A stretch of 64,000 bases of DNA from an uncultured Clostridia bacterium (GTDB lineage Bacteria; Bacillota; Clostridia; Oscillospirales; Ruminococcaceae). Position numbers and translations under genes: made by a program. The first letter of the stretch is position 1. Every line of letters starts with the position of its first letter. The notes below the pieces were generated by a model. It searched no databases and had not been told where the DNA came from. It saw only the letters and a list, made by a program, of their open reading frames with translations. The stretch spans positions 124,001 through 188,000 of the forward strand of contig CANRKB010000001.1 of NCBI GenBank assembly GCA_947631115.1, given 5' to 3'. Below are positions 1-64,000 of the stretch, one piece after another.

Positions 1-1139
1 GCGTCTGCAAATTCGTCGAGGAGCATAGCCGTCCTTGAATAGGTGAAAGGCTGGTGTACTACCCACACTCTCTGAAAGGTCATGTCCTTTGCAGTTTTAA
101 GCGTCGCGGCAATTTCCGCGGGGTGATGTCCATAGTCGTCCACAAACGTAACGCCCTTTATTTCCGCAAGCTTTTCAAACCGCCTCTGCGCTCCCGAAAA
201 GTCCGCAAGCCCCTGTTTTATCGCGGGTATGGAAATTCCCGCCGTAAATGCCGCCGCAGCCGCCGCAACGGCGTTATAAACATTGTGTATTCCGGGAACG
301 TTTACTACGATCCTGCAAAGCTGTTCCAGCCTGCTCATAAGCGTAAATTCCCACGAAAAATCCGAGATCTGCTTTATGTGATAGGGATAGAAGTCGCATT
401 TGTCGGTCTTTCCGAAAGTAACGACCTTTACTTTTGTGTTTGCATTTTTTACCGCTTCCATTGTGTTTTCGTCGTCGCCGTTTGCGACAATAAAGTCTGT
501 CGTAAGCTCGCAGAATTTTGAAAAGCTGTGCTTTAGATTGTCCATTGTCTTAAAATAATCGAGGTGGTCATGGTCGATATTAAGAATTACGGAAATGTTA
601 GGGAACAGGTGTAAAAACGTGTCCTTAAATTCGCACGCTTCGCATACCATATATTCCGAATTTCCCGCTCTGCCGCTGCCGCCTATCGCTTTTAATTTCC
701 CTCCGATAACCGCCGACGGGTCAACTTTTTCCGCCAGCAGTATCATCATAAGCATAGAAGTAACGGTAGTTTTACCGTGAGTACCCGCGACGCAGAAAGC
801 CTTGTTAAACTGCGCCGTCACAAGCCCCAGAAGCTCGCTTCTCTCCGCAAGCTTAACTCCGCGCTTTTCGGCTTCTCTTGCAGCGATAAGCTCGGGGTTG
901 TCGTCCATAATTGCCGCCGAATATACTATACAGTCCGCGTCGCCGATATTCTCCGCCGCCTGCCCCATATATACCGGTATACCCATTTTCCTTACGGCTT
1001 GAAGCGTAGAGGTTTCGTTGTTGTCCGAGCCGGTGAGATAATAACCCTTTGTGTGAAGTATCTGCGCGAGGGGATACATTCCGCTCCCGCCTATTCCTAT
1101 AAAGTGGATATGCTTTTTACCGCTGAGAAAATTTTCCAA
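1..1139 (-). CDS. murC: UDP-N-acetylmuramate--L-alanine ligase (partial, runs off left edge; TTG start)
   Basis: Minus-strand reading from TTG at 1139: LENFLSGKKHIHFIGIGGSGMYPLAQIL...GTHGKTTVTSMLM...; AGGAG RBS just upstream. The plus-strand ORFs listed here are antisense. Confidence 0.93.
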   Translation of the reverse strand, partial: MENFLSGKKHIHFIGIGGSGMYPLAQILHTKGYYLTGSDNNETSTLQAVRKMGIPVYMGQAAENIGDADCIVYSAAIMDDNPELIAAREAEKRGVKLAERSELLGLVTAQFNKAFCVAGTHGKTTVTSMLMMILLAEKVDPSAVIGGKLKAIGGSGRAGNSEYMVCEACEFKDTFLHLFPNISVILNIDHDHLDYFKTMDNLKHSFSKFCELTTDFIVANGDDENTMEAVKNANTKVKVVTFGKTDKCDFYPYHIKQISDFSWEFTLMSRLEQLCRIVVNVPGIHNVYNAVAAAAAAFTAGISIPAIKQGLADFSGAQRRFEKLAEIKGVTFVDDYGHHPAEIAATLKTAKDMTFQRVWVVHQPFTYSRTAMLLDEFAD

Positions 1140-1252
1140 AATAAACAGCTCCTTTGTAATATCGGGAAATAATGCCCGACATAAATTATGTATAATTCGC
1201 CGCTTTTTTCTAACAATAATTCCCGTGATAAATCAGAACGGAGGCTCTTTTT

Positions 1253-1510
1253 ATGGAAATAAGCGACATCAAGATCAGAAAAACAATGCACGAGGGCAGG
1301 CTTCGCGCCGTTGTGTCGATAACTGTCGACAACGCAATTGCTATCCACGATATAAAGCTCGTTCAGGGCGACGAGCGGCTTTTTGTAGCAATGCCTTCCC
1401 GTCGCGAGGACAACGGCGTTTTCCGCGACATAATCCACCCTATCTCGTCCGAAGTCCGCGACGAGCTTGAACAAAAAATAGTCAGAGCTTATGAGAATTA
1501 TATTCAGTGA
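1253..1510 (+). CDS. spoVG: Septation/sporulation regulator SpoVG
   Basis: MEISDIKIRKTMHEGRLRAVVSITVDNAIAIHDIKLVQGDERLFVAMPSR is characteristic of SpoVG. Confidence 0.96.
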   Translation: MEISDIKIRKTMHEGRLRAVVSITVDNAIAIHDIKLVQGDERLFVAMPSRREDNGVFRDIIHPISSEVRDELEQKIVRAYENYIQ

Positions 1511-1530
1511 GAGAAATTCCCGCCGCCTTT

Positions 1531-2067
1531 TTATTCCTTTAAAAGTATAACGGTTTTCAGGATAGCGATCTGCGTTTTTGCGTCCTCTATCTCGTTGTTC
1601 ATTATCATTTCAGCCGCTTTTTCAAGCGGTATTTTTTCTGTATCAAGAAACTCGTCTTCGTCAAGTTTTTTGTTTCCCTCGGAAAGTCCCCGCGCAAGAT
1701 ACATATGGATGACCTCGCTGTCATAAGCGGGAGTAGGGAACAGCAGTCCCAGATAATCATACTTTTCACAGGTACAGCCCGTTTCTTCTTTAAGCTCTCT
1801 TAAACCGCAGTCATAGTGGCTTTCACCGTATTCGAGCTTTCCCGCGGGAATTTCAAGAAGCGCTTTTTGGTGGGGATACCTGAACTGCCTTACGAAAATA
1901 ACGTTTCCGTTTTCGTCCAGAGGAACAACGCACACCCCGCCCGGGTGCTTTATTACCTCTCTTATCACGGTCTCCCCGTTTTCAAGCTCCGCATTGTCCA
2001 CAAAAAGTTTAACTACTTTTCCGTCAAAAACCTTTTCGCTTGAAAGCGTTTTTTCTTCAAGATGCAT
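1531..2067 (-). CDS. NUDIX hydrolase (ADP-ribose pyrophosphatase-like)
   Basis: Nudix box G..(5)..RELKEETG in ORF 1531..2091; start probably at the internal MHLEEKT. Confidence 0.88.
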   Translation of the reverse strand: MHLEEKTLSSEKVFDGKVVKLFVDNAELENGETVIREVIKHPGGVCVVPLDENGNVIFVRQFRYPHQKALLEIPAGKLEYGESHYDCGLRELKEETGCTCEKYDYLGLLFPTPAYDSEVIHMYLARGLSEGNKKLDEDEFLDTEKIPLEKAAEMIMNNEIEDAKTQIAILKTVILLKE

Positions 2068-2068
2068 A

Positions 2069-4501
2069 TCATTCGTCCTTGTCTTCGTCATTTTTAAGAA
2101 TACTGTTTATATAGGCGTTGTGCGCCGCGATATTTTCGGATTGTTCATATTCATAAAGATGAGCGTATCTGACAGGTTTTTGCTTTGAAATGAAGTGAAG
2201 CGCCAGCGCATATACAATGAGAAGTACGGCTCCTATTATTGTCGCAAAAACGCCGTATTTAAGCCCCGGAGTTTCATAGTTAAATTCTATATCGCAATGT
2301 CCTTCGGGAACACGTATTCCTATAAATCCGCCGTTTATTTTGTCTACCTTTGTTTCTACGCCGTTTATCTTACAGCTCCAGCCGGTGCAGTAGGGGACAG
2401 TAAAGCAAACAAGCTTTTCGCTGTCATAGTTTGTTTTCGAGGTAAATCCGCTCTTTGTAACTTCAAAATCTTCTACGCCGTTTTCCTGTTTATCCTTTAC
2501 GTCGACTTTAAATTTTAAAAACGTCGTGTTTGAATTGGTTGTGTCTTTTTCGAGAATATCCGAATACTTTTCGACCTGTTCTTCAGTCAGGAAGACCGAC
2601 CTTATCATCAGATTATCCGCCTTTGTGGCTTTCTTCACCGTGTCTATCGGGAAATAAGTGTCATATGCAAATCCCATAGGCAGACAAAGGTCCGTTGAAT
2701 AAATATCATAATCGCCCTGCGTTTCGAGATAGTCGTATATCTGATATTGACCGAGCCATTTCTTGCGGTCTTTATCGCTCGTGCTTTTTTTGATCATGAT
2801 ATATTTTACTCTTGTAAGCGCTCTGAAGCCGTAACAGCTGTAGCTCGGCGCGGAGTTTACGCTTCTTGATACGCCGAGGGTGTCGTAAAGCTCAAATGTG
2901 GAGCCGGGTATAATGCTCGTAAAACTTTTAAGAGAGCTGCTGTTTGTAAACATATTGAAGTTGTTTGTTTCATTTACGCCCTCAATGCGGTAAAAGCTGT
3001 CGTCGTCTATGTCGAACTTTGCATAAAGCGCGGTGTTATAATCTTCCGTGCTTCTGAATTCATGACCTAAAGCCAGAAAATACCAGCTGAGTATCAGCGA
3101 GCAGACTATAGTAAAACAGCTTGCGCGTTTCATAAACTTCTGAAAATTCGGTTTGTTTCTGCCGTTTAAAAGTATGTTCAGAGCTATAAGCATAGCAAAC
3201 GCAATAACTATCTGAATATAGACCGTTTTGTCTGCGCCCGACATGAAGCGAGGAACAATGCTCTTTACTTCCTCTCCGTCTATTTTTTCCGTCTTTTCAA
3301 ACGGCGACAGCAGAGCAAGCGCCGATACAAGCATAACGACTCCCAGGCATACTCTCCGTCCGAAGTCGAGGTCGAATTCCTCGTGTTCTAAAGCATACGC
3401 CGTAGCCAAACAGCATATAAGCTCGGGCATATAAAACCAGCGTGTATAGTAGTTGTTGTTGAGCATTGTAAACGCGGCGTTAAAGCCCGGTATAAACGCC
3501 ATAAGAAGACATATCCCCAGAACGACCCTCGCCCAGTGTCCCTTTGCTCCTTTTAAAAACGCAATTACGCCCGCCATTGAAAACAGCGGCAGATAGAGCG
3601 CAACGCTCGACCATTTTGCGTTCGCTTCGGTGAACATATTGTTTCTTGCGGGAACTTCGGGCGGGAAGAACATACTTTCTATAAGAAGCCCATAGCGCTG
3701 CTTATTTGAGAAGAATATAAAGTTCCAGCCCGTCAGCATATTTGTCGAACGCGGAACGTCCAGTACCTGATATATCGAGGGAATAAACAGAACGCCCGCT
3801 ATCATAACGCCCGCTATACATTCAAAAGCAAGACAGAAAAATTCTTTTGCGTTTATGCGAAAACGTTTGTCGGAGCAGAACCTTGCCAGAAAATAAATGA
3901 TGAGGAAAATACATTCGCCTATAAAGAAAAAGTAATTTGCCAGACAGTTTAATGCTATAGCGAGCGCAAATACGGCTCTGCGCTTGTTTATGACCGCTTC
4001 TTCGAGGCAGATAAGCAGCAGCGGAAACCATAATATCGAGTCCTGAAACTGAAAGAAAATATTGTAGATATTAAAGCTCGAAAACGCATAAAGCAAACCG
4101 CCTATGAGAGCCGACTGCGGCTTTGTCACAAAACGTCTTATGTATATAAATCCGAAAAAAGAAAAGAGCGCAATTTTAACGCACAAAAGCGGCGCCATAA
4201 GAAACTGCGAAACAGACGCGGGGAAAAGGCACATAAACCAGAAAAAAGGACTTCCGAGGGTATAGTAGGTATAGCTTCCGACAAAGTTTGCGCCGAGGTC
4301 CGTTCCCCAGTCCCAGCCGAGAGTTCCGTTTTGTACCATTTCTATACAGTGCTTAAAAAACGGTATCTGCTGCGAATTATAGTCGCCATAATGCAGAAAA
4401 TAACCGCCGTCAATTATCAGAAACGGCAGAAACATAACTGCCGCCATAATAAGCGCGACAAAAAACGATTTTTTATAGTAGCTTTTTTCTTTACTGTACA
4501 T
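2069..4501 (-). CDS. YfhO family multispanning membrane protein
   Basis: 810 aa; many TM segments; N-terminal GGYFLHYGDYNSQQIPF and overall layout typical of YfhO proteins. Confidence 0.8.
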   Translation of the reverse strand: MYSKEKSYYKKSFFVALIMAAVMFLPFLIIDGGYFLHYGDYNSQQIPFFKHCIEMVQNGTLGWDWGTDLGANFVGSYTYYTLGSPFFWFMCLFPASVSQFLMAPLLCVKIALFSFFGFIYIRRFVTKPQSALIGGLLYAFSSFNIYNIFFQFQDSILWFPLLLICLEEAVINKRRAVFALAIALNCLANYFFFIGECIFLIIYFLARFCSDKRFRINAKEFFCLAFECIAGVMIAGVLFIPSIYQVLDVPRSTNMLTGWNFIFFSNKQRYGLLIESMFFPPEVPARNNMFTEANAKWSSVALYLPLFSMAGVIAFLKGAKGHWARVVLGICLLMAFIPGFNAAFTMLNNNYYTRWFYMPELICCLATAYALEHEEFDLDFGRRVCLGVVMLVSALALLSPFEKTEKIDGEEVKSIVPRFMSGADKTVYIQIVIAFAMLIALNILLNGRNKPNFQKFMKRASCFTIVCSLILSWYFLALGHEFRSTEDYNTALYAKFDIDDDSFYRIEGVNETNNFNMFTNSSSLKSFTSIIPGSTFELYDTLGVSRSVNSAPSYSCYGFRALTRVKYIMIKKSTSDKDRKKWLGQYQIYDYLETQGDYDIYSTDLCLPMGFAYDTYFPIDTVKKATKADNLMIRSVFLTEEQVEKYSDILEKDTTNSNTTFLKFKVDVKDKQENGVEDFEVTKSGFTSKTNYDSEKLVCFTVPYCTGWSCKINGVETKVDKINGGFIGIRVPEGHCDIEFNYETPGLKYGVFATIIGAVLLIVYALALHFISKQKPVRYAHLYEYEQSENIAAHNAYINSILKNDEDKDE

Positions 4502-4546
4502 TGATTGTTCCTCGATTTTGAAAGTAAGAGTTTTTAAAAATTAAGA

Positions 4547-6337
4547 TCACATTTTTTCGGGGGCGTCTATCTTCAGCAGCGAGAGAATGTTTTTTATGAC
4601 TATCCTTGAAGCTCTGCATAGCGCAAGCCTCGACAGCTTTACGCTGTTTTCCGCCGCCTTAATATCGCAGCTGTCGTAGAATTTGTGGAATATCTGCGCA
4701 AGCTCGTATACATATTTTGTGAGTTTAAACGGAGAATATTCGCGCGCCGCTTCGTTTATAAGCTCGGGATATTCGGCAATTTTCCTTATAAGAGCCTTTT
4801 CTTCTTCGGCTTCGTATGAAACGGGCTCGCCTTTATAGTTTATGCCGTCGTCCGCCATTTTACCCAGCAGCCTGCATATTCTCGCATGGGCATACTGAAC
4901 ATAGAACACGGGGTTTTTCGCGCTTTCTTCTACCGCCAGATCAAGGTCAAAATCAAGATGAGTGTCCGCGGCGCGGAGATTGAAGAAAAATCTCGCGTTG
5001 TCTATCGGCACTTCGTCCAAAAGCGTAGCAAGCGTAATGGCTTTTCCCGAACGCTTTGAGAGCTTTGTGGGCTTTCCGTCTCTAACGAGCATTACCATCT
5101 GACAAATAACAACGTCCAGCCTTTTCTCGTCTATGCCCATTGCTTTAAGGCAAACTCTCATTCTCTTTACATATCCGTGATGATCCGCTCCGAGAACGTC
5201 TATAGCCGTGTCATAGTTTCTTGTGACGAGCTTGTTGTAGTGATAAGCTATATCGGGGACGATATAAGTCGGAAAACCGTTTGAGCGCACAAGCACAAAG
5301 TCCTGTTCGCCGCCGAGAGTCTCGGCGTTCAGCCATAACGCCCCGTCTTTTTCATAGGTATGCCCGCCCGCTTTGAGGTGTTCAATGACGTCGTTTACCG
5401 CCCCGCTCTCATGCAGAGAGCTTTCTTTAAACCAGTTGTCGTATTTTATGCGGTACTTTAAAAGGTCGGTTTCAAGCCGCTTTTCATTCAGCGGCAGCGC
5501 ATAGTCTACGAGCGCTTTTCTGCGTTCGTCCTCGCTTTTTTCCGTAAATGCCGCGCCGTTTATGTCATAAAAGTTCTTCGCGTGTTCGATTATATCCCTG
5601 CCTAAATAAACGTCCTCGGGCATATAGAACGGGTCGTTCTTGTCGGCGGGACATTCTTCCGTATCGGTTACCGTCTTTTCGTAAATAACGTCGCAAAGTT
5701 TTTCGAGGTCGTCTTTACATTCCTCGATAATTTTCCGTCCCTCGTCTTTGCAAAGCTGGAGATAACGCAGATCGAGCGACTTTCCGAACTTTGCGACCTG
5801 GTTTCCCGCGTCGTTTATGTAAAACTCGCGGTCGGCTTTATAACCCGCCGTTTGTAAAAGCGAAGCGAGGCAGTCGCCGATAGCTCCGCCTCTGGCGTTT
5901 CCTATGTGCATGGGTCCCGTGGGGTTTGCGGAAACAAATTCCACCAGAACGCGCTTTCCTTCGCCGAGGTCGGTTTTTCCATAGTCCTCTTTAAGGTCGA
6001 GAACATTTTCAACGACCGAAGAAAAGAAATGCTCTCCCAAAAAGAAATTCAGAAATCCCGCTCCCGCGAGTTCAACTTTATCAAAAAGCGTACCCGTAAG
6101 GTCGATTTCCTTGCATATCTTTTCTCCGAGCGCACGCGGATTTGTCTTCAATACTTTTGCCGCGACAAGCGCGGTGTTTGCTGAAAAATCGCCGTGAGCG
6201 CTGTCCGCGGGTATAGTAACGGAAAACGCAGGAAGCGGCTCGGACGGTATCTCCCCCATTGCCGTCAGCTTTCCGAGAGCGTTCATTATTATTTCCTTTA
6301 TTTCGTTTTTGGCTTCGTTTACCGCATTATAGTACAT
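4547..6337 (-). CDS. argS: Arginyl-tRNA synthetase
   Basis: VEFVSANPTGPMHIGNARGGAIGD (HIGH-like) and KLSKRSGKAITL motifs; 596 aa. Confidence 0.97.
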   Translation of the reverse strand: MYYNAVNEAKNEIKEIIMNALGKLTAMGEIPSEPLPAFSVTIPADSAHGDFSANTALVAAKVLKTNPRALGEKICKEIDLTGTLFDKVELAGAGFLNFFLGEHFFSSVVENVLDLKEDYGKTDLGEGKRVLVEFVSANPTGPMHIGNARGGAIGDCLASLLQTAGYKADREFYINDAGNQVAKFGKSLDLRYLQLCKDEGRKIIEECKDDLEKLCDVIYEKTVTDTEECPADKNDPFYMPEDVYLGRDIIEHAKNFYDINGAAFTEKSEDERRKALVDYALPLNEKRLETDLLKYRIKYDNWFKESSLHESGAVNDVIEHLKAGGHTYEKDGALWLNAETLGGEQDFVLVRSNGFPTYIVPDIAYHYNKLVTRNYDTAIDVLGADHHGYVKRMRVCLKAMGIDEKRLDVVICQMVMLVRDGKPTKLSKRSGKAITLATLLDEVPIDNARFFFNLRAADTHLDFDLDLAVEESAKNPVFYVQYAHARICRLLGKMADDGINYKGEPVSYEAEEEKALIRKIAEYPELINEAAREYSPFKLTKYVYELAQIFHKFYDSCDIKAAENSVKLSRLALCRASRIVIKNILSLLKIDAPEKM

Positions 6338-6347
6338 TTTTTCGTCC

Positions 6348-6761
6348 TCACATTTTTATTTTTATAGTAATTTCGTTTTCGGACATAAGTCCGCCGTTTA
6401 TGTCTATGGAGTATTTCAGGTGTACTCTTCCGCCGTTTTCGTTTAGTTTCCTGTCAATAAACTGCGTGGTTATTCCGACGATACAGTCGCCGAATTCCGT
6501 TCCGTAGTGGCAGAAATGGCGCGTGTTGTCCTGGAAAACGAGATTTGAAAACGAAGTTCCCGTTCTGGTCATTGTCACGAGGTCGTTGTCCACCATAAGC
6601 TGGACATGACTTCCGTCATATCCCGTAGCTTCGCTTTCGTCATAGTCGATATAATATGCGCCCTTGTGAAGCCTGAATTCGCCTTTTGTATAAAGCTCGG
6701 ATTCGTCGGTATATCCCTCCGCGGTTTGTTTTATATTGAGCGTAATAGAGCAATTGTCCAA
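6348..6761 (-). CDS. DUF1934 domain protein
   Basis: 137 aa beta-rich protein upstream of argS; fold and neighbourhood fit DUF1934. Confidence 0.7.
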   Translation of the reverse strand: MDNCSITLNIKQTAEGYTDESELYTKGEFRLHKGAYYIDYDESEATGYDGSHVQLMVDNDLVTMTRTGTSFSNLVFQDNTRHFCHYGTEFGDCIVGITTQFIDRKLNENGGRVHLKYSIDINGGLMSENEITIKIKM

Positions 6762-6776
6762 TTTTACACGTCCTCT

Positions 6777-6931
6777 CAGACTGTATATAAAGCCCCATCT
6801 ACTTTGTATGGTTATCCGCTGAAGGCGGATAACACGGTTACTGCAACAGCCACAAATGCTAGTTGCAGTAACGCTTCAGCGTTGTACGCGAAGCGTTCAA
6901 TGCGTGTATCTGGGGCTTTCTATACAGTCTG
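6777..6931. repeat. Intergenic structured repeat, family A copy 1 (TIR CAGACTGTATAtAAAGCCCCA)
   Basis: 21-bp terminal inverted repeats with 1 mismatch enclosing three hairpins; homologous to 46607..46766 and 56445..56549. Confidence 0.9.
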
Positions 6932-6970
6932 AAAGTTGACTTTTTATACAGTCGATTCTTAGTTTAAATC

Positions 6971-8038
6971 TCAGTTATTGTCGCTGCAAAATGCAAGCTG
7001 TATCAGCTTGTCGATAAGAGCGCCTATGGGAATTCCCATATGTTCCATAAGCTTCGGATACATGCTTATAGAAGTAAAGCCGGGGATAGTATTTATCTCG
7101 TTGAGTACAAGCCCGTCCTCGCAGGCAAAGAAATCAACTCTCGCCATTCCCGAACATCCGCAGGCTATGTAGGCTTTCTTTGCCGTTTCGCGAAGCTCGT
7201 TCATCTGCTGTTCGCTTATTTTCGCAGGTATGTCAAGAACGGAAGTTCCGAGCTTATATTTTGCGTCGTAGTCGTAGAATTTTTCCGCGGGAGTTATCTG
7301 CCCGGGAACGGACGCTATAACGTCGTTTCCGTTTCCAAGCACCGCGCATTCGACTTCTTTTCCTATAATTTCCTTTTCCACAAGCACCTTTTCGCCGTGA
7401 GCGAAAGCTATTTTTATCGCGGCTCTCAGTTCGTCTGAGTTTTCCGCTCTTGAAACTCCGACCGAAGACCCCGCGCACGCAGGCTTTACATATACGGGAA
7501 AACCGAGCTTTGCTTTTACGTCTTCGATAATGCCGTCGGTGTTTTTAAGCGAGAAGCGGCGAAGCTCGATAAACGGCGCCGTCCTTATTCCCGCAAATTC
7601 AAGTATCTTATGCGTAACGGTCTTATCCATACAAGCCGCCGAGCTTGTCATATCGCACCCCACGCACGGCAGCCCCGCAAGATGGCATAAGCCCTGTACA
7701 GACCCGTCCTCTCCGTTCATTCCGTGAAGCACGGGGAAAATAACGTCAGCCTTTCTCAGAAGCGCGCCGTCGTTCCCCATAATTATAAATCCTCTATGAA
7801 GCGCGTCCGGACTTAAAACAGCCGTACAACAGTCGGTGTTATATTCCCATTTTCCCGTTTTTATATCGTCATATTCACCCGGATAATAGAGCCAGTGTCC
7901 TTTTTTTGTAATTCCTATACAGAACACGTCGTATTTGTCTTTCGGGATATTTGAAAGCACCGTGTGCGCCGAAATGAGCGAGATCTCGTGTTCGCTCGAA
8001 GCGCCGCCGAACAGAACGGCGACTTTGATCTTAGCCAT
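6971..8038 (-). CDS. ddl: D-alanine--D-alanine ligase
   Basis: MAKIKVAVLFGGASSEHEISLISA...VKPACAGSSVGVSR...EINTIPGFT; start placed at the internal Met rather than the ORF-track Met. Confidence 0.96.
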   Translation of the reverse strand: MAKIKVAVLFGGASSEHEISLISAHTVLSNIPKDKYDVFCIGITKKGHWLYYPGEYDDIKTGKWEYNTDCCTAVLSPDALHRGFIIMGNDGALLRKADVIFPVLHGMNGEDGSVQGLCHLAGLPCVGCDMTSSAACMDKTVTHKILEFAGIRTAPFIELRRFSLKNTDGIIEDVKAKLGFPVYVKPACAGSSVGVSRAENSDELRAAIKIAFAHGEKVLVEKEIIGKEVECAVLGNGNDVIASVPGQITPAEKFYDYDAKYKLGTSVLDIPAKISEQQMNELRETAKKAYIACGCSGMARVDFFACEDGLVLNEINTIPGFTSISMYPKLMEHMGIPIGALIDKLIQLAFCSDNN

Positions 8039-8335
8039 ATATGTCTGCCTTTCTTTGACAGTTGTCAATATGACTCCTGCCAAAAAACCAAATTTTGGGA
8101 AATACAAGCCCTGCCAAAAGCCGCGCTTTTTTGTATCACCCTGTTGTTAAATATTAATTGAGCATATCAACTCAAATTACATTTTATCACATTTCCAATA
8201 TAATTTCAATAGGTAATTTGCCTATATTTACAAAAATAATACCGCGCGTTTCCGAAAAAAGACGCAATTTTCCGAAAAAGCTCCGATTGCGCCGAATAAG
8301 CGAAAATTGAAGTTCCCGCAGACAGCGCCGCAATA

Positions 8336-10567
8336 TTATTCCGCTTTGGGCTTTTTCGTTGTTTTTGACGGAGTCTTTTTCGGCTTGCTTTCCTTTTCCG
8401 GATCATCGGTCGACTTAGGCTTATCCGACCTTTTGTGTTTTATAATTTCAAAGTCGATAAACCCGCCGTTTACGTTTGCCGAAACGCATTTTACGCGGAT
8501 CTTGTCGCCCACGGTAAATACCGTTCCGTCCGCCGCGCCCGTCAGAATAACGCCGTTAATCACTTCGTATTCTCCCGCGGGAAGCGCGTTTACCGAAACC
8601 ATTCCCTCAATGGTACTCGGAAGCGCGACATATATCCCGTTCGGCGCAACGCCCGAAATAAAGCCGTCAAATTCCTCTCCGATATGCTTTTTCATATATT
8701 CCGCCATATAGAAGTTTTCACATTCGCGCTCGCATTTTACCGCCGAAAGTTCCTTGAGGCTCGCCTGCAAAGCCGCCTCGCGGGCGAAGTTCTCGTATTT
8801 TTTCTTCAGTTTTTCATTGCTCAGCGCATAGACATAGTCCGTCAGTATTCTATGTATCGAGAGGTCGGCATAACGCCTTATCGGAGAAGTAAAGTGCGCG
8901 TATTCGGGCATGACCAGACCGTAGTGTCCGAGAGGCTCTTCCGAATATTTCGCTTTCATCATCGTCCTTAAAACCAAGCGGTTTATAACGGTGTATTTGT
9001 CCGTGTCGCGGCTGTCTCTGATTATCTTCGCGAGATCAGCGACAGTCGTTCTTTCGCCTATGCCATCGAAGCCCGCATTAAGCGCGGTGAGCGTTTCTCC
9101 GAGCGCAACGAGCTTTTCCGTTGTCGGCGCTTCGTGTACGCGGTAAACAAACGGCATATTTTCGCGCATTGCCAGCGAAGCGGCGGATTTGTTCGCCATC
9201 AGCATAAATTCTTCTATTATACCCTCTGCTATGCCGCGTTCTCTCGGTTTTACGTCAATGCAAACTCCGTTTTCGTCGGTGATTATTTTCGCCTCGGGAG
9301 TGTCAATTTCGGGAGCTCCGCGGGCAATGCGGTTTTTTATGAGTATATCCGAAAGCTCTTTCATAACGGGTATTCGGTCTAAGACGCGCTCGTATTTTGC
9401 TTTAATTTCATCGTCCGCCGTTTTGTCTATAATCTTGTTCACTTCGCTGTAAACGCCCTTTACGCGGCTTCTGATAACGGTCTTTTCAAATTTATAAGAA
9501 AGCAGTTCTCCTTTTTCGGAAATTTCCATAAGGCATGAAAACGCCAGCCTGTCGACATTCGGATTGAGCGAGCATATCCCGTTGGAAAGCTCTTTCGGCA
9601 GCATCGGCACAACTTTATCCGCATAGTAAATGGACGTTCCCCTTAAAAACGCTTCCTTGTCTATAGCCGACCCTTTTTTCACATAATGTGAAACGTCCGC
9701 GATATGTACTCCGAGCTTATAGCCGAAGTCGGTTTTTCTTATCGATACCGCGTCGTCTATATCCTTTGTGTCCGCTCCGTCGATAGTAAAGATAGGTTCT
9801 CCGCGAAGATCGAGCCTGCGTTCCGTTTCGTCCGCGTCGGGTTCGTCCGTGTCAATTTTCTGCGCCTCGGCGAGGACTTCTTCGGGAAATTCGGTATGCA
9901 GCCCGTTTACGAGCATATATGCTTTTGCGCTCGACTTCGCGTCCTCCGAAGAACCGAAGCTCTCTTTTATTTCGACAGTGTGGTCAAAATGCCTTTCTCC
10001 GCGCTTTTTTATTGAAAACGCAACCTTGTCGCCTATTGCAAGCGGCTTTGAGCCGACCTTTGCGATATACAAAGGAGCGTCGCAGAGCTTGTCGGGCATT
10101 ACCATAAGTTTGTTTCCTTCTGCAACAACAATTCCCGTCAAAAGCCTGTCGCTTTCTTTTATAACGCTCAGAACAACCGCTTCCGCGCTTCTGTCGCCGT
10201 TTGCGTCGGCAATTTTCTTCGCCAGCACTTTATCTCCCGGAATCGCCCCGCACATATCCTTTCCGCGAACGAAAAATTCCGCGTTTTCTCCGGCGGCGCC
10301 CGTTTTCTCATCGTCCATTTTCGTGATAAATCCCGATCTTGTGTTTACGCCCGTGACAACGGCGGGAAAATAATTCTCGGGGTCTTTTATTTTCCATAAG
10401 CCCTTTTTACCGATGACTTCGCCGCTTTTTTTCATTTCGCCCAGCGCCTGCGCCAGCTTTTTTGCGGTCTTTTTCGGAAGACCGAGCTTTTTTATAAGTT
10501 CTTTTTCGCTAAGCCCCTTTTCGTTTTTATACAGCGCGCAAAGCGCTTCTATCCCTATCCTGCTCAT
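8336..10567 (-). CDS. rnr: Ribonuclease R
   Basis: RNB motif DIDDAVSI, HIADVSHYV, HFTSPIRRYADLSIHR; C-terminal S1 domain. Confidence 0.96.
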   Translation of the reverse strand: MSRIGIEALCALYKNEKGLSEKELIKKLGLPKKTAKKLAQALGEMKKSGEVIGKKGLWKIKDPENYFPAVVTGVNTRSGFITKMDDEKTGAAGENAEFFVRGKDMCGAIPGDKVLAKKIADANGDRSAEAVVLSVIKESDRLLTGIVVAEGNKLMVMPDKLCDAPLYIAKVGSKPLAIGDKVAFSIKKRGERHFDHTVEIKESFGSSEDAKSSAKAYMLVNGLHTEFPEEVLAEAQKIDTDEPDADETERRLDLRGEPIFTIDGADTKDIDDAVSIRKTDFGYKLGVHIADVSHYVKKGSAIDKEAFLRGTSIYYADKVVPMLPKELSNGICSLNPNVDRLAFSCLMEISEKGELLSYKFEKTVIRSRVKGVYSEVNKIIDKTADDEIKAKYERVLDRIPVMKELSDILIKNRIARGAPEIDTPEAKIITDENGVCIDVKPRERGIAEGIIEEFMLMANKSAASLAMRENMPFVYRVHEAPTTEKLVALGETLTALNAGFDGIGERTTVADLAKIIRDSRDTDKYTVINRLVLRTMMKAKYSEEPLGHYGLVMPEYAHFTSPIRRYADLSIHRILTDYVYALSNEKLKKKYENFAREAALQASLKELSAVKCERECENFYMAEYMKKHIGEEFDGFISGVAPNGIYVALPSTIEGMVSVNALPAGEYEVINGVILTGAADGTVFTVGDKIRVKCVSANVNGGFIDFEIIKHKRSDKPKSTDDPEKESKPKKTPSKTTKKPKAE

Positions 10568-10633
10568 ACCGTCACCTCTTATTATTCTAAAAAACCAAAC
10601 GGACAGACCCTCTCAGCCTGTCCGTAAAAATCA

Positions 10634-11089
10634 TTATCCTGCCGAGCTTGTCGAACTCGTGCTTCCACTCGCCGATGAGCTTTGGCTGCTCGAAGCGCTT
10701 GAAGAGCTTGCCGAACCCGAAGAACTTGCCGATCCCGAAGCGCTGCTTGAAGCGCTTGCCGAACTCGAAGAGCTGCTTGAAGAATCTGCTGCGACTGCCG
10801 AACTTGAACTCGGAGTACTGCTTGAACTGCCCTTTGACGCTCCGAAATAAACGTTTATGACATTTACCGCTATCGCCATCACGAAGAAAAGTATAACGGC
10901 TACTATCGTCGCCTTATTCAGCATGGCTTCTTTTGTTCTGCCCGCATTTTTCTGATAGAACGTGTCGCTCGATGTACCCGAAATGGTTTGAGACATCTGC
11001 GTCTTTGTATCCTTTAAGAGGACCACAACGACTATAAATACACACGCGATTATAAGCACGATCGCACTGATTATTTCAAATATTCCCAT
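10634..11089 (-). CDS. secG: Preprotein translocase subunit SecG with long Ser/Ala/Gly-rich C-terminal tail
   Basis: Two TM helices with TISGTSSDTFYQKNAGRTKEAMLNK; adjacent to rnr as in many Firmicutes. Confidence 0.9.
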   Translation of the reverse strand: MGIFEIISAIVLIIACVFIVVVVLLKDTKTQMSQTISGTSSDTFYQKNAGRTKEAMLNKATIVAVILFFVMAIAVNVINVYFGASKGSSSSTPSSSSAVAADSSSSSSSSASASSSASGSASSSGSASSSSASSSQSSSASGSTSSTSSAG

Positions 11090-11312
11090 TTTTATGAATT
11101 TCCTCCAAACAAACTTTGTTTATGTTGTTATGCAATACTAGGATATTATAACACATCTTTACAGAAATTTCAAGTATTTTTCCGAATTTTTTTAAATAAA
11201 TAAAATAAAATTTTCTGATTTGTTGACATTCGGGCGGAATAGTGTTATAATAAAAAATGTATATAAAAGGAGAGGGCGCTTCCGTTATGAAAACGGCGTT
11301 TTCGGGAAAGTT

Positions 11313-11978
11313 ATGATAAGAGCAGTAGTTTTTGATATGGACGGGCTTTTGCTTGATACGGAAAAGCTTTTGATAAAATTCTGGATACAGGCTGCAAACG
11401 AGGCGGGTTTTCCTATGACAAGAGAAACCGCTCTGAGCTTGCGTTCGCTTCATAGAAGCTTTGCGATACCTTTATTAAAGGAAACGTTCGGCGATGACTT
11501 TGACTATCTGAAAATACGCGCTCGAAGAATGGAGCTTATGAGCGATTATCTCTCGAAAAATCCTCTTGAACTTAAAAAGGGAGCCGTGGAGCTGTCGGAG
11601 TATCTGCGTGAAAACGGGATAACGGCGGCTGTATGTACCGCGACGGACAGCGTTCGAGCGGAGGATTATCTCAAAAGAGCGGGGATATACGGTTATTTTA
11701 CGGACATTGTCTGCGCGGCAAATGTTGAAAAGGGAAAGCCCATGCCCGATATTTATCTATACTGTGCGGAAAAGCTCGGAGTGAACCCGAGCGAGTGCAT
11801 AGCATTGGAAGACTCCCCGAACGGCGTAAGGTCGGCGTCTTCTGCGGGATTTAAAACAATAATGGTTCCCGATCTTTCAGAACCCGACGAAGAGCTTATG
11901 CGCCTTTTATATGCAAAAGCCGAAAGCCTCTCTGAGGTTATAGGAATAATTAAATCATTTCAGATAACAACTGTATAA
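11313..11978 (+). CDS. HAD-superfamily hydrolase (beta-phosphoglucomutase-like)
   Basis: MIRAVVFDMDGLLLDTEKL, ALEDSPNGVRSASSAGF. Confidence 0.9.
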   Translation: MIRAVVFDMDGLLLDTEKLLIKFWIQAANEAGFPMTRETALSLRSLHRSFAIPLLKETFGDDFDYLKIRARRMELMSDYLSKNPLELKKGAVELSEYLRENGITAAVCTATDSVRAEDYLKRAGIYGYFTDIVCAANVEKGKPMPDIYLYCAEKLGVNPSECIALEDSPNGVRSASSAGFKTIMVPDLSEPDEELMRLLYAKAESLSEVIGIIKSFQITTV

Positions 11979-12082
11979 AAAGTAAACCCCGGCTTCCCGT
12001 AAAACGCGGGTAGGCGGGTAAGCGGGTAAGCGGGAAAATCGTAAAACTAATTTATCATTACAAAAAATCCGAGGAAATAAAA

Positions 12083-12745
12083 ATGAACAACAAAAAAAGC
12101 AATCAAAGCAACATCTTAATAATCGCGGCGGTGATATTTGTAATTATTGCGGTGATCTTCTTTGTGATAGCGCTGAGTATGTTCGGCGACCAAGGCGGAT
12201 TTGGAAACGAAAATTCTGCGGCGTCGTCCGACGCGGTTTCGTCTTATGAAAGTTCTTCCGGCAAATCTTCGTCTTCCGCTCCCTCAAGCTCGTCGCAAAG
12301 CAGCTCAAAGCCTGTTCAAAGCAGCTCTCAAAGACCGCAAAGTTCTTCTGCAAGTACGGACCTTACTCTTGCGCAGAAGATAGTTGAAAACGCAAGACAG
12401 TATATCGGAACGCCGTTTAAAGACGGCGGCGCAGAGCCTGAGGGATTTGACAGCTCTGGATTTATTTACTATATAATGCGCGAAAGCGGGTTTGTTTCCT
12501 GCCCGAGAGATATAGTGCTCCAGTCGAAGATGGGAGTTATACGCGAGTTTGACGAGCTTCAAGAGGGCGATATAGTCTTCTTTTCAAACGAGATAGGCGG
12601 AAAACCGAATTTCGCGGGATTTTATTCGGGAAACGGGAAAATGATAGGCTGTATCATTACTTCGTCTTTCGAGGGAGTAATGGAAACGGATATTACGGGC
12701 AATTATTATAAACAGCATTTTGTTTCGGGTATCGGAATAGGCTGA
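12083..12745 (+). CDS. NlpC/P60-like exported protein, apparently lacking catalytic residues
   Basis: N-terminal TM, Ser-rich linker, then ARQYIGTPFKDGGAEPEGFDSSGFIYYIMRESG...GDIVFFSNEIGGKPNFAGFYSGNGKMIG; catalytic Cys position is Ser. Confidence 0.75.
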   Translation: MNNKKSNQSNILIIAAVIFVIIAVIFFVIALSMFGDQGGFGNENSAASSDAVSSYESSSGKSSSSAPSSSSQSSSKPVQSSSQRPQSSSASTDLTLAQKIVENARQYIGTPFKDGGAEPEGFDSSGFIYYIMRESGFVSCPRDIVLQSKMGVIREFDELQEGDIVFFSNEIGGKPNFAGFYSGNGKMIGCIITSSFEGVMETDITGNYYKQHFVSGIGIG

Positions 12746-12760
12746 TCTGCGGAGAAGAAA

Positions 12761-13720
12761 ATGAGAAAAGTTCTTACGGATATAAGCCTTTGCGAGGGAG
12801 ATCTTATTCCCGGCGCAGAGGCGAAAGATATTTATTCTTACATAAGAGCGCTAGGCGGCGCAGGGATAAGATACGTTGAGATCAACAGAAGAACGCTTTG
12901 CAAGCTCGGAAAGCTTCCGAGAGGCATAGGGTATATATTCAGGGTGACAGAGCCGGAAGATCTGAAGCTTATGAAAGGACATAACTTCAGTTATGCTCTT
13001 ATAAGGTATGCGGATCTTTTTAAAAACATAAGACCCGATATACCCGTTATGCTCGAAATGCCGTTTGTGGAAAGAGCATACAGGCAGATGACGGGATACG
13101 CTCAGTCGCGCCTCGGCGGCAGAATTACAGCGGTTCGCTTTCGCGACGACTTTGGTTATAAGACGATGGGCGAAATGAAGCGCTTTGTGGCGAAAATCAA
13201 AAGCACCATGCCGCTGCCCGTGGATTTTTGCCCGAAAGATACCGAAAAGACCGCGCTCGACTGCGCCGTAAAGTTTACGCTTTCGGGAGCTGATTGTATT
13301 TCCTTTACCGTTCCGCGGACAGGACGTTTCGCTTCGCTTAAAGAATACGTTTTGCTTCTTATGATGTCATACGGAATAATTCTCGACAGATTTGACATGA
13401 GCGAGTTTTCCCGGGCGGTAGTAGATTCGGAACTTGTCTTTAACGAAGAGGAGAGCTGTTGTAAAAGACAGAACGTTCCGTATCAGAGCAGGATCGCGTC
13501 CATAAATGCCGAGACGGGAAAAAAGGTCTTTATAGATCCGTTTTTTAACGACTCATTCGCAGGAAAGACCCATTTCAGCTCCGCGCTTGAGAAAATGCTG
13601 GAGAAAGCGAACATTGACGAAGAAACCTCCGCGATACTTGTCGATGCGGTAAAGTATTACGATATTGATATTTGCAGCGACTCGGTATTGTACGGCAAGC
13701 ATAAAGGAATTACCCAATAA
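12761..13720 (+). CDS. Hypothetical protein; diverged DRE-TIM metallolyase-like (homocitrate/isopropylmalate synthase-like) candidate
   Basis: Weak resemblance: VLTDISLCEGDLIPG (cf. VDTTLRDGEQ.PG), LSGADCISFTVPRTGRFASLKEYV (cf. GAD.VE.T..G.GERAGN..LEE.V), C-terminal GKHKG. Confidence 0.4.
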   Translation: MRKVLTDISLCEGDLIPGAEAKDIYSYIRALGGAGIRYVEINRRTLCKLGKLPRGIGYIFRVTEPEDLKLMKGHNFSYALIRYADLFKNIRPDIPVMLEMPFVERAYRQMTGYAQSRLGGRITAVRFRDDFGYKTMGEMKRFVAKIKSTMPLPVDFCPKDTEKTALDCAVKFTLSGADCISFTVPRTGRFASLKEYVLLLMMSYGIILDRFDMSEFSRAVVDSELVFNEEESCCKRQNVPYQSRIASINAETGKKVFIDPFFNDSFAGKTHFSSALEKMLEKANIDEETSAILVDAVKYYDIDICSDSVLYGKHKGITQ

Positions 13721-13781
13721 ATGCATAAGAGGGCTTCCCGTTTTATGCGCTTGTAAACCAATAAACCGAAAGGATAAAAAT

Positions 13782-14597
13782 GTGATAAGACTTATAGCGT
13801 CAGACCTTGACGGAACGCTTTTAGACGATAAAAAGAGGCTTCCCGCAGATTTCTTTGACGTGCTTGACGAGCTTTCAAAAAGAAACATAATTTTTGCCGC
13901 GGCAAGCGGAAGGACATATTCCGCGGCGGAACATCTTTTCCCCGAAAAATACCGCAATAATATGGCGTTTATCTGCGACAACGGCGCTTGTACATATATA
14001 AACGGAAAGCCCGACAGGATATTTCCTCTCGGCAGAAAGCTGTATAACGAGCTTCTTGACAAATGCGGGACGATAGGCGGGTTTGAGTTTGTGGTATGCA
14101 CTTCGGAAGGCGTGTTTTTTGAAAACCGCGACAGTGATTTCGCAAAGGACGTCGCGCTTTTTTATAAACAGAATACGCCCGTGGACAATTTAAGAAATGT
14201 AGAGGGAGAAATTTATAAGCTCGCGGTTATGGACAGGCTCGGCTCGGTGGAACACGGAAAGCCGATAATAGACGGCATATTCGGCGAAAGCCTAAACGTC
14301 CAGGCTTCGGGAAAAGAATGGATGGACGTTATGGCTGGCGGCATAAGCAAAGGACAGGCTCTAAGGTCTTTGCAGGAGCGTTTCGGAATAACGCCGCGTG
14401 AAACAATGGCTTTCGGAGATTATTATAACGACGCGGATATGCTCCGCGCGGCGGAGCTTAGTTTTTGCATGGAAAACGGCAGCGATGATGTAAAAAAGAT
14501 GTGCCGTTATGTTGCCCCCGACAACAACAGCGGGGGAGTAACAAAGTGCATAAGAGAATTTGTACTCGGAGAAAGTGAAAAATTGAGAAATATATGA
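13782..14597 (+). CDS. Cof-type HAD-IIB family hydrolase (GTG start)
   Basis: VIRLIASDLDGTLLDDKKRLP...KGQALRSLQERFGITPRETMAFGDYYNDADML. Confidence 0.9.
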   Translation: MIRLIASDLDGTLLDDKKRLPADFFDVLDELSKRNIIFAAASGRTYSAAEHLFPEKYRNNMAFICDNGACTYINGKPDRIFPLGRKLYNELLDKCGTIGGFEFVVCTSEGVFFENRDSDFAKDVALFYKQNTPVDNLRNVEGEIYKLAVMDRLGSVEHGKPIIDGIFGESLNVQASGKEWMDVMAGGISKGQALRSLQERFGITPRETMAFGDYYNDADMLRAAELSFCMENGSDDVKKMCRYVAPDNNSGGVTKCIREFVLGESEKLRNI

Positions 14598-15859
14598 GCG
14601 TTTCAAATATTATCATTATAGTTTCCATGATAGCTTTTTCGGCGTTTTTTTCGGCGTCCGAAACGGCTATTTCCAGCGTGAACCGCATACGCCTTAAAAG
14701 TATGGCTGACGGCGGCAGCAGAGGCGCAAAACGCGCGCTCAATATCCTGAACAAATACGATAAAGCCCTGACGACTATACTTATAGGCAACAATATTGTA
14801 AATATAGCCTGCTCGTCTATAGCGACAATAGTTTGTATCGCGCTTGTCGGAGAGCAGTACGGCTCTCTTGTTTCAACTATATCTACAACAATTATCGTCC
14901 TTATCTTCGGCGAGGTCATGCCCAAAAGTCTTGCAAAAGACCATGCCGAGAGCGTTACTATAGGAGTTTCCGCGGTCATATCTTTTCTGATGATAATACT
15001 GACTCCCTTTTCGGCTTTTTTCATATTGCTCAAAAAAGGCGTATCAAAGCTCTTCGGCAGCAAGGGTTCCGTAAGCTTTACGGAAGAAGAACTTATGTCC
15101 ATAATCGACGAGATAGAGGACGAGGGCGTTCTTGAACAGCAAGAGAGCAATCTCGTGCGTTCGGCGCTTGAGTTTGACGAAATAACGGTCGACGAGATAA
15201 TAACTCCCCGCGTAAGAATAGTCGCGGTAGAAGTTGGAGAAGACGCCGACGAGATACGCGGGAAATTCCTGAACGAGCAGTATTCGCGTATGCCCGTTTA
15301 CGATAAGACTCTCGACAACATAATCGGCGTTATAAACGAAAAGGATTTTATCAGGGCATACGAGGAAAAGGGAAACGACCTGACGGTGCGAGAGCTTACG
15401 CAGGAAACCATTTATTTTCCGCATCTTCTGAAAATATCGGAAGTAATGAGGACAATGCAGAAGAAAAAGTGCCATATGAGCGTTGTCATTGACCAGCACG
15501 GCGGCACGCTCGGCATTGTCACAATGGAAGATCTTTTAGAGGAACTTGTCGGAGAGATATACGACGAGAGCGACGAAGTGACAAGCCCCATAACTTCTCT
15601 TTCCGAAACGGAGTTTGAGGCATACGGAGATGTTGCTTTAAACAGCCTGAGGCGATACTTTGACGGTCTTGGCGCGGATATTTCCATCGAGTGCGAGGCG
15701 CATACGGTTGCGGGCTGGGTGTTGGAGCTTTTCGGAAGCATACCCAAAAACGGCGATGTTTTCGAGGGCGAAAATTTTATCGTTACGGTTTTAGACGCGG
15801 CGGATCTCAGAGTAAATAAAGTTAGGATACAGCTGGTAAAGAAAGAAGAGGAAGAATAA
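14594..15859 (+). CDS. CNNM/CorC-type hemolysin family transporter with CBS domains
   Basis: N-terminal DUF21 TM domain, SASETAISSVNRIRLK, paired CBS domains, C-terminal CorC_HlyC domain. Confidence 0.93.
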   Translation: MSVSNIIIIVSMIAFSAFFSASETAISSVNRIRLKSMADGGSRGAKRALNILNKYDKALTTILIGNNIVNIACSSIATIVCIALVGEQYGSLVSTISTTIIVLIFGEVMPKSLAKDHAESVTIGVSAVISFLMIILTPFSAFFILLKKGVSKLFGSKGSVSFTEEELMSIIDEIEDEGVLEQQESNLVRSALEFDEITVDEIITPRVRIVAVEVGEDADEIRGKFLNEQYSRMPVYDKTLDNIIGVINEKDFIRAYEEKGNDLTVRELTQETIYFPHLLKISEVMRTMQKKKCHMSVVIDQHGGTLGIVTMEDLLEELVGEIYDESDEVTSPITSLSETEFEAYGDVALNSLRRYFDGLGADISIECEAHTVAGWVLELFGSIPKNGDVFEGENFIVTVLDAADLRVNKVRIQLVKKEEEE

Positions 15860-15922
15860 AGCCCCGGTTAAAGAGCATTTTTGAACCGCTTTAAAAATTA
15901 TTTGTGATAAATATACAAAATC

Positions 15923-15946
15923 CCGTCGAGAAATCGACGGTTTTTT
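15923..15946 (+). terminator. Rho-independent terminator
   Basis: CCGTCGAgaaaTCGACGG followed by TTTTTT. Confidence 0.85.
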
Positions 15947-15955
15947 GTACTTTCA

Positions 15956-15989
15956 GTATATTGCAATATACGATACCTTGTGATATAAT
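15956..15989 (+). promoter_or_regulatory. padR-operon promoter with palindromic operator
   Basis: Perfect palindrome GTATATTGCAATATAC (15956..15971) overlaps -35 TTGCAA; 17-nt spacer; -10 TATAAT at 15984. Confidence 0.7.
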
Positions 15990-16021
15990 AAAACTACGGA
16001 GAAAGACATTGAGGTGAAAAT

Positions 16022-16360
16022 ATGAATTCACAGATGAAAAGGGGAACACTGGAAATGTGCGCGCTGTCTGTCATAAACAGCGGCGATTGTTATGGGTATG
16101 AGATAGTAAACAGGATCTCCGCGTGTATGGAAATTACGGAGGGAACGATTTACCCTCTTATGAAAAGATTAAGAGACGGAAAACTTATAGACAGTTATAT
16201 AGTCGAGTCGCCCGAGGGTCCTCCGAGAAAGTATTATAAAATAACGGAAGAGGGAAAGTCGGAGCTTTTGCGGCTGACAGCCGAGTGGAGTGAATTTGAG
16301 GAAAGCATAAATAAACTTTTGAAAGGGGAATTTGAAAATGACGGCGAAGACGAAAGCTGA
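16022..16360 (+). CDS. PadR family transcriptional regulator
   Basis: MKRGTLEMCALSVINSGDCYGYEIVNRI...EGTIYPLMKRL..G. Confidence 0.95.
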   Translation: MNSQMKRGTLEMCALSVINSGDCYGYEIVNRISACMEITEGTIYPLMKRLRDGKLIDSYIVESPEGPPRKYYKITEEGKSELLRLTAEWSEFEESINKLLKGEFENDGEDES

Positions 16361-17393
16361 GTTTTTCGACAGTCTGAAATACGAGCTTGAGCGTATAGGA
16401 ATAGATCTCACGGAAGATATAAGGATAGATTTCGAGGAGCATTTCGCCGAGTGCGAAGAAGAGGGAGTTTCCGAAAGCGAAGCGGCAGAAAGGCTGGGCG
16501 ATGTAAAGGAGATAGCGAGGAATTATCTTGATCTCCAGAGCTCAAGGATAAACAGCATGGTCGCGCGCGATGTCGAGCGAAAGATAAGCCTTACAAAACC
16601 CGGTCAGAGCGTTCCCGCGGACTTGTCGCTTTTAAAGGATAAAAGAAACGAAAACATGATAGAGTATACCCCCGAGCATATTTCGGAGGAGATATACCCG
16701 CAAAGTTCTTCTTCGGATCCTTACAACGCCGCTGGCAATAACGTTTCCCATGACAACGCCCAAAACGCTCAGTCGGAAAACCAAGGCTCAAACGTTGGGG
16801 AGGCGTTTTCAAATGCGGGAAACGCTATCGCAAACGCAGCCAAAGCAGCGGGCAGCGCCATAGCCGACGCAATTGAAAACAGCGGCGTTAAAAAAGCGGT
16901 AAAGAGCGCGGGAGAAAACGTTGCAAATGCCGTAAAGGGCATACCTCACCCGAACGAAAGCTTCCGACAAAATTCAAACCACGATCGAAGAGGAACAATC
17001 CCCGCGGGTCAGCCTAGAGCAAAAAGCTCAAAGGGCGGATTTAAATATGTCGACATAAAAGACATGAAACCGAATTTTAATTCAGGCAAATTTGTTAGGG
17101 CGGTATTGCTCGATGTATTTTTGTGGAGCTGGCTGTTGCTGCTGATAATATTTCTGGTGATATTTGCAATAATCGGCGGAGTAGCTTTCTTTATTGCCGT
17201 GGGTCTGCCTGCCGTTATTCATATCGAGCCGCCATATGCGTCTACCTATGAAGCGGTAACGCTGTTTCTCGGAATAGGCTTTTGCTCTTTGGGACTTATA
17301 ATTTCAACAGTCGGCATGATGCTTATAAAGCCTGTTATAAGTCTGATAAAGTTTGTTATAGAAATGAATATAAAAGCAATTTACAATTTGTGA
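16338..17393 (+). CDS. DUF1700/HAAS-type membrane protein
   Basis: N-terminal FFDSLKYELERIGID...DFEEHFAECEEEGVSESEAAERLGDVKEIARNYL; downstream of PadR as usual. Confidence 0.85.
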   Translation: MTAKTKAEFFDSLKYELERIGIDLTEDIRIDFEEHFAECEEEGVSESEAAERLGDVKEIARNYLDLQSSRINSMVARDVERKISLTKPGQSVPADLSLLKDKRNENMIEYTPEHISEEIYPQSSSSDPYNAAGNNVSHDNAQNAQSENQGSNVGEAFSNAGNAIANAAKAAGSAIADAIENSGVKKAVKSAGENVANAVKGIPHPNESFRQNSNHDRRGTIPAGQPRAKSSKGGFKYVDIKDMKPNFNSGKFVRAVLLDVFLWSWLLLLIIFLVIFAIIGGVAFFIAVGLPAVIHIEPPYASTYEAVTLFLGIGFCSLGLIISTVGMMLIKPVISLIKFVIEMNIKAIYNL

Positions 17394-17394
17394 G

Positions 17395-18435
17395 GTGAAA
17401 AAGATGTTTAAAAGAATGTTGATGTTTCTTATACCGATATGTGTCGGAAGCCTGATAATAGCTGGAGTACTTCAGCTTATCCTCGGACCCAAGAGAACGG
17501 ATTATGATAACGGCAACGCTCCGCTATTTTTTGACAGCAGTCCTGTCGACAGCTCCGAAGATTATCCCTCGTATCAGGAATACATGGTATTAAACGGCGA
17601 AGAAACGGACGAACATTATGTAAACGTTTATGACAGCCTTACTTTTAAATTTTCGGGAGTAAACGCTGTTATAAACTGCAAGGACGATGATAAAGCGACG
17701 GTCAGCGTAAAAAACGACAATTCCGAAAGAGGAATACGGGTAAAACTTTCCGCAGCCGAGAACGAAACCGCTATAGAGATACACCCCACAAACATCACGT
17801 TCGATGAGCAGAATGAAGATCAGACAAACTGGAAAAACGACGCTTTCAGCTCAGATATTAAAAGCACCGTTATAATATCCCTGCCCGCGAAAGAATATAA
17901 AAAGCTCGTTTTGGAGCAGGGTTCGGGGATAGTAAACATAAACGGTCTAAACGCATTAAGCAGCGATATAACGCTCTGCACGGGCAGACTTTCGTTTATG
18001 GGCGACGCGGATTATCTCCCCGAAAGCTTAATACTTAAAACAGCCTCGGGAAAAGCAACCTTTGAGAATGTCCATGCAAAAAGCTGCGACCTTGATTTAG
18101 GCTCGGGTTCTGTCGATATAAGCGGGCTTATGGGAACGGGAACGGCAAAGATAGCCTGCGGCACCGCGACAATGTCTTTTGACAGTTTAAGCTATATGGA
18201 CATAAACAAAGACAGCGGAACCTTTAACCTTCTTCTTCCGCCTCAGACCTCCGCGGGAATACACGCCGAGCTTCAGGAGGGAAAAATAGACGTAAAGACC
18301 GACGTCACGGAAAAAAATATAACCGAAAGCGGCTATTACAGCGTCGGAAATGAAAATACGTCAAATCTTATCAAGGTTAAAAACTTAAGCGGCGACATTT
18401 ACATCACAAACAATTCTTTAAGCCCTCAAAGCTGA
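17395..18435 (+). CDS. DUF4097-like (adhesin-type beta-helix) exported protein
   Basis: N-terminal TM; repeated beta strands such as LILKTASGKATFENVHAKSCDLDLGSGSVDISGL; third gene of PadR-DUF1700-DUF4097 cassette. Confidence 0.75.
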   Translation: MKKMFKRMLMFLIPICVGSLIIAGVLQLILGPKRTDYDNGNAPLFFDSSPVDSSEDYPSYQEYMVLNGEETDEHYVNVYDSLTFKFSGVNAVINCKDDDKATVSVKNDNSERGIRVKLSAAENETAIEIHPTNITFDEQNEDQTNWKNDAFSSDIKSTVIISLPAKEYKKLVLEQGSGIVNINGLNALSSDITLCTGRLSFMGDADYLPESLILKTASGKATFENVHAKSCDLDLGSGSVDISGLMGTGTAKIACGTATMSFDSLSYMDINKDSGTFNLLLPPQTSAGIHAELQEGKIDVKTDVTEKNITESGYYSVGNENTSNLIKVKNLSGDIYITNNSLSPQS

Positions 18436-18701
18436 GCGGACTAATTTGTCATAGAGCATGATATTATGCTCGTTTAATTTCCACGAACATTGCGCGGGTA
18501 ATTTATCACACTTTAATATCAATAATATTTCGCTAAGCGTTTTAAAACGTTTCACCGATCGTTACACTTACATTTCATAAAGCGCTGTACCGAATTTCCA
18601 CCCTACGTCATAGCAACATTTCATCAAGCGTTTTATAAATATTTCGCTATCCATTATACAAACCTTTCGGCAACATTTTCGACCCGCAATGTAATAAATA
18701 A

Positions 18702-18729
18702 GATCGGGAGAGCTTCAGCTCTCCCGATC
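18702..18729. terminator. Bidirectional hairpin terminator
   Basis: GATCGGGAGAGCttcaGCTCTCCCGATC, 12-bp perfect stem. Confidence 0.8.
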
Positions 18730-18747
18730 GTTTTCGTGCGCTTATTG

Positions 18748-19764
18748 TTAATTGTCCTCGTAGACCGAAGCGAGCTGACCGCAGGCGGCTTTAAGCTCCG
18801 CGCCGAACTCCTTGCGCTTTGTCGCGACGACGCCGTTTTCTTTCAGAACGCGGCAAAAGTTGTCAACAACGTCATAGGACGGCTTTTTAAACTCGGTGTC
18901 GGTCTCGTTGTACGGAATAAGGTTGATGTAAAAATCTCTGCCGCGGATAAGCTCGGAAAGCTCTTTGGCGTGCGCTTCGGAGTCGTTTATTCCCGCCAAA
19001 AGTATATATTCGAGAGTCACGCGCTTGTTTGTTTTTTGGGAATAATACTCCGCCGCGTCAAGAACATCTTTTATGGGATAAACCTTGTTTATCGGCATAA
19101 GCATAGATCTCAGCTTATCGTTCGGCGCATGCAGGCTTATTGCAAGGCTCACGGGCGCTTTAATTTCTGCAAACTCTTTTATCTTCGGAACGATCCCGCA
19201 GGTCGAAACCGTGACCTTTCTTCTTGAAACGGCGAGTCCCTTGTCCTCGGTGATTATGCTGCAAAAATCAGCGACAGCCGAAAAATTGTCGAACGGCTCG
19301 CCTATACCCATAACCGAAACGCCGTCTATCCTGCATGAAAACTCTTTTGAAATAGCCATGAGCTGTCCGACTATCTCTCCTGCCGAAAGGTTTCTTTGCT
19401 TTCTGAGCATACCGCTCCTGCAGAATTTACAGCCCATATTGCAGCCCACCTGAGTTGAAACGCAGACGCAGTTTCCGAACTTCTGCCGCATAAGTACCGT
19501 TTCACAAAAGTTGCCGTCGGAGAGCTTCAGTAAAAGCTTTGCGGCGTCCCCGCCGTCTAATTTACGTTTGACCTCGGGCATATCAAGCTTAAACGCCGAC
19601 AATTTATTTACAACTCTCTCGCTGAATCCGAACTGCCCGAAATCTTTAAAGCCTTTGCGGTAGATACCGTCAAAGAGGATAAGAGCCTTCGAGGGATTTT
19701 CGTTTTGCTCGGACAAAAATTCTTTTAATTTGTCGACTGTCAGATCATAAAAGTTCATTTTCAT
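18748..19764 (-). CDS. rlmN: 23S rRNA (adenine(2503)-C(2))-methyltransferase RlmN
   Basis: CVSTQVGCNMGCKFCRSGMLRKQRNLSAGEIVGQL; VTLEYILLAGIND. Confidence 0.94.
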   Translation of the reverse strand: MKMNFYDLTVDKLKEFLSEQNENPSKALILFDGIYRKGFKDFGQFGFSERVVNKLSAFKLDMPEVKRKLDGGDAAKLLLKLSDGNFCETVLMRQKFGNCVCVSTQVGCNMGCKFCRSGMLRKQRNLSAGEIVGQLMAISKEFSCRIDGVSVMGIGEPFDNFSAVADFCSIITEDKGLAVSRRKVTVSTCGIVPKIKEFAEIKAPVSLAISLHAPNDKLRSMLMPINKVYPIKDVLDAAEYYSQKTNKRVTLEYILLAGINDSEAHAKELSELIRGRDFYINLIPYNETDTEFKKPSYDVVDNFCRVLKENGVVATKRKEFGAELKAACGQLASVYEDN

Positions 19765-20075
19765 CCCGTTCCTTTTGCCTAAAGCTTTTAACGTTTTTAT
19801 TATAGCACAAATTAGTCTGTTTTGTCAACATAGAAGTAAGAGGCGGCGCGGTTATGTTCTTACGGGGGAAAGCTATGAAAGTTTCTCGCCGAACATTCGT
19901 CGGCATAACGGCAATATCTATTGACAAAAATATTACGATATGGTACAATGATTCAAAAGAATTTTTTAAACTTTTATGTTTGCATTATTCCTCTTTGCGG
20001 ATAAATGCTACTAAACGTTATGCGCTTTAAGAATAATGCGCTTTTTGCTTTCAACAGTCGGAAAGGAGGGCGGCT

Positions 20076-20594
20076 ATGGCGGAATTTTACGAGGTATTGG
20101 TAAAAGAACTTGAAAAGGCTCTTATAAAGGAGCTTTGGGAGATACGGCGCGCCGCGGGCGATGAAAAGATCTATGCCGCCGCGCTTTTAACGGACGAAGA
20201 CTGCACTTCTGTTTCACTTTATGTAAACACTCTGGAACATCTAACGCCCGGCGAAAATGTAACCGATGAAGAATTAAAATGGAAAATAACCGACTGGGGT
20301 TATTCGGACAGAATGAACGGCAGGAAAAGCCTGCTTTTAAAATCATGTCAAATGCTTTTGAATCATGACAAAAAGGATCACGACGAGCATTTAAGGACGC
20401 GCGACGTGTTTATAGAAACGGCGGCTTCGGCTTTCAGGCGGGCAATTCTTAAACACCCTTTGACCGCAGACCCCGACGATGTGACTTATTACATTTCGGT
20501 TTCGGGCAGCGATAAGGCGAAAAGGCTTGAAAACTTTACCTCAAAAATGCTGAATTCAAAAGCTGTATACAAGGAATTTTTCAAGAGGACATAA
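20076..20594 (+). CDS. Hypothetical protein (possibly DUF4303-like)
   Basis: 172 aa, good RBS (aaaggaggg), promoter TTGACA-17-TACAAT upstream; family assignment tentative. Confidence 0.55.
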   Translation: MAEFYEVLVKELEKALIKELWEIRRAAGDEKIYAAALLTDEDCTSVSLYVNTLEHLTPGENVTDEELKWKITDWGYSDRMNGRKSLLLKSCQMLLNHDKKDHDEHLRTRDVFIETAASAFRRAILKHPLTADPDDVTYYISVSGSDKAKRLENFTSKMLNSKAVYKEFFKRT

Positions 20595-20625
20595 GCAGAA
20601 CAAAGAACTCCGAATTGGTGAAAAA

Positions 20626-20988
20626 ATGAAAGCAAAGTATTATATAAAGCGTATACTTATTTTTGCGGTATGGCTTCCGATAATGGCATTGCTGATATAC
20701 GCATTGGTAAAAGACGACAGCGACCTTAATAACGCTCTGGCAGACGACGCTTTTCCGCGGTATATTGAAAGCGCTCCCGAAGCCGTAACATTTCCGATAA
20801 ACATAAACACGGCGACTTTGCGCGAACTGAAAGCTCTTGAGGGAATAGGAACGGCGAAAGCCGAAGCCGTTATCGCTTATCGTGAGGAAAACGGCGGTTT
20901 TTCATCTGTCGACGAGCTTGTAAACGTAATGGGCATAGGAAAAGCAACGCTTGAAAAGATAAGACCTTATGTTACTGTAGGCGGCTAA
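20626..20988 (+). CDS. ComEA-like helix-hairpin-helix protein
   Basis: ININTATLRELKALEGIGTAKAEAVIAYREENGGFSSVDELVNVMGIGKATLEKIRPYVTV. Confidence 0.93.
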   Translation: MKAKYYIKRILIFAVWLPIMALLIYALVKDDSDLNNALADDAFPRYIESAPEAVTFPININTATLRELKALEGIGTAKAEAVIAYREENGGFSSVDELVNVMGIGKATLEKIRPYVTVGG

Positions 20989-20990
20989 AG

Positions 20991-21050
20991 TCAGTGTACA
21001 GTTGACGGCGTGCAGTGTACAGCATAGGTATCCGCCTTGCGGCGGGTAGT
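20991..21050. repeat. Fragment of family C intergenic repeat
   Basis: CAGTGTACAG...GGTATCCGCCTTGCGGCGGgTA, related to 48444..48670. Confidence 0.6.
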
Positions 21051-21133
21051 ATTTAGAAAGTTTTCACCCGAACGCTATATTTTCAAAATAAAGAACAAAT
21101 AAAGAACAAATCCTAAAATGAGCAAAAAAGAAA

Positions 21134-21167
21134 TCCCGCAAACGGCTCTGTTAAGCCGTTTACGGGA
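21134..21167 (-). terminator. Terminator downstream of tRNA-Pro
   Basis: TCCCG..AACGGCT/AGCCGTT..CGGGA stem; minus-strand tail TTTCTTTTTT. Confidence 0.8.
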
Positions 21168-21175
21168 AGTCAAAC

Positions 21176-21251
21176 TGGTCGGGGTGACAGGACTCAAACC
21201 TGCGGCCTCAAAGTCCCAAACTTCGCGCGCTATCACCTGCGCCACACCCCG
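21176..21251 (-). tRNA. tRNA-Pro (anticodon TGG), CCA encoded
   Basis: Minus strand CGGGGTG...GCGCaggtgataGCGC..CGAAGTTTGGGACTTTG..GCAGGTTTGAGTCCTGT CACCCCGACCA; cloverleaf folds by hand. Confidence 0.95.
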
Positions 21252-21360
21252 ATGATGTTCAACAACACTTGATAATTATACAACAAAAACTTTGTTTTGT
21301 CAAGGGGAATAGGGGTAAGCGCAGTTGATTTGTGCAATCCGACGAAAATTTGATATTCGG

Positions 21361-21389
21361 TTGACAAAAATGAACGGTCATGATATAAT
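21361..21389 (+). promoter_or_regulatory. Sigma-70-type promoter of the riboswitch-controlled CDF gene
   Basis: TTGACA, 17-nt spacer, TATAAT. Confidence 0.75.
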
Positions 21390-21508
21390 TAACAAAATGC
21401 TGATTATATATAAGATCCGACTACAGTCCGAGTTATATCATAATTTTTCGGTTATGAAAAATATCTTCACAAAAACTATTTTTAATGCATATAATAAAAT
21501 GTTACAGC

Positions 21509-21592
21509 ACAACTGAGCAGGCGGCGAAAGTCACTTTTCGCGCAGTCGGGTCGCAAAAGGCGGCAGTGGGAAAATCGCCCGCGGGACAGAAA
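21509..21592 (+). ncRNA. NiCo (czcD-type) riboswitch aptamer
   Basis: AACTGAGCAGGC-[GCGAAA..TTTCGC]-GCAGTCGG-[GTCGCaaaagGCGGC]-A-[GTGGG..CCCGC]-GGGACAG matches the known consensus order; lies immediately upstream of a CDF transporter. Confidence 0.88.
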
Positions 21593-21610
21593 ATGTCCTG
21601 CGGGCTTTTT
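21577..21610 (+). terminator. Expression-platform terminator overlapping the riboswitch 3' side
   Basis: GCCCGCGGGACAgaaaaTGTCCTGCGGGCTTTTT. Confidence 0.9.
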
Positions 21611-21639
21611 GTATGATGCCGTTTTTTGGGGAGGTAATA

Positions 21640-22542
21640 ATGGGAAATAATAACGTACAGTCCGACGATAACAGAATTGCAATGCGCGTTTCCGCCGTGA
21701 GCATTATAGTAAATACGGCGCTTTCGCTTTTAAAGCTTATCGCGGGAATATTTGCAAAATCGGGCGCAATGGTCTCCGACGCCGTTCATTCCGCGTCGGA
21801 TGTTTTCAGCACGTTTATTGTTATCATCGGCATAAAATTGTCCGAGAAAAAATCCGACGACGACCACCCCTACGGTCATGAAAGAATGGAGTGCGTGGCG
21901 TCAATTGTTCTTGCGGTGATACTGGCGGCAACGGGCTTCGGTATAGGCGCAGAGGGTATCGGGAAAATACTTGAGGGCAATTATAAAGAAATTGCAATTC
22001 CCGGAGTAATGGCGCTTGTGGCGGCAGTTGTTTCGGTGGTTGTAAAGGAGTGGATGTACTGGTATACGAGAGCAGCCGCTAAAAAGATAAATTCGGGGGC
22101 GCTGATGGCTGACGCATGGCACCACCGCTCGGATTCGCTTTCGTCAATAGGCGCATTCGCGGGAATTCTGGGGGCAAGGCTGGGTTTTCCGATAGCGGAT
22201 TCGGTTGCGAGCGTTATAATATGCGTGTTTATTTTAAAAGCGGCGTTCGATATTTTTAAAGACGCTGTGGATAAAATGGTAGATAAGGCTTGCCCGGCGG
22301 AAATTGTAAATAAGATGAAAGAGATTATTCTTGAACAGAGCGGGGTAGAGGGGATAGACGATATAAAGACGCGATTGTTCGGGTCGAAGATATATGTTGA
22401 TGTGGAGATAGCGGTAGACGGGGAAAAGACGCTGACAGAAGCGCATAAGATAGCGGAAGCGGTGCATGATGCGATAGAGGGTTCGTTTGAAAACGTGAAG
22501 CATTGCATGGTGCACGTCAACCCTTCTAGAGGTAAGAAGTAA
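21640..22542 (+). CDS. Cation diffusion facilitator family transporter
   Basis: SGAMVSDAVHSASDVFSTFIV, DDDHPYGHERMECVAS, ADAWHHRSDSLSS; start at MGNNN with GGGGAGG RBS. Confidence 0.95.
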   Translation: MGNNNVQSDDNRIAMRVSAVSIIVNTALSLLKLIAGIFAKSGAMVSDAVHSASDVFSTFIVIIGIKLSEKKSDDDHPYGHERMECVASIVLAVILAATGFGIGAEGIGKILEGNYKEIAIPGVMALVAAVVSVVVKEWMYWYTRAAAKKINSGALMADAWHHRSDSLSSIGAFAGILGARLGFPIADSVASVIICVFILKAAFDIFKDAVDKMVDKACPAEIVNKMKEIILEQSGVEGIDDIKTRLFGSKIYVDVEIAVDGEKTLTEAHKIAEAVHDAIEGSFENVKHCMVHVNPSRGKK

Positions 22543-22623
22543 GAGGTAAGAAATCAAAGGTTGTTTTGGAGATAAAGTTTTTTGGTTTTCAGAGAAAGAA
22601 GCTAGAGGCTAGAAGATGTTACG

Positions 22624-22861
22624 AGCGGCGAACAACGTTTCATTTTCAAAGCACCAAACGGGCGGCGACACGAAAGTTTTTTGAAAAGGGATTCCAAAGG
22701 GGAAAAATTTTTTTCAAAAAATTTTTCCCCTTTGGTCGCGGCGTAAGCCGCGAAATTTCGCAAATTAGCGTTAAAGGGTGCGGGGAAAACAAGAGTTTTC
22801 CCCGCATTGCCGTTTCAAAGCCGTGCTTTGAAACGGCAATCCTACAAAGATGTTTTGAGCG
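22624..22861. repeat. Intergenic repeat family B copy 1 (multi-hairpin)
   Basis: GAGCGGCGAACAACGTTT...GAAAGTTTTTTGAAAAGG-[hairpin]-GGGGAAAACAAGAGTTTTCCCCGCATTGCCGTTTCAAAGCCGTGCTTTGAAACGGCAATC...GTTTTGAGCG; related to 36742..36984. Confidence 0.88.
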
Positions 22862-22929
22862 TGAAACCACCTTGGGATTGCATTTACATTTGAACGGGAA
22901 AGAAAGAGCGTTAAGGTTATTCAACAGTG

Positions 22930-22996
22930 ATAAATAAGCGGACAGCCTTTCGACTGTTACTGTATACTGTACCCTGTACCCTGTCAACTGCCAACG
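22930..22996. repeat. Fragment of family C repeat
   Basis: CTTTCGACTGTTACTGTATACTGTACCCTGTACCCTGTCAACTGCC; reverse-complement relative at 55656..55700. Confidence 0.65.
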
Positions 22997-23001
22997 GGTG
23001 T

Positions 23002-23081
23002 GGGGAAAACAAGAGTTTTCCCCGCATTGCCGTTTCAAAGCCGTGCTTTGAAACGGCAATCCTACAAAGATGTTTTGAGCG
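23002..23081. repeat. Intergenic repeat family B, partial copy 2
   Basis: 80-bp stretch identical to 22782..22861. Confidence 0.92.
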
Positions 23082-23272
23082 GAAAACAACCTTAGAAGTG
23101 AAAACACCTTAGAGCGGAAACTTAAATGCTTTAAAAACATCAACCCCTTTCAATCTCTTGCTCCCACCCTCTGAAATTTTCCACTTCACATTTTTTTCAT
23201 TTTTCTATTGATTTATTTGTAAAAATATGTTAGAATAAAAACGTATAAGTAAAAAAACAAAGGAGTAAATAA

Positions 23273-24793
23273 ATGGAGTTTAATGTTTATACGGTCGCGG
23301 CGTTCGTGCTTTACGCCGTGGTAATAATCGCAATAGGAATAATTTCCTTTAAGCGTTCAAAAAATATGAATGACTATTTCCTCGGCGGAAGAAACCTCGG
23401 AAGCTGGACAACGGCAATTTCCGCGCAGGCTTCGGACATGAGCGGCTGGCTGCTTATGGGACTCCCGGGTTCGATACTTGTCGGCGGTCTTACGCAAAGC
23501 TGGATAGCTATAGGACTTTTCGTCGGTACATATCTTAACTGGCTTATCTGCGCTTCAAGGCTTCGCAAAATGTCTTATGCTGCGGGCGACGCCATAACTA
23601 TCCCCGAGTATTTCCAGAAGCGTTTCTTCAGTTCTTCTCCCGTTTTGAGATTTGTTTGCGCGGCGATAATTTTCTTCTTCTTCCTCATCTACACCGCGTC
23701 TGCTTTCAGCAGCGGCGCAAAGCTGTTTAACTACGTTTTCGGGATAGATTATACCCTTGCGCTCACTATAGGCGCGCTTATTATCATCTCGTATACGTTC
23801 CTCGGAGGATTTCTTGCGGTCTGCTATACCGACGTTATACAGGGTATGCTGATGTTCGCGGCATTGATAGTAGTGCCTTTGGTTATTGTATTTCAGACAA
23901 AGGACATGGGCGCTGTATTTGACGCGGCAGTTGCAAACGAAACCATTTCCAAGTATTATCTGAGCTTTATACATAATCCCGACGGTTCGCTGGCTATTAC
24001 TACCATTGTTTCGGGACTTGCATGGGGACTCGGTTATTTCGGTATGCCGCATATCCTCGTTCGCTTTATGGCAATCAAGAGCAGCGATATGATAAAGAAA
24101 TCCCGCATAATCGCGACAGTCTGGGTATTTGTAACGCTTGTAGCGGCGGCGCTTGTCGGAATTTTCGGAATGATATTCTTAAACGCTCCCGAAAACGCAG
24201 AGCTTCTCGCTAAGTTCAACGCGATAGGCGACAGCGAAAAGATCTTTATGTTCCTTTCAAGTTCGCTCTTGCCCGCGCTTATTGCAGGCATAATCCTTTC
24301 CGCAATTCTTGCGGCAATTATGAGCACCGCCGACAGCCAGCTTCTCGTAACGTCCTCGGCGGTAACGAACGATATGTTCAAGCTCTTTAAGAAAAACGCT
24401 TCGGATAAAACTCTTATGTGGATTTCAAGAGGCGCGGTAATTTTAGTTGCGGTTATAGCTTACTTTATCGCGTTTGACCCGAACAGCTCCGTTATGGGTC
24501 TTGTGTCATATGCATGGGCAGGCTTCGGCGCGGCGTTCGGTCCCGCAATGCTCTTATCATTGTTCTGGAAGAAGATGACAATGCCCGGAGCCGTTGCAGG
24601 AATTATAGCGGGCGGCGCTTCGGTAATTTTGTGGGAGAGCATTCCCGTGCTTTCGGGAACAGGCGTTTATTCGCTTCTGCCCGCGTTCTTTATCGCGCTT
24701 GCAGCGGTAGTAGTTGTTTCGCTTATGACAAAGGTAGACGGGAAAAAGGTGGACGAGCTTTTCGCAAAGGCAAAGGAAACAAAGCTCGATTAA
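23273..24793 (+). CDS. putP: Sodium/proline symporter (SSS family)
   Basis: SKNMNDYFLGGRNLGSWTTAISAQASDMSGWLLMGLPG; 506 aa. Confidence 0.93.
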   Translation: MEFNVYTVAAFVLYAVVIIAIGIISFKRSKNMNDYFLGGRNLGSWTTAISAQASDMSGWLLMGLPGSILVGGLTQSWIAIGLFVGTYLNWLICASRLRKMSYAAGDAITIPEYFQKRFFSSSPVLRFVCAAIIFFFFLIYTASAFSSGAKLFNYVFGIDYTLALTIGALIIISYTFLGGFLAVCYTDVIQGMLMFAALIVVPLVIVFQTKDMGAVFDAAVANETISKYYLSFIHNPDGSLAITTIVSGLAWGLGYFGMPHILVRFMAIKSSDMIKKSRIIATVWVFVTLVAAALVGIFGMIFLNAPENAELLAKFNAIGDSEKIFMFLSSSLLPALIAGIILSAILAAIMSTADSQLLVTSSAVTNDMFKLFKKNASDKTLMWISRGAVILVAVIAYFIAFDPNSSVMGLVSYAWAGFGAAFGPAMLLSLFWKKMTMPGAVAGIIAGGASVILWESIPVLSGTGVYSLLPAFFIALAAVVVVSLMTKVDGKKVDELFAKAKETKLD

Positions 24794-24863
24794 AGTCGTT
24801 TAAATTCAGCATTGATGCTGTATAATAAAACATAGAGCTAAAATTTTTCAAGGAGGAAAAATT

Positions 24864-25451
24864 ATGTCTGTAAATCTTCAAAAGGGACAAAAGGTAGACC
24901 TTACAAAATCAAACGCGGGTCTTAAAACAATCGTTGTCGGGCTTGGCTGGGACGAAGCTCCGAAAAAGTTCTCGCTGTTTTCAAGACAGGAGGACATCGA
25001 CTGCGACGCTTCGGCTATACTTATCGGCGCGTCGGGAAGACTTGAAACGCCGAATGATGTCGTATATTACGGCAATCTTACGCACATGAGCGGTTCTGTT
25101 CGCCATTGCGGAGATAACCTCACGGGCGCGGGCGACGGCGACGACGAGCAGATAATAGTAGAGCTCAACAGAGTTCCCGCAAATTATACAAAAATCGTGT
25201 TTACCGTCACTATCTATCAGGCGCGCGAGCGCAAGCAGCAGTTCGGCATGATAAGAAACGCGTTTATCCGCGTTGTGGACGCCGATAACGGAAAGGAACT
25301 CTGCAAGTTCAACCTTTCCGAAAATTATGACGGAAGAACGGCTATGGTCTTCGGCGAGGTTTACCGTCACAACGGCGAGTGGAAATTCGGCGCGATAGGC
25401 GAGCCTACAAACGACAACGGCATAGGCGAAATGGTAGAAAGGTTCCGTTGA
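24864..25451 (+). CDS. TerD family protein
   Basis: VNLQKGQKVDLTK...VVGLGWDEA...DCDASAILIG...NLTHMSGSVRHCGDNLTGAGDGDDEQI. Confidence 0.95.
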   Translation: MSVNLQKGQKVDLTKSNAGLKTIVVGLGWDEAPKKFSLFSRQEDIDCDASAILIGASGRLETPNDVVYYGNLTHMSGSVRHCGDNLTGAGDGDDEQIIVELNRVPANYTKIVFTVTIYQARERKQQFGMIRNAFIRVVDADNGKELCKFNLSENYDGRTAMVFGEVYRHNGEWKFGAIGEPTNDNGIGEMVERFR

Positions 25452-25497
25452 TTAAAACTGTTGATTAAAACCGCTTTTAAAAACGCAGGAGGTAAAA

Positions 25498-25635
25498 ATG
25501 AACGCTAAGATTTTATGCATTGTTTCGGGAATATTGGTATTTATCGCAGCCGCAGCTTCAGTTGCCGCGTTCTTGCTTCTGAGAAAAACGGATATGTGCG
25601 AGGACGATTATTTTGACATAGAAGAGGGCGTCTGA
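25498..25635 (+). CDS. Small (45 aa) single-TM membrane protein
   Basis: Not in ORF track. MNAKILCIVSGILVFIAAAASVAAFLLLRKTDMCEDDYFDIEEGV; GGAGG RBS; TGATG overlap with the next gene. Confidence 0.7.
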   Translation: MNAKILCIVSGILVFIAAAASVAAFLLLRKTDMCEDDYFDIEEGV

Positions 25636-26111
25636 TGTCGAAAGAAGCAAAGACAAACGCCCTTAGAATGTTAGATAAGCTGAAGATAAGCTACGCTGCT
25701 CATACCTACGAATGTGAGGATTTTTCGGACGGCATACAGGTCGCCGATATGCTCGGACAGGAGTATTCGAGAACGTTCAAGACCATTGTTACGGTTGCAA
25801 AAAACGGGAAGAATTATGTTTTCGTATTGCCCGTCGACCGCGAGCTTGATCTTAAGAAATGCGCGAGGTGCGCAAAAGAAAAGGCGCTTGAGCCTGTCCA
25901 TGTAAAAGATATAAACGCGCTTACGGGATATATTCGCGGAGGGGTCTCTCCGATAGGAATGAAAAAGCCGTTTCCGACGTTTATAGATGAAACGGCAAAA
26001 GGGCAGGAGAGCATATTTGTGAGCGGAGGAAGACTTGGGCTTCAGATAGAGCTTTCGCCCGACGCGCTCGCAGAAGCCTGCTCGGGAGATTTCGCCGATA
26101 TAACGTTTTAA
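25635..26111 (+). CDS. Cys-tRNA(Pro)/aminoacyl-tRNA deacylase (YbaK/EbsC)
   Basis: KTIVTVAKNGKNYVFVLPVDRELDLKKCA...GYIRGGVSPIGMKKPFPTFIDE...VSGGRLGLQIELSP. Confidence 0.95.
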   Translation: MSKEAKTNALRMLDKLKISYAAHTYECEDFSDGIQVADMLGQEYSRTFKTIVTVAKNGKNYVFVLPVDRELDLKKCARCAKEKALEPVHVKDINALTGYIRGGVSPIGMKKPFPTFIDETAKGQESIFVSGGRLGLQIELSPDALAEACSGDFADITF

Positions 26112-26137
26112 GATACTAAAAGTTTGTAAATTAAAAC

Positions 26138-26198
26138 GTCGGAGGGCAGAGGAGAAGTATGTTTTATTATGCAAACAACTTTTCCTCTGTCCTCCGAC
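26138..26198. repeat. Intergenic 21-bp inverted repeat / hairpin
   Basis: GTCGGAGGGCAGAGGAGAAGT ... ACTTTTCCTCTGTCCTCCGAC; the two non-Watson-Crick positions are G.U in RNA. Confidence 0.8.
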
Positions 26199-26313
26199 TT
26201 CTGTCTTCGGATAATAAAATGCTCCTTTAAGATCCTCTTATATCTCACATAAGCCTTGAGCCGCTGCCCATAAGCAGCGGCTCTTTGTTTGTTATGGGAA
26301 TGTCAATAAGAGC

Positions 26314-26487
26314 TTAGCAACCGCATCCGCAGCCGTTGTTTCCGCATCCGCAGCCGTCGTTGTTGCCGCAGCCGCAGCCGTTAGAGTTCGCATAAGCGGT
26401 ACCGTTGTTGCCGCCGCAAACGTTCATCAAGAGAATGAGAATAAGGATCCAGCAGCAGCCGTTTCCGCCGAGATTAAAGCATGACAT
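26314..26487 (-). CDS. 57-aa Cys/Gly/Asn-rich microprotein with short hydrophobic segment
   Basis: Not in ORF track. MSCFNLGGNGCCWILILILLMNVCGGNNGTAYANSNGCGCGNNDGCGCGNNGCGCGC; strong RBS ggaggacattattATG. Confidence 0.75.
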   Translation of the reverse strand: MSCFNLGGNGCCWILILILLMNVCGGNNGTAYANSNGCGCGNNDGCGCGNNGCGCGC

Positions 26488-26906
26488 AATAATGTCCTCC
26501 TTGAAATTATATTGAAACCCTCCGCTCCCCTGCGGAGCTTTGCGTTTCTTGGTACATATTATGCCTCTTAAGGAAATCGGTTACAAAAAAAGTATACAGT
26601 GTACAATGCACAAGTATTCAACTTTTGTATAAAAAAGTTGCCGTTCGGGCATGAACGGCACAAATGGAGGATTGTATGAAAGGTATTTCACTTTTTCATC
26701 TGAGTTTATTTTATCACATTCAAAAAATAAAATCAATATAAATGACAAAACTGTAATAATTTTTTTAATATTGTAACTTTTTTGTAACTTTTAGCTATAT
26801 TTTTTTTGAAAATATCATGAAAAATAATAAAAAAGGCTTTTCAAACAAGAATAAATATGCTATAATAAATGTGTATGGAACGAAAGAAAAATAAGGGTGC
26901 AATAAA

Positions 26907-28004
26907 ATGATATATCTTGATAACGCCGCGACGACAAAGCCGTGCGCTGAATGTATAAGGGCTGTCAATGAAGCAATGGAAAACACCTTTGGAAACGCAA
27001 GCTCTTTGCATAAGCTCGGGACTTCTTCCATTATGCTTATAAGCAGGGCAAGAACGGCCGTCCTTCGCGGAATGTCGCTCGGAAAAGCGCAGCTTGAGGG
27101 AAACGTTTTGTTCACCTCGGGCGCTACCGAAAGCAACAACACCGCTCTTTTGGGAATAAATCTCAGAAACGGAAAGATAGTTACCACTTCTATGGAACAC
27201 CCCTCGCAGGCAAAGGTCATAAATAAGTTTGAAGAACGCGGGCATGAGGTCATAAGACTTTCGCCGAAAGATCATGACGACTTTGAAAAAGCGATAGCTG
27301 ACACGGTTGACGAAAAGACCGCTCTGGTGTCGTGCATGGCGGTAAATAACGAAACGGGTTTTTGCGTAGACGTAAAGAGGCTTTACAATGCCGTAAAAGC
27401 TAAAAACCCCAAGACGCTCGTTCATATCGACGCAGTCCAGGGATTTCTTAAAATACCTCTCGACGGCGACCTTATAAGCGTTTCGGGGCATAAAGTCCAC
27501 GCGACAAAGGGAATAGGCGCGCTCTACATAAAAAAGGGCGTAACGCTTTCTCCGCTGCTTCTGGGCGGCGGTCAGCAGAACGACCTGCGTTCGGGAACCG
27601 AGCCGGTTGAACTTATCGCGGGATTTGAGGCGGCAATAAACGCTTATGAGTATAAGCGGGAGTTGTTCCGAAAATTAAAAGCGCAGCTGCTCGAAAGGCT
27701 TTCCGACGTTCAAGATGTGAAACTTAACTCAAATGAAAAGTGCCTGCCGAATATCGTAAATTTCAGCGTCAGGGGAGTGCGCTCGGAGATCATGCTCCAT
27801 TCGCTCGAAGAAGCGGATATATGCGTGTCCAGCGGGTCCGCCTGCTCAAAAGGAAAGATAAGCGGCGTTTTGAAAGCGTTCGGAGTTTCCGATAAAGACG
27901 CCGACTGCGCGGTGAGAGTTTCAATGTGCACGGATAATACGGAAGAAGAGATAGAGCTTTTGTGCGATAAAATAATTAAGACAGTAAATAACATAAGGCG
28001 ATAA
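26907..28004 (+). CDS. Cysteine desulfurase (NifS/IscS-like) upstream of crcB and thiI
   Basis: MIYLDNAATTKPCAECI...SVSGHKVHATKGIGALYI...VSSGSACSKGKISGVL. Confidence 0.93.
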   Translation: MIYLDNAATTKPCAECIRAVNEAMENTFGNASSLHKLGTSSIMLISRARTAVLRGMSLGKAQLEGNVLFTSGATESNNTALLGINLRNGKIVTTSMEHPSQAKVINKFEERGHEVIRLSPKDHDDFEKAIADTVDEKTALVSCMAVNNETGFCVDVKRLYNAVKAKNPKTLVHIDAVQGFLKIPLDGDLISVSGHKVHATKGIGALYIKKGVTLSPLLLGGGQQNDLRSGTEPVELIAGFEAAINAYEYKRELFRKLKAQLLERLSDVQDVKLNSNEKCLPNIVNFSVRGVRSEIMLHSLEEADICVSSGSACSKGKISGVLKAFGVSDKDADCAVRVSMCTDNTEEEIELLCDKIIKTVNNIRR

Positions 28005-28008
28005 TATT

Positions 28009-28374
28009 ATGGGTTTTGTTTTTGTAGGACTTGGCGGCGCGGCAGGCGCGGTGCTTAGGTATCTGATAAGCCTTATCCCGTATAAAGGCGATTTCCCGCT
28101 GCTTACTCTTATTACAAATCTTTTGGGCGCGCTGCTTATCGGATTTATAAGCGGTATAGCCGAAAAGAAACTTTCGGAGAACGCGGTGCTGTTTTTGAAA
28201 ACGGGATTGTGCGGAGGGTTTACGACTTTTTCGACATTTTCGCTCGAAGCATATAAGCTGTTTACGTCAAATCATGCTTTTCTTGCGGTGATATATTCGA
28301 TACTCAGCGTTGTTCTTTGCATAACGGGCGTGTTCGCGGGAATGTTCGCCGCAAAGAAAATTGTAAAAATATAA
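28009..28374 (+). CDS. crcB: Fluoride ion exporter CrcB/FluC
   Basis: GGAAGAVLRYLIS, TLITNLLGALLIGF, GLCGGFTTFSTFSLEA. Confidence 0.95.
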   Translation: MGFVFVGLGGAAGAVLRYLISLIPYKGDFPLLTLITNLLGALLIGFISGIAEKKLSENAVLFLKTGLCGGFTTFSTFSLEAYKLFTSNHAFLAVIYSILSVVLCITGVFAGMFAAKKIVKI

Positions 28375-28384
28375 AGAGGAATTT

Positions 28385-29578
28385 ATGAAAGAAATCATTC
28401 TGGCAAAATACGGAGAGATAGCTCTCAAAGGCGACAACAGAAGCACATTTGAGGATATTCTCTCCAGAAACATAAAGCGAAGGCTGAAACGCCTCGGAAG
28501 TTTTTCCCTTAACAGACGGCAGTCTACCGTCTATATCGAGCCGCTCGAAGAGGATATTGACATCGACGCGGCGGTAGCCGAAGTAAAAAAGATATTCGGC
28601 ATAAGCGCGATACAAAGGTGCGCGGTGTTTCCGAAAGATTTTGAAGTCGTGGTCGAAAACCTCGGTTACCTTGACGGGGCATTGGCGGGAGCAAAATCGT
28701 TCAAGATCGAAGCGAAGCGCTCGGACAAGACCTTTCCGCTTAGATCGCCCGATATTCAGCAGAAGCTCGGCGACGCGGTGCTTGACAGATTTCCGCACCT
28801 GAAAGTTGACGTACATGAGCCTGAGGTAACCGTAAGGCTTGAGATACGCGACAACGGCGCATATCTTTCTGCAAAGCGCATAGCGGGTCAGGGAGGACTT
28901 CCCGTAGGGTCAAGCGGAAAAGCGCTGCTTATGCTTTCGGGAGGGATAGACAGCCCGGTTGCGGGTTATATGATGGCAAAGCGCGGACTTATAGTCGATT
29001 GTATACATTATGTCAGCCCGCCTTATACCTCGGACAGAGCAAGGCTGAAGGTCGAAAAGCTCTGCGAGGAAATGACGGAGTATTGCGGAGATATACGGTT
29101 TTTCTGCGTTCCCTTTACGGAAATCCAGGAAAAGCTCCGCGACAGCTGCCCCGAAGAGTTTTTTACCGTAATAATGCGCAGAATGATGATGAAGATAGCG
29201 AACAAGATCTGCGGACGCGAGGGTTACGGCGCGATAATTACGGGCGAGAGCCTTGCGCAGGTCGCTTCGCAGACGCTTGCGGCTCTGGAGTGTACAAATG
29301 CGGCGGCGGAATTTCCCGTGTTCAGACCCGTTATAGGAATGGACAAAACGGAGATAACGGAAATTTCCCGAAAGATAGGAACTTTTGAAACGTCCATTAT
29401 GCCTTATGAGGACTGCTGCACGGTATTTACCCCCAGACACCCCCGCACCAAACCGAAGCTTTCCGACATAACAGCCGCGGAGAAAAACGCGGATTTTGAT
29501 AAAATGGTAGACGAGGCGGTCGAAAAAACTACCGTAAAGCGCTTTAAATTCGGAGAAAGGACAGTGTTTCTCGACTGA
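28385..29578 (+). CDS. thiI: tRNA 4-thiouridine synthase ThiI
   Basis: KYGEIALKGDNRSTFEDILSRNIKRRL...LMLSGGIDSPVAGYMMAKRG...ITGESLAQVASQT. Confidence 0.96.
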   Translation: MKEIILAKYGEIALKGDNRSTFEDILSRNIKRRLKRLGSFSLNRRQSTVYIEPLEEDIDIDAAVAEVKKIFGISAIQRCAVFPKDFEVVVENLGYLDGALAGAKSFKIEAKRSDKTFPLRSPDIQQKLGDAVLDRFPHLKVDVHEPEVTVRLEIRDNGAYLSAKRIAGQGGLPVGSSGKALLMLSGGIDSPVAGYMMAKRGLIVDCIHYVSPPYTSDRARLKVEKLCEEMTEYCGDIRFFCVPFTEIQEKLRDSCPEEFFTVIMRRMMMKIANKICGREGYGAIITGESLAQVASQTLAALECTNAAAEFPVFRPVIGMDKTEITEISRKIGTFETSIMPYEDCCTVFTPRHPRTKPKLSDITAAEKNADFDKMVDEAVEKTTVKRFKFGERTVFLD

Positions 29579-30075
29579 TGGACAGTTTTAAGTTCGCCGA
29601 AGTTGAGCGGCTTGTGGAGCTTTGCGCCGAGAAAAAAGTGAAGATAGCGACTGCAGAAAGCTGTACGGGAGGAATGATTTCCGAACAAATAACTTCCGTT
29701 TCGGGCAGCAGCGCGGTGATTGAGTTCGGATTGTGTTCTTATTCAAACAGGATAAAGCACGAAATATTGGGAGTTTCAAAAGAAACTCTCGAAGAATTTT
29801 CCGAATACAGCGAACAGTGCGCAAAGGAAATGGCAGACGGAGCAAGGCGCATTTCCGGAGCGGATATAGCGGTTTCGACGACGGGAGTCGCAGGACCGAC
29901 GGGAGGTTCTCTCGAACACCCCGTGGGAGAGGTCTTTATAGGGATAAGCTTTGAAAAGGGCGTTTTCGCAAAACGTTTTTTGTTTTCGGGAAGCAGGGAA
30001 GACATACGCCGACAGGCGGCGAAAGAAGCGTTAAAAATGCTGATGTTCAGCGTTTGTGACAATATACCACACTGA
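29578..30075 (+). CDS. pncC: CinA C-terminal domain nicotinamide-nucleotide amidohydrolase
   Basis: KIATAESCTGGMISEQITSVSGSSAV...STTGVAGPTGGSLEHPVGEVFIG. Confidence 0.93.
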   Translation: MDSFKFAEVERLVELCAEKKVKIATAESCTGGMISEQITSVSGSSAVIEFGLCSYSNRIKHEILGVSKETLEEFSEYSEQCAKEMADGARRISGADIAVSTTGVAGPTGGSLEHPVGEVFIGISFEKGVFAKRFLFSGSREDIRRQAAKEALKMLMFSVCDNIPH

Positions 30076-30116
30076 CACACAACTATCCAATAACATTTCA
30101 TAACGGAGGAATTTTT

Positions 30117-31322
30117 ATGTTGGACAAAGAGGAATTTGACAAATCAAAAAAGAAAGAAGAGCTTCAAATTGCGCTCGATAAAATGGGAGCGACGGCTTCG
30201 GATTTTGCGAGTGAAAAAAAATCGGAAAATGAAAAGCCTAAGGGAAACGTTCTTGTAAGAGCCGCGAGGTCAATCGTTCCGATGAAAGGCGACAGCAAGG
30301 GCGAGATAGCCAGAAAAATTTTCCTGATAGTTTCGCTTATAGTATTCATCGCCGCTCTTTCTTATCTTATCTTGGAACTCACGGGAATAAGCAGTTCTTA
30401 TGAACAAGATAAAGAACTCGGCGAATTGGCGGGTTCTCCGCTGGTAGACGTAGAGGTGGAACTGAACGACTATACCGTTCCTCATCAGGTGCAGAACCCT
30501 ATCACTGCCGAGGTTACGGGACCGGGAACAGAAGACCCCGAATATACCGACCTTACGCCCGTGAAAAATACTCCCTTAAATATCAACTGGCAGGATTTGT
30601 GGAAAATAAATCCCGATATAAAGGGCTGGATAAAGCTTACGGGAACGCTCATAAACTATCCTGTTTTACAGTCGAGCGACAACGATTATTATCTTTATCA
30701 TGACGTTTATAAGAACAGCAGTTCGTCCGCTTGTATAATATCAAGCTATCTGAACACATGGGACGAGAATGATGATAACGTCGTTCTGTTCGGTCATAAT
30801 ATGGTTGCGGGAACAATGTTCTCATATCTTGTGCATTACGTTCCCAACGACTATTCGACCGAGCCTCTCGCGTTCTACAAAGTACACCCGACCATTCAGC
30901 TTGCAACTCCCGACGGAAGAAACGAGACCTACAAAATTTTCGCGGGATGTTATTTAAATACTCAGGAAAGCCGCGGAGAAGTATTTGACTATGTAAATAA
31001 AACCAAGTTTTCGAGCGTTGACGATTTCAACAATTATGTGCTCGGCGTTATGGACAGAAGCTGGTTCTATACTGATGTTGATTTGACTTACGGCGACGAC
31101 CTCCTCACTTTGTCCACGTGTTCATGGCCTCTGGGTCGTGCCGCATGCGATACAAGATGGGTTGTTTTTGCAAGAAGAGTACGCGAGGGCGAGAGTGAAA
31201 ACGTCGATACTACAGTCGCAACGCGTAATTATAATCCGAAGTTGTTCACATACTGGTATCAGGCAAGAGGCGGCAGCTGGAGAGGAAGAACGTGGGATAC
31301 GTCAAAGCTTCTCAGCTACTAA
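30117..31322 (+). CDS. Class B sortase (tandem copy 1)
   Basis: DIKGWIKLTGTLINYPVLQSSDNDYYLYHDVY, VVLFGHNM, LLTLSTCSWPLGRAACDTRWVVFARRV. Confidence 0.93.
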   Translation: MLDKEEFDKSKKKEELQIALDKMGATASDFASEKKSENEKPKGNVLVRAARSIVPMKGDSKGEIARKIFLIVSLIVFIAALSYLILELTGISSSYEQDKELGELAGSPLVDVEVELNDYTVPHQVQNPITAEVTGPGTEDPEYTDLTPVKNTPLNINWQDLWKINPDIKGWIKLTGTLINYPVLQSSDNDYYLYHDVYKNSSSSACIISSYLNTWDENDDNVVLFGHNMVAGTMFSYLVHYVPNDYSTEPLAFYKVHPTIQLATPDGRNETYKIFAGCYLNTQESRGEVFDYVNKTKFSSVDDFNNYVLGVMDRSWFYTDVDLTYGDDLLTLSTCSWPLGRAACDTRWVVFARRVREGESENVDTTVATRNYNPKLFTYWYQARGGSWRGRTWDTSKLLSY

Positions 31323-31354
31323 GCCGCGGTAAGCTTCATAAGGAGTGATCGTTT

Positions 31355-32389
31355 TTGGAAAAAACAAACGTATTTATGAAGATCGTAAAATTTATCGTTC
31401 CTTGGAAAGGCGACAGCGTTTTTGAGATAATCAGAAAGATAGTTTTTGTCGCCGCATTTACAACGCTTATAATAACAGGCGTGTCTTTTCTGTCGGTAAA
31501 AATGGAAGAGGCTGAAGATATAAGCGGAAATGACGAGCTTCGCGATCTTTATGCGGGAACAAACGTAAATGTGACGGTCCCGCCCGAAAAACTTGAGGAG
31601 ATAGAAAAGGAAAACCCCGAAGTTCTGGAAAGTTTTCTTCCTCTGCTTGAAATAAACGACGAAGTCGTAGGCTGGCTTTCGATAGGAGAAGATAAGTTTA
31701 TAGACTATGTGGTATTGCAGACCGACAATAACGATTATTACTTATCTCACAACTATAAGAAAGAAGAGAGCCGTTCGGGTTCGCTGGCGGTGGATTACAG
31801 ATGCGAACTGACCGCCGAAAAGAGGTCGGCAAACATTGTAATATACGGTCACAACATGGCTTCGGGCGCGTATTTCGGACTTTTGCCGAGATATAACAAC
31901 TACAACATAACGCTCGATAAAAACGATATAAGCTTTTACAAAGAACATCCGACTTTGACGTTCAGCACGCTTTACAAGTCGTCGACTTACAAAGTATTCG
32001 GCGGAACGCTTGTAAAAGTAAACAGCGGCGATGATGATTTTCAGTATCATAGGATACACGATTTTGAAAACAAAGAGCAGTTCGATAATTTCTGCGCGGA
32101 TATTCTCGACCGTTCAACGTTTATAAATCCCGATGTTGACCTAAAATACGGTGACAATATTCTTACGCTTTCAACGTGTATTCTTGATAATAATTACGGC
32201 GACTGCGAAAAAAGGTGGGTGCTTTTCGCAAGAGAAGTGCGCGAGGGAGAAGACCCCGAAGTCGACGTTTCAAAAGCCTATGCAAATCCCAGCCCGATGT
32301 TCTACGACGAGTATTATAAAGTGCGCGGCGGGTCTTGGGCAGGCAGAGGCTGGAAAGAAGACATAATCGCGGGATACGATATGGGATGA
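31355..32389 (+). CDS. Class B sortase (tandem copy 2)
   Basis: VVLQTDNNDYYLSHNYKKEESRSGSLAVDYR, IVIYGHNM, ILTLSTCILDNNYGDCEKRWVLFARE. First codon could be the upstream TTG. Confidence 0.93.
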   Translation: MEKTNVFMKIVKFIVPWKGDSVFEIIRKIVFVAAFTTLIITGVSFLSVKMEEAEDISGNDELRDLYAGTNVNVTVPPEKLEEIEKENPEVLESFLPLLEINDEVVGWLSIGEDKFIDYVVLQTDNNDYYLSHNYKKEESRSGSLAVDYRCELTAEKRSANIVIYGHNMASGAYFGLLPRYNNYNITLDKNDISFYKEHPTLTFSTLYKSSTYKVFGGTLVKVNSGDDDFQYHRIHDFENKEQFDNFCADILDRSTFINPDVDLKYGDNILTLSTCILDNNYGDCEKRWVLFAREVREGEDPEVDVSKAYANPSPMFYDEYYKVRGGSWAGRGWKEDIIAGYDMG

Positions 32390-32458
32390 TCGGTTAATTA
32401 CAGCATAATTACAGCATAAAGTAACGACATTTGTTAAAGTCGAAAGGGATAGTGACAG

Positions 32459-33562
32459 ATGACCGAAATGGATATGGGGATCTCCCCGAGATCGCCGAAA
32501 AAACGTAAAAAGAAAAAAATAGGCTTCTGGAAGAGTATAAGATTGGGGCTTTTTCCGACAAAGGGCGACAGCGTCGGAGAAATTGTCCGCAAAATTGTTT
32601 TTCTGTCGGCATTGATAATATTGGTAGCGGCGCTTATCTATATAGGGGTGTATGCGATAAATTTCCTCAGCCTCGAGATGAACGCTGCCGTTGATGACAA
32701 CGGAAACAAAACGGCGACCGACGCGCATATTGTCGAGGTCAAAAACCGCACTCCGACAAAGCAGGAGATAGAACAGCTTCCCGAGGGTTCCATAAATGAG
32801 AAATACGCGGCGCTGTATGCGGAAAACAACGATTTTGTCGGCTGGATAACAATACCCGGGACAAATATAGATTACCCCGTCGTTCAGGCTGAGGATAACG
32901 ATTATTATCTGCATAGGGCGTTTGATAAGACTTATCTGTTTGAGGGTACAATATTTGCGGATTACCGCGGACCGATAACCGCCGAGGGTATGCCGCACAA
33001 CACCGTTTTATACGGTCATAATATGCTGTACAAATTTAGGTTTACAGCGCTTCAGAATTACAAAAACAACATTTCGTTTCTTAAAACGGCGCCCGTCATT
33101 GATTTCAACACTCTTTACGGGGACGGTAAATATAAGATCTTCTCGGTGTTTCTTGTAAACTGGGAGAGCAAATACGGAGAGGTCTTTGATTATTCGGGCG
33201 CGACATATTTCAGAAATCAGGCGGAGTTTTACGACTTTGTGCTTGAATGTGGGGATAGAAGTATTTACGATACGGGCGTCGACGTTGAATACGGCGATGA
33301 ATTTCTGACGCTCTCGACCTGCGATGAATCGACTTATATGAATTTAAGGCTTGTTATCGTCGCAAGAAAGGTGAGAGAAAATGAAGAACCAAAAGTAGAT
33401 ACATCTAAAATTGTCAGAAAGAGAAGTATAAAATATTTTGACGGATACTATCAGATCTACGGAAATCTTTGGAAGGGGAGAACGTGGGATACCTCGGTCG
33501 TAAAAGGACTTGACGCGTATATCAAAGAACACGGACTCGAAGATGATCCATCGGACTATTGA
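32459..33562 (+). CDS. Class B sortase (tandem copy 3)
   Basis: FVGWITIPGTNIDYPVVQAEDNDYYLHRAF, VLYGHNML, FLTLSTCDESTYMNLRLVIVARKV. Confidence 0.93.
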   Translation: MTEMDMGISPRSPKKRKKKKIGFWKSIRLGLFPTKGDSVGEIVRKIVFLSALIILVAALIYIGVYAINFLSLEMNAAVDDNGNKTATDAHIVEVKNRTPTKQEIEQLPEGSINEKYAALYAENNDFVGWITIPGTNIDYPVVQAEDNDYYLHRAFDKTYLFEGTIFADYRGPITAEGMPHNTVLYGHNMLYKFRFTALQNYKNNISFLKTAPVIDFNTLYGDGKYKIFSVFLVNWESKYGEVFDYSGATYFRNQAEFYDFVLECGDRSIYDTGVDVEYGDEFLTLSTCDESTYMNLRLVIVARKVRENEEPKVDTSKIVRKRSIKYFDGYYQIYGNLWKGRTWDTSVVKGLDAYIKEHGLEDDPSDY

Positions 33563-33573
33563 GGAGTTTATTG

Positions 33574-34959
33574 ATGAAGCGTTTTTCTTTGGTCAAGATT
33601 TTTACGGCGCTGACCATTATGTCGGTTTACATTTTCACTTTCGGAGTATCGGGAGCGGTCGAAGAAGAAACAGTAAAAGAAGACAATATTGTTTTTGAAA
33701 GCCAAGTTGAGAGCGGCGCGGTTCCCGAGTACGAGGATTTCGGACTTCCGACGCTTGAGCAGAATTATGTTCCGTTTGAGTTTGATCTGAGCGACGCGGC
33801 AAAACAGTATCTTAAAGATCCCGAAACGAATACGGGAGATAATCAAACGCAAAGCGTTCCTTATTTCAGCAGTTCGCAGGGTTCGGCGTCCGGCTTTTCT
33901 TCGTCATCGGGCGCTTCATCTTCTAAAGGAAGCTCTTTATCGTCGTCGGATTCGTCAAGCAGTTCGTCGTTAAGCAGTTCGTCGTTAAGCGGCTCGTCGC
34001 AAAGCGTTCCGTCAATAAGCAGTTCGTCGGTAGGCAGTTCGTCGGTAGGCAGTTCGTCGTCAAGCGCTCCCGCAACGTCATCGGAAATTCCGACGTTGAG
34101 TTCATCGTCATACACAAGTTCCGAAGAATCCCCGAGTACTCCCGGTTCTCCCGCAGACGAAGAAGTGTGGGTGAATTGCAACGGTGAGATAGTGAGGGGA
34201 ACGGCTCTTGATATTGTATCAAGAATAGTGATGATAGAAATGGGCCCTGCTTTTTCTCCCGAAGCCATAAAGGCTCAAGCTGTCGCGGCGTATACAAATG
34301 TAATACGCGCCAATAAGGCGGGCAGCGCGGAAAACGTAGTTATGAAAAACACCATAACCGCAAAGGTCAAAAATATTGTCGCGGAAGTTTTGGGACAAGC
34401 CGTATATTATGACGGGAAGCTTATTCAGGCTGCATATTCCGCTTCTTCCGCGGGATATACGGCGTCTTCAAAGAATGTGTGGGGCGTTGATTATCCGTAT
34501 TTGCAGAGCATTTATTGCGAGCTTGACGAGAAGTTCGACCCCAATTACGGAAAAACGCAGACGTTTACCTCGGAAGCAGTAAAAACCAAGATCAAGGATA
34601 AAACAGGCATTGAGCTTAGCGGCGACCCGTCGCAATGGTTTGAGATAGTCGACTATACCGAGGGAAAATATGTCGGCAACATGAAAATAGGCGGACAAAG
34701 TACATATGTAAATTCAAGCGGAAAAACTGTTAAAATAACGGGGCGCGCTCTTCGTGAAACTATCTTTGATTTCTCAATACGTTCGCATGCTTTTGAAATA
34801 AGCTATGACAGCGCAAACGACGCTTTTACGTTTACTACATACGGCTACGGACACGGCGTCGGACTTAGTCAGAACGGCGCGGACGCGCTGGCTATTCAAT
34901 ACGGTTGGAATTATAAGCAGATACTCGAGTTTTATTATCAGGGAGCGGAAGTTAAATGA
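33574..34959 (+). CDS. SpoIID/LytB domain exported protein with Ser-rich linker
   Basis: VSRIVMIEMGPAFSPEAIKAQAVAAYTNVIRAN...YSASSAGYTASSKNVWGVDYPYLQS...TTYGYGHGVGLSQNGADALA. Confidence 0.92.
   Translation: MKRFSLVKIFTALTIMSVYIFTFGVSGAVEEETVKEDNIVFESQVESGAVPEYEDFGLPTLEQNYVPFEFDLSDAAKQYLKDPETNTGDNQTQSVPYFSSSQGSASGFSSSSGASSSKGSSLSSSDSSSSSSLSSSSLSGSSQSVPSISSSSVGSSSVGSSSSSAPATSSEIPTLSSSSYTSSEESPSTPGSPADEEVWVNCNGEIVRGTALDIVSRIVMIEMGPAFSPEAIKAQAVAAYTNVIRANKAGSAENVVMKNTITAKVKNIVAEVLGQAVYYDGKLIQAAYSASSAGYTASSKNVWGVDYPYLQSIYCELDEKFDPNYGKTQTFTSEAVKTKIKDKTGIELSGDPSQWFEIVDYTEGKYVGNMKIGGQSTYVNSSGKTVKITGRALRETIFDFSIRSHAFEISYDSANDAFTFTTYGYGHGVGLSQNGADALAIQYGWNYKQILEFYYQGAEVK
33958..34062. repeat. 15-bp coding minisatellite (7 units) in the Ser-rich linker
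   Basis: AGCAGTTCGTCGTTA-type units at 33958, 33973, 33988, 34003, 34018, 34033, 34048. Confidence 0.85.
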
Positions 34960-35492
34960 ATGAGGCTGATTTGTATGACGCAACGGCGAAGGAGCTTTTT
35001 GAAAAGCGGAATTTTATAAAAGACCTTTGCTTTGAGTACAACAATTTAAAGCCCTCGCTGCTTGAAGAACGCGATGTGCTTATACGAAAGATTCTCGGAA
35101 AAGCGGGGAAGAATATTTTTATCGAACAGCAGTTTTGGTGCGATTACGGCTTTAATATAGAAGTCGGCGACAACTTTTACGCAAACCACGGGCTTGTTAT
35201 TCTTGACGGAGCGAAAGTGACTTTCGGAAATAACGTCTTTATCGCTCCTCAGTGCGGATTTTACACGGCGGGACACCCGCTCGATTTTGAAACGCGGAAC
35301 AAGGGGCTTGAATACGCGCTGCCGATAACGGTAGGCGATAATGTCTGGATAGGCGGAATGGTTTCCGTAATGCCGGGAGTTAAGATAGGGAGCGGTTCGG
35401 TAATCGGCGGCGGGAGCGTAGTTATAAAGGATATTCCCGAAAACGTTCTTGCGGTGGGAAACCCGTGCAGGGTAATAAGGAAATTAAAATGA
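34956..35492 (+). CDS. Maltose/galactoside O-acetyltransferase-like (left-handed beta-helix)
   Basis: FWCDYGFNIEVGDNFYANHGLVILDGAKVTFGNNVFIAPQ...VGDNVWIGGMVSVMPGVKIGSGSVIGGGSVV. Confidence 0.94.
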   Translation: MNEADLYDATAKELFEKRNFIKDLCFEYNNLKPSLLEERDVLIRKILGKAGKNIFIEQQFWCDYGFNIEVGDNFYANHGLVILDGAKVTFGNNVFIAPQCGFYTAGHPLDFETRNKGLEYALPITVGDNVWIGGMVSVMPGVKIGSGSVIGGGSVVIKDIPENVLAVGNPCRVIRKLK

Positions 35493-35552
35493 AAAATTCC
35501 TCGGCGGCAATAATGAAATTCCGCCGACGTTTTATCTGAAAGGAGTTTAATT

Positions 35553-36713
35553 ATGGTCAATTTCGATTTTTGTACGCCCACAAGGCTTGTTTTCGGAAAG
35601 GGAGTTATCGAAAAACTTCCGTCAATAATGGAGCCTTTAGGAAAAAAGATATTGCTTGTATACGGGGGAGGTTCTATAAAGAAAAACGGACTTTACGATA
35701 AAGTCCGCGAGCTGCTTTCCGATTTTGAGATATTCGAGCTTTCGGGAGTAGAACCAAACCCTAAATATGAAAGCGTAGTAAACGGAGCGGAAATCTGCCG
35801 TAAAAACGGGATAGAAGCAGTGCTTGCCGTCGGCGGCGGAAGCGTTTTGGACTGCTCTAAGTCGATTGCCGCAGGCGCGAAATACGACGGCGACCCGTGG
35901 GATCTTATCACTTACAAAGTTCCCGTAAAGAGCGCGCTGCCTATTGTTGATATTATGACGCTCTCCGCTACGGGAAGCGAATATGACGCTAATTCCGTTA
36001 TTTCAAGAATGGATCTTAACATAAAGACCTGTCTTAAATCCGAGCATATTTTCCCGACCTGCTCTATTCTTGATCCGACTTATACTTTTACGGTCTCAAA
36101 GCGCCAGACTGCCTCAGGCGCCGCTGACGCGATAAGCCATGTGTTTGAAAAATATTTCACAGCACCGACGAGCGACCTTGCCGACGGAATGTGCGAGGCT
36201 GTCATAAAAAGCATAATGAAAAATGTTGTGATAGCGCTTGAAAAGCCCGATGATTATGACGCGAGAGCGGAGCTTATGGTTGACTGCGCGCTTGCCTGCA
36301 ATAACATCATCGCGCTCGGAAACGGGGCTTCGGGTTGGGTCGCGCACGCGATAGAGCATACTTTGAGCGCATATTATGACATTACTCACGGAGAGGGGCT
36401 AGCCATCATAACTCCGCACTGGATGAGGAAAATACTGAATGAGAAAACGGTCGACCGTTTTGTAAAATACGGCGTTAATGTTTTGGGCATTGACCCCGCG
36501 CAGGACAAGTTTTCAATTGCAAACAAGGCTATAGAGATGACCTACAGTTTTTTCGAGAGCCTGGGTATTCCCATGACGCTCCGCGCTGTTGGTATTGACG
36601 ATAAGAAAATAGACGAAATGGCGTTTGATACAGCGGGAGACGGAAAGCTCGCAAATTGTTATGCTCCGCTTTCGGTCGATGACGTAAAGGAGATACTAAC
36701 GAACGCGCTGTAA
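35553..36713 (+). CDS. Iron-containing alcohol dehydrogenase (butanol dehydrogenase-like)
   Basis: AVGGGSVLDCSKSIAAGAKYDGDPWDL...VAHAIEHTLSAYYDITHGEGLAIITPHWM. Confidence 0.94.
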   Translation: MVNFDFCTPTRLVFGKGVIEKLPSIMEPLGKKILLVYGGGSIKKNGLYDKVRELLSDFEIFELSGVEPNPKYESVVNGAEICRKNGIEAVLAVGGGSVLDCSKSIAAGAKYDGDPWDLITYKVPVKSALPIVDIMTLSATGSEYDANSVISRMDLNIKTCLKSEHIFPTCSILDPTYTFTVSKRQTASGAADAISHVFEKYFTAPTSDLADGMCEAVIKSIMKNVVIALEKPDDYDARAELMVDCALACNNIIALGNGASGWVAHAIEHTLSAYYDITHGEGLAIITPHWMRKILNEKTVDRFVKYGVNVLGIDPAQDKFSIANKAIEMTYSFFESLGIPMTLRAVGIDDKKIDEMAFDTAGDGKLANCYAPLSVDDVKEILTNAL

Positions 36714-36741
36714 GTTAGATGTAAGAGGTAAGATATGGTTT

Positions 36742-36984
36742 GAGCGGCGAACAGCGTTTGATTTCCAAACTACCTAACGGTCGACGCACGAAAGTTTTTT
36801 GAAAAGGAGTTTGAGGGAAAACTTTTTTACAAAAAAGTTTTCCCTCAATAACGCTTCAAAGAAGCGCATCAGGTTAAATGCCTACGGCATTGAACCTGGG
36901 GATGCGGGGAAAACAAGAGTTTTCCCCACATTGACTTTTCAAAGCCGTGCTTTGAAAAGTCGATCTTATAAATATGTTTTAAGC
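36742..36984. repeat. Intergenic repeat family B copy 3
   Basis: GAGCGGCGAACAGCGTTTGATTT...CACGAAAGTTTTTTGAAAAGG-[hairpin]-GATGCGGGGAAAACAAGAGTTTTCCCCACATTGACTTTTCAAAGCCGTGCTTTGAAAAGTC...; related to 22624..22861. Confidence 0.88.
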
Positions 36985-37046
36985 GTAAAACCGCCTCAGA
37001 AATGCATTTCTTTTGAGCGGAAAAGAAGAATTATGTAAACCAAAGC

Positions 37047-37094
37047 TGACATTTTTGTCAACTTTAGTTGGTTGAAAATACTTTTTTGTTATGA
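37047..37094 (+). promoter_or_regulatory. Promoter with two overlapping palindromes upstream of HTH-AbrB/ABC operon
   Basis: TGACATTTTTGTCA (37047..37060) and CAACTTTAGTTG (37059..37070), then -35 TTGAAA and -10-like TATACT. Confidence 0.55.
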
Positions 37095-37121
37095 TATACT
37101 TTATTTATGGAGGGTGAATTT

Positions 37122-37520
37122 ATGGGATTTGACGGCAATAATTTAAAGCTGTACCGAAAAAAGCTCGGTTATACCCAGGAGCAAATTGCAGAGCTTATCG
37201 GCGTTTCAAGACAGGCGCTCGCAAAATGGGAACGCGGAGAAAGCCTGCCCGATATTGATAATGTCATAGCGCTGGCGGATCTGTTTGACGTAAGTGTTGA
37301 CAGCCTTGTGAGAAACTTTGCTTCATTACATAAATTGCAAAAGAGCGACGATGATAAAAGACACATCTTCGGCATTACAAGAGTAAACAGCAAAGGACAA
37401 ATCACCCTCCCGAAAAAATGCCGAGAGATCTTCGGTTTGAAAGCGGGAAACTCGCTCCTTGTTCTGGGAGATGAAGACAAGGGCATAGCGCTTATATCGG
37501 TGTTTGCCGACAAAAATTGA
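37122..37520 (+). CDS. XRE-type HTH fused to SpoVT/AbrB-like domain regulator
   Basis: LKLYRKKLGYTQEQIAELIGVSRQALAKWERGESLPDIDNVIALADLFDVSVDSLV...ITRVNSKGQITLPKKCREIFGLKAGNSLLVLGD. Confidence 0.9.
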   Translation: MGFDGNNLKLYRKKLGYTQEQIAELIGVSRQALAKWERGESLPDIDNVIALADLFDVSVDSLVRNFASLHKLQKSDDDKRHIFGITRVNSKGQITLPKKCREIFGLKAGNSLLVLGDEDKGIALISVFADKN

Positions 37521-37533
37521 ACGGGAGAAAAAT

Positions 37534-38274
37534 ATGAACGCCATTGAAACCAGAAGCCTTACAAAAAATTATAAGTCAAAAACAGCGGTAGATAAGATAG
37601 ACCTCACCATTAAAGAAGGCGAGCTTTTCGCGCTTTTGGGAGTAAACGGCGCAGGCAAGACGACTACCGTCAGAATGTTAACGGGTCTTTCTCTTCCCAC
37701 AAGCGGAGAATGTAAGGTCTGCGGGAACGATTGTGTTTCAGAGCGCGGCGAGATAAAGAAAATAGTCGGCATTTCCCCGCAGGATACCGCTGTTGCCGAA
37801 AATCTTACGGTATATGAAAATTTAAGTTTTATGTGCGGGATCTACGGTCATTCAAAAGAAAAGACCGAGCAAAAGACAGCCGAGATGATAAGGCTTTTCA
37901 AAATGGACGAGGTGAAAAATTCCCGCGCGAAAACGCTTTCTGGCGGTTGGAAAAGAAAGCTGTCCATAGCTATGGCGCTTATTTCTGAGCCGAAAGTTTT
38001 GTTCCTTGACGAGCCGACTTTAGGACTTGACGTGTTGGCAAGGCGCGAATTGTGGAGTATTGTTGAGCGGTTAAAAGGCGGTACAACTATTGTTTTAACT
38101 ACTCACTATATGGAAGAAGCGGAGCGTTTAGCCGACAGGATCGCTATAATGTTAAACGGTAAAATTGCGGCAAGCGGCACGTTGTCCGAGCTTGAAAAAC
38201 TGAGCGGGAAAACGGGGCTTGAAGAAAGCTTTGTGGAGATAGCAGAGCGCTTCGGAAAGGATAATGTAAGATGA
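37534..38274 (+). CDS. ABC transporter ATP-binding protein
   Basis: LLGVNGAGKTTTVRMLTGL, LSGGWKRKLSIAMALI, VLFLDEPTLGLDVLARRELW. Confidence 0.95.
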   Translation: MNAIETRSLTKNYKSKTAVDKIDLTIKEGELFALLGVNGAGKTTTVRMLTGLSLPTSGECKVCGNDCVSERGEIKKIVGISPQDTAVAENLTVYENLSFMCGIYGHSKEKTEQKTAEMIRLFKMDEVKNSRAKTLSGGWKRKLSIAMALISEPKVLFLDEPTLGLDVLARRELWSIVERLKGGTTIVLTTHYMEEAERLADRIAIMLNGKIAASGTLSELEKLSGKTGLEESFVEIAERFGKDNVR

Positions 38275-39032
38275 ACAGAATACTCAGCTTTTCAAAGCGC
38301 AATTTTCTTGAAATGATACGCGATCCTTTAAGTTATATATTCTGCCTCGGATTTCCGCTTATAATGCTTATAGTTATGACGCTCGTAAACGATACTATCC
38401 CAAAAGAAACGGGAATGACGATTTTTCGCATTGACAATCTTTCGGGAGGGATAGCGGTTTTCGGAATGACGTTTTTGATGATGTTTACGTGCCTGTCAGT
38501 AGTAAAAGACCGGGCGGGCGCGTTTCTTATAAGACTGTACGCAACGCCCATGAAAAGCGGAGATTTTATTTCGGGTTACATTTTCCCCATGTTTATTTTG
38601 TCAATTTTACAGTCGACAATTACATTCTTCGCGTCATATGTTATCTCAATTATAACAGCCGTTGAAATAAACGTTTTGGGAATGTTCCTCGCGGTAATCT
38701 CGCTCATTCCGACAACCATAATATTTATTTCGCTGGGTTTGCTGTTTGGAACATTGTTCAGCGAAAAAGCCGCGCCCGGATTATGCTCAATAATAATTTC
38801 GCTCGGCTCATTTCTAGGCGGGATATGGTTTGACGTAAAAGGCGCAGGCGGTATACTTGAAAAAATCTGCACCGTACTCCCGTTTTATCATTCGGTAGAG
38901 TCGGCAAGAGCAGCGATAAATTTAAATTCGGATTTTCTCATTCATTTGCTGGTTACAATAGGTTATGCCTTTGTGATAACGGCGTTTTCGGTGATAGTGT
39001 TCAAAAACAAAATGAGGGCGGATCTAAACTGA
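38271..39032 (+). CDS. ABC-2 type transporter permease
   Basis: Six hydrophobic segments; ATGA overlap with ATPase gene. Confidence 0.9.
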   Translation: MNRILSFSKRNFLEMIRDPLSYIFCLGFPLIMLIVMTLVNDTIPKETGMTIFRIDNLSGGIAVFGMTFLMMFTCLSVVKDRAGAFLIRLYATPMKSGDFISGYIFPMFILSILQSTITFFASYVISIITAVEINVLGMFLAVISLIPTTIIFISLGLLFGTLFSEKAAPGLCSIIISLGSFLGGIWFDVKGAGGILEKICTVLPFYHSVESARAAINLNSDFLIHLLVTIGYAFVITAFSVIVFKNKMRADLN

Positions 39033-39047
39033 CAGGTACTAAACAAA

Positions 39048-39075
39048 AAAGAGGCAGGAATGTTCCCGCCTCTTT
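39048..39075. terminator. Hairpin terminator between convergent ABC operon and pheT
   Basis: AAAGAGGCAGGaatgttCCCGCCTCTTT. Confidence 0.7.
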
Positions 39076-39094
39076 ATCCTATGCCGTTTTGATT

Positions 39095-41506
39095 TTAAAT
39101 TCCTCTTACTATCGCTCCGAAATCACTCGCAACAACCGCGTTTATCTTTATCATCTCGCTGTCCGCAATTTCGTCTGTAACATCACAGTCGTCCGCAAAC
39201 GTTATCGAGAACGACAGGCTCTTTTTGCCGAAACCGAGCTTTTCGTTTTCATAGTGGTCGAAAAGCTCTACCTTAACGGCTTTCGCGCTCGCTTGTCTTA
39301 TCGCGTTCTCAACATCTCCGCAGAGCGTTTTCTTGTCAAGGATAAGCGACAAATCGCGCTTTATCTTCGCAAAGCCGTTGTCGGGAACGTATTTAATTTC
39401 AGGCTCATACATCTCCTGAATTGCCGAATAGTTAAGCTCGGCAATTATAATGTTCAGGTCGGTCTTCTTGCCCTCGGCAATATTCAGCCCCTCGACAACC
39501 TCGTATCTGAGCTTTCCGAGATGTCCTATGCTCTTTTCGTTGCAGAAAATCTCGGCGGTCATTCCCGAATGGAGATAGGGTCTTTCGCCGCGCTTAAAGG
39601 TGAAATTAAGTCCGTTCGCAAGCGCAAAGCTTTCTATTGCCTCTTTCACAGTAAAGAACGTCTCGTCCGCGCCGTATGCGCCGAGGCAGAGAATTTTCCG
39701 TTCTTCGGGCGATTCTTTAAGCGGCAGTTCTTTCGGAAGATACACATTCGCAAGCTCGAAAAATCTGCCTTTTGAACGGTCGTTCTTTACATTGTCGGCA
39801 ATTACGTTTATCATACACGGCGACATAACCGTGCGCATTATCGAAAGATTGTCCGTTATCGGATTTAAAAGCTCAACGCATTTTCTTTCGGGAGCGTCCT
39901 CGGGGAGCATTATCATATCAAGCTCGCGCTTTGAGTACATTGCAAGCGTCTGTATCTCGTAAAATCCCATCGCGCAGAAGAATTTCTTTGCCGAAAGCTC
40001 CTTGTTCTGGAGATAATTAAGTCCGCCGCCCGTGACCTTTGCGCTGTCAAGAAATGTCGGAACAACGTGGCTGTAGCCGTACTCGCGGATAACTTCCTCC
40101 GCAATGTCCTGATAGTTTTCAATATCGGCTCTCCAGCGCGGAACGGTAAGGCTCAGCGTCTCGCCGTTTTCCTCAACTCCGAACTGAAGTGCGCGCAAAA
40201 TCTCAACGATAGTTTCCTGCGGAACATCTATGCCGAGTACGGAGTTCACCTTTGACACGGTAACGTCAAATTTCACGTTTTCGGTGCTTTCGCCTGCGGT
40301 CACATCATAAGCCGACGAGCTTATTTCAGCAACGCCCATTGTCTGAACAAGGTTCAGCGCTCTCGCCATTCCGCACTCAACGCCGTATTCGTCTACGCCC
40401 TTTTCAAACCTTGCCGCAGCGTCAGTGTGCAGTCCGAGAGAACGCGAGGTCTTTCTGACGTTATCTCTGCGGAATTTCGCCGCTTCAAGGAGAATTTCGG
40501 TCGTTGTCGGCTCGATTTCCGAGTTAAGACCGCCCATAATTCCCGCAAGTCCTACGCCCTTTGCCTTGTCGCAGATAAGCAGATTTTCGGCAGTAAGAAC
40601 GCGCTCTTTTTCGTCAAGCGTGGTTATCTTCTCGCCGTCCGTTGCTCTGCGTACAACTATCGACTTTCCGTCAAGCGTGTCCAAATCGTATGCGTGCATA
40701 GGCTGTCCGATTTCAAGGAGAACATAGTTTGTAATATCAACAATAGCGTCAATTGCTCCAAACCCGCATACCGAAAGCCTGCGTTTCATCCACTGCGGGC
40801 TTTCAAAGTGCTTTACATTATAAATATAATGTCCGAGATAGCGCGGGCAGAGGTCTTTGTCGATGACTTCTACGGAAATGTCGGGGTGAGTTTTTTCGGT
40901 GCGGTTATAGCTGTAGTCGGGTTCTTTAAGCGGCTTTTTCAGAAACGCCGCGACTTCTCTCGCTATTCCCAACACCGACTGACAGTCGGGGCGGTTTGCC
41001 GTAATTGAAATGTCAAACACATAGTCGTCAAGACCGAGATATTTTACAATATCCTCTCCAACGGGCGCGTCTTCGGGAAGAATTAAGATACCGTTTACGT
41101 CTGCGCCCTTTATCCAGTTGTCGTTTATTCCAAGCTCACCGCCCGAACAGAGCATACCGTAGCTTATCATATCCTTCATCTTGCGCGGCTGTATTTCCAA
41201 GCCGTTCGGAAGCATCGCCCCTACAAGCGCCGCAGGCACTTTCGCGCCCTTAAACACATTGTCCGCGCCCGTTAAAATAAGGTTGTCCGCGCCCTGTTCG
41301 CCGCAGTTGACGTGGCAGATATAAAGATGCGTTCCCTCGTATTTTTCAATTGACGTAACTTCGCCGACATAGATTTTTTCAATGTCCTTGCCTAAATAAA
41401 TCGTTTCTTCAACTTCAAATCCCGAACCGAACAGCTTTTCAACAAGCTCCTCGGTCGTAACGTCTATATCAACGTATTCTTTCAGCCAGCTTTGTAATAT
41501 CTTCAT
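39095..41506 (-). CDS. pheT: Phenylalanyl-tRNA synthetase beta subunit
   Basis: MKILQSWLKEYVDIDVTTEEL...YVGEVTSIEKYEGTHLYICHVNCGE...ANRPDCQSVLGIAREVAA. Confidence 0.97.
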   Translation of the reverse strand: MKILQSWLKEYVDIDVTTEELVEKLFGSGFEVEETIYLGKDIEKIYVGEVTSIEKYEGTHLYICHVNCGEQGADNLILTGADNVFKGAKVPAALVGAMLPNGLEIQPRKMKDMISYGMLCSGGELGINDNWIKGADVNGILILPEDAPVGEDIVKYLGLDDYVFDISITANRPDCQSVLGIAREVAAFLKKPLKEPDYSYNRTEKTHPDISVEVIDKDLCPRYLGHYIYNVKHFESPQWMKRRLSVCGFGAIDAIVDITNYVLLEIGQPMHAYDLDTLDGKSIVVRRATDGEKITTLDEKERVLTAENLLICDKAKGVGLAGIMGGLNSEIEPTTTEILLEAAKFRRDNVRKTSRSLGLHTDAAARFEKGVDEYGVECGMARALNLVQTMGVAEISSSAYDVTAGESTENVKFDVTVSKVNSVLGIDVPQETIVEILRALQFGVEENGETLSLTVPRWRADIENYQDIAEEVIREYGYSHVVPTFLDSAKVTGGGLNYLQNKELSAKKFFCAMGFYEIQTLAMYSKRELDMIMLPEDAPERKCVELLNPITDNLSIMRTVMSPCMINVIADNVKNDRSKGRFFELANVYLPKELPLKESPEERKILCLGAYGADETFFTVKEAIESFALANGLNFTFKRGERPYLHSGMTAEIFCNEKSIGHLGKLRYEVVEGLNIAEGKKTDLNIIIAELNYSAIQEMYEPEIKYVPDNGFAKIKRDLSLILDKKTLCGDVENAIRQASAKAVKVELFDHYENEKLGFGKKSLSFSITFADDCDVTDEIADSEMIKINAVVASDFGAIVRGI

Positions 41507-41518
41507 TTCAATTCCCCC

Positions 41519-42538
41519 TTACGCCTTGAACTGCTCCAAGAAATCCTGCTCGTTTCTGAACAGAACGCCCATATTTGAAATGCCGTATTTCAGCATAGTT
41601 ATGCGCTCAATGCCTATTCCGAAGGCAAGACCCGAATAAACCTCGCTGTCAATGCCGCAGTTTTCGAGGACTTTTTTGTTTACAACGCCGCCGCCAAGAA
41701 CTTCAATCCAGCCCGTTCCCTTGCACAGCGAACAGCCCTTTCCTCCGCACTCGAAGCACGAAACGTCGACTTCTACGCTCGGCTCTGTAAACGGGAAGTA
41801 CGAGGGTCTTAAACGCGTTTTTGTGCCGCTGCCGAAAATCTCCTGAACGAATTTGTCGAGCATACCCTGCAAATCGCACAGCGTAATGCCCTTGTCAACG
41901 ACAAGCCCTTCCATCTGCGAGAACATCGGCGAGTGCGTAGCGTCACTGTCCGAGCGGAAAACTTTCCCCGGGACAAGAACCTTTATGGGCGGCTTGTGGG
42001 TGTCCATAGTGCGTATCTGCCCGGGCGAAGTGTGAGTTCTTAAAAGCAGCTCTTCCGTGAGGTAGAACGTGTCCTGCATATCGCGCGAGGGGTGGTCTTT
42101 AAGAACGTTCAGACGTGTAAAGTTGTGGTCGTCGTCCTCAATCTCTGGACCTTCAAATACTTCAAACCCCATTCCCGCGAAAACGTCTATCATCTGATGC
42201 TTAATGAGCGTTATGGGGTGAAGATTGCCTATGTCGCGTTTCATAGCGGGCATTGTTACATCTATCGCCTCGCGCTCGTATCTTGCTTTAAGCTCAAGCT
42301 CCTTTACCTGCGCCTGCTTTTGCGCGTACAAGCCCTGCGCCCATTCGCGCACTTCGTTTACGGCTTTTCCGAAGCTCGGCTTTTCTTCGGGGGGAACGTT
42401 TTTCATTTCCTTCATAAGCCCCTGAATAACTCCCTGTTTGCCGAGATAGCTCTGCCAGAATTCCGAAAGGGAAACGTTGTCCTTTACTTCTTCGATTTTG
42501 GCTTTTACCTGTTCTTTGATTTCGCTGAAATCTTTCAT
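41519..42538 (-). CDS. pheS: Phenylalanyl-tRNA synthetase alpha subunit
   Basis: [54 protein letters not shown]...[16 protein letters not shown]; start reassigned to MKDFSE. Confidence 0.97.
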
Positions 42539-42571
42539 TTTTATGCTCCTTGTCTTTAATGTATTTGAAAC

Positions 42572-42852
42572 AAAAAACCCGACCCGCAAAGCCTTTTCGG
42601 TCTTGCAAAGTCGGGACGAAAATCTATTCCGCGTTACCACCCGTATTCGGAGTTTAATGCTCCGCACTCAAACGCTTTATCGACAGCGAACGTTCCGCTT
42701 AGTTTCTCGCGGACAGCTCCAACGCTGAAATTCGCGGATAAACACGGCGGAACGCTCTCAGCATTGCATTATTCGCATTTACCAAATAATGCTGCGTTCT
42801 TCTCTGTGGCTTTAGTATATCCGTTACTTACACGTTTTCACAGCCTTAGTGA
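42572..42852 (-). promoter_or_regulatory. T-box leader (probable Phe specifier) with terminator, upstream of pheST
   Basis: Antiterminator T-box GGGTGGTAACGCGG (minus strand, around 42627..42643); terminator CCCGACTTTGC...GTCGGGTTTTTT; candidate specifier context GAATTTCAGCG; promoter TTGACA-17-TATACT at 42882..42854. Confidence 0.87.
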
Positions 42853-42865
42853 CAGTATATCACAA

Positions 42866-43756
42866 TTATAATTTTTTGTCAAGAACTTTTTTCCACAAAA
42901 GCCTGTTTTCATTGAAAACACATTCTATCTCTTTACGTTCCGTCAGATACGAAAGATAAGACCGCGCCGTTTCTCCTATAAGCTCGTATTGCATTACATA
43001 AAGCTTTATGCCGAATTCTCCGAGCAGTTTCGCGATAAGCTCGTCTATGGAAATGGCGTTTTCACAAAGCCTTTTTATAACGCTGCATACCTCGAAAACA
43101 TCTGCGGTATTCTCGTCGCAAAGGGTCTTTATTTCTTTTACGGGCTTGCTATGAGAGGGTACGAAAATTTTCCCATCGGTATTTTTCAGCCGTTCAAGCG
43201 AAGAAAGGTGCGCTTTTATGTCGTATAAAAAAGGTATTCTGTATCTGTCTATCGTGGTTTTGTCCGACACCGTGTCGCCTATAAACCAGACCTTGTCGCT
43301 TGTACAAAACGCCACCTGTTCAAAATCGTGACCGTCGATGTGCATAAACGAAAGCCCATTCGGCAGGACGCTTTCAGACAATTCCTCACATTCGCACGCT
43401 TCCGGCATAACAAACTTGCTTCTCATTCTTGCGCTCGGAAAACCGCCGTAAAGCGTCGTCGGGATAAGATAGGGATAGCGCACCAGCTGGGCGCATACCC
43501 CCGGAGCATAAACCTTACAGCCGGTTTGTTCTTTAAGATAAGCGCAGGCGCCCGCATGGTCGGCGTGAGAGTGAGTAAGAAAGATCTTTTCGAGTTTCCA
43601 TTTTCTCTCGGCAATAATGCTCAAAATTGCCTTTCCGAAACTTTTGTCAAGCCCCGCGTCAATAAGACAGCAGCTGTTGCCGTAAACATAAACGCCGACA
43701 TTTGTGGTCTGGTCAATAAAAAAAATATGCTCTCCGAGCTGATGAATTTCGCTCAT
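42866..43756 (-). CDS. MBL-fold metallo-hydrolase
   Basis: IFLTHSHADHAGACAYL; FIGDTVSD. Confidence 0.9.
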   Translation of the reverse strand: MSEIHQLGEHIFFIDQTTNVGVYVYGNSCCLIDAGLDKSFGKAILSIIAERKWKLEKIFLTHSHADHAGACAYLKEQTGCKVYAPGVCAQLVRYPYLIPTTLYGGFPSARMRSKFVMPEACECEELSESVLPNGLSFMHIDGHDFEQVAFCTSDKVWFIGDTVSDKTTIDRYRIPFLYDIKAHLSSLERLKNTDGKIFVPSHSKPVKEIKTLCDENTADVFEVCSVIKRLCENAISIDELIAKLLGEFGIKLYVMQYELIGETARSYLSYLTERKEIECVFNENRLLWKKVLDKKL

Positions 43757-44595
43757 CAGTTATAAACTCCCACGGTCTTTATAAGCTCCCCGAGCAGCGG
43801 TTCAAACTTAACTCCGTACCAGTGCGAGCTGTCGTCTATCGTATACTCAATGCACGAAAGCGTATAATCAGCCGCTGTTTTTGCCGCGTCATAGGCGTTC
43901 ATGCCGTTCATAAGCGCGCCTGTAAACGCCGAGGCATAAACGTCGCCCGTGCCGTGACAGCCGCCTTTTATCTTTTTGTGCTTATAATAGCTGTAGTTTC
44001 CGTTTTCGTATACGACAACGCCCGTGCTTTGGCTCTCATAGCTCACTCCCGTGAGTATAACGGTTTTAGCTCCCGTTTCGCTCAGCTTTAAGAGCAATTC
44101 GTCAATATACGCCTTGTCATAGCTTTCGCGGTATTCCGCTCCCGTCAGGAAACATGCCTCGGTTATATTCGGAAGTATGATGTCCGCATTTGAAATAAGC
44201 TTTTTCATAGCGCTTACAAAAATATCGTCAAAGCCCGCGTAAAGCTTTCCGTTGTCAGCCATAGCGGGGTCGCAGATAAATTTACCGCCCTTGTTCATAC
44301 GGCTTTTTATAACGTCCAGAACATAATCTATCTGCTTTGCCGAGCCGAGATAACCCGTATATACCGCCTCAAACGAGAGATTTTCTTTTTCCCACTGCTC
44401 GCGTATCTTCGGGATTTCTTCCGTAAGGTCTGCAAACGTCCAGCCCGAAAAACCGCCCGTGTGGTTTGACAAAACCGCAGAGGGCAGAATCGCCGTTTCA
44501 ATGCCGCAAGCCGACAGTATCGGCAGAGCGACCGTCAGCGAGCATTGTCCCACGCACGAAATGTCCTGTATAGTAAGCACTCTTTTATAATCCAT
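43756..44595 (-). CDS. pdxK: Pyridoxal/pyridoxamine kinase
   Basis: VLTIQDISCVGQCSLTVALPILSACGIETAILPSAVLSNHTGGF...GGCHGTGDVYASAF. Confidence 0.9.
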   Translation of the reverse strand: MDYKRVLTIQDISCVGQCSLTVALPILSACGIETAILPSAVLSNHTGGFSGWTFADLTEEIPKIREQWEKENLSFEAVYTGYLGSAKQIDYVLDVIKSRMNKGGKFICDPAMADNGKLYAGFDDIFVSAMKKLISNADIILPNITEACFLTGAEYRESYDKAYIDELLLKLSETGAKTVILTGVSYESQSTGVVVYENGNYSYYKHKKIKGGCHGTGDVYASAFTGALMNGMNAYDAAKTAADYTLSCIEYTIDDSSHWYGVKFEPLLGELIKTVGVYN

Positions 44596-44811
44596 AGTTA
44601 TCGTCCTTTCTTATCGCAAAAATTTCAACAAAACGATTGTACCACATTTTATGGATAAAATCAACAGTTTTTGAAAAATTTTTTTAAAAATGTTACGCCG
44701 CAATACTGCGGCATAAAAGATACAGCGTTCTGACAGCTTAGATAATTATGTCGGGTTTAAATCTGTTAAAAATTAAAAAATTTTTTTAAATAATATATTG
44801 ACAAACGGGAA

Positions 44812-44860
44812 AAATTGTGTTATCATACATTTGTGGCATAGACCTAGTATGTTAATAGGT
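44812..44860 (+). promoter_or_regulatory. Promoter and candidate operator of nifS-nifU operon
   Basis: TTGACA-17-TATCAT, then inverted repeat ACCTA-gtatgttaa-TAGGT (44842..44860). Confidence 0.5.
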
Positions 44861-44979
44861 GATACAAGCGCGACCGCGCATTATTTCGGAGAATAAACAC
44901 GCATTGCCAAGAAAATGTCCGACAGTGAAATGACGCGCGTTATGCTTTGCATTATTGAAAAAAGAAAAGAGGAAATTGT

Positions 44980-46164
44980 ATGAGACAAATTTATCTCGAC
45001 AACGCCGCTACAACGTGCGTTAAAGAAGAAGTCCTGCGGGAAATTCTCCCGTATTTTACAGAGGACTACGCAAACCCGTCGGCAATTTATTCTTTCGCAC
45101 AAAAGGCTTCTCAGGCTGTCGAGGACGCAAGGCGAAAAGCGGCGGAGCTTATCGGCGCAAACGCAAACGAAATTTATTTTACCGCGGGCGGCAGCGAGTC
45201 GGACAACTGGGCGCTTAAAGCCGCGGCGGAGGCTTATAATTCCAAAGGTAAGCACATCATAACGAGCGCGATAGAACATCATGCGATCCTTCATACCTGC
45301 AGCTATCTTGAAAAACAGGGGTATGAGGTGACATATCTCAAAGTTGACGAATACGGGAAAATCTCGCTCGAGGAGCTTAAAAAAGCCGTTCGCCCCGATA
45401 CAATTCTTATAAGCGTTATGACCGCGAACAATGAGATAGGAACTATCGAGCCGATAAAGGAAATAGGCAAAATAGCTCACGAAAACGGAATTTTGTTCCA
45501 TACCGACGCTGTCCAGGCATACGGGCATATACCGATAGACGTAAACGAGATGAATATAGATATGCTTTCCGCAAGCGGGCATAAGCTCGGCGGTCCTAAA
45601 GGCACGGGGCTTTTGTATATCCGAAAGGGCGTAAAGATACGCTCGTTTATCCATGGCGGCGCGCAGGAAAGAAACAGGCGCGCGGGTACGCTGAACACCG
45701 CGGGCATAGTCGGACTAGGAAAAGCCGCGGAGCTTGCAAAAGCGCAAATGCAAAGCAGAGCGGAATATGAAACGAAGCTCAGAGATCATCTTATTTCCCG
45801 CGTACTTTCCGAGATACCGTATTCAAGACTTAACGGCGACCCTAAAGACCGTCTTCCCAACAACGCGAACTTCTGTTTTCGGTTTATCGAGGGAGAATCA
45901 ATGCTTATAATGCTCGACAGGCTCGGAATATATGCGTCCAGCGGCTCTGCCTGTACGTCGGGTTCTCTTGACCCGTCGCATGTTCTTCTCGCCATAGGGC
46001 TTCCGCATGAAATTGCGTACGGCTCTTTGAGGCTCACGCTCTCAGAGGAAACGACCTTGAAGGATATAGATCACACCGTAGACGAGCTAAAAGGCATTAT
46101 AAAAAGACTTCGCGATATGTCGCCGCTCTATGCGGACTTTATTTCGGAAAAGAAAGGGGCATAA
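44980..46164 (+). CDS. nifS: Cysteine desulfurase (NifS/IscS) paired with NifU
   Basis: MRQIYLDNAATTCVKEEVLREILPYFTEDYANPSAIYSFAQKA...SASGHKLGGPKGTGLLYI...SSGSACTSGSLDPSH. Confidence 0.95.
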   Translation: MRQIYLDNAATTCVKEEVLREILPYFTEDYANPSAIYSFAQKASQAVEDARRKAAELIGANANEIYFTAGGSESDNWALKAAAEAYNSKGKHIITSAIEHHAILHTCSYLEKQGYEVTYLKVDEYGKISLEELKKAVRPDTILISVMTANNEIGTIEPIKEIGKIAHENGILFHTDAVQAYGHIPIDVNEMNIDMLSASGHKLGGPKGTGLLYIRKGVKIRSFIHGGAQERNRRAGTLNTAGIVGLGKAAELAKAQMQSRAEYETKLRDHLISRVLSEIPYSRLNGDPKDRLPNNANFCFRFIEGESMLIMLDRLGIYASSGSACTSGSLDPSHVLLAIGLPHEIAYGSLRLTLSEETTLKDIDHTVDELKGIIKRLRDMSPLYADFISEKKGA

Positions 46165-46168
46165 ACTT

Positions 46169-46606
46169 ATGTACAGTGAAAAGGTAATGGATCATTTTAC
46201 AAATCCGAGAAACGTCGGAGAGATCGAAAACGCCAGCGGCGTAGGAACAGTCGGAAACGCAAAGTGCGGGGATATTATGAGGATATATCTCGACATCGAC
46301 GACGACGGGATAATAAAGGACGTAAAGTTCAAAACGTTCGGCTGCGGGGCGGCTGTCGCTACAAGCAGCATGGCGACGGAGCTTGTCAAGGGAAAGAATG
46401 TACAGCAGGCTCTCGAAGTCACAAACAAAGCCGTTATGGAAGCCTTAGACGGTCTGCCGCCCGTAAAGGTGCATTGTTCGCTTCTTGCGGAAGAAGCGAT
46501 ACACGCGGCTTTGTGGGATTATGCGCAGAAAAAGGGGATAAAGATAGAGGGTCTTGAAAAGCCGCCGCAGGATATAGGGGAGATAGTCGAAGAGGAAGAT
46601 TATTAA
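46169..46606 (+). CDS. nifU: Fe-S cluster scaffold NifU/IscU
   Basis: MYSEKVMDHFTNPRNVGEIENASGVGTVGNAKCGDIMRIYL...FKTFGCGAAVATSSMATEL...VHCSLLAEEAI; start reassigned to the internal Met. Confidence 0.96.
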   Translation: MYSEKVMDHFTNPRNVGEIENASGVGTVGNAKCGDIMRIYLDIDDDGIIKDVKFKTFGCGAAVATSSMATELVKGKNVQQALEVTNKAVMEALDGLPPVKVHCSLLAEEAIHAALWDYAQKKGIKIEGLEKPPQDIGEIVEEEDY

Positions 46607-46766
46607 CAGACTGTATAGAAAGCCCCATCTGCGGCGTAGCGTTATCCGCCGAAGGCGAATAATGCGGCGGCTTACTGCGGCAGGCACAAAGCCTAGCCGC
46701 AGCACCGCTTCAGCGTTGTACGCGAAGCGTTCAACGCGTGCATACTGGGGCTTTCTATACAGTCTG
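46607..46766. repeat. Intergenic structured repeat, family A copy 2
   Basis: CAGACTGTATAGAAAGCCCCA...TGGGGCTTTCTATACAGTCTG, perfect 21-bp TIR, starting directly after the nifU stop codon. Confidence 0.93.
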
Positions 46767-46782
46767 TATTAGGGCAATAAAT

Positions 46783-46840
46783 AAAGCCTCGGATATGCCG
46801 CAGTGTTCAGTATGAACAATGAGCTGTCCGAGGCTTTTTT
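46783..46840 (+). terminator. Terminator hairpin
   Basis: AAAGCCTCGGA...TCCGAGGCTTTTTT. Confidence 0.8.
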
Positions 46841-46853
46841 ATCGACAACGTTT

Positions 46854-46969
46854 TGTTCAATGACTTGTCGCTAATGAACAAAATTCGGAAATAAAATTCG
46901 GCAAAAATTAACGATGATTTTTCGGGCAAAATCGGTTATAATGTTCATAGCAAAATAATCGTATGAACA
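46854..46969 (+). promoter_or_regulatory. Promoter region of Y-family polymerase with repeated TGTTCA/TGAACA inverted repeats
   Basis: TTTTGTTCA-N15-TGAACAAAA; -10 TATAAT overlapping TGTTCATA-N12-TATGAACA. Confidence 0.6.
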
Positions 46970-46980
46970 GGTGAAACGAT

Positions 46981-48441
46981 ATGCCCGAAAAAATTTATAT
47001 AGCCATAGATTTAAAGTCGTTCTATGCGTCGGTAGAGTGCGTGGAACGCGGACTTGACGCGCTTTCGACAAACCTTGTGGTAGCAGACGAAAGCAGGACG
47101 GAAAAAACCATTTGCCTTGCGGTATCTCCGTCGCTCAAAGCATACGGCATACCCGGGCGGCCGCGCCTTTTCGAGGTAGTAAGCAGGGTAAGCGAAATAA
47201 ATGCCGCCCGAAAAAGGCAAACTCCCGGAAAGATGTTTTCGGGAAAGTCGGTGTTTAAAAAAGAGCTCGAACAAAATAAGTTCCTCGCGGTGGACTATAT
47301 TGTCGCGCCGCCGAGAATGTCGCTGTATATCGACTACAGCACGAGGATATACGACATCTATCTTCGTTATATAGCTCCCGAAAATATCCATGTTTATTCC
47401 GTGGACGAGGTGTTTATTGACGCGACGGGTTATCTTAAAACTTACAAAAAAACGCCGCGCGAGCTTGCGATGATGCTCGTAAACGAAGTGTATAAGGAAA
47501 CGGGCATAACCGCAACAGCGGGTATAGGAACAAACCTCTATCTTGCAAAGGTCGCTATGGACATTCTGGCAAAGCGTATCCCCGCGGATAAAAACGGCAT
47601 GAGGATAGCAAAACTCGATATAATGAGCTATCGCAGAATTATGTGGGATCATAAGCCCCTCACGGATTTTTGGCGCATAGGGCGCGGAACGGCGGACGCT
47701 CTCGAAAGAAACGGAATGTTCACAATGGGCGACGTCGCGCGCAGGTCTTTAGAGGATTACGGGCTTTTCTTAAAGCTGTTCGGCGTGAACGGCGAACTTG
47801 TGGTAGACCATGCGTGGGGCGAAGAATCTTGTACAATTGAGGACATAAAAGCCTATAAGCCGCGTTCTTCCTGCATCAGCAGCGGGCAGGTATTAAGCGA
47901 GCCTTATCCTTATGAAAAAGCGAAGATGATAGTCTGCGAAATGGCTGACGATATTGCGCTAGACCTTGTGGAAAAGCGCCTTATAACGGGAAAACTGACG
48001 CTCACTATCGGTTATGATACCGAAAACGTTTCAAACGGAGCGAGCGGGGAATATACGTTCGATTTCTACGGCAGACCTATCCCCGTTCACGCTCACGGAA
48101 CGACAAACCTTACTAAGATGACTTCTTCTTCAAGGCTGATAAAACAAGCGGCTGAGAGCCTTTTTGACAGGATAATAAACGAAAATTATACGGTGAGAAG
48201 AATAAACATAACCGCCTGTAATGTTGTTCCGGAAAGTTATGAACATAATTTTTACGAACAGCTTAATTTGTACAACGAAAATTCCGCCCCCTATGACATT
48301 GACAGAGAGCGGAATATGCAGCGCGCCATAATAAGCATAAAGAAAAAATACGGCAAAAACGCCGTCATAAAGGCAATGGACCTTCAGGACGGCGCGACGC
48401 AGATAAGCCGAAATTCGCAAATAGGCGGACATAAGGCGTGA
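46981..48441 (+). CDS. Y-family DNA polymerase (UmuC/UvrX/DinB-like)
   Basis: YIAIDLKSFYASVECVERGLDAL...VYSVDEVFIDATGYL...TATAGIGTNLYLAKVAMDILAK. Confidence 0.94.
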   Translation: MPEKIYIAIDLKSFYASVECVERGLDALSTNLVVADESRTEKTICLAVSPSLKAYGIPGRPRLFEVVSRVSEINAARKRQTPGKMFSGKSVFKKELEQNKFLAVDYIVAPPRMSLYIDYSTRIYDIYLRYIAPENIHVYSVDEVFIDATGYLKTYKKTPRELAMMLVNEVYKETGITATAGIGTNLYLAKVAMDILAKRIPADKNGMRIAKLDIMSYRRIMWDHKPLTDFWRIGRGTADALERNGMFTMGDVARRSLEDYGLFLKLFGVNGELVVDHAWGEESCTIEDIKAYKPRSSCISSGQVLSEPYPYEKAKMIVCEMADDIALDLVEKRLITGKLTLTIGYDTENVSNGASGEYTFDFYGRPIPVHAHGTTNLTKMTSSSRLIKQAAESLFDRIINENYTVRRINITACNVVPESYEHNFYEQLNLYNENSAPYDIDRERNMQRAIISIKKKYGKNAVIKAMDLQDGATQISRNSQIGGHKA

Positions 48442-48443
48442 TA

Positions 48444-48670
48444 GGCAGTTGACAGTGTACGCATTGAACGCTTCGCGTGCAACGCTGGGTACAGTATTCA
48501 GTTATGGTATCCGCCTTGCGGCGGATATTATTAGATTGTTATCGGACTGAAACGTTTTGAAATGTACCGTAACGATAGGCTCGTGTGCCTATCGTCTAAA
48601 AACAATCTAAATTTTATCCGCGAAGCGGACACCATAACTGACTACTGTCCACTGTACACTGTCAACTGCC
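48444..48670. repeat. Intergenic palindromic repeat, family C (227 bp)
   Basis: Perfect 17-bp termini GGCAGTTGACAGTGTAC/GTACACTGTCAACTGCC; inner arms CAGTTATGG...AGATTGTT also inverted. Confidence 0.92.
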
Positions 48671-48734
48671 AACAGGGCGAGAGTGTGTTATTTAAAGAAA
48701 TAGCGTTTGAAAAGAACCGCAATCGGATAAAATA

Positions 48735-49070
48735 TCATTCCAAACTACGATAGTAGTATAAGTACATCTTTTGTACCGAATTTTCCAGAAAATAATAGTG
48801 CTTTATATACGGGATAAGAAGTATAAGAAACAGCGCGGTAAGAATAAGCACGCCTATCATTTTTGTGGACAGATATATCGAAAGCCCTATAAGGAAAAAT
48901 ACCCCGAACGACATCGTTACAATCAGGTGAATAAGCCTTTCATGCTGATAGAATTTTATCCTCTGCAAGAGCCGCAGACGGAATTTTTCATATTCTTCGG
49001 GAGTATGTTCGGTTTTGAAAAATTGTTCCAGAAGCGCCAGATATTCTTTAATTTGTTTCGTCATTTTCAA
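48735..49070 (-). CDS. Small hypothetical membrane protein
   Basis: 111 aa with two central TM segments; stop region overlaps nothing annotated, start overlaps the 3' end of the ABC-F gene. Confidence 0.65.
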   Translation of the reverse strand: MKMTKQIKEYLALLEQFFKTEHTPEEYEKFRLRLLQRIKFYQHERLIHLIVTMSFGVFFLIGLSIYLSTKMIGVLILTALFLILLIPYIKHYYFLENSVQKMYLYYYRSLE

Positions 49071-50958
49071 ATTCCTCCAGCTTCTTTAGGGCTTCTTCCC
49101 ATTCTTTCATGGCGGTTTCCTGTTCCGCCTGAAGTTCGCTTATTTCGGTGTACAGCGCCATTGTGCGCTCGTATTCTTCTACGGTAGTAAGCTCGTCGGT
49201 TTTCTTTGAGATAAGAACGTCTATTTCTTCTATCCGCTTTTCAAGACGGGAAACTTTGGTGTTAAGCTTTCTGCGTTCGCTCTCGCGCTCTTTCTTTTGC
49301 TTGTAGTCAAGCGCGCTTTCCGAAATCTTGGGTTTTTCTTCCGACATTACGGTTTCTTCGCGGTTGTTTTCAAGATAATAGTCGTAGTTTCCGAGGTAGT
49401 TTTTAGCGCCGTTTTCCGACAGCTTGTAAACGCGGTCGGCTAATTTGTTTATAAGATAACGGTCGTGGGAAATAATAAACAGCGTCCCGTCATAGTTCAA
49501 CAGCGCGTTTTCGAGAGCCTCGCAGGAGTTTATGTCCAGGTGGTTTGTCGGCTCGTCAAGAAGCAGAAAATTCGCTCCCGAAAGCATGAGCTTTAATATC
49601 GCGACCCTCGCGCGTTCTCCGCCCGAAAGCGCGCTTATTTTTTTGAAAACGTCGTCGCCCTTGAACAAAAATGCCGCAAGCGCTGTTCTTACCGCAGTTT
49701 CGGTCATTGTCGGGTATTCGTCGTGAATTTCTTCCATTGCGGTTTTTTCTTCGTGAAGTCCGCGCTGAGCCTGGTCGAAATATCCGAACCTTACTCTTGC
49801 GCCGAATTTAAAGCTCCCTCTGTCGGGAGTATATTCACCCGTGAGTATGCGGAAAAGAGAGGTCTTTCCCGAGCCGTTTGCGCCGATAAGAAAAACGCGT
49901 TCTCCTTTTTTTATGTCAAGATTTACGTTTTTAAACAACATTTTCCCCTCAAACGAAAGCGCCAGATCCTTTGCTTCGAGAACGTCGTTTCCGCAGCCGT
50001 CGTCGGAGCGGAACGCAAACTTTATCGCTTCGGGAGTATCCTCGGGCTTTTCGAGAGTTTTTTCTATCCTGTCTATCTGCTTTTGCTTAGAAGCGATAGT
50101 GACATAGTTGTGCGCCTGGTTCCAGCGCTTTTGCTGTTCGATTATTCCCTCGACGCGGTTTATTTCTTTCATAGCCGCTTCGTATTCTTTAAGACGGCGT
50201 TCGGCGTCTTCTTTTTTCAGTTCAAGAAACCGCGTGTAGTTGCCCTTGTAGCTTCGTATCTTCCGGTTTTCAAGTTCAATTGTGCGGTTCGTCACTTTGT
50301 CGAGAAAAAACCTGTCGTGCGAAATAACGATATACGCGCCCTTGTAATCAAGCAGGAACTTTTCCAGCCATTCGACCGATACTATGTCAAGGTGGTTCGT
50401 CGGCTCGTCAAGCAAAAGCAAGTCAGCTTCCGACAAGAGCAGCTTCGCCAGCTGCAATTTAGAAAGCTGCCCGCCGCTCAGAACGCTTGTTTTAAGCGAA
50501 AGATCGCTTTCCGAAAATCCGAGTCCCATAAGCGCCGCAACCGTTTTGCTTTTGTACACAAGCCCGCCGTTTCTCTCAAATTCTTCCGAAAGCCGCGTTT
50601 GTCTTTCTATCGTTTCTTCGCTGTGGTCACCGTAGTCTATTCTGTCGTGGATACCCGCAAGCTCAAGCTCCATATCTTCAAGATCGCTGAAAACAGTCAG
50701 CGCCTCGTCGAACAGCGTCTTGTCGGTGTTCTTGAAAGCGAACTGCTCCATAAACCCTATCTTACAGCCCGAAGCGGTCACTATCTCTCCCGTGTCGGGG
50801 GAAATCTTTCCCGTTATGAGTTTTAGAAGCGTGGTTTTTCCGCTTCCGTTCACGCCCACAAATCCTATTTTATCTTTTTCGTAGACCTCAAAGCTGACGT
50901 TTGAAAACAACGTCCTGTCGGCAAACGAGATCTCAATGTTGTTTAGTCCAAGCAGCAT
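49048..50958 (-). CDS. ABC-F family ATP-binding protein (ribosome-associated type)
   Basis: Two ABC cassettes: GVNGSGKTTLLKLITG/LSGGQLSKLQLAKLLL and GANGSGKTSLFRILTG/LSGGERARVAILKLML; DEPTNHLD twice; C-terminal coiled coil. Confidence 0.95.
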   Translation of the reverse strand: MLLGLNNIEISFADRTLFSNVSFEVYEKDKIGFVGVNGSGKTTLLKLITGKISPDTGEIVTASGCKIGFMEQFAFKNTDKTLFDEALTVFSDLEDMELELAGIHDRIDYGDHSEETIERQTRLSEEFERNGGLVYKSKTVAALMGLGFSESDLSLKTSVLSGGQLSKLQLAKLLLSEADLLLLDEPTNHLDIVSVEWLEKFLLDYKGAYIVISHDRFFLDKVTNRTIELENRKIRSYKGNYTRFLELKKEDAERRLKEYEAAMKEINRVEGIIEQQKRWNQAHNYVTIASKQKQIDRIEKTLEKPEDTPEAIKFAFRSDDGCGNDVLEAKDLALSFEGKMLFKNVNLDIKKGERVFLIGANGSGKTSLFRILTGEYTPDRGSFKFGARVRFGYFDQAQRGLHEEKTAMEEIHDEYPTMTETAVRTALAAFLFKGDDVFKKISALSGGERARVAILKLMLSGANFLLLDEPTNHLDINSCEALENALLNYDGTLFIISHDRYLINKLADRVYKLSENGAKNYLGNYDYYLENNREETVMSEEKPKISESALDYKQKKERESERRKLNTKVSRLEKRIEEIDVLISKKTDELTTVEEYERTMALYTEISELQAEQETAMKEWEEALKKLEEFENDETN

Positions 50959-51043
50959 AATTCCACCGTTACATTATATAGCACAAAAGCACACGCCACC
51001 CTATTACAGGCAGTATGTGCCTTTTGTGCTTTTTTGCTTTTTA

Positions 51044-52297
51044 TCAGTTCTGTTTAAAGAGCTTTTCGGGAGAGTATTTCGTGTCTACAAGATAAGCGTT
51101 CTTTTCAACAGAGTAGTTCTGCGCATAAGCGTCAAGATAGCCGTCAAATTCATCGCCCTTTATCTCGGAGAGAACAGACTCGTTGTTTTCTTCCTGCCAG
51201 TGGGTGTTTTTGGTGATGTCTCTTAGAATTACAACGTAAACGCAGGCGTCTTCCGTACTCGGGAACGTAACCGCTTTGTCATAGATCGTGCTTGTAGTAA
51301 TATAAGCCAGCAGGCTTTCGTCTATGCCCGAGCTGTCGTTTTCTTTTCTGAAAACGCTGTAGGTGTCCTCGTCCTCGAGCTTTTCAACTTCGACTTCGTC
51401 TACCTTTTCCTGTACGTATTCATCAAGAGTTTTTCCCTCGACAGGGCTTTCGTTGTATTCGTCCGTTGCGGTCGCTTTTGCAATTTCCTGCTTGAAATAA
51501 AGCTCGCATTCATACTGAACGTCGACAAATTTCTTTCCGTTGTTCAGCTCGTCGGCATAAGACTGAGCTTTAGTATTAAGCTCGTCTATTCTTGACGTAT
51601 CCGTAGTGCCGTTTCCGTATTTGTCGTTGTAGGGGATAGAGATTATCTGCGACGAAGCATAGGCGTCTTTGACATAGTCTACAATGTCTTTTTCGGGTAC
51701 GGGCTTTTCGCCGTCCTTTCCGTACATCTGTACAAACAGCTTTGATTTAAGAGTGTTTACTTCATACAAAAGCTTCATGGTTTCGCGGGAAATTCCTCTT
51801 TGCTCGTAGTATTCACCGAGCGTGTCAAAGCCGTAGTATACCTGATACAGATAGTTTTCGGTGTCCCACATCTCTTTTATAACGTCGTTTATTTCGTTTC
51901 TGTCATCATCGTCGAGCGTCACGCCTTTTTCAGCCGCCATTCTCTGAATACCCACAAACTGCTTTACAAGGCGCAGAGTTTCGTCTTTTACCCAGTCTGA
52001 AGAAGCTTTGTTTTCAATAGACTGAGTGAAGAAATCAAGCGAAGAACTGCTCGCAGCGGCGCTTGAAGAGCTGCTTGATGAAGAAGACGAGCCCGAGCTG
52101 CTCGAAGCGTTGTAAATCTCGTTCAGCTTGTCGTTTGCGGTGGCATAAGCGTCCTGCTGGTAGTAGAGATAAACTCCGTTTTTAATATCCATTCCGTCGA
52201 CTTTCATGATATATCCCGTGTCGGCGCAGCCGCAGAGCGATAATGCGAGCGTCCCCGCCATAGCTGCGGAAAGTATTGCTTTGGTAATGCTTTTCAT
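51044..52297 (-). CDS. Foldase-like (SurA/PrsA-type) lipoprotein with poly-Ser segment
   Basis: MKSITKAILSAAMAGTLALSLCGCAD lipobox; NASSSSGSSSSSSSSSSAAASSSSL; C-terminal helical region; no clear parvulin domain. Confidence 0.65.
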   Translation of the reverse strand: MKSITKAILSAAMAGTLALSLCGCADTGYIMKVDGMDIKNGVYLYYQQDAYATANDKLNEIYNASSSSGSSSSSSSSSSAAASSSSLDFFTQSIENKASSDWVKDETLRLVKQFVGIQRMAAEKGVTLDDDDRNEINDVIKEMWDTENYLYQVYYGFDTLGEYYEQRGISRETMKLLYEVNTLKSKLFVQMYGKDGEKPVPEKDIVDYVKDAYASSQIISIPYNDKYGNGTTDTSRIDELNTKAQSYADELNNGKKFVDVQYECELYFKQEIAKATATDEYNESPVEGKTLDEYVQEKVDEVEVEKLEDEDTYSVFRKENDSSGIDESLLAYITTSTIYDKAVTFPSTEDACVYVVILRDITKNTHWQEENNESVLSEIKGDEFDGYLDAYAQNYSVEKNAYLVDTKYSPEKLFKQN

Positions 52298-52354
52298 GGT
52301 GTTTTCCTCCAAGGTATTTAAAATACGAATTTTATTTTTACACGAGCCGTTGTT

Positions 52355-53320
52355 TCAGCGTACTTCGTCTGTCGCAAATTGAACGGCGATAAGCGTGTTT
52401 TTCCCATTGTTATGGTCTATAATGTATATCATTGTCTTTTCCGCGCTTGTTTCCAGTCCCATATTTTCGGAAAGAAACAGCATTGCGGGCAAATAATATT
52501 CCACCGTGAGCGTATAAACCCCGCCGCTTTCGGACATATCCGCAATTACGGGAACATAGTTTAAATAACGCAGGTCTTTTTTACAGCTGTAAACATGGCG
52601 CGATGAATCGTAGACAAAGCTCATATCCGTTGCGCCTACCGTTCTATGGACAATGTCGCCCGACGAGCCGAAAATTTCCTTACACGAAAAATCAACGTCG
52701 TATTCCGAAATAACAAACTCTCCCGTTTCCGTGAGCTTGTATGCGGAAGTGTCGTGATTTAACAGAATGTTCCAGATAGAACAGTTTATCTTCGCGTAGT
52801 TTGAAATCTCGTCGTAGTTTTCAAACGGCGCTACGTCGTTTCCCACTACGGGGAGCAGAAACTTTGAAAATTCATCTTTCAGCGGGTCGTTGCTTACCGA
52901 GCTTCTTATTGTGTTCACCGTAAAGACGACGGATGAAACAACGCCGATTGCAGCGAATAAAAAGATAACTACCGCAAAAACAAAGTAAAATCTCTGCTTT
53001 TTGCTTTTATCGGCTTTATCGGGAGTTTTCCCTTTCACTTCAACAATGGCCGTTTCAGCTGCTCCTTCAGCCGTATTGTCCTCGGAATTTTCCTCGGCTT
53101 TGACCGTTTCAGCTGCTTCTTCAGCCGTATTGTCCTCGGAATTTTCCTCGGCTTTAACCGTTTCAGCTGCTTCTTCAGCCGTATTGTCCTCGGAATTTTC
53201 CTCGGCTTTAACCGTTTCTTCCGAAACGCTGTTTTCTTCTATGTTATCCTTAGACTGAAGAACATTTGTATTCTTTGTCTGAGGCGAACGATTGGATCTG
53301 TTCTTCTTTTTCTTTGACAT
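52355..53320 (-). CDS. Hypothetical single-TM protein with acidic tandem repeats
   Basis: Three copies of AEENSEDNTAEEAAETVK before a TM helix, then an extracytoplasmic domain. Confidence 0.65.
   Translation of the reverse strand: MSKKKKNRSNRSPQTKNTNVLQSKDNIEENSVSEETVKAEENSEDNTAEEAAETVKAEENSEDNTAEEAAETVKAEENSEDNTAEGAAETAIVEVKGKTPDKADKSKKQRFYFVFAVVIFLFAAIGVVSSVVFTVNTIRSSVSNDPLKDEFSKFLLPVVGNDVAPFENYDEISNYAKINCSIWNILLNHDTSAYKLTETGEFVISEYDVDFSCKEIFGSSGDIVHRTVGATDMSFVYDSSRHVYSCKKDLRYLNYVPVIADMSESGGVYTLTVEYYLPAMLFLSENMGLETSAEKTMIYIIDHNNGKNTLIAVQFATDEVR
53052..53213. repeat. 54-bp tandem repeat x3 within CDS 52355..53320
   Basis: Units begin at 53052, 53106 and 53160; nearly identical. Confidence 0.95.
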
Positions 53321-53323
53321 AAA

Positions 53324-54568
53324 TTAACCCCTGACCTGTCCGCTGCCGTTTATGAGATACTTATATGAGGTAAGCTCTTTAAGTCCCATAGGACCGCGCG
53401 CGTGGAGCTTCTGAGTGGAAATGCCTATTTCTGCTCCAAGCCCGAACTCGAATCCGTCTGTAAACCTCGTCGAAGCGTTTACATAAATCGCCGCCGCGTC
53501 TACCTCGCTCTGGAACTTTTCGGCGTTTTCCAGCGATTTTGTCACTATACATTCGCTATGACCCGTGCCGAATTTGTTTATGTGCGCGATAGCCTCGTCC
53601 ACGCTGTTTACTACCTTTGACGAAAGTTTAAGATCGAGAAATTCCGCCGCGTAATCCTTATCGTCTGCGATCATCTCAACGCTTATGCACTCCGCCGTCC
53701 GCTCGTCGCCGACTATTTTTACTTTCCCTTTCCAAAGCTCGTCCAGCTTTTTAAAGAACGATTCGGAAACGTTTTTGTGTACGAGTATGCTTTCAATGGC
53801 GTTGCAGACGGACGGACGCTGGGTCTTGGCGTTGTTTACTATGTTCACCGCCATATTGAGGTCCGCGCTTTCGTCCACAAAAACATGGCAGTTGCCCTCG
53901 CCCGTCTGTATAACGGGGATAGTCGCCTTTTCAATTACAGTGTGAATAAGTCTTCCTCCGCCGCGCGGGATAAGAAGATCAACGTATTTATTGAGCCTCA
54001 TAAGCTTTTCCGCGGTCTCGTGAGAGGTGTCCTCCACAAGCTGCACGCAGTTTTCATAATCTCCGTATTCAGCCAGAACGCTCCTCATGATGTTTACAAG
54101 AGCCTTGTTCGAGTTTATCGCGTCGGAGCCGCCGCGCAGAATAACCGCGCTTCCCGCTTTAAAGCAAAGCGCCGCCGCGTCTACCGTTACATTCGGTCTG
54201 CTCTCAAAAATTATCCCTATAACGCCTATCGGCACGCGCTTTTTTACTATCTTCAGACCGTTTTTAAGCTCGCCGCCGCCTATGACCTCTCCGACAGGGT
54301 CGTCAAGGGAAACGACTTTCATTACGCCCTCTGTCATTGCGTCAATGCGCTTTTCGGTGAGCGTGAGCCTGTCCAGCATGGCTTCGCTCATTCCGTTTTT
54401 GCGCGCGTTTTCAATGTCGATACCGTTCGCTTCTATAATAGCGTTTTTGTTTTCCGAAAGGCTCTTCGCTATGCCGCGGAGGATGTCGTTTTTAAGTCCC
54501 GCGTTCATTTTTGAAAGCAGGGGAGCGGCGTTTTTGGCGTTTTGCCCGAGTGTTTCAATATATTCCAT
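53324..54568 (-). CDS. proA: Gamma-glutamyl phosphate reductase
   Basis: MEYIETLGQNAKNAAPLLS...GVIGIIFESRPNVTVDAAALCFKAGSAVILRGGSDA...VIQTGEGNCHVFVD; start reassigned. Confidence 0.97.
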   Translation of the reverse strand: MEYIETLGQNAKNAAPLLSKMNAGLKNDILRGIAKSLSENKNAIIEANGIDIENARKNGMSEAMLDRLTLTEKRIDAMTEGVMKVVSLDDPVGEVIGGGELKNGLKIVKKRVPIGVIGIIFESRPNVTVDAAALCFKAGSAVILRGGSDAINSNKALVNIMRSVLAEYGDYENCVQLVEDTSHETAEKLMRLNKYVDLLIPRGGGRLIHTVIEKATIPVIQTGEGNCHVFVDESADLNMAVNIVNNAKTQRPSVCNAIESILVHKNVSESFFKKLDELWKGKVKIVGDERTAECISVEMIADDKDYAAEFLDLKLSSKVVNSVDEAIAHINKFGTGHSECIVTKSLENAEKFQSEVDAAAIYVNASTRFTDGFEFGLGAEIGISTQKLHARGPMGLKELTSYKYLINGSGQVRG

Positions 54569-55358
54569 GTTCCTGTCCTTTAAAGAATGTGCATTTCGCG
54601 TTTTCCGTTTCAAAAAGTTCGTATAAAATACGCGGGTCTTTGTTTCCGACTATAACGGTGTCAATTCCCGCTTCGGTCGCTATCTGAGCGGCTTCTATCT
54701 TTGTGAGCATACCGCCCGAGCCGAGTATACCGCCCGAGCCTTGCGCCATTGAGATAATTTCGGGAGTAATGCGCTCTACCTCGGGAATAAGCTTTGAAGT
54801 AGGCAGCGACGGGTCGTCGTCATAAAGCCCGTCTACGTCCGTAAGAATAACCAGCAGGTCGGCTTTGCAAAGCGTAGCCACAATAGCCGAAAGCGTGTCG
54901 TTCTCGTCGAAGTCGAGCTGTTTTATGGACACAACGTCGTTTGCGTTTATGATAGGTATGACATTAAGCTCAAACAGCTTGTTGAATGTATTTATAACGT
55001 TGTTTCGGCGGGTTTCGTTGCTTATAACGTCGCGCGTCAGCAGAAGCTGGGCAACCTTGTGGTTGTACTGTTCAAAGCTCTCGGAGTAGAACTTCATAAG
55101 CTCGCTTTGCCCGATAGCCGCGCAAGCCTGTTTCGACGGGGTGTCTTTCGGTTTTTGGAGAAAACCGCCCTTTGCCGCGCCTACGCACTGCGCGCCGCTT
55201 GTGACGAAAATAATTTCCTTTCCCGAATTTTTAAGATCAGCCAAGACCTCCACAAGCTCGCGGCTTTTGCGGATATTAAGGTTTCCTGTTTCGGGATAAG
55301 CGAGAGTGCTGCTTCCTATTTTAATGACAACTCTTTTTCTGTCAGCAAAGCAAGGCAT
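54555..55358 (-). CDS. proB: Glutamate 5-kinase (short form, no PUA domain)
   Basis: RVVIKIGSSTLAYPE...VTSGAQCVGAAKGG...FDENDTLSAIVATLCKADLLVILTDVDGLYDDDP. Confidence 0.96.
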   Translation of the reverse strand: MPCFADRKRVVIKIGSSTLAYPETGNLNIRKSRELVEVLADLKNSGKEIIFVTSGAQCVGAAKGGFLQKPKDTPSKQACAAIGQSELMKFYSESFEQYNHKVAQLLLTRDVISNETRRNNVINTFNKLFELNVIPIINANDVVSIKQLDFDENDTLSAIVATLCKADLLVILTDVDGLYDDDPSLPTSKLIPEVERITPEIISMAQGSGGILGSGGMLTKIEAAQIATEAGIDTVIVGNKDPRILYELFETENAKCTFFKGQEHGIY

Positions 55359-55603
55359 ACCTATACTTACCTCATTTCAAATGAATATCATACAACTTTT
55401 ATTATAACAAAATCTCTTTAAAATTTCAACACCTTATGGAAAATTATCACGAAAATTTTATCTAAAAGATAAAATCCGAAATACCGTCAATAAAAATTTA
55501 TGAAAAATAGATAAAAAACTACTTGCAAATTTATGAATTTTATGTTACAATTTAAAAGTTAGATACGTTATCTCGCCCTATCCCCCTAACCCCCTTCCCC
55601 GAA

Positions 55604-55633
55604 GGGGAAGGGGGGATAGTGCGGGGCGCTGGG
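55604..55633 (+). other. Candidate G-quadruplex motif
   Basis: GGGGAAGGGGGGATAGTGCGGGGCGCTGGG: four G-tracts of at least 3 with loops of at most 7 nt. Confidence 0.5.
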
Positions 55634-55655
55634 CGCGCCCCGCGCCCCGCCTGTC

Positions 55656-55700
55656 GGCAGTTGACAGCAGACAGGGTACGGTAGTCAGTAACAGCCGAAA
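55656..55700. repeat. Fragment of family C repeat (inverted relative to 22930..22996)
   Basis: GGCAGTTGACAGcagacAGGGTACGGTAGTCAGTAACAGCCGAAAG. Confidence 0.65.
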
Positions 55701-55817
55701 GTTTGTTTTCTGATTTAACGTTTATAAAATACATTAGGTAAGCAATGAGCAAGCAACCTTTTGGTACAATTTCTAGCCTCTAGTTTCTAGGCTCTAGCTT
55801 CTAGTTAGGAGAAATTA

Positions 55818-56396
55818 TTGATGGACAATATTTGCGAACAGATAGTTGTAAAATCAAGGACAGGCGGCGACAGAGCAAAAGCCGTTCTTATTATTCTGGG
55901 AATGGCGGTGCTTTCCGCGGTGCTGCTGTTTTTGGCGTTTATAACTGGGTTTCTTGTGCTTGTGCTTATAGCGATAGCGGCGGTTGTCGGGGGAATTTAT
56001 CTCTTAAACGGCATTGAAGTGGAATACGAGTATATCATCACAAACAATGAACTCGATATTGACAAGATAATCGGCAGAAGAACCAGAAAGCGCATGATAA
56101 CCGTAGATCTTTCACAAGCCGAGGATCTCTGCGTTTATAATTCCGAAACCGAACCCGAAACGGACGCTACGGTATTCGCTACGACGGGGCTTGAAAAGGA
56201 CGCTTATTATCTGTTTGTACGGCATAGCGATTATGGAAAGGTCGGCGTTATCTTCAACCCCAATTCAAGGACAAGAGAAGCCATGATCCGCGAGTTTCCC
56301 TATGCGCTTAGAACAAGACTCGGTGAAAACATTGACAGTAAAAAAACCGACGGTGAAAGCAAAGACAGTAAAAACGCCGACGGCGAAAATCAGTAA
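55818..56396 (+). CDS. Hypothetical membrane protein
   Basis: Two N-terminal TMs; DxKKTDGESKDSKNADGENQ C-terminus. Confidence 0.7.
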   Translation: MMDNICEQIVVKSRTGGDRAKAVLIILGMAVLSAVLLFLAFITGFLVLVLIAIAAVVGGIYLLNGIEVEYEYIITNNELDIDKIIGRRTRKRMITVDLSQAEDLCVYNSETEPETDATVFATTGLEKDAYYLFVRHSDYGKVGVIFNPNSRTREAMIREFPYALRTRLGENIDSKKTDGESKDSKNADGENQ

Positions 56397-56444
56397 GAGC
56401 GTAATACAGTAAAAAAGCAGGAATTTTGCAGATAACAGTACACT

Positions 56445-56549
56445 CAGGCTGTAGAGAAAGCCCCAGATACTAGGAAGCGTGACTGCGGCTAGGCTTTGTG
56501 CCTGCCGCAGTTGCGCTGACGAAGTAGATGGGGCTTTATATACAGCCTG
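56445..56549. repeat. Intergenic structured repeat, family A copy 3 (short form, inverted core)
   Basis: CAGGCTGTAGAGAAAGCCCCA...TGGGGCTTTATATACAGCCTG; core is reverse complement of copy 2 core GCGGCAGGCACAAAGCCTAGCCGC. Confidence 0.9.
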
Positions 56550-56581
56550 CACAATTCCTGTTTTTTTAGAGAAAGGGTGGT

Positions 56582-59104
56582 ATGATGAAACGTCTGACAA
56601 TCAGCATGGCGGCTCACGTTGACGCGGGCAAGACTACTCTTTCCGAAGCGCTTTTGTTCTACGCGGGCGAGATAAGAAAGCGCGGGAGAGTCGACAACGG
56701 CGACGCGTTTCTTGACACCAACTCGCAGGAGCGCGAAAGAGGAATAACCATTTTTTCTAAACAGGCGGTTTTAAGGCTTGGCGACGCGGAGTTTACGCTT
56801 TTGGACACGCCCGGACACGCCGATTTTGCGGCGGACGCGGAGAGAGCGTTTGCGGCGTCGGATTGCGCGGTGCTTGTGATAAGCGGCATTGACGGAGTTC
56901 AGAGCAGGACTCGGACTATAATGAGCCTTTTGGAAAGAGCCGAGCTTCCCGTGTTTACTTTCGTAAACAAAATGGACATTTCGTATAAAAACAAAGAGGA
57001 GCTTATAAAGGAGCTGCGTTCGCTCGACAGGCGCTTTGCAGAATTTTCGAACAATATTTCGGAAACCGCCGCGGAGTATGACGAGGAATGTATGAACAGC
57101 TTTCTCGAAAGCGGAAAAGTTCCCGAAAGCAAAATTGCAAACGCCGTAAGAAACAGGAAAATATTCCCCGTTATGTTCGGTTCGGCGCTTAAAAACGAGG
57201 GCGTAGAACAGTTCGCAAAGCTTCTCGAAAAGTATGCCGAGCCGAAAGAAACTTACGGCGGCTTTGCCGCGCAGGTGTTTAAAATTACTTCGGATAAAAA
57301 CGGCGTAAGAGAAACGCTTTTAAAGATAAACGGCGGCGGGATCCGCGTAAGGCAGGAGCTTGGCGGCGAGAAAATAAGTCAGCTTCGGATATACAGCGGA
57401 GCGAAATTTGCTCCCGCAGAAGAGGCGTTTGCGGGACAGGTCTGCGCCGTTACGGGGCTTTCAAAGACCTACGCGGGGCAGTGTTTCGGCGAGCAGAAGC
57501 CGCCTAAAGAACCGACCGTAAATGCCGCGCTTTGCTGCACGGTGCTTTTCGGAAGGGAAGTAAATATCCCCGACGCATATTCAAAGCTTAAAATTCTCGA
57601 AGAAGAAGACCCCCAGCTTCGGTTTTCTTTTGCGCACGGAGAGATAAACGTCAGCGTTATGGGAGAGATACAGCTCGAAGTGCTGAAAAATATCATAAAG
57701 CAGCGTTTCGGGCTTAACGCGGAGTTCGGTGAGAGCAGGATAACCTGCCTTGAAACAATAACCGCCCCCGTAGAGGGCGTGGGGCATTTCGAGCCGCTAA
57801 GGCATTACGCCGAGGTGCATTTGCTTTTAGAGCCGCTGCCGAGAGGGAGCGGGGTGGTGTTCGCGCGGGATTGCCGAAATCTTGACGAAAACTGGCAAAG
57901 GCTCGTTATGTCCGTCCTTCGCGAAAAAACGCATATCGGCGTTCTTACGGGTTCGCCCATTACGGATATAAAGATAACTTTAAAATCGGGCAAAGCGCAC
58001 TTAAAGCACACCGAGGGCGGCGATTTCCGCGAGGCGGCTTATAGAGCCGTGCGGCAGGGCTTGGCTTCGGCGAGTTCGCAGCTCTTGGAGCCGTTTTACG
58101 AGTTCACTTTGGAGATACCGCAGGCTTCCGTAGGGCGTGCGCTTTCCGATCTGCAGAGAATGGGAGCGGAGTTTTCTTCTCCTCAATCCGCAGGCTCGAC
58201 AGGCTCAAACGCGCTTGTCGAGGGAGTTTGCCCCGTTTCGGAAATGCGGGATTATCAGAGAGAAGTCGCGGGTTACACTCACGGAGAGGGAAGACTTTCG
58301 TGCGTCATAAAGGGCTATCTTCCTTGTCATAACGCCGAAGAAGTTATAGAAAAAACGGGCTATGACTTTAACGCCGATGTTGAGGAAACCGCCGACAGCG
58401 TTTTCTGCTCAAACGGCGCGGGTCATATCGTAAAGTGGGACGAAGCGCCAAGGCATATGCATCTTGCGAGCATTTTCGCAAAGCCGCGCGAGGCGACCGA
58501 AACCGAGATAAACTCCTATAAAGCACGCGCCGCTACGGACAAGGAGCTTATGGAAATTTTCGAGCGCACATATGGGAAAATAAACAAACGTAATGTCGCT
58601 AATGAGCGAACGATAATGCACCGCGACAGGCAGATAGAAAATGCCAAAGAAACAAAAAAGCCGATAAAGCTGAAAGAGTATCTTCTTGTAGACGGCTATA
58701 ACATTATATTCGCGTGGGACGAGCTGAGGGAAATTGCCGCGCGCAATATGGACAGCGCGCGTATGAAACTTATAAATATTATGTGCAATTATCAGGCTTT
58801 TCGGCGCTGCGAGCTTATTCTTGTGTTCGACGCTTATCGCGTAAAGAGCGACAGGGAGATAGAAACAATTGGCGGTATAACCGTTGTTTACACCAAAGAA
58901 GCCGAGACCGCCGACGCGTTTATAGAAAAGACGGCTCACATTCTCGCAAAGGACAGGCGTGTACGTGTAGCTTCCGACGACGGAATTGAACAGGTCATTA
59001 TCGCGGGCGGGGGAGCAGAGCGCGTTTCCGCGGAGATATTAAGACTTGAAACCAAAGAAGTCGAACGGTCGATAAGGGATATACTTGAAGATCTGAACAG
59101 ATGA
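56582..59104 (+). CDS. TetM/EF-G-like ribosomal GTPase fused to C-terminal NYN (YacP/Rae1-like) RNase domain
   Basis: N-term MAAHVDAGKTTLSEAL...RERGITIFSKQ...DTPGHADF...NKMD; C-term (about 58673..59101) EYLLVDGYNIIFAWDEL...LILVFDAYRVK...VYTKEAETADAFIEK...VRVASDDGIEQ. Confidence 0.93.
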   Translation: MMKRLTISMAAHVDAGKTTLSEALLFYAGEIRKRGRVDNGDAFLDTNSQERERGITIFSKQAVLRLGDAEFTLLDTPGHADFAADAERAFAASDCAVLVISGIDGVQSRTRTIMSLLERAELPVFTFVNKMDISYKNKEELIKELRSLDRRFAEFSNNISETAAEYDEECMNSFLESGKVPESKIANAVRNRKIFPVMFGSALKNEGVEQFAKLLEKYAEPKETYGGFAAQVFKITSDKNGVRETLLKINGGGIRVRQELGGEKISQLRIYSGAKFAPAEEAFAGQVCAVTGLSKTYAGQCFGEQKPPKEPTVNAALCCTVLFGREVNIPDAYSKLKILEEEDPQLRFSFAHGEINVSVMGEIQLEVLKNIIKQRFGLNAEFGESRITCLETITAPVEGVGHFEPLRHYAEVHLLLEPLPRGSGVVFARDCRNLDENWQRLVMSVLREKTHIGVLTGSPITDIKITLKSGKAHLKHTEGGDFREAAYRAVRQGLASASSQLLEPFYEFTLEIPQASVGRALSDLQRMGAEFSSPQSAGSTGSNALVEGVCPVSEMRDYQREVAGYTHGEGRLSCVIKGYLPCHNAEEVIEKTGYDFNADVEETADSVFCSNGAGHIVKWDEAPRHMHLASIFAKPREATETEINSYKARAATDKELMEIFERTYGKINKRNVANERTIMHRDRQIENAKETKKPIKLKEYLLVDGYNIIFAWDELREIAARNMDSARMKLINIMCNYQAFRRCELILVFDAYRVKSDREIETIGGITVVYTKEAETADAFIEKTAHILAKDRRVRVASDDGIEQVIIAGGGAERVSAEILRLETKEVERSIRDILEDLNR

Positions 59105-59111
59105 GGGAATT

Positions 59112-59774
59112 ATGAACATTGAGCCTATAGCGCATATTGAAAACGATTTTAAAGAAAAGTTCGGAATACCGCGACAGAGCGGCATCGTCGAGCTTAATTC
59201 AAGGATAGTTTTCGAGCCTCAATATTGCGACAAGAACGCTTTAAGGGGATTGTCCGAATTTACACACATCTGGCTTATATGGGGATTTTCCGAGGCGAAC
59301 GTGAGCGGCTTTTCGCCGACGGTGCGTCCGCCTAGACTCGGCGGGAATGTGAGAAAAGGCGTTTTTGCGACGCGTTCGCCGTTTCGCCCGAATTCTCTCG
59401 GACTCAGCGCGGTTAAGATAGTGGAGATATGCGAAGACTGTTCTATTATAGTAAGCGGCGCTGACCTTATGAACAAAACGCCTGTTTACGACATAAAGCC
59501 GTATCTGAGGTATACGGACAGTATACCCGAAGCTTCAAACGGCTGGGCGGAGGAGTTTATAGGGAAGACGTCAAAAGTCGATTTTCCGAAAGAACTGCTT
59601 TTGAAAATACCCGAGGAAAAAAGAAAAGGTCTTATTCAGGCGCTTTCACAAGACCCGCGCCCGCAGTATCAGGACGCACCCGAGCGCGTTTATACGATGT
59701 CTTTCGGAGAGCAGCAGATTAGCTTTCGCATAGAGAACAACGCCGTGATCGTTGTTGACGTTACCGAGGGCTGA
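59112..59774 (+). CDS. trmO: tRNA (N6-threonylcarbamoyladenosine(37)-N6)-methyltransferase TrmO
   Basis: FTHIWLIWGFSE...RPPRLGGNVRKGVFATRSPFRPNSLGLSAVKI...VYDIKPYLRYTDS. Confidence 0.94.
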   Translation: MNIEPIAHIENDFKEKFGIPRQSGIVELNSRIVFEPQYCDKNALRGLSEFTHIWLIWGFSEANVSGFSPTVRPPRLGGNVRKGVFATRSPFRPNSLGLSAVKIVEICEDCSIIVSGADLMNKTPVYDIKPYLRYTDSIPEASNGWAEEFIGKTSKVDFPKELLLKIPEEKRKGLIQALSQDPRPQYQDAPERVYTMSFGEQQISFRIENNAVIVVDVTEG

Positions 59775-59821
59775 TACCCTAAACACAAAAAGACGGAGAA
59801 ATATTTCTCCGCCCTTTATTA

Positions 59822-60280
59822 TTATTTATGGTATTTCATGTTCGCGTTTATGCTTACAGCTCTGTACGCCTGTTCAAATATCATTACCCTCGCAAGCGTG
59901 TGAGGAAATGTCATCTTCGACATCGACAGCCTCATATCACATTCGCGCTTAAAATTTTCGTCAATTCCATACGAGCTTCCGATAATAAAGCTTATCTCGG
60001 AAATATCCCTTATCTTTTCGGAAAGCTCCTCGCTGGACATCGCTCTGCCCTCGATACACATCGCTATCTTTAAGCCCTTTGCAGACGCTCTCAGCTTTTC
60101 GGCTTCTTTGGCGAGAGCTTGGGCTATCTGAGTTTTGTTCGGGTCTTGCGGCAAAAACGCAGGTTCTACTTCAACGACTTTCACCGCCGCAAACGCCGAC
60201 AGCCTTTTTCTGTATTCCTCGCAAGCCTCTCGGAAATAGCTTTCCTTGGCCTTTCCTACGGCAATAAAATTTATGTTCAT
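59822..60280 (-). CDS. rlmH: 23S rRNA (pseudouridine(1915)-N(3))-methyltransferase RlmH
   Basis: MNINFIAVGKAKESYFREACEEYRKRL...ISFIIGSSYGI...LSMSKMTFPHTLARVMIFEQAYRA...NMKYHK. Confidence 0.96.
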   Translation of the reverse strand: MNINFIAVGKAKESYFREACEEYRKRLSAFAAVKVVEVEPAFLPQDPNKTQIAQALAKEAEKLRASAKGLKIAMCIEGRAMSSEELSEKIRDISEISFIIGSSYGIDENFKRECDMRLSMSKMTFPHTLARVMIFEQAYRAVSINANMKYHK

Positions 60281-61836
60281 TATTTCTTCGCCTTTGGAAC
60301 AGACGGTTTTGAACCCTTTGAAGAGGTAGCCACTATTTTCTTTTTAGAACGGAAGTTTTTGCTATTACGTGTTCTGAACACTATGTTCAAAACAATAATG
60401 AGTATGACTAAAACTACGATGACCGCGCATACGGCTATAAATACGGGAGAAGATACTATGGACTCTATCTTTCTGCGGTAAAACTCGCCTTGATCCACCG
60501 CCACATAACGCGCCGTGACAAGCGGGATCTCGGATACTACCTTATTTCCCATGACCATCTGAAGATTTGCGGCGAAAATTCCCTGTTCAACAGGCGCGGT
60601 CATTTCGGCTACTTCTGGCTTTATCATCTGAACTATAGACTCCGCGCCGTCCATTTTCGGCAGGAGCGTAAAGAACTCGCCGTCGGTCACAAGCCCTACT
60701 TCGTCCGTTTCAGCGCCCATATCGACTTTAGCCGACATGATATATTCGTTCTTTCCTATAACTCTCGCGTATTCAAATTCGGAATATGCCCAGTCGTAGA
60801 GAGCTTTATGGTCAAGATAAGTGTATTCGCTTGTGGGAACTTTTCCCTCTTCGTCATAAAACGGCGCGCCTAGAGTTACAAGAAGATATTCATAGTCGCC
60901 CTTTGCGCAGGTTGTCACAAGAGTTCTGAATCCTCTTGATTCAACTTTTTGCCATTCCGAACCGTTATATTGGAAGTATTCGTTTATGCTTCCCGTCTTT
61001 ACGCCTTTAACTCCCTCGTAATAATACGGAGAGCTTGATTTCATCATCTTGTTTGTGGGAGTAACGGTATAGCCGTCGGGATTTATCTTGTTTGCGGGCA
61101 TATCATACGACACCGCCTCGCAGATCTGTCTGAAACCCGGATAGTTGTCAAGAGCATAACGCGTTATGAGATAAAGATCTCTTGCCGATGTATAATTTTC
61201 TTCGTCGTAAAGGCCGTGGGTGTTTGAAAAATGGGTGTTTTTGCAGCCGAGCTTTTCAGCCGTTTCGTTCATCATGTCTACGAAAATGTCAATATCTCCC
61301 GCGACATTATAGGCGATTATGTTCGCCGCTTCACAACCCGACGGAAGCATAAGCCCGTAAAGGCAGTCAAGGTATGTCAGGTTTTCCTGCTTTGTATCAA
61401 AGCCCGCCGTAGAAGCTCCGCGGTAGTTGGGATTATCTCCCCAGAACTCGTCGAAACAAACATAAGGACATTCAACTTTCTGATTAAAATCCGTAACGTT
61501 TTCAAAGCACACCAGCGCCGTCATGATTTTTGTCAGCGAAGCGGGCGTCATTTTTTCATCGGGATTTTTCGAGCATACCACGATGTTTGTGTTTAAATTA
61601 ACCATAAACACGCCCTCGCTGTAAAGCTCGTCGGTGTTATACAGGTTATATTGAGGAAGATCTCCGCTTATTTCATCGGACGCCGACGGCTCGGGAACAG
61701 GCTCGCTCGGTTCGCTCGGCGCGGAAGCTTCCGATTCCGACTCGGCAAAAGCGCTCATGGGCGTAAAAGTTGTGCCAAATAATGAAATTAACACAAAAAA
61801 AGTAAAAATAATTGTGAACTTTTTTGTTTTTAACAT
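60280..61836 (-). CDS. D-alanyl-D-alanine carboxypeptidase (DacF/PBP5-like) with C-terminal TM
   Basis: PASLTKIMTALVCFENV (SxxK), LPSGCEAANIIAYN (SxN-like position), GVKTGSI (KTG). Confidence 0.93.
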   Translation of the reverse strand: MLKTKKFTIIFTFFVLISLFGTTFTPMSAFAESESEASAPSEPSEPVPEPSASDEISGDLPQYNLYNTDELYSEGVFMVNLNTNIVVCSKNPDEKMTPASLTKIMTALVCFENVTDFNQKVECPYVCFDEFWGDNPNYRGASTAGFDTKQENLTYLDCLYGLMLPSGCEAANIIAYNVAGDIDIFVDMMNETAEKLGCKNTHFSNTHGLYDEENYTSARDLYLITRYALDNYPGFRQICEAVSYDMPANKINPDGYTVTPTNKMMKSSSPYYYEGVKGVKTGSINEYFQYNGSEWQKVESRGFRTLVTTCAKGDYEYLLVTLGAPFYDEEGKVPTSEYTYLDHKALYDWAYSEFEYARVIGKNEYIMSAKVDMGAETDEVGLVTDGEFFTLLPKMDGAESIVQMIKPEVAEMTAPVEQGIFAANLQMVMGNKVVSEIPLVTARYVAVDQGEFYRRKIESIVSSPVFIAVCAVIVVLVILIIVLNIVFRTRNSKNFRSKKKIVATSSKGSKPSVPKAKK

Positions 61837-62000
61837 ATAGACAAACCACCCTTTTTGGTATATTATATATATAAAGACTTTTTTTTAAAAGCTGAAGACA
61901 AACATCTCACTTACTATTATACATAATTAAACGCCGCTTGTAAATAGTTTTCTCGAATTTGTAATAATTTTGTAATAATTTGTGGACTATGGAGGTATAG

Positions 62001-62732
62001 ATGATTTACATTACTGGAGATGTCCACGGCGATTTTTCGAGGTTCAAAGACCCGAAGCTCAGAAAGCTGAAAGCTAACGACGCGCTGATAATCTGCGGGG
62101 ACTTCGGGTTTATCTGGAACGGCTCAAAAAAAGAGAACAAGATATTAAAGAAGCTGGGAAAGCTTAAGTATAACGTTTTGTTCGTAGAGGGCACGCACGA
62201 AAACTACGATCTTCTCGAAGAATATGAAACGAGCGAATGGTGCGGAGGAAAGACGAGGCTCATCTGCGGAAATCTCCGACAGCTTATGCGCGGACAGGTG
62301 TACGAGATAGCGGGAAAGAAAGTCTTTACATTCGGCGGCGGACAGACCGACGATATTTCCGACGTTGAAGAGGGAGTAAACTGGTGGAGCAGAGAAATGC
62401 CCGACGACGGCGAGTTTGAAGAGGGCGTTGAAAATCTCGAAAAAGCCGATAACAAAGTAGACTTTGCGGTGACGTTCGAGCCGCCCTCGGAAATGCAGGA
62501 TTTCCTTACGGGGAGCGGCGATAAAAACCGCATAAATTCTTATCTCAGCGATATAATTAAGAAGCTGGACTTTAAATGCTGGTATTTCGGAAAACTCCAT
62601 TTAAACAAAAAGGTGTCCTCGAAATATCATGCGGTATATGACGGTATTGTACCCGCAGATCTCACAAAAATAAAAAAAGTCCGAAAGGATAAAAATAAAC
62701 AAAATAAAAGTGAAAGAAAGGAAAAGGTATAA
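62001..62732 (+). CDS. Metallophosphoesterase
   Basis: MIYITGDVHGDFSRF...LIICGDFGFIW...VEGTHENYDLL. Confidence 0.92.
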   Translation: MIYITGDVHGDFSRFKDPKLRKLKANDALIICGDFGFIWNGSKKENKILKKLGKLKYNVLFVEGTHENYDLLEEYETSEWCGGKTRLICGNLRQLMRGQVYEIAGKKVFTFGGGQTDDISDVEEGVNWWSREMPDDGEFEEGVENLEKADNKVDFAVTFEPPSEMQDFLTGSGDKNRINSYLSDIIKKLDFKCWYFGKLHLNKKVSSKYHAVYDGIVPADLTKIKKVRKDKNKQNKSERKEKV

Positions 62733-62968
62733 TGGCAGAAATTACTTATGAAATAACAAAGGAGCTCGGAGTAATATCCGAAAACGCAAAGGGCTGGACG
62801 AGAGAGCTTAATCTTGTCAGCTGGAACGGAAATCCCGCGAAGTTTGATATTCGCGACTGGAGTCCCGATCATACCCGTATGAGCAAGGGAGTATCTCTTA
62901 CGGAGGACGAAATGAAAAAGCTTATAGAGCTTTTCAACGCCAGAAACGAAGAGGACAGTTTCGAGTAA
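62732..62968 (+). CDS. YdbC/PC4-family ssDNA-binding protein
   Basis: ELGVISENAKGWTRELNLVSWNGNPAKFDIRDWSPDHTRMSKGVSLTEDEMKKL. Confidence 0.88.
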   Translation: MAEITYEITKELGVISENAKGWTRELNLVSWNGNPAKFDIRDWSPDHTRMSKGVSLTEDEMKKLIELFNARNEEDSFE

Positions 62969-63108
62969 ACCGAAAAAAGCATTACGCATAAGGATTTATA
63001 AAAGTAAAATATCAGACTGTCGAAAAGCCGATATAAACGGCGCTCGACAGTCTGATATGTTCTTGTATTCAAGTTTGTTTTAGTTAATTTAATTGTTGAG
63101 GGAGAAAA

Positions 63109-64000
63109 TGGCAAAAAGTTATGAAATAGATATGTGCAGCGGTTCGGTCTTAAAGAAAATGCTGATGTTTTCGCTGCCGCTGATGGCGTCGGGAGTATTG
63201 CAGCTTTTGTTCAATGCCGCCGACGTTATAGTTCTCGGAAGATTTGCCGGCGACAATTCTATGGGCGCGGTAGGTTCTACAAGCTCGCTTATAAATCTTC
63301 TTACAAACCTTTTCGTGGGTCTTGCGGTAGGCGTAAACGTAATAGCCGCGCGCGCTCACGGAGCGAATTCAAAACGCGACATGGAAGAAGCGGTACATAC
63401 TTCGATGCTTCTTTCTGCGATTTGCGGAGTTATACTTGCGGTAGCGGGCTTTATATTTGCGCCGGAGATACTTAAACTTATGAACGCCACGGAAAGTCAA
63501 CTGCCTCTTGCGTCAATGTATCTGAGGATATACTTTCTGGGTACGCCAGCGCTTATGATATACAATTTCGGCTCGGCGGTTTTACGCGCTGTCGGAGACA
63601 CAAAACGTCCGCTTTATTTCCTGACTGCGGCGGGAGTACTTAATGTTATACTAAACCTTATTTTTGTTATTTTGTTAAAAATGGACGTTGCGGGAGTTGC
63701 GCTGGCGACGGTCATTTCGCAGTGCGGGTCGGCGTTTTTGACGGTATTGTGCCTGATAAAAGAGCAGGGGGAGATACATCTCAATCTTAAAAATCTCCGC
63801 GTAATAAAGCGCGTGCTGATAGGAATAATAAAGGTCGGACTGCCCGCGGGGGTACAGGGCTGTATTTTTTCAATGTCGAACGTACTTATACAGTCGTCGG
63901 TAAACATTTTCGGAGATACGGTTATAGACGGAAACTCCGCCGCGCAGTCTATAGAGGGTTTCATCTATATGGCGATGAACACATTTTATCAGGCTGCAAT
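63109..64000 (+). CDS. MATE family efflux transporter (partial, runs off right edge)
   Basis: Open from ATG 63109 to window end: MAKSYEIDMCSGSVLKKMLMFSLPLMASGVLQLLFNAADVIVLGRFAGDNSMGAVGSTSSLINLLTNLFVGLAVGVNV... Confidence 0.93.

Follow-up and report, generated by a model that had tools for sequence, protein, structure and literature searches.

What kind of element is a 155-bp, three-hairpin repeat that recurs in a genome with its stems altered in a compensatory way, and is its base pairing kept for the sake of an RNA? The question arises from a 64,000-nucleotide stretch of an uncultured Clostridia bacterium (the window, meaning here the whole stretch that was analyzed), in which an initial annotation had described one such repeat and two further copies. 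The repeat, here termed family A, represents a new family of IS1182-type MITEs, an element of a known kind that stands out by the way it duplicates its targets and by an interior built of hairpin modules. In the explanation that we consider very probably correct, it is a non-autonomous MITE that depends for its movement on a trans-acting DDE transposase of the IS1182 family, which recognizes CAGNCTGTANANAAAG-type ends and duplicates whole hairpin targets.

Architecture of the window copies

All three copies are found at the positions, and with the terminal repeats and stems, that had been described. Copy 1 (6777..6931, plus strand), situated between a ddl-like and a DUF1934 gene, is a 155-bp form consisting of a 105-bp core and two hairpin modules, with a left terminal inverted repeat at 6777..6797 (plus) and an inner right one at 6911..6931 (minus). 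The interior comprises the left module (GTTATCCGC/GCGGATAAC, 6811..6833, plus), which is missing in the 105-bp form, the central hairpin with its ACAAA loop (6841..6868, plus), which is common to all copies, and the right module (CAGCGTTGTACGCGAAGCGTTCAATGCG, 6877..6904, plus), a 28-bp segment that recurs, in three species, within an unrelated family of dispersed repeats (L220 to L232) in which CACTGTACACTG and CCGCGAAGCGG abound. Copy 2 (46607..46766, plus), a 160-bp form, begins directly after the point where a NifU-like gene stops. Copy 3 (56445..56549, minus) is the same element on the other strand, in its 105-bp core form, and is enclosed by the terminator-like hairpin arms GCAGGAATT and AATTCCTG. 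The compensatory stem differences are present in the copies as reported, CTGCAAC/GTTGCAG versus CTGCGGC/GCCGCAG and AGCC/GGCT versus AGGC/GCCT. Copy 3 sits 32 bp upstream of the gene for an 840-aa protein (56582..59104, plus) that combines EF-G/TetM-type GTPase domains with an NYN_YacP domain fused at the C terminus; YacP/Rae1 is a ribonuclease that associates with the ribosome.

Of the two ends assigned to copy 1, the right one had been set too far inward. Alignment of the flanks places the true right end about 24 bp further out, at a second, outer terminal repeat (AAAGTTGACTTTTTATACAGTCGA, 6932..6955, plus) that is kept in the orthologues of sister species G005 and G002 and that copies 2 and 3 lack. 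Most full copies of the family carry these further 24 bp (AAANTNGACTTTTTATACARNCTG), in which the terminal repeat recurs in imperfect form. Once the outer right end is so defined, target duplications become visible.

Copy number and host range

The family is far larger than three copies, as the wider search of the genome and its relatives made clear. About 55 complete copies are dispersed through the 2.06-Mb draft genome, and many others occur in sister species; the copies are not confined to the window. The 155-bp query returned 90 scored matches in its own genome (best non-self E = 5e-56), and a 20-bp end motif, allowing at most 3 mismatches, occurs there 154 times as against 6 for its reversed control; together, these counts rule out chance. 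Among 41 genomes searched, matches were found in 12, including the genome of origin, all within one genus, and none in the 16 other genera tested. Lengths range from 105 to 185 bp and cluster at 105, 129–134, and 153–160 bp, in keeping with a build of one 105-bp core plus optional hairpin modules. Short, multi-copy, bounded by terminal inverted repeats and devoid of a transposase gene, family A has the makeup of a MITE.

Insertion into empty sites

Twenty-nine loci of the genome were compared with their orthologous sites in sister species G002, G005, and G009. With one doubly annotated locus removed, 55 locus-by-species comparisons showed an empty site and 15 a filled one, and 17 loci are empty in every sister species tested. 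The empty sites hold a single copy of the sequence that is duplicated around the element (e.g., AAGTAATT, ATTATCATATT, and ATAAGCAAT), and their occurrence in three sister species proves insertion. Family A, small, palindromic, intergenic, and modular as it is, might otherwise pass for an immobile intergenic repeat of the REP/ERIC type; the empty sites rule out such immobility, and the target duplications and the autonomous partner described below also speak against this reading, which we regard as barely credible. Multiple copies, terminal repeats, target duplications, and empty orthologous sites are all observed in the family. The initial annotation's statement that no obvious target-site duplication is visible holds for the three window copies, at which none is clear, and fails for the family at large.

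Duplication of short targets and of whole hairpins

Target duplications were assessed at the junctions of 134 copies from ten species, a set in which a few copies readable in both directions are counted twice, leaving the conclusions unchanged. At ordinary sites the duplication measures 5–11 bp, as taken directly from empty sites. Direct repeats scoring at least 6 flank 53 of the 134 copies (versus 1.3% of shuffled flank pairs), those scoring at least 8 flank 27 (versus 0.2%), and those scoring at least 12 flank 18, as compared with 0 of 532 shuffled flank pairs. The long duplications are complete terminator hairpins of 18–34 bp that abut both element ends, exemplified by the stem-loops GAACTCCTGCAGAAACAATCCGCAGGAGTTT in L019, TAACAGCCTAAAGGCTGTTT in L053, and AATCGGGGCTT...AAGCCCCGATT in L070. 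A hairpin with arms of at least 7 bp is flush with an element edge in 42 of these 134 insertions, whereas among control segments the share is 1%; family A thereby shares with IS1182-associated elements the trait of inserting at palindromes or hairpins. A sister MITE family of about 243 bp, family B (CAGACTGTATATAAAGCCTAATCAG ... AGGTTTTTATACAAGCTG), has similar ends and likewise lies between duplicated whole terminators of about 26–28 bp; its loci include L021 3154..3396, L049 1507..1749, L062, L063, and L066, among others.

Could these elements instead have inserted between terminators that already stood in tandem, such that the flanking hairpins are no target duplications at all? The clean empty sites display short target duplications only, and neither for the hairpin-duplicating insertions L053, L055, L070, and L041 nor for L034 was an empty site recovered, because the flanks have diverged or been rearranged. 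Yet the flanking hairpins are identical over up to 34 bp and flush with both ends, and a like pattern recurs at independent loci, in several species, and around insertion sequences themselves, which makes pre-existing tandem terminators quite improbable. Around L107 in G002, a terminator hairpin has been duplicated, and its two copies are set apart by changes that pair with each other (AGGGTTTCC/GGAAACCCT in one, AGGATTTCC/GGAAATCCT in the other), from which it follows that the duplicated target also undergoes compensatory change.

A candidate partner transposase of the IS1182 family

A transposase element whose ends match, of the kind that the initial annotation had suggested looking for, exists in sister species G053 of the same genus. 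There, a 1551-bp element (L160) encodes an intact 477-aa protein that scores 379 bits against NF033551 (cut-off 270) and contains the domains DDE_Tnp_1, DDE_Tnp_1_6, and DUF772. Its ends are CAGTCTGTATATAAACCCC and CAGCTTGTCCAAAAACCCC; at best, 14 of 15 terminal bases are identical between its right end and the left end of the MITE, an imperfect match by which family A nevertheless shares its ends with an IS1182 element. An identical 34-bp hairpin, AAGGGGAAAACTTTTTTCAAAAAGTTTTCCCCTT, stands on each side of L160. The same genome carries about 40 family A matches, one of which (L341) has a terminator duplicated in like fashion, and IS1182 elements between duplicated hairpins were also found in G020 of the same genus (L131) and in G037 of another genus (L130). 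A transposase element that matches family A in its ends and likewise duplicates a hairpin is thus observed in the genus, and together with family A in a single genome, that of G053.

Neither the draft genome of origin nor four relatives rich in the MITE (G002, G005, G008, and G009) yielded an IS1182-family transposase; insertion sequences are often lost from draft assemblies. PF01609 transposases were likewise absent from the genome of origin, and matches in its relatives led to IS1182. IS1634/IS1549 elements, with their long variable repeats, had been suspected as the partner and were rejected, as those elements whose ends do match are scored as members of IS1182. Judging by its termini, family A is presumably mobilized by the IS1182 transposase of the G053 type.

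Origin of the covariation

The idea that base pairing is maintained beyond recent duplication was evaluated with 31 distinct 105-bp copies and a consensus structure, which is 96.5% paired across the set. Double changes occur in 16 of 37 pairs, compared with 8.5 in shuffles and at most 6 in slid controls, and the covariation score is 0.241, compared with 0.104 and at most 0.060, respectively. The excess that the initial annotation predicted therefore exists, and this strong covariation would suit a structured regulatory RNA or 3′ UTR element whose base pairing is under selection. Such a reading also draws on compensatory differences between orthologous copies: the two differences that separate L038 from its G009 orthologue pair with each other (2 of 2 compensatory), and among the three that separate copy 1 from its G005 orthologue, two are paired (2 of 3). 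These double changes are found in no other copy examined and hence were not imported by conversion from any of those; part of the covariation is true double change in place. Shared copies are, furthermore, better preserved than their surroundings. In seven shared copies of equal length, 10 of 961 sites differ (1.0%); the 120 bp on either side differ at 107 of 1668 sites (6.4%; Fisher p = 2e-12), a sum from which the copy at L023 10026, with its swapped interior (16 and 18 of 105), was excluded.

Several observations nonetheless point away from RNA. Imperfect pairs in the central stem are G.T and A.C about equally (7 and 6), and relative to neighboring tandem genes 16 copies have the same and 23 the opposite orientation; neither the strand-specific tolerance of wobble pairs nor the fixed gene orientation of an RNA element is seen, and these two results favor a process at the level of DNA. 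Rfam gave no match for family A. In addition, most insertions are species-specific, and interior modules appear and vanish at one and the same site: the copy 1 insertion is 155 bp in its own genome and in G005 and 105 bp in G002, L044 is 105 bp in its own genome and 157 bp in G005, and L035 is 105 bp in its own genome and 134 bp in G009. An RNA-level function of family A is not supported, and we consider a structured RNA unlikely. The earlier interpretation, selection on an RNA or cruciform fold beyond mere duplication, survives in that the pairing does exceed duplication, both in the 16 of 37 pairs and in the orthologues, and in that a cause at the DNA or hairpin level fits better; its RNA alternative is unlikely. 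In the window, Rfam returned only a tRNA and a NiCo riboswitch (21504..21591, plus, 58.3 bits), downstream of which an ORF starts at 21613.

For the covariation itself, and compatibly with the MITE, a further possibility is that palindromy is kept without selection, through template switching between hairpin arms and gene conversion between copies. The copy at L023 10026 and its G002 and G009 orthologues share ends and central hairpin and differ in both stem arms together, a block-wise compensatory pattern; three pairs (at columns 44, 45, and 49) always switch together, contributing a haplotype component to the signal; and modules change in place. Some of the covariation thus stems from copies trading blocks. 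On the other hand, the double changes of L038 and copy 1, unmatched in the copies examined, did not come from those, and the roughly six-fold slower evolution of shared copies than of their flanks, to which constraint, slow mutation, or exchange could contribute, is left unaccounted for by such processes alone. As an explanation of the covariation, we give them somewhat less than an even chance.

Proposed course of insertion

In transposition by a DDE enzyme, each 3′ end of the element is joined to a different strand of the target, and the spacing of the two joints sets the target duplication. Family A inserts between genes and there generates duplications of 5–11 bp. A stem-loop target, as a rule a transcription terminator, would probably be a cruciform or hairpin at the moment of cutting, and both strands would apparently be joined at the hairpin feet; repair would therefore copy the entire hairpin to both sides. 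After insertion, hairpin modules come and go and stem arms are swapped, probably by exchange between copies, with gene conversion the likely driver of module turnover. Modules may be exchanged with unrelated repeats as well as between copies of the family. Modules nested inside the hairpin modules of one element are seen at L022 1562..1743 and L043 1612..1765.

Relation to known elements and significance

The BOX, RUP, and SPRITE repeats of pneumococcus use transposases different from the candidate partner of family A. They, too, are short intergenic palindromes that insert into each other (PMC3049150, PMC10969869), although in a different host, and the likeness is one of description. MITEPye1 of Paracoccus yeei, as presented in the available part of its report (PMC11578231), is likewise an intergenic MITE that its ends place with IS1182, and it forms long stem-loops; unlike family A, it has 4-bp target duplications and 1–3 chromosomal copies per genome, and neither hairpin targeting nor a modular interior is among the features that this part reports.

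With the IS1272 type of the IS1182 family (NF033551), family A has in common the transposase family of its candidate partner and the choice of hairpins or terminators as targets. IS1272 and TnSha1, however, are reported to remove the hairpin at which they insert, with no duplication of the target (PMC4923244, PMC5678879), whereas family A duplicates the hairpin whole, and hairpin replacement of the IS1272 type is not what its insertions display. Hairpin replacement was observed in PMC4923244 and in the 2017 study of IS1272, in which duplication of the whole hairpin was only proposed, as pathway b (PMC5678879). The hairpin cases of family A fit this pathway, a link suggested by the anatomy of the insertions. 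In IS1272L, PMC5678879 describes one end as present twice in tandem, over 25 bp, an arrangement that the 24-bp outer repeat of family A resembles. A literature search, with subscription journals and ISfinder outside its range, returned no report of whole-hairpin duplication by IS1182 elements beyond that model.

Family A thus offers many natural examples of whole-hairpin duplication, by insertion sequences as well as by the MITE that goes with them, for which the short target duplications within the same family serve as an internal control. It shows how an element can duplicate a terminator and carry the copies apart, and its hairpins change rapidly enough for compensatory change to be followed from one orthologous copy to another.
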